A stretch of 12,825 bases of DNA, from NCBI GenBank assembly GCA_938029515.1, contig CALJAQ010000189.1:1-12825 (forward strand), written 5' to 3'. Under the pieces are notes generated by a model. The model saw nothing but the letters and a program-made list of their open reading frames with translations. It made no database searches and was not told the origin of the DNA. This document shows positions 1 to 12,825 of this stretch, one piece after another (the first letter of the stretch is position 1; each line of letters starts with the position of its first letter). This DNA comes from an uncultured Nitrososphaerales archaeon (GTDB lineage: Archaea; Thermoproteota; Nitrososphaeria; Nitrososphaerales; JAAOZN01). The translations under genes and the position numbers were made by a program.

Positions 1-13
1 AAGGTATCTAACG

Positions 14-2206
14 TTGGTTAGGGTAAGCCGTGTGGATGCGGTTAGGCTCAAGGTCAGCGAAGCTAAACATAGGGATGTAGCGAAGTGTAGGGCTAGAATT
101 CCTCCAACGGTTATGAAGCGGCTTCGCATAAAAGATGGCGAGATTGTGGAGATAGTAGGAAGGCAGAGCACAGCGGCGATCGCATTGCCACTTGACGAAG
201 ATGAGCGGAACAGCCAGATAATTAGGCTCGACTGGTTGACGAGGAAGAACGCCGGCCTCTCCTTGAACGAATACGCTATTGTAAGAAGGGCACATACTAA
301 GGATGCCGCATCTATTAAGCTTACGCCAACTGGGGCCAAGCTCATCGTTGACGAAGCTTTATCTGAATTCGTAAAGAATAGGCTCAAAGGTGTACCAGTG
401 CTCGAAGGGCAGAGTCTCACCGTTATGATACTGGGAAATTCGGTTAACTTTAAAGTTGTAGAAACAAATCCGAAGGGGGTTGTGGTAATCAGTGAAACAT
501 CGGAACTGGAGATCAGCGTAGAGTCAGATAAAGCCTCAAGCTTGGTATCTACTGTGACCTTCGATGACATAGGTGGCTTAAGCAGAGAAATCAAACGCTT
601 AAGAGAGATGATAGAGACACCGCTCAAACACCCAGAGGTCTTTCGACGTTTAGGCATCAAACCTCCTTCTGGAGTGCTGCTATATGGTCCACCTGGCTGC
701 GGTAAAACGCTGCTAGCCAGAGCCCTGGCTAATGAATGCGATGCTTGTTTCTTTAGCATAAGCGGCCCTGAAATCATGAATAAGTATTATGGTGAAAGCG
801 AGGCTAGATTGCGTGAAATCTTCAAAGAAGCTTCCGAGAACGCTCCCAGCATAATCTTCATAGATGAGATAGATGCTATAGCGCCCAAGAGAGAAGAGGT
901 TATAGGTGATGTAGAGAAGCGTGTTGTTGCGCAGCTCCTAGCCCTTATGGATGGCATCTCAGAGAGACGCTCAGTTATCGTAATAGGCGCGACCAATAGG
1001 CCAGAATCGCTAGATCCAGCGCTTCGTAGACCAGGTAGATTCGATAAGGAGATTGAAATAGGTGTCCCAAATCAGGCGTCTAGGCTTGAGATACTGCAGA
1101 TACACACTCGAGGAATGCCTTTAGATGAAGATGTTGACTTAGAATCCCTTGCTTTATCCCTACACGGTTATACGGGAGCCGATATTCACGCGTTGTGTCA
1201 AGAGGCTGCGCTTAATGCGTTACGTAGACATATTCCTGATGTAGATCTTAAGAGTGAAAAGATTCCACCAGAGATTCTTGAGAAGATGATTGTAAAGTTA
1301 TCAGATTTTCAAGAAGCGATGAAGCAGATAGTTCCAAGCGCTTTGCGGGAGTTCTACGTCGAGTCTCCTAAGATAAGGTGGTGCGACATAGGGGGTTTAG
1401 CTAAGGTAAAGGAGACTTTGATAGAGAATGTAATCTGGGCTATAAAGTATCCTGAGCGGTTTAGAAGATTAGGGATAAAGCCAGCTTCAGGTGTGCTAAT
1501 ATATGGGCCACCAGGCTGCGGGAAGACTATGCTCGCGCACGCATTAGCGTATGAGAGCGGAGCAAACCTCATTACAGTCCACGGCCCTGAGTTCCTATCA
1601 AAATGGGTTGGTGAGTCTGAAAAAGCTATCCGCAACATCTTCCGCAAAGCTAAGTTTTCCTCGCCTTGCATACTCTTCTTCGACGAAGTCGATTCAATAG
1701 CGAGGTCACGTTTACCTGTAGATGAATACCAAAGCTCAGAGAAGATTCTAAGCCAGCTTCTGACAGAGATAGACGGTGTAAGAGAGACTTCAGGGGTCTT
1801 TATTGTAGCCGCTACAAATCGACCAGATCTTATAGACCCTGCGCTCTTAAGACCTGGCAGGCTTGACCTCTTGGTTTATGTCCATCCACCTGATGAGAGA
1901 AGTAGGTTGGAGGTGTTACGCATACTTACAGCCAATATGCCTTTAGCGCAAGATGTTAGGTTAGAGGATATTGCTAAACAGACCCAAGGATATTCAGGTG
2001 CGGATCTGCAGGCGCTTGTTAGAGAAGCTGGTATATCCGCTTTACGCGATTCTAGCGCCCCTTCAGCGGTTAGGTTGGCTGATTTTCAAAGCGCTTTGAG
2101 TAAGGTTAGACCGTCGATAACTAATGATGTTGAATCCTGGTATAACTCATTGAATCAGCAGATCAGCAGTAGAGTTGGCGGCGCTCAGAAGCTCTTCTAC
2201 ACTTAA
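14..2206 (+). CDS. cdc48: Cdc48/VAT-type AAA+ unfoldase (p97/VCP homologue)
   Basis: Hexameric ATP-driven protein unfoldase that feeds substrates to the archaeal 20S proteasome or remodels complexes in the cytoplasm. An N-terminal substrate/adaptor domain (about residues 8-175, opening Val-Arg-Leu-Lys-Val) precedes two AAA+ modules. D1 has Walker A GPPGCGKT at 225-232, Walker B IIFIDEID at 280-287 and arginine finger RRPGRFD near 338; its pore loop KYYGESE is near 257. D2 has Walker A at 498-505, Walker B ILFFDEVD at 553-560, LLRPGR near 611 and pore loop KWVGESE near 530. The chain ends Leu-Phe-Tyr-Thr, so the last three residues fit the HbYX proteasome-docking motif. At 730 residues the length is normal. 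The start is uncertain: TTG at 14 is followed by GTG at 32, and the frame is open to the left edge. Confidence 0.96.
2195..2203 (+). other. HbYX proteasome-docking tail of Cdc48
   Basis: The last three codons before the TAA stop read Phe-Tyr-Thr, that is hydrophobic-Tyr-any. C-terminal HbYX motifs of PAN/Rpt and archaeal Cdc48 insert into pockets between 20S alpha subunits and open the gate. Seen directly; docking is inferred from the family. Confidence 0.7.
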
Positions 2207-2248
2207 ATACATCATCTACGAAGGTTAATCAGTTTATTAGAGGGGTTT

Positions 2249-2476
2249 GTGGTGAGGCCTCTGCTTAAGAACTACGTGTATGAAAAGATCAAGCAGGCTA
2301 AAAATATTACTGATACGGATCTGCTGAACGAATTGGTGAAGAGTGGGTTTGATGTGAATATGTTAACGCTTAATAAGGTTTTGCTGAAGCTCGAAATTTT
2401 AGGCTTAATAAGTGTGAGTTGGGCTGGAAAGGATAAGAGGAGAATAGAGGTTGTTGAAGCGCTTCAGTCAACTTAA
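2249..2476 (+). CDS. Small winged-helix DNA-binding protein
   Basis: A 75-residue soluble protein that fits a minimal winged helix-turn-helix. The helical segment TDTDLLNELVKSG near residues 21-33 is followed by a leucine-rich recognition-helix region (about 38-53). A basic hairpin, W59-AGKDKRR, would form the wing. There are no cysteines and no effector domain. GTG was chosen as start; two GTG codons are adjacent (2249 and 2252) with a purine-rich GAGGGG 5 nt upstream. It follows Cdc48 by 42 nt on the same strand. Its TAA overlaps the stop of the opposing zinc-ribbon gene in the four bases TTAA. The DNA target is unknown; a role as a small archaeal transcription factor or chromatin-like protein is inferred from the fold only. 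Confidence 0.75.
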   Translation: MVRPLLKNYVYEKIKQAKNITDTDLLNELVKSGFDVNMLTLNKVLLKLEILGLISVSWAGKDKRRIEVVEALQST

Positions 2477-2916
2477 CCTTCTGCCGCTCTGATAAGTTCA
2501 CCTAGCTTGGCTGTGCTTACGCCGAGTAGTTGTCTGATCTTTGAATTCTTTTCGACAACTACTACAGCGCCTCCAAGGACCGCTAAAGCTGAGTCATATT
2601 CTTTGACCATCTTCAGATATTCGTTTGCCTCTTCTTTTGTTAGGTAATCTTTTAGCTCCCCCCTATTCTCATCTTCGAGGAGCACGTGTATGCCTAGCTC
2701 CTTTAACCTCTTCCTCTCTTCTTCACCTTCGTCTACTTTCATCGTCTTCAGTCTTGACAGTCTTTTGACATATTCGCTTAGGTATGGGTGCAGCGGTTCT
2801 TCGCTTAAGATTCTTAGCCTCCTTGAACCGCAGATAGGGCATCTGCTTGGTATACGCTCATATAGGTTAATAGAGGTGTGCAGGTAGCTGCAGTTCTCAC
2901 ACCGCCAGCCAGCCAA
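2473..2916 (-). CDS. Zinc-ribbon protein of unknown function
   Basis: A 147-residue protein with an N-terminal zinc ribbon: Cys6-x2-Cys9 and Cys26-x2-Cys29 (the second knuckle is CPIC-GSRRLR). A charged helical middle (about 50-100, rich in Glu/Lys/Arg, probably coiled coil) and a C-terminal segment containing LGGAVVVVEKNSKIRQLLGV follow. I do not recognise the family; the ribbon suggests nucleic-acid or protein binding. The start is TTG at 2916, the only non-CTG start candidate after an in-frame TAA (2923-2925). It lies 28-39 bp from a palindromic TATA element shared with fen, which would make the transcript nearly leaderless. It converges with the winged-helix gene with overlapping stops. 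Confidence 0.75.
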   Translation of the reverse strand: MAGWRCENCSYLHTSINLYERIPSRCPICGSRRLRILSEEPLHPYLSEYVKRLSRLKTMKVDEGEEERKRLKELGIHVLLEDENRGELKDYLTKEEANEYLKMVKEYDSALAVLGGAVVVVEKNSKIRQLLGVSTAKLGELIRAAEG

Positions 2917-2943
2917 CTGCAGTTAATCTTAGTAGGAGCCAAA

Positions 2944-2955
2944 GATAAATTTATC
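2944..2955. promoter_or_regulatory. Palindromic TATA element, divergent promoter for zinc-ribbon gene and fen
   Basis: GATAAATTTATC is a perfect 12-bp inverted repeat with a TATA-like core on both strands. Its centre lies about 27 bp upstream of the fen ATG (2977), the spacing expected of a leaderless archaeal transcript, and about 33 bp upstream of the zinc-ribbon TTG (2916). Purine-rich AAA precedes it on the plus strand as a possible BRE. Promoter activity is inferred. Confidence 0.6.
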
Positions 2956-2976
2956 CAAGTAGTGTCTATGTTGGCT

Positions 2977-4008
2977 ATGGGAGTAGATTTAGGCGACATA
3001 GTGCCAAAGAGGAGGGTGAGGTTAGAGGATCTGCGTGGCTGCATAATCGCGGTAGACGCATACAACACATTATATCAGTTTTTAGCTGTAATAAGAGGTG
3101 AGCAAGGCGAGCCGCTTAGGGATAGGAGTGGGAGGATAACCAGCCACCTTAGTGGCCTTTTCTACAGAAATGTGAACCTACTGTCTTTAGGCATAAAACC
3201 AATTTACATCTTGGATGGTCAGCCCCCAAGTCTTAAGGCTGCGGAGATAGCGCGTAGGAGGCGTGTGAAAGAGGAGGCGGTGGTCAAATACGCTGACGCT
3301 TTGTCTCGAGGGGACTATGAAGCTGCCAGGAAATACGCTCAATTCACCTCTATAATTAAAGATTATATGGTTGAGGATACCAAGACTCTACTTAACCTTC
3401 TTGGGATACCTTGGGTTGAAGCGCCCTCTGAAGGCGAGGCCACAGCAGCGCACTTAACCAAGATAGGTGTTGCAACACACGCGGCGAGTCAAGACTACGA
3501 TTCACTTCTATTCGGTGCATTCCGCCTCGTAAGAAACGTAGCCATATCTGGTAGAAGGAAGCTACCAAATAAACCCCTGTATGTTGAGGTTGAGCCGGAG
3601 GAGATCGAGCTCCAAACTGTTTTAAAGGAGCTTGGGTTAACGAGGCAGCAGCTGGTCGATCTGGGCATACTGTTAGGCACAGACTTTAACCCTGATGGCT
3701 TCAGAGGAATCGGTCCGGTTAAGGCGTTGAAGTATATTAAGCAGTATGGTGGGCTTGAGAACGTGCCGGAGATTAAGGATGCTTTGGCTGAGGTAGACTA
3801 CGATTCTATAAGATCGATATTTCTGAACCCAAAGGTTTCTACGCAGGTCGAGGTTAAGTGGGGTGAGGTTGATGAAGAAGGTATCGTGGATTTTCTCTGC
3901 GTGGAGCGTAGCTTTTCAGAGGAGCGGGTAAAGTCAGCTCTCGAAAAGTTGAAGGCGGCTGAGAAGAAGTCGTCTGAGACACTTGAACGCTGGTTTAGCG
4001 TTAGTTGA
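2977..4008 (+). CDS. fen: Flap endonuclease 1 (FEN1/XPG family)
   Basis: Structure-specific 5' flap nuclease for Okazaki-fragment maturation and long-patch base-excision repair. At 343 residues it has the standard archaeal length. The N-terminal XPG domain starts Met-Gly-Val-Asp; Gly2 at the mature end is a family hallmark, which is why ATG 2977 was preferred over ATG 2968 and over the longer frame from 2878 that overlaps the opposing gene. Two-metal acidic residues are present: D27, D80 (ILDGQPP), E152 and E154 (EGEATAA), D173 and D175 (QDYDSLLFG), and D236 (LGTDFNPDG). A helix-hairpin-helix region follows (GFRGIGPVKAL, about 241-251). The C-terminus SSETLERWF is a PIP-box variant for PCNA with Ser in place of the usual Gln. 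It is first in a plus-strand run with pcm. Confidence 0.95.
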   Translation: MGVDLGDIVPKRRVRLEDLRGCIIAVDAYNTLYQFLAVIRGEQGEPLRDRSGRITSHLSGLFYRNVNLLSLGIKPIYILDGQPPSLKAAEIARRRRVKEEAVVKYADALSRGDYEAARKYAQFTSIIKDYMVEDTKTLLNLLGIPWVEAPSEGEATAAHLTKIGVATHAASQDYDSLLFGAFRLVRNVAISGRRKLPNKPLYVEVEPEEIELQTVLKELGLTRQQLVDLGILLGTDFNPDGFRGIGPVKALKYIKQYGGLENVPEIKDALAEVDYDSIRSIFLNPKVSTQVEVKWGEVDEEGIVDFLCVERSFSEERVKSALEKLKAAEKKSSETLERWFSVS

Positions 4009-4017
4009 GGTGTAGTT

Positions 4018-4695
4018 ATGGGGGTGAGTATGGCTTTTGAGGAGCGGAGGCGTATCCTAGTTAAAAATTTAAAGGAGGAGGGTCTGATTAAGTCAGGCAG
4101 TGTTGAATTAGCCTTTCTGAAGGTGCCTAGAGAGAAGTTTGTTTGGGAAGATGAAGTTGAGAACGCTTATCTTGACATCCCTCTACCTCTAGGGAAGACA
4201 AGGCAGACCATTTCAGCGCCGCATATGGTTGCTATTATGCTGGAGGAGATGGAGCTTAAGAGAGGTTTTAAGGTTCTGGAGGTTGGCTGTGGCAGCGGCT
4301 ACTCCGCAGCCCTTATGGCTGAAATCGTTGGTTCAGAAGGGTGTGTTGTCTCTATAGAGCGTATCCCTGAGCTTGTTGAGTTTGCTAAACGTAACCTTGA
4401 GGCTACTGGTTATGGAGGTACTGTGAAGGTGGTTCTGGGTGACGGATGCCTGGGGTACCCTCCTAGGTCAGAAGAGGAGATATATGATAGGGTTGTGGTG
4501 ACGGCGGCTGCTTCCACCATACCTAAGTATCTTAAGAAGCAGACTAAGCAAGGTGGGATACTTCTGATACCAGTAGGAGGCCCATGGTCTCAGACGCTTA
4601 AGAAGCTTGTTAAGATATCTGCTGATAAGTTTGATGTTAAGGATGTTACTGAATGTGTCTTTGTGCCTTTGATTGAATCTGATGAAGTCTTGTAG
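4018..4695 (+). CDS. pcm: Protein-L-isoaspartate O-methyltransferase
   Basis: Cytosolic repair enzyme that methylates L-isoaspartyl residues in aged proteins using S-adenosylmethionine. The 225-residue protein has the family substrate/active-site motif TISAPHM (64-70) and SAM-binding motif I VLEVGCGSGYSAA (about 85-97). Acidic motif post-I (VVSIERIPEL, about 110-119) and the late VTAAAS / LLIPVGGP region are typical of Pcm. The start is ATG 4018, 9 nt after the FEN1 stop, with GAGGTG overlapping that stop as ribosome-binding site; an alternative ATG lies at 4030. The tight spacing implies co-transcription with fen. A stress or thermophile protein-repair role fits its position between Cdc48 and the AN1-S2P and PAC2 genes. 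Confidence 0.95.
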   Translation: MGVSMAFEERRRILVKNLKEEGLIKSGSVELAFLKVPREKFVWEDEVENAYLDIPLPLGKTRQTISAPHMVAIMLEEMELKRGFKVLEVGCGSGYSAALMAEIVGSEGCVVSIERIPELVEFAKRNLEATGYGGTVKVVLGDGCLGYPPRSEEEIYDRVVVTAAASTIPKYLKKQTKQGGILLIPVGGPWSQTLKKLVKISADKFDVKDVTECVFVPLIESDEVL

Positions 4696-4738
4696 CGAAG
4701 TGCTTAAGAAGATTGGCTGTGGTTGTCAATAGGAGATA

Positions 4739-5527
4739 ATGGGGTTGGCTTGTCGCATCTGCGGGAAGTCTGAAGCTCTTCCTTTCAAATGTGCTTATTG
4801 TGGTGGCTTCTTCTGCTCTGAGCATAGGCTTCCTGAGAATCATAGCTGCCCAGATATTTGGTTAGCTAAACCTCCAGCATGGAGGTGGGGTGGTGTAAAG
4901 AAGACCATAAATCACGTGAAGCGAAGGCGGGTTGGTATAACCCGCTTAGGCTCAACTGAGGCGAAGCATCTATCTTTGGCTTCGACCCTAGTTCTCCTAG
5001 TCGGCATCTCCTTAGCCGGCTGGAGGAGTGATCTAACCGTTTTAACAGCGACTGCTCTAATCTTTCTAGCATCATTTATTCTTCATGAGTTAGCTCACCG
5101 CTTCTCGGCAAAGACGCTAGGCCTCTGGGCTGAGTTTAGGCTCGAGCCTTACGGTGCTTTTCTCACAGCGATAAGCATAGTTTCACCATTTAAGATCATC
5201 GCTCCAGGCGCAGTCTTAGTTGTCGGCGCTGCTGGATTTGATGCTATAGGTAAGGTTGCCATAAGTGGGCCCTTAACTAACCTTATTCTTGTAGCGGTGC
5301 TTTACGCTGCTCGTCTACTTGTTCCTAGCGGTGTGTTTTGGGCTACTACTGTGCTTGATTATGGTATCTACGTGAATGCTATTATAGCGGTCTTTAATCT
5401 TCTACCCTTCGCTGCGTTAGATGGGAGGAAGGTTTTGATTTGGAGTAGGAAGTTGTGGCTCTTGACCTTCACTTTAAGCTTCGCTGCACTTTTGGCTTCG
5501 GTTAGCGGTATTCTACCATCTAGGTGA
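4739..5527 (+). CDS. AN1-type zinc finger fused to site-2 protease (M50 family)
   Basis: A 262-residue predicted membrane metalloprotease with a soluble N-terminal AN1 zinc finger. The AN1 ligands are Cys5, Cys8, Cys18, Cys21, Cys26, His29, His35 and Cys37, in canonical spacing. A basic linker (KKTINHVKRRR, about 54-64) leads to hydrophobic segments at about 79-95 and 100-120. The second carries the zinc motif HELAH (116-120; Glu117 would be the general base). GPLTN at 177-181 and NLLPFAALDG at 220-229 follow; Asp228 matches the third zinc ligand of S2P enzymes. A last hydrophobic segment spans about 239-258. ATG 4739 has AGGAG 3 nt upstream. It sits 43 nt after pcm. Function is inferred: intramembrane proteolysis coupled, through AN1, to Cdc48, ubiquitin-like or proteasome partners. 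Confidence 0.9.
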   Translation: MGLACRICGKSEALPFKCAYCGGFFCSEHRLPENHSCPDIWLAKPPAWRWGGVKKTINHVKRRRVGITRLGSTEAKHLSLASTLVLLVGISLAGWRSDLTVLTATALIFLASFILHELAHRFSAKTLGLWAEFRLEPYGAFLTAISIVSPFKIIAPGAVLVVGAAGFDAIGKVAISGPLTNLILVAVLYAARLLVPSGVFWATTVLDYGIYVNAIIAVFNLLPFAALDGRKVLIWSRKLWLLTFTLSFAALLASVSGILPSR

Positions 5528-5531
5528 GAAG

Positions 5532-5543
5532 TATAGATATAAG
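5532..5543 (+). promoter_or_regulatory. Possible internal TATA box before the PAC2-family gene
   Basis: TATAGATATAAG lies about 40 bp upstream of the PAC2 ATG in a 51-bp gap, the largest in the plus-strand run. It could give an internal start with a short leader. Weak evidence from motif and spacing alone. Confidence 0.35.
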
Positions 5544-5578
5544 GTAGGGTGTTGTATGAGTTATAGGAGCAGCTGAGG

Positions 5579-6325
5579 ATGATTAAAATCAAGGTTTTAG
5601 ATAAGCCGAAACTTAAAGAGCCGGTGCTGATCTGCGGTCTTCCTGGTAGCGGTTACGTCGCGAAGATAGCGGTAGACTTCCTTGTCAGCGAGCTTAAGGC
5701 AACTCCCCTTGCCACGATATATTCATACCACTTTCCACCCCACGTCTTGATTAGAGCTGATGGTTCTGCTGAGCTCAGTAAACATGAGGTGTCCTATGTT
5801 CTTGGGCAGAATCGAGACCTGCTTCTCTACACTGGTGACTCGCAGCCAGTGAACCCTGAAGCTGAATATGAGCTTTCAAACAAGGTCTTGGATCTTGCAG
5901 AGGAGTTAGGTGTTAAGAGAGTCTTTACTCTAGCAGCGTATATCACCGGTCAATTTGTCAAGACCCCTAGAGTATTTGGGACAGCGACTAACCCTGAGCT
6001 ACTTAAGACGCTAATTCAGAGCGGAGCGAGCGTCATGAGTGAGGGTACGATCACCGGGATGAATGGGTTAATGATAGGTCTAGCTGCCTTAAGGGGCATG
6101 GATGGTGCCTGCCTACTTGGTGAAACCTCTGGCTATGTGATGGATCCGAAGGCTTCTTACGCCGTTCTCTCCCTGCTTAAGAGGGTGCTGGGTTTGGATT
6201 TAGATCTAACACCGCTTGAAGAGCGCGCTAAGCAAGGTGAAGTGCTGAGGAGCATACTCGAATCGATGAGGAAGTCTGCCTCAGAGGCGCAGCCGGAGAA
6301 AAAGGATCTAGGCTACATCAGCTAA
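5579..6325 (+). CDS. PAC2-family protein (proteasome assembly chaperone-like)
   Basis: A 248-residue archaeal PAC2-family (COG2047-type) protein. Its hallmarks are an N-terminal strand ending in ICGLPGSGYVAKIAVDFL (about 18-35) and a mid-domain TLAAYITGQ-like segment. These are followed by ITGMNGLMIGLAAL (about 158-171) and LLGETSGYVMDPKAS. Relatives form oligomers; archaeal PbaA/PbaB act around the 20S proteasome. The C-terminal tail is charged, then ends Gly-Tyr-Ile-Ser: a tyrosine near the end, but one residue off a true HbYX motif, so direct 20S docking is doubtful. ATG 5579 was chosen, with GGAG about 10 nt upstream. It lies between the AN1-S2P gene and the HD gene on the same strand. 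Role in proteasome assembly is family-based inference. Confidence 0.85.
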   Translation: MIKIKVLDKPKLKEPVLICGLPGSGYVAKIAVDFLVSELKATPLATIYSYHFPPHVLIRADGSAELSKHEVSYVLGQNRDLLLYTGDSQPVNPEAEYELSNKVLDLAEELGVKRVFTLAAYITGQFVKTPRVFGTATNPELLKTLIQSGASVMSEGTITGMNGLMIGLAALRGMDGACLLGETSGYVMDPKASYAVLSLLKRVLGLDLDLTPLEERAKQGEVLRSILESMRKSASEAQPEKKDLGYIS

Positions 6326-6349
6326 CACGCATCTAGGGTTGATAAGCGG

Positions 6350-6883
6350 TTGGAGGGTATTCTGAAGCTTTTGATGAGAGCAGGTAGGCTTAAACAGATA
6401 CCGCGCACAGGCTGGGTGACCAAGGCGAATATAGAAGATGCTGAATCAGTAGCAGACCACGTCTTTAGAGTTTGTTTAGCAGCCGCGCTTCTGAGCGACC
6501 TAACCGGTTTAGATACGCTCAAAGTGGTGAGGATGGCCCTCATACACGATCTTGCAGAGTCGATCATAGGGGACTTAACGCCTGAGCAGGTAAATGAGGG
6601 GGTTGATAAAATCGCTATCGAAGATGAAGCTATGAAACTCATTCTGATAGATTTACCAGAGCGGATAAAAACGCTTTACATCGACGCTTGGAAAGAGTGG
6701 GTTAGGGGTGAAAGTAGTGAAGCTAAGCTTGTGCGTGAGGTTGATGCCTTTGAAATGGCTCTGCAGGCTGAGGAGTACGCTAGGAGCGGCTTTGATCAGA
6801 GCAAGCTTTTGAGGTTTAAAGAATCGGCTTCCAATCGTATATGTAGCGGGGTCGTTAGAGGTCTGCTTGACTCATTGGGTTGA
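6350..6883 (+). CDS. HD-domain hydrolase, YfbR/HDDC2-type 5'-deoxynucleotidase
   Basis: A 177-residue single-domain HD phosphohydrolase. The metal-binding set is visible: His37 in ESVADHVFR, His66-Asp67 in ALIHDLAE with Glu70 as likely catalytic acid, Asp75 in IGDLTPEQ, and Asp132 in REVDAFEMALQ. This arrangement matches the YfbR/HDDC2 group that dephosphorylates deoxynucleoside 5'-monophosphates with a divalent metal. The start is TTG 6350, the first start codon after the upstream PAC2 stop in this frame (24-nt gap), with no strong ribosome-binding site. It ends 5 nt before the convergent EF-2 stop. The substrate is inferred from the family. Confidence 0.85.
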   Translation: MEGILKLLMRAGRLKQIPRTGWVTKANIEDAESVADHVFRVCLAAALLSDLTGLDTLKVVRMALIHDLAESIIGDLTPEQVNEGVDKIAIEDEAMKLILIDLPERIKTLYIDAWKEWVRGESSEAKLVREVDAFEMALQAEEYARSGFDQSKLLRFKESASNRICSGVVRGLLDSLG

Positions 6884-6888
6884 ATAGC

Positions 6889-9112
6889 TCACTCCTTGTC
6901 GATGAACTCTTCTGCCCTAGGTGGCTCTTCAGGAAGCCCCTTCCTCTTTCTGATCTCTCTTATCACATTCATCATCAGCGAGCTAGGGACAGGAGACCAT
7001 GATTTGAAGTGTGTGTTCCAAAGCGCTTTTCCTGCTGTAGCACCACGCATAACTTCTGATAGGTCGAAGGTTTCTGATGTAGGCACCTCACCTTCTATTA
7101 TAGCCATCGTCTCCTTCTGGATGATGTTCAACGTCTTTCCACGCTTGGCGGATATAACTCCAGCAACAGAACCTATCATGTCAACAGGGCACTTCACCTC
7201 TATACCGAGCATAGGTTCAAGTAGAATAGGGTCGGCTGAGAGCAGAGCACCCAATATCGCTCTTCTCGTAGCAGGCATAAGCTGGGCGTAAGTTCTGTGC
7301 GCAGGGTCTTCGTGGGGAACAAAATGGTGGAGAATAACCTTCACACCCCTAGTGTATTCGTGAGCTAAAGCTCCTGTCATCATCACGTCAACAAACCCTG
7401 CTCTAATAGAGTCGAGTGACTCCTGAAGGAACTGCACACCCTTTGTCAAGTCGAGTAGTAGATTACCTCTTTCATCTACTGCAACTACGCTTCTAGCTTC
7501 TTCAGCATCCCAACCGAGCTCTCTAAGTATCTTGGCGATCTCCTTCCTATCCAGGTTCTCGTTTATTCGCCCGGTTCTTATGAGGTTGATCTCCTCTTCT
7601 GTAAGGGGGGCTACTTTGATGTAGATCTTGTTATGCTTATTAGGAGACTTCGCCATAACAGGCCCGGCTGAACTCCGTATGGTTTCTCTGTAGTTGATTA
7701 GCGGTTTTGATGTTATGATCTCTAACCCCTGCTGCTGAATGAGTGTTGTAGCTATTTCTAGGTGTAACACACCCATGCCAGACATAAGCATCTCACCTGT
7801 CTCTTCATTGATCTTGACTACGAGGTTTGGGTCTTCTATGCTTAGTCTACGTAGTGCATCCACGAGCTTGGGCAAATCTCTTGGAAGCTTCGGCTCGACG
7901 GCCACAGTGACTACAGGCTCAGACACATATTTTATCGATTCAAACGGGACGAGGTCCTTTACCGAGGATAAAGTTTCGCCAGCTCTGGCGTGTTCAAGCC
8001 CAAGTAGCGCTGGTATGTTACCTGCAGCAAGTTCGCCTATTATCTCCCTATACGGCCCCATGAACATGTTGACCGACTGGACCCTCTCTTCTCGTTTAGA
8101 GCCTATAAGATACACCTTATCTCCGTCTCTAACGGTGCCTGAGAAGAGCCTACCTGTAGCGACCACCCCAGCCTGAGGATCTACTACAACATTTGTAACC
8201 ATCATAACTATAGGCCCCTTTTCATCACAGCTCAAAAGCGCTCTACCAACATCTGAATCTAAATCACCTTTCCAAATTCTTGGGATACGGTATCTTTGGG
8301 CAACGTCTGGCGGTGGGTGGTGCTTGATCACCATAGTCAAGATCGCTTCGTGTAAGGGGAAGTTTTGGGCGAGCTCTGAAGCTGAGCCTTTAGTGTATGC
8401 GTCATACACATCGCTGAACCTTATTCCCTTCTTCTGCGCGATCTCTAGGTTAAACCCCCATCTGTCCTTGGCTGAGCCGAAGGCTACGCTGTTATCCTGT
8501 ATACTGACCTTCCACTTTTCTCTGTATTCTGGTTCAGCGTAGATGGATATAAGGTGGTTGAAGTCGTTCACTATACCGGCAAGCCACTGCTGCATCCGCT
8601 CCGGTGTAAGCCTAAGCTCCTTTACCAGCCGATCTATCTTATTTATGTAGAGTACTGGTCTAACCCTCTCCTCAAGGGCTTGACGGGTTACCGTCTCCGT
8701 CTGGGTCATAACACCTTCGACAGCATCTGTTACGACTACAGCACCATCAATAGCCCTAAGGCTCCTTGTAACCCTACCGGTAAAGTCTATGTGCCCTGGT
8801 GTGTCGATCATATTCAAAACGTAGGGTGTGTTGTTATATTCATAATAGAGTGTAACGTTAGCCGCTTTGATGGTCATCTGCCTCTGCTGCTCAAGATCCA
8901 TGTAGTCCAAGGCCAAAGCTTGCCCTGCTACAGATGGGCTTAGTAGCCCGCAGGCAGCAAGTAGGCTATCGCTCATCGTAGTTTTACCGTGATCTACGTG
9001 GGCAATGACACCAAAATTATTCGGGCCAGTCCTATGTGGACTAGGCCTTTCGAATCTGGTTCTTATTGCCTATGATCTTCATGATCTCAGCTGTAGTCTT
9101 ATACTTCGGCAT
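6889..9112 (-). CDS. fusA: Translation elongation factor 2 (EF-2), interrupted by one intron
   Basis: GTPase that drives ribosomal translocation. The gene is read as join(6889..9017, 9049..9112) on the minus strand: 2193 nt, 730 residues, normal for archaeal EF-2. Exon 1 starts ATG 9112 (MPKYKTTAEIMKIIGNK, the family N-terminus) and ends within codon 22. After splicing the chain continues IRNFGVIAHVDHGKTT, giving the P-loop at 27-35; DTPGH is at 93-97 and NKID at 147-150. Without splicing, exon 1 stops at a TAG after 23 codons. The frame from ATG 8976 (695 residues) lacks the P-loop, so it is not the true product. The diphthamide loop reads HEDPAHRTYAQ: the target His (residue 595) is kept, but the usual Gly-Pro/Gly-Gly after His-Arg is Thr-Tyr. 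AAGGGAAGG precedes the ATG. Confidence 0.93.
9018..9048 (-). other. 31-nt BHB (archaeal) intron in the EF-2 gene
   Basis: Read on the minus strand. Outer exon helix ACCAGA/TTTGGT (one G-U); central 4-bp helix TTCG/CGAA; 5' bulge AAA (9050-9048); inner intron helix GGCC-(T)-AGTCC with GGACT-GGCC and loop ACATA; 3' bulge TAAT (9019-9016). Cutting after the second base of each bulge, the rule for the archaeal splicing endonuclease, removes exactly 9048..9018. It joins CGAA to ATTTTGG, giving in-frame Arg-Asn-Phe-Gly. The 3' bulge is 4 nt instead of 3, a relaxed BHB. Confidence 0.85.
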
Positions 9113-9157
9113 CAGCCACACCTTCCCTTGGTCTAATTATCAGCCTATAAGCTCCAC

Positions 9158-9165
9158 TATTTATA
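9158..9165 (-). promoter_or_regulatory. TATA box of the EF-2 gene
   Basis: On the minus strand TATAAATA is preceded by the purine-rich stretch AAAACATG (BRE-like) and lies about 50 bp upstream of the EF-2 ATG. A transcription start near 9135 would leave a leader of about 20 nt carrying AAGGGAAGG as ribosome-binding site. Best promoter match in the window, fitting a highly expressed gene. Confidence 0.65.
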
Positions 9166-9190
9166 CATGTTTTTAATTTACCCGAATATT

Positions 9191-9805
9191 CTACTCTATA
9201 TTCGCGTGCCTATTTCTCATCTCTAATTCGCTGAGCCTATGTTTCTCAAGTAGCACAGAGACTACCGCATCGAAGAAAACCATACACGAGTCTTCAAATA
9301 GTGTGCCCAGCGGCGCTAAAGGTTCGTGCAGCCCAAGTATCTGCCTTGCGAAGTAGTCTTCTCTGCTCTGCTTATGATCCATAACTCTACCTTTTACGAT
9401 GACCTTTAGGTCTGCAAGCTTGGCTATAGGAGAGTCGGGGAAGGAAGTGACAGCCACTATTTCTGCACCTACCGCCTTGGCCGCCTCAGCCGCCGCTACC
9501 ACGAGTTTTGTTGCGCCTGAGCCTGAAATCGCTATAACTAGATCCTTCTCACCTATCGATGGAACCAGTGTATCGCCTAATATGTGGACTTGGTAGCCTA
9601 GGTGCAGAAGTCTAAGTGCGAAAGCTCTACCTACCATTCCACTTCTCCCAGCCCCCATCACGAGAATCTTGTTCTGTTTATGCTCCATTATCTTCTCCAC
9701 GAACAACCCTATCTCATCTTCTGAAATTTGAGATACGCTCTGGGTTATGAGTGTTAGAAGCCCTATCATACTACTCTTAACTTCCACACCGACTTCAGCT
9801 GCCAA
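9191..9805 (-). CDS. hxlB: 3-hexulose-6-phosphate isomerase (SIS domain)
   Basis: Interconverts D-arabino-3-hexulose 6-phosphate and fructose 6-phosphate. In many archaea this RuMP-pathway enzyme works with hexulose-phosphate synthase to make pentose phosphates in place of the oxidative pentose pathway. At 204 residues it has the usual length. The SIS sugar-phosphate fold shows GAGRSGMVGRAFALRLLHLG (about 52-71), AISGSGATKLVV (about 92-103), and a tail ending EMRNRHANIE as in PHI proteins. TTG 9805 is the first start after an in-frame TAA (9809-9811); ATG at residue 13 is the alternative. No synthase gene is in this window. It lies 78 nt upstream of the EF-2 start on the same strand, with the EF-2 promoter in between. 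Confidence 0.9.
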   Translation of the reverse strand: MAAEVGVEVKSSMIGLLTLITQSVSQISEDEIGLFVEKIMEHKQNKILVMGAGRSGMVGRAFALRLLHLGYQVHILGDTLVPSIGEKDLVIAISGSGATKLVVAAAEAAKAVGAEIVAVTSFPDSPIAKLADLKVIVKGRVMDHKQSREDYFARQILGLHEPLAPLGTLFEDSCMVFFDAVVSVLLEKHRLSELEMRNRHANIE

Positions 9806-9824
9806 GAATTATACTCAAGTTGTG

Positions 9825-9832
9825 GCATAAAT
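9825..9832 (-). promoter_or_regulatory. Possible TATA box of the hexulose-phosphate isomerase gene
   Basis: On the minus strand GATTTATG is centred about 24 bp upstream of the TTG start, consistent with a leaderless transcript. A poor TATA consensus, so tentative. Confidence 0.35.
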
Positions 9833-9919
9833 CACAGGCTAAAAAAGTTTTCTAAACAGTGCTTTGTTGCAAAATTGATCCCTATCTCTGGTCGTAGTAG
9901 GTTGGGTTTAGGCTGCTCT

Positions 9920-10081
9920 CTATGCTGTTAGGGTGTTGTAGGTTAGGCGTCTGACCTTTATCTCTTGTATGATCTAGATGGGGTCTATCACTCTTATGAA
10001 CTCTCATAGGGTTCTCTTCATAGTTGGGTTGCTTGTTTCAGCCATCCATCTGAATCCATAGCCTACGCTGTCCTTCCAAGC
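9920..10081 (-). pseudogene. Transposase C-terminal remnant (IS5/DDE-like)
   Basis: On the minus strand one frame reads GYGFRWMAETSNPTMKRTL, then a stop, then EFIRVIDPI, a stop, and IIQEIKVRRLTYNTL before a final TAG. RWMAE...KRT..EF is the C-terminal end of IS5-like DDE transposases, with the Glu of MAE a candidate third catalytic acid. Two internal in-frame stops and loss of everything upstream of 10081 make it a dead fragment. It abuts a second, oppositely oriented transposase remnant. No terminal inverted repeats or target duplications could be recognised. The family call rests on motif memory. Confidence 0.55.
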
Positions 10082-10394
10082 CTACGACTCAAGAGAAAAC
10101 CTCAGATTACTAGCTGAGAGAGGCGTAGATCCTATAATAAAGGTGAGAAAGAACTCCTCAACAAAAGCCAAGGACTGCATGCCTAGAAAACTTACACCAA
10201 TAGAGCAGCTCAAAGACCCAGATCGATGGAAGAAGAAGCACGGCTATAGGCTCAAATAGGCAGCTGAATCAGCCACCTCACCATCCAAAAGAACCTTCAG
10301 AGAATACACCTTCACTCATCAAATGGTGAAACATTTCAACGAAACCATCTTCAAAGCATCAATCCGCAACATCTACATAAGAATGAACCCGTAA
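10062..10394 (+). pseudogene. Transposase remnant (IS5/DDE-like), C-terminal half
   Basis: One plus frame reads AYDSRENLRLLAERGVDPII, then a Lys/Arg-rich stretch, KHGYRLK, a TAG stop at 10257-10259, AAESATSPSKRTFREY and finally NIYIRMNP before TAA at 10392-10394. YDSRENL..L...G is the block around the second catalytic Asp and AESA..KRTFREY the block around the Glu of IS5-like DDE transposases. The N-terminal half is absent, and an in-frame TAG (10059-10061) lies just upstream. Related to, but not identical with, the remnant on the opposite strand next to it, so these are two different insertions or diverged copies. Confidence 0.6.
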
Positions 10395-10434
10395 AGAAAG
10401 CAGCTCACAAAAAAAGCTTACAGACCACACAGAC

Positions 10435-10656
10435 CTAGTTATTCAACACATTACCCAGAAAACTATGTATATAAGATGCGAGTAAATTAGGTTTGAGGGT
10501 GAGCAGTTGATTCAGATCGTATTCGGTGAAAACGTAGAAACGGCTCAAGGACTCAGCGTAAACTTCAACGGTCGAGTAGCTAGTAGTCTTATGCTTCAAA
10601 TACCTAAGCACGTTACCCATGCTCTGAAAAACCGCTTCATCACCCTCGATCTTCAA
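10435..10656 (-). pseudogene. Truncated tyrosine recombinase, N-terminal SAM-like domain
   Basis: A 73-residue frame from TTG 10656 reads VLRYLKHKTTSYSTVEVYAE, then SLSRFYVF and LNQLLTLKPNLLASYI. The repeated-helix pattern with Thr-x-x-x-Y-x-x-x-L-x-x-F is the N-terminal DNA-binding (SAM-like) domain of phage/Xer-type tyrosine recombinases. The catalytic Arg-His-Arg-Tyr domain that should follow is missing: downstream lies the transposase remnant. It sits 55 bp upstream of the tRNA-Trp gene in opposite orientation, and tRNA genes are favoured integration sites. This suggests a lost integrative element. The family assignment is moderate because only one short domain remains. Confidence 0.45.
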
Positions 10657-10728
10657 CTATATCAAAGCCTGCATGCCGTACTACCTATCCTTACCGAGTT
10701 TCCACATATGTGGGGACGTAGTCTAGCA

Positions 10729-10750
10729 AGGTTCCTGTCGAACCCTGGAG
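10729..10750 (+). other. 22-nt BHB intron in the D-loop of tRNA-Trp
   Basis: Noncanonical position, between D-loop bases 17 and 18. Central helix CTAG (10723-10726) with CTGG (10745-10748), 5' bulge CAA, inner helix GGTTC/GAACC with loop CTGTC, 3' bulge AGA (10749-10751). Cutting after the second base of each 3-nt bulge leaves the normal loop AGCAAGGTA. The outer helix is weak. Confidence 0.8.
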
Positions 10751-10771
10751 AGGTAGGACGACAGGCTCCAG

Positions 10772-10838
10772 AGGTTTGGAAAACTATAGGTTCGCTGACA
10801 AGCTGGATGATGCGCCTTCGGAGCTAGGGTGAGGGGGA
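10772..10838 (+). other. 67-nt canonical 37/38 intron of tRNA-Trp
   Basis: Inserted after G37. BHB core: anticodon stem ACAGG/CCTGT as outer helix, loop bases CTCC (10766-10769) with GGGG (10833-10836) as 4-bp central helix, 5' bulge AGA (10770-10772), 3' bulge GAA (10837-10839). Both cuts after the second bulge base. An inner intron helix next to the core is not evident. CTGA (10795) and ATGATG (10807) inside recall box D'/C' but do not form a full guide RNA. Confidence 0.85.
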
Positions 10839-10968
10839 ACCTGTAGGCCGTGGGTTCAAATCCCACCGTCCCCACCAGCCTTATACCCCGCTACTTGTAG
10901 TTAGTATCTCTCATCTGCTAGCATTGAGATGCAGAATAGGCTACTGGCTGCTTTAAATGTTGTGAGGT

Positions 10969-11109
10969 TTACACGGCAGAACTTATTATTGGAGCGTATT
11001 TCTCGAGTAGTTGAGACATGGTAGCTGTGGATCCGTAGTGACGTAGTCTAAAAAGTTTGGGACATCCACAAGAATGTTTAAACTCCTACCCTTTAATCTC
11101 CTTACAATC
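10969..11109 (-). pseudogene. Decayed reading frame of unknown origin
   Basis: On the minus strand a frame after TAA 11110-11112 reads DCKEIKG, a TAG (11086-11088), then EFKHSCGCPKLFRLRHYGST, MSQLLEKYAP and a final TAA at 10969-10971. The composition looks protein-like (Cys-Gly-Cys knuckle, amphipathic end), unlike the antisense frames. No family recognised; it may be another mobile-element fragment. The stop and missing start argue it is dead. Confidence 0.3.
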
Positions 11110-11140
11110 TTATGGACAGTTGCTTGTCTCTGAACTCTCT

Positions 11141-11248
11141 TTAAAATTCATCTGCCTTTCTGTGGGGGAGGATTCTAATCTTCATCGAGGGATTTTTAAC
11201 TGTCAAAACGCTTTTCTTAATAATTTCGTCGGTTGCTTTCAGCAACAC
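11141..11248 (-). pseudogene. Short protein-like remnant of unknown origin
   Basis: From GTG 11248 the minus frame gives 35 residues (LLKATDEIIKKSVLTVKNPS and a basic end). The same frame upstream of a TAG (11258-11260) continues protein-like (FVKQFWRRLMK). It is probably the tail of a decayed gene and could be part of the same lost gene as the neighbouring remnant at lower coordinates. No family recognised. Confidence 0.25.
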
Positions 11249-11447
11249 GTGCTCTACCTATTTCATCAACCTTCTCCAGAACTGTTTCACAAAACCAAAC
11301 AAAATGAATACAGACGCACCCTAATAACAACTACTCTCCGAACTTATTGCACTACTATTTGTGCTGCAAGCAACTTTTGCTTTTTGATTGCGAAGCTTGT
11401 TGAGGTCATCCTTTTGGTGTTTAAGGGAGCAGCGGAGGTGGGAAGAG

Positions 11448-11540
11448 ATGCAGCTAATCAAAGCAGATTGGATAAGGGAGGCCACAGCTTATAAACGGGG
11501 CAAGAAACCTTACGTCTATGCTGTTTTCAAATACGGCTGA
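11448..11540 (+). pseudogene. 30-codon ORF or gene fragment
   Basis: ATG 11448 with GGAGG/GGGAAGAG upstream opens MQLIKADWIREATAYKRGKK, followed by PYVYAVFKYG and TGA. The start context and amphipathic composition look like the beginning of a real protein cut short. No family recognised. It could be a small gene, but the surroundings favour a fragment. Confidence 0.25.
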
Positions 11541-11759
11541 GGGTGTGTGAAGACGCTCTTGAGAAACCACGCGGCTGAGGCGTGAACATCGCTCCCAGTT
11601 TCCCGTTGAGAAAGCTGAGACCAAGCTTGACCTCTAGATGCAAGGAGCCTCTAAAGTGCAACAGGTATTAGACATAGGTTAAAATGAAGGCAATTTTCGG
11701 AACTATCTTTGCTGCCCAGATTGACAAATTAATTCTCAAGAAGCCTCTCCTCCTATAGG
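11541..11759. other. Non-coding or decayed stretch
   Basis: No RNA gene, terminator or repeat recognised. One plus frame (11573 onward) gives a short protein-like string (GVNIAPSFPLRKL) and ATG 11684 opens a 24-codon frame (MKAIFGTIFAAQIDKLILKK); both end quickly. Most likely continuing decay of mobile or foreign DNA. Confidence 0.3.
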
Positions 11760-12037
11760 TGCGATCTCAAACTTTCATTCCTTCTCGAGTACCGCGTCTA
11801 CGGTATCATAGAGTCAACACGTAAAGTGGGATAATATCGTCAACATCAGACACTCTTATTTATCAGGTGAAAGGCCGAACAGATGAGATTCGGACGAAGA
11901 TTCAGAAGGCGAAACCTTCGAGTCTTCCTGTCAACGTTCATATCGCAGACAGGTTCTTCGCAAGCCTCCCTGACATATAGTTCGGTTGTGTGGTAATGTG
12001 TCTTGAAGTGAATGAAACCTTCGTCTTGGCAGACTAA
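11760..12037 (+). pseudogene. Frameshifted remnant of one decayed gene, family unknown
   Basis: Protein-like text moves through all three plus frames in order: LKLSFLLEYRVYGIIESTRK (11766 onward, stop 11832-11834), then KWDNIVNIRHSYLSGERPN (from 11824, stop 11884-11886), then TDEIRTKIQKAKPSSLPVNV, HIADRFFASLPDI (stop 11978-11980) and FGCVVMCLEVNETFVLAD (stop 12035-12037). Consecutive pieces overlap where the frame changes, as expected of one gene damaged by at least two indels and two stops. The family is not recognised. It ends 7 nt before the convergent P-type ATPase stop. Confidence 0.4.
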
Positions 12038-12044
12038 GTTGTTG

Positions 12045-12825
12045 CTAGGCAAGCCTTGCTCTTTTCAGCAGTGAGGAGTTCAATATTACTGAGAGTGAGC
12101 TGAAGGACATGGCTGCGGCTGCAATTATAGGGTTTAGCAGCCCTACGGCGGCTATAGGTATGCCTACGGAGTTGTAGAATAAGGCCCAGAAGAGGTTCTG
12201 CTTTATCTTCCGCATCGTAGCTCGACTGAGTCTGATGGCTCTGGGTACATCCATAATATCATCCTTTAGCAGAATTATTCCTCCTGTTTCTTTAGCTATG
12301 TCTGAACCGCTTCCTGTGGCTATTCCGATGTCTGCTTGGGCGATGGCGGGTGCGTCGTTGATGCCGTCTCCCACCATGGCGACCACTTTCCCCTCTCCCT
12401 GAAGGCGTTTGACTACCTGAGCCTTTTCACCTGGAAGCACATTGGCGATCACCTTATCAATGCCGAGCTGCTTCGCTATGGCTTTCGCGGTCCTCTCGTT
12501 GTCGCCTGTCAGCATTATGGTTTCGACGCCGAGTGTCTTCAGTGATTCGACAGCCTCCTTTGACATCTCCTTGGTCGTGTCGGCCACTGCTATTATGCCT
12601 GCGAGCCTTCGGTCTACCGCTACCAGCATGACCGTCTTTCCCTCGGCCTCAAGTTCTGCAAAACTCTCCTCAACCCCATCAAGACCTACTCCGTACTTTT
12701 CAGCGAGTTTCCGGTTGCCGACGAGGACCTCGTGGCTGTCAACCTCCGCCTTGACTCCAAGCCCAGGGATGGCTTCGAACCCCTTCGGATCTTTAAAGGT
12801 CAGGCCCCTTTTTGCAGCCTCCTTC
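12045..12825 (-). CDS. copA: Cu+-type P1B heavy-metal ATPase, C-terminal part (runs off the right edge)
   Basis: ATP-driven copper exporter in the cytoplasmic membrane; about the last 260 residues are visible and the frame is open to the window edge. The internal ATG 12629 is not the start. Visible, in order: N-domain GLGVKAEVDSHEVLVGNRKL, P-domain TGDN, KxxVVKRLQ, then GDGINDAPAIAQADIGIATG, then the last two membrane helices. The helix NLFWALFYNSVGIPIAA carries Tyr-Asn and the last helix AAAAMSFSSLSVILNSSLL carries Met-x-x-Ser-Ser, the Cu+-site pattern of CopA. The phosphorylated DKTGT, the CPC helix and any metal-binding domain lie outside. The base composition looks more GC-rich than the left-hand genes, hinting at separate ancestry. 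Ends TAG 12045-12047. Confidence 0.93.
   Translation of the reverse strand, partial: KEAAKRGLTFKDPKGFEAIPGLGVKAEVDSHEVLVGNRKLAEKYGVGLDGVEESFAELEAEGKTVMLVAVDRRLAGIIAVADTTKEMSKEAVESLKTLGVETIMLTGDNERTAKAIAKQLGIDKVIANVLPGEKAQVVKRLQGEGKVVAMVGDGINDAPAIAQADIGIATGSGSDIAKETGGIILLKDDIMDVPRAIRLSRATMRKIKQNLFWALFYNSVGIPIAAVGLLNPIIAAAAMSFSSLSVILNSSLLKRARLA

Follow-up and report, generated by a model that had tools for sequence, protein, structure and literature searches.

The stretch of DNA analysed here (the window; 12,825 nt, contig CALJAQ010000189.1 of assembly GCA_938029515.1, from an uncultured Nitrososphaerales archaeon) carries an EF-2 gene on the minus strand, with its ATG at 9112 and its stop codon ending at 6889. 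Read without splicing, the EF-2 N terminus lies in a different frame from the remainder of the protein, and the exon-1 frame runs into a TAG at 9043–9041. The elements of the locus, all on the minus strand, are as follows.

9049..9112, minus: EF-2 exon 1, 64 nt, 21 codons from the ATG on, then the first base of Asn22
9018..9048, minus: predicted bulge–helix–bulge (BHB) intron at position A, 31 nt, removal predicted
9041..9043, minus: in-frame TAG within the putative intron, in the exon-1 frame, two codons past the Arg codon
6889..9017, minus: EF-2 exon 2, 2129 nt, uninterrupted, encoding the P-loop AHVDHGKT and every domain that follows
9055..9060, minus: outer helix, exon 1 strand ACCAGA
9010..9015, minus: outer helix, exon 2 strand UUUGGU
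9051..9054, minus: central helix, exon strand UUCG, overlapping the Ile-Arg codons
9020..9023, minus: central helix, intron strand CGAA
9048..9050, minus: 5′ bulge AAA (3 nt), predicted cut after the second base, between 9049 and 9048
9016..9019, minus: 3′ bulge UAAU (4 nt), predicted cut after the second base, between 9018 and 9017

Exon 1 (9112–9049) translates as MPKYKTTAEIMKIIGNKNQIR, followed by the first base of Asn22. Excision of 9048–9018 joins 64 nt to 2129 nt in a 2193-nt ORF of 730 aa plus stop, in which the Asn22 codon spans the predicted junction and the protein reads QIRNFGVIAHVDHGKTT. The two frames, the 31-nt insert, the TAG in the exon-1 frame and the 730-codon product had all been described in an earlier note on this DNA, and each was recovered on the minus strand. 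Elsewhere in the window, ∼2.2 kb (9806–12044) lack a convincing gene and are flanked by a sugar-isomerase-like ORF and a P-type ATPase fragment, both named by eye; short ORFs in this region, such as 10435–10656 on the minus strand, may be the remains of a recombinase gene, again judged by eye, and the region has no Rfam or tRNA match.

The insert and its flanks are predicted to form the structure that archaeal splicing endonucleases recognize. For the RNA from 9075 to 8995, both the minimum free energy (MFE) and the centroid structures are a BHB, with a 6-bp outer helix, a 4-bp central helix, both bulges, and an inner helix composed of GGCC and AGUCC with one U bulged, just as the earlier note had drawn it. 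The fold has an energy of −30.2 kcal/mol vs. a mean of −14.9 in 200 shuffles, none of which equals it (z −5.49). The bulges, of 3 and 4 nt, lie on opposite strands with the 4-bp helix between them, in line with the ∼3-nt bulges of the canonical motif, and cuts two bases into each bulge would leave a continuous, functional exon. Hence our favored reading, to which we give a probability of ∼95%, is that the 31 nt constitute a BHB pre-mRNA intron that would be cut out by the splicing endonuclease and its exons joined by RtcB, yielding a 730-aa EF-2. That a BHB pre-mRNA intron lies in EF-2 appears close to certain from the sequence comparisons below, and splicing of the EF-2 pre-mRNA is what we infer from it. 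Other identities were set aside: the window has no Rfam match at the gathering threshold and the insert is just 31 nt, which does not suit a group I or group II intron (the tRNA scan of the window was likewise empty); the frame change and the TAG inside the insert rule out an intein; and the known cbf5 pre-mRNA intron is not at issue, as the gene here is EF-2.

Comparison with related genomes supports this reading. Of 61 genomes, 43, the window's own among them, have a match to a 163-base query from the insert region. The same-genus genomes G001 and G002 are interrupted at the window's position, by inserts of 31 and 30 nt with different inner sequences, and the inner pairing is kept, GGCC/GGCC in the window and GGCU/AGCC in both relatives. 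Alignment of EF-2 in relatives, proposed in the earlier note as a check, thus places the insert at the same position with exon–intron pairing maintained through sequence change. In addition, a degenerate pattern of the site matches 12 named genome contigs, 11 of them thaumarchaeal by name (Nitrososphaerota and subgroups) and one titled only Archaeon HR04; they include Nitrosocaldus sp. SKYG19, Nitrosothermus koennekii, UBA141, and DRTY6_bin.124, the last with a stretch identical to G001 over 144 bases. An assembly error or sequencing artefact could be suspected in a MAG as fragmented as this one (194 contigs, 72% complete). However, other genomes, including a single-contig genome of 1.58 Mb (G003), hold an insert at the same place that differs in sequence and retains the pairing, and so the window insert is not an assembly error, an explanation whose probability we consider negligible.

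The inserts extend well beyond the genus. Three overlapping genome samples, each with the window's own genome in it, were searched for the EF-2 N terminus: 300 genomes from the order, 150 from the class, and 151 from the phylum. The DNA of most interrupted-looking EF-2 loci was examined together with unbroken ones. In the order sample, 273 of the 300 genomes have an EF-2 match, and among the matches listed each genome has one, save a single genome with two (G266). At least 56 genomes, drawn from order, class, and phylum, have an insert that was read near the EF-2 P-loop. Position A, the site found in the window (QIR^N, at codon Asn22 after Arg21), accounts for 35 of the 56, in two registers 1 nt apart; position B, in the P-loop Lys33 codon of DHGKTT, for 15, also in two registers; position C (AH^VDHG) for five; and a V^DHG site for one (G096). 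As they derive from the matches listed, with a few suspicious genomes left out, these counts are minimum numbers rather than frequencies; interrupted-looking or weakly matching genomes, such as G358, G367, G391, G402, and G430, stand outside them. At the level of individual loci, 173 were read as 48 unbroken, 79 interrupted (from which L081, containing Ns, was removed), and 46 neither. The 46 comprise, among others, 20 endonuclease loci, intein genes, pieces at contig ends or broken by Ns, L103, and EF-2 loci that look unbroken and fail the strict N-terminus motif (e.g., L016, L020, L040, L067, and L072). Six loci of the Nitrosocaldus group (family f2: L007, L009, L011, L012, L015, and L064) have putative introns of 37 to 63 nt with a common 10-bp inner stem, and the loops of L012 and L064 hold GTTA or TTAA repeats, suggestive of slippage in the loop.

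The pairing rule of the BHB is followed by most of these inserts. A strict criterion, a perfect 4-bp central helix with at least three inner pairs at any of the cuts restoring the EF-2 motif, is satisfied by 47 of 54 distinct inserts, where 0.31 is expected from 1000 dinucleotide shuffles per insert. The seven others fall short by having two inner pairs only (L006 and L008), three of four central pairs (L073, L075, and L090), or two of four (L080 and L083), and at many of the inserts other than the window's the outer helices, counted without gaps, are short or absent. Across the 35 inserts at position A, standard pairs fill 276 of the 280 cells of the central and inner helices, while 1000 permutations average 196 with a best of 211, and sliding the partner strand by 1 to 3 bases leaves at most 154 cells paired. 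Specifically, the exon strands UUCG, UCCG, and CAGG, which encode Ile-Arg, face the intron strands CGAA, CGGA, and CCUG, with a G-U pair in two inserts. Seven of the eight pairs are changed on both sides, a less telling result than the cell count, given that permutations average 5.3 and some reach the maximum of 7. The sequences are related and the P values thus not independent, so the size of these effects carries more weight than the P values.

These patterns also bear on translational bypassing or frameshifting, by which ribosomes would hop over the hairpin with no RNA splicing. As short hairpins in which a stop comes soon after the gap begins, the EF-2 inserts resemble known bypass signals. 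Yet the window lacks matching take-off and landing codons, on which ground a bypass element was rejected: a bypass to Asn22 would require take-off from CGA and landing on AAU, and one to Phe23 would move from AAG to AAU and replace the conserved Asn by Lys. Moreover, bypassing does not predict two bulges 4 bp apart exactly at the cut sites, and the pairing between exon and intron is kept. We regard it as very improbable.

Every insert closes the exon-1 reading frame. A stop codon in that frame is present in 54 of 54 distinct inserts, vs. 26.8 of 54 expected from dinucleotide shuffles and 27.3 from a shuffle that holds the pairing and the last six bases. When the inserts are collapsed into 22 lineage groups, the stop is found in all of them (log10 P −6.9, with the highest expectation per group used). 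The stop lies two codons past the Arg codon in 26 of the 35 inserts at position A and further along in the other nine. Insert lengths are distributed over the three frames as 19, 19, and 16; with lengths spread so evenly, the constant feature is the stop, not the frame. Most simply, selection may have acted against translating an mRNA that still carries the intron, which would give an EF-2 whose G1 region is damaged.

An interrupted gene may also be a pseudogene, or the functional EF-2 may begin downstream of the insert, at Met36, as databases annotate it: public predictions are 695-aa proteins beginning MSDSLL. A protein with that start has no P-loop, however, and the gene bears the marks of a coding sequence on both sides of the insert. 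Exon 1 keeps the EF-2 N terminus, with three synonymous and no nonsynonymous codon differences from G001 and three of each from G002, and exon 2 is open along its full length. The window's own MAG, at 72% completeness, has one EFG_IV match and no other EF-2 copy was found in it, which also speaks to the second intact gene that the earlier note had named as grounds for abandoning the intron. Both a pseudogene and a truncated start are accordingly very improbable in our estimation, about as much so as bypassing. Among public EF-2 proteins from genes of this kind, truncation at the N terminus is common. Of the best 120 database proteins, 82 have an early, complete P-loop by the filter applied and 38 do not; the 38 consist of 34 proteins of 695 aa starting MSDSLL or MSDNLL, three proteins with inteins, and the 675-aa entry of the window itself. 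Even some of the passing proteins are without the true N terminus, their starts lying at the P-loop or ahead of it (714-aa P0001, 719-aa P0118, and the 705-aa Nitrosocaldus nr protein P0115). Entries near the window's EF-2, including P0008, P0009, and P0115, are N-truncated, with starts that lie downstream of the P-loop, at it, or just upstream, and their names mention no intron.

The inserts are scattered over the EF-2 tree. On a quick tree of EF-2 exon 2 with 112 rows (113 minus L090, which is too short), where the label “none” rests on full-length stop-free search matches or on locus reading and not in every case on base-by-base inspection, position A needs at least seven changes and all states together 24. 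A single clade for the 28 rows labelled A, with the other register kept apart, is rejected (AU p 4e-5). Two groups with support of 95 and 99, comprising 13 rows and 12 families, are entirely intronless. In one family (f11), related EF-2 genes are intronless or have inserts in three registers (B, B2, and V^D). Collectively, the tree changes, the rejected clade, and this family indicate that the introns repeatedly came, went, or moved between EF-2 genes; in this phylum the 5′ region of EF-2 seems to have gained, lost, or exchanged BHB introns several times.

The same region receives protein-level elements. In the EF-2 of G007, the P-loop is broken after HGK by an in-frame insert that matches the Pfam families Intein_splicing and LAGLIDADG_3. 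Six genomes, G007 (L104) and G314, G325, G315, G318, and G302 (L167–L171), have an insert at HGK^TT that is several hundred residues long; Pfam confirmation is for G007, and the other five look alike. Such elements share the Lys-Thr target with the site-B introns and differ in being in-frame protein elements rather than acting at the RNA level. Wherever exon 1 of an intein-bearing EF-2 is readable (G007, G318, and database proteins P0042, P0059, and P0060), it is intronless. With inteins and putative site-B introns both falling in the Lys codon of the P-loop, the two element types may be drawn alike to this highly conserved stretch, or each may exclude the other. In the accessible portion of PMC6563490, EF-2 is also described as seemingly the commonest casposon integration target in thaumarchaea, so that, with casposons, inteins, and BHB introns, the gene draws at least three kinds of insertion in these organisms. 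A speculative and rather unlikely extension is that the first 35 codons of archaeal EF-2 form a landing zone, used repeatedly, in which BHB introns with their stops and LAGLIDADG inteins are competitors. The introns would then be kept for tying EF-2 synthesis to the tRNA-splicing machinery, for destroying the homing site of P-loop inteins, or for both.

The enzymes that such introns would call for are encoded in these genomes. Of 61 genomes, 59 have genes of the splicing-endonuclease family, usually two, which fits a two-subunit enzyme; the window's own MAG (72% complete) has one, and G001 and G002 have two each. RtcB was found in 21 of 21 genomes, the window's own included, and the host thus carries both the endonuclease and the ligase. 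In the mechanism we propose, RNA comprising exon 1, intron, and exon 2 would fold into the BHB, as the computed fold and the pairing kept in relatives suggest; the splicing endonuclease, probably in a two-subunit form, would cut each bulge behind its second base, and the exons would be ligated by RtcB, steps modelled on the gene families present and the known cbf5 case. The product would be an mRNA for the 730-aa EF-2, with the Asn22 codon formed across the junction. Before splicing, translation would halt at the in-frame stop observed in the intron and give a short peptide only, so that no EF-2 with a damaged G1/P-loop region would be made. A control point linking splicing to translation, as the earlier note suggested, would be a conjecture beyond this mechanism. 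The intron proposed in the earlier note therefore finds support in the same-place inserts of relatives, the protein-restoring cuts, the kept pairing, the endonuclease and RtcB genes, and a coding exon 1. The reach across the phylum, the several sites in one gene, and the stop in every insert go beyond what that note described.

Known BHB introns in archaeal mRNAs are few. According to the available text of PMC2738675, cbf5 of Crenarchaeota has a BHB intron in a protein-coding gene, and putative introns are predicted in further protein-coding genes; the excerpted text of PMC7714728 gives the cbf5 mRNA as the sole further archaeal BHB intron reported as of 2020 and adds BHB cleavage in the 5′ UTR of the Haloferax HVO_1309 mRNA. 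No EF-2 intron was found in the literature searched, which lay mainly outside subscription journals and in part comprised partial texts, in agreement with the earlier note's statement that it knew of no established EF-2 example. As far as the cbf5 intron is described in these texts, the EF-2 case resembles it in having a protein-coding host gene, a cut after the second bulge base, a junction within a codon near a key functional residue, a variable inner loop, lineage-specific gain and loss, and a tie to the heteromeric endonuclease. In contrast, the EF-2 inserts lie in another gene and other lineages, occupy several sites in one gene, and all carry a stop. TruB_N, the cbf5 domain, has matches in 18 of 21 genomes, all open frames with no stops, so that the known cbf5 intron is not evident in the relatives searched. 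With HVO_1309, as excerpted, the EF-2 case shares an mRNA as splicing-endonuclease substrate, the site there being in the 5′ UTR, whereas the EF-2 intron lies within coding sequence. The BHB introns of archaeal pre-tRNAs and rRNAs obey the same fold rule and presumably use the same endonuclease and ligase, but the EF-2 substrate is the mRNA of an essential translation factor, and the exon side of the helix has to encode Ile-Arg or the P-loop as well as pair.

EF-2 is a common phylogenetic marker, and many public EF-2 sequences of these groups are without their N terminus. Furthermore, judging from the genomes compared here, the translocation GTPase in many members of one phylum appears to require RNA splicing, and the origin, movement, and persistence of archaeal mRNA introns become directly testable, in lineages that include Nitrosocaldus.
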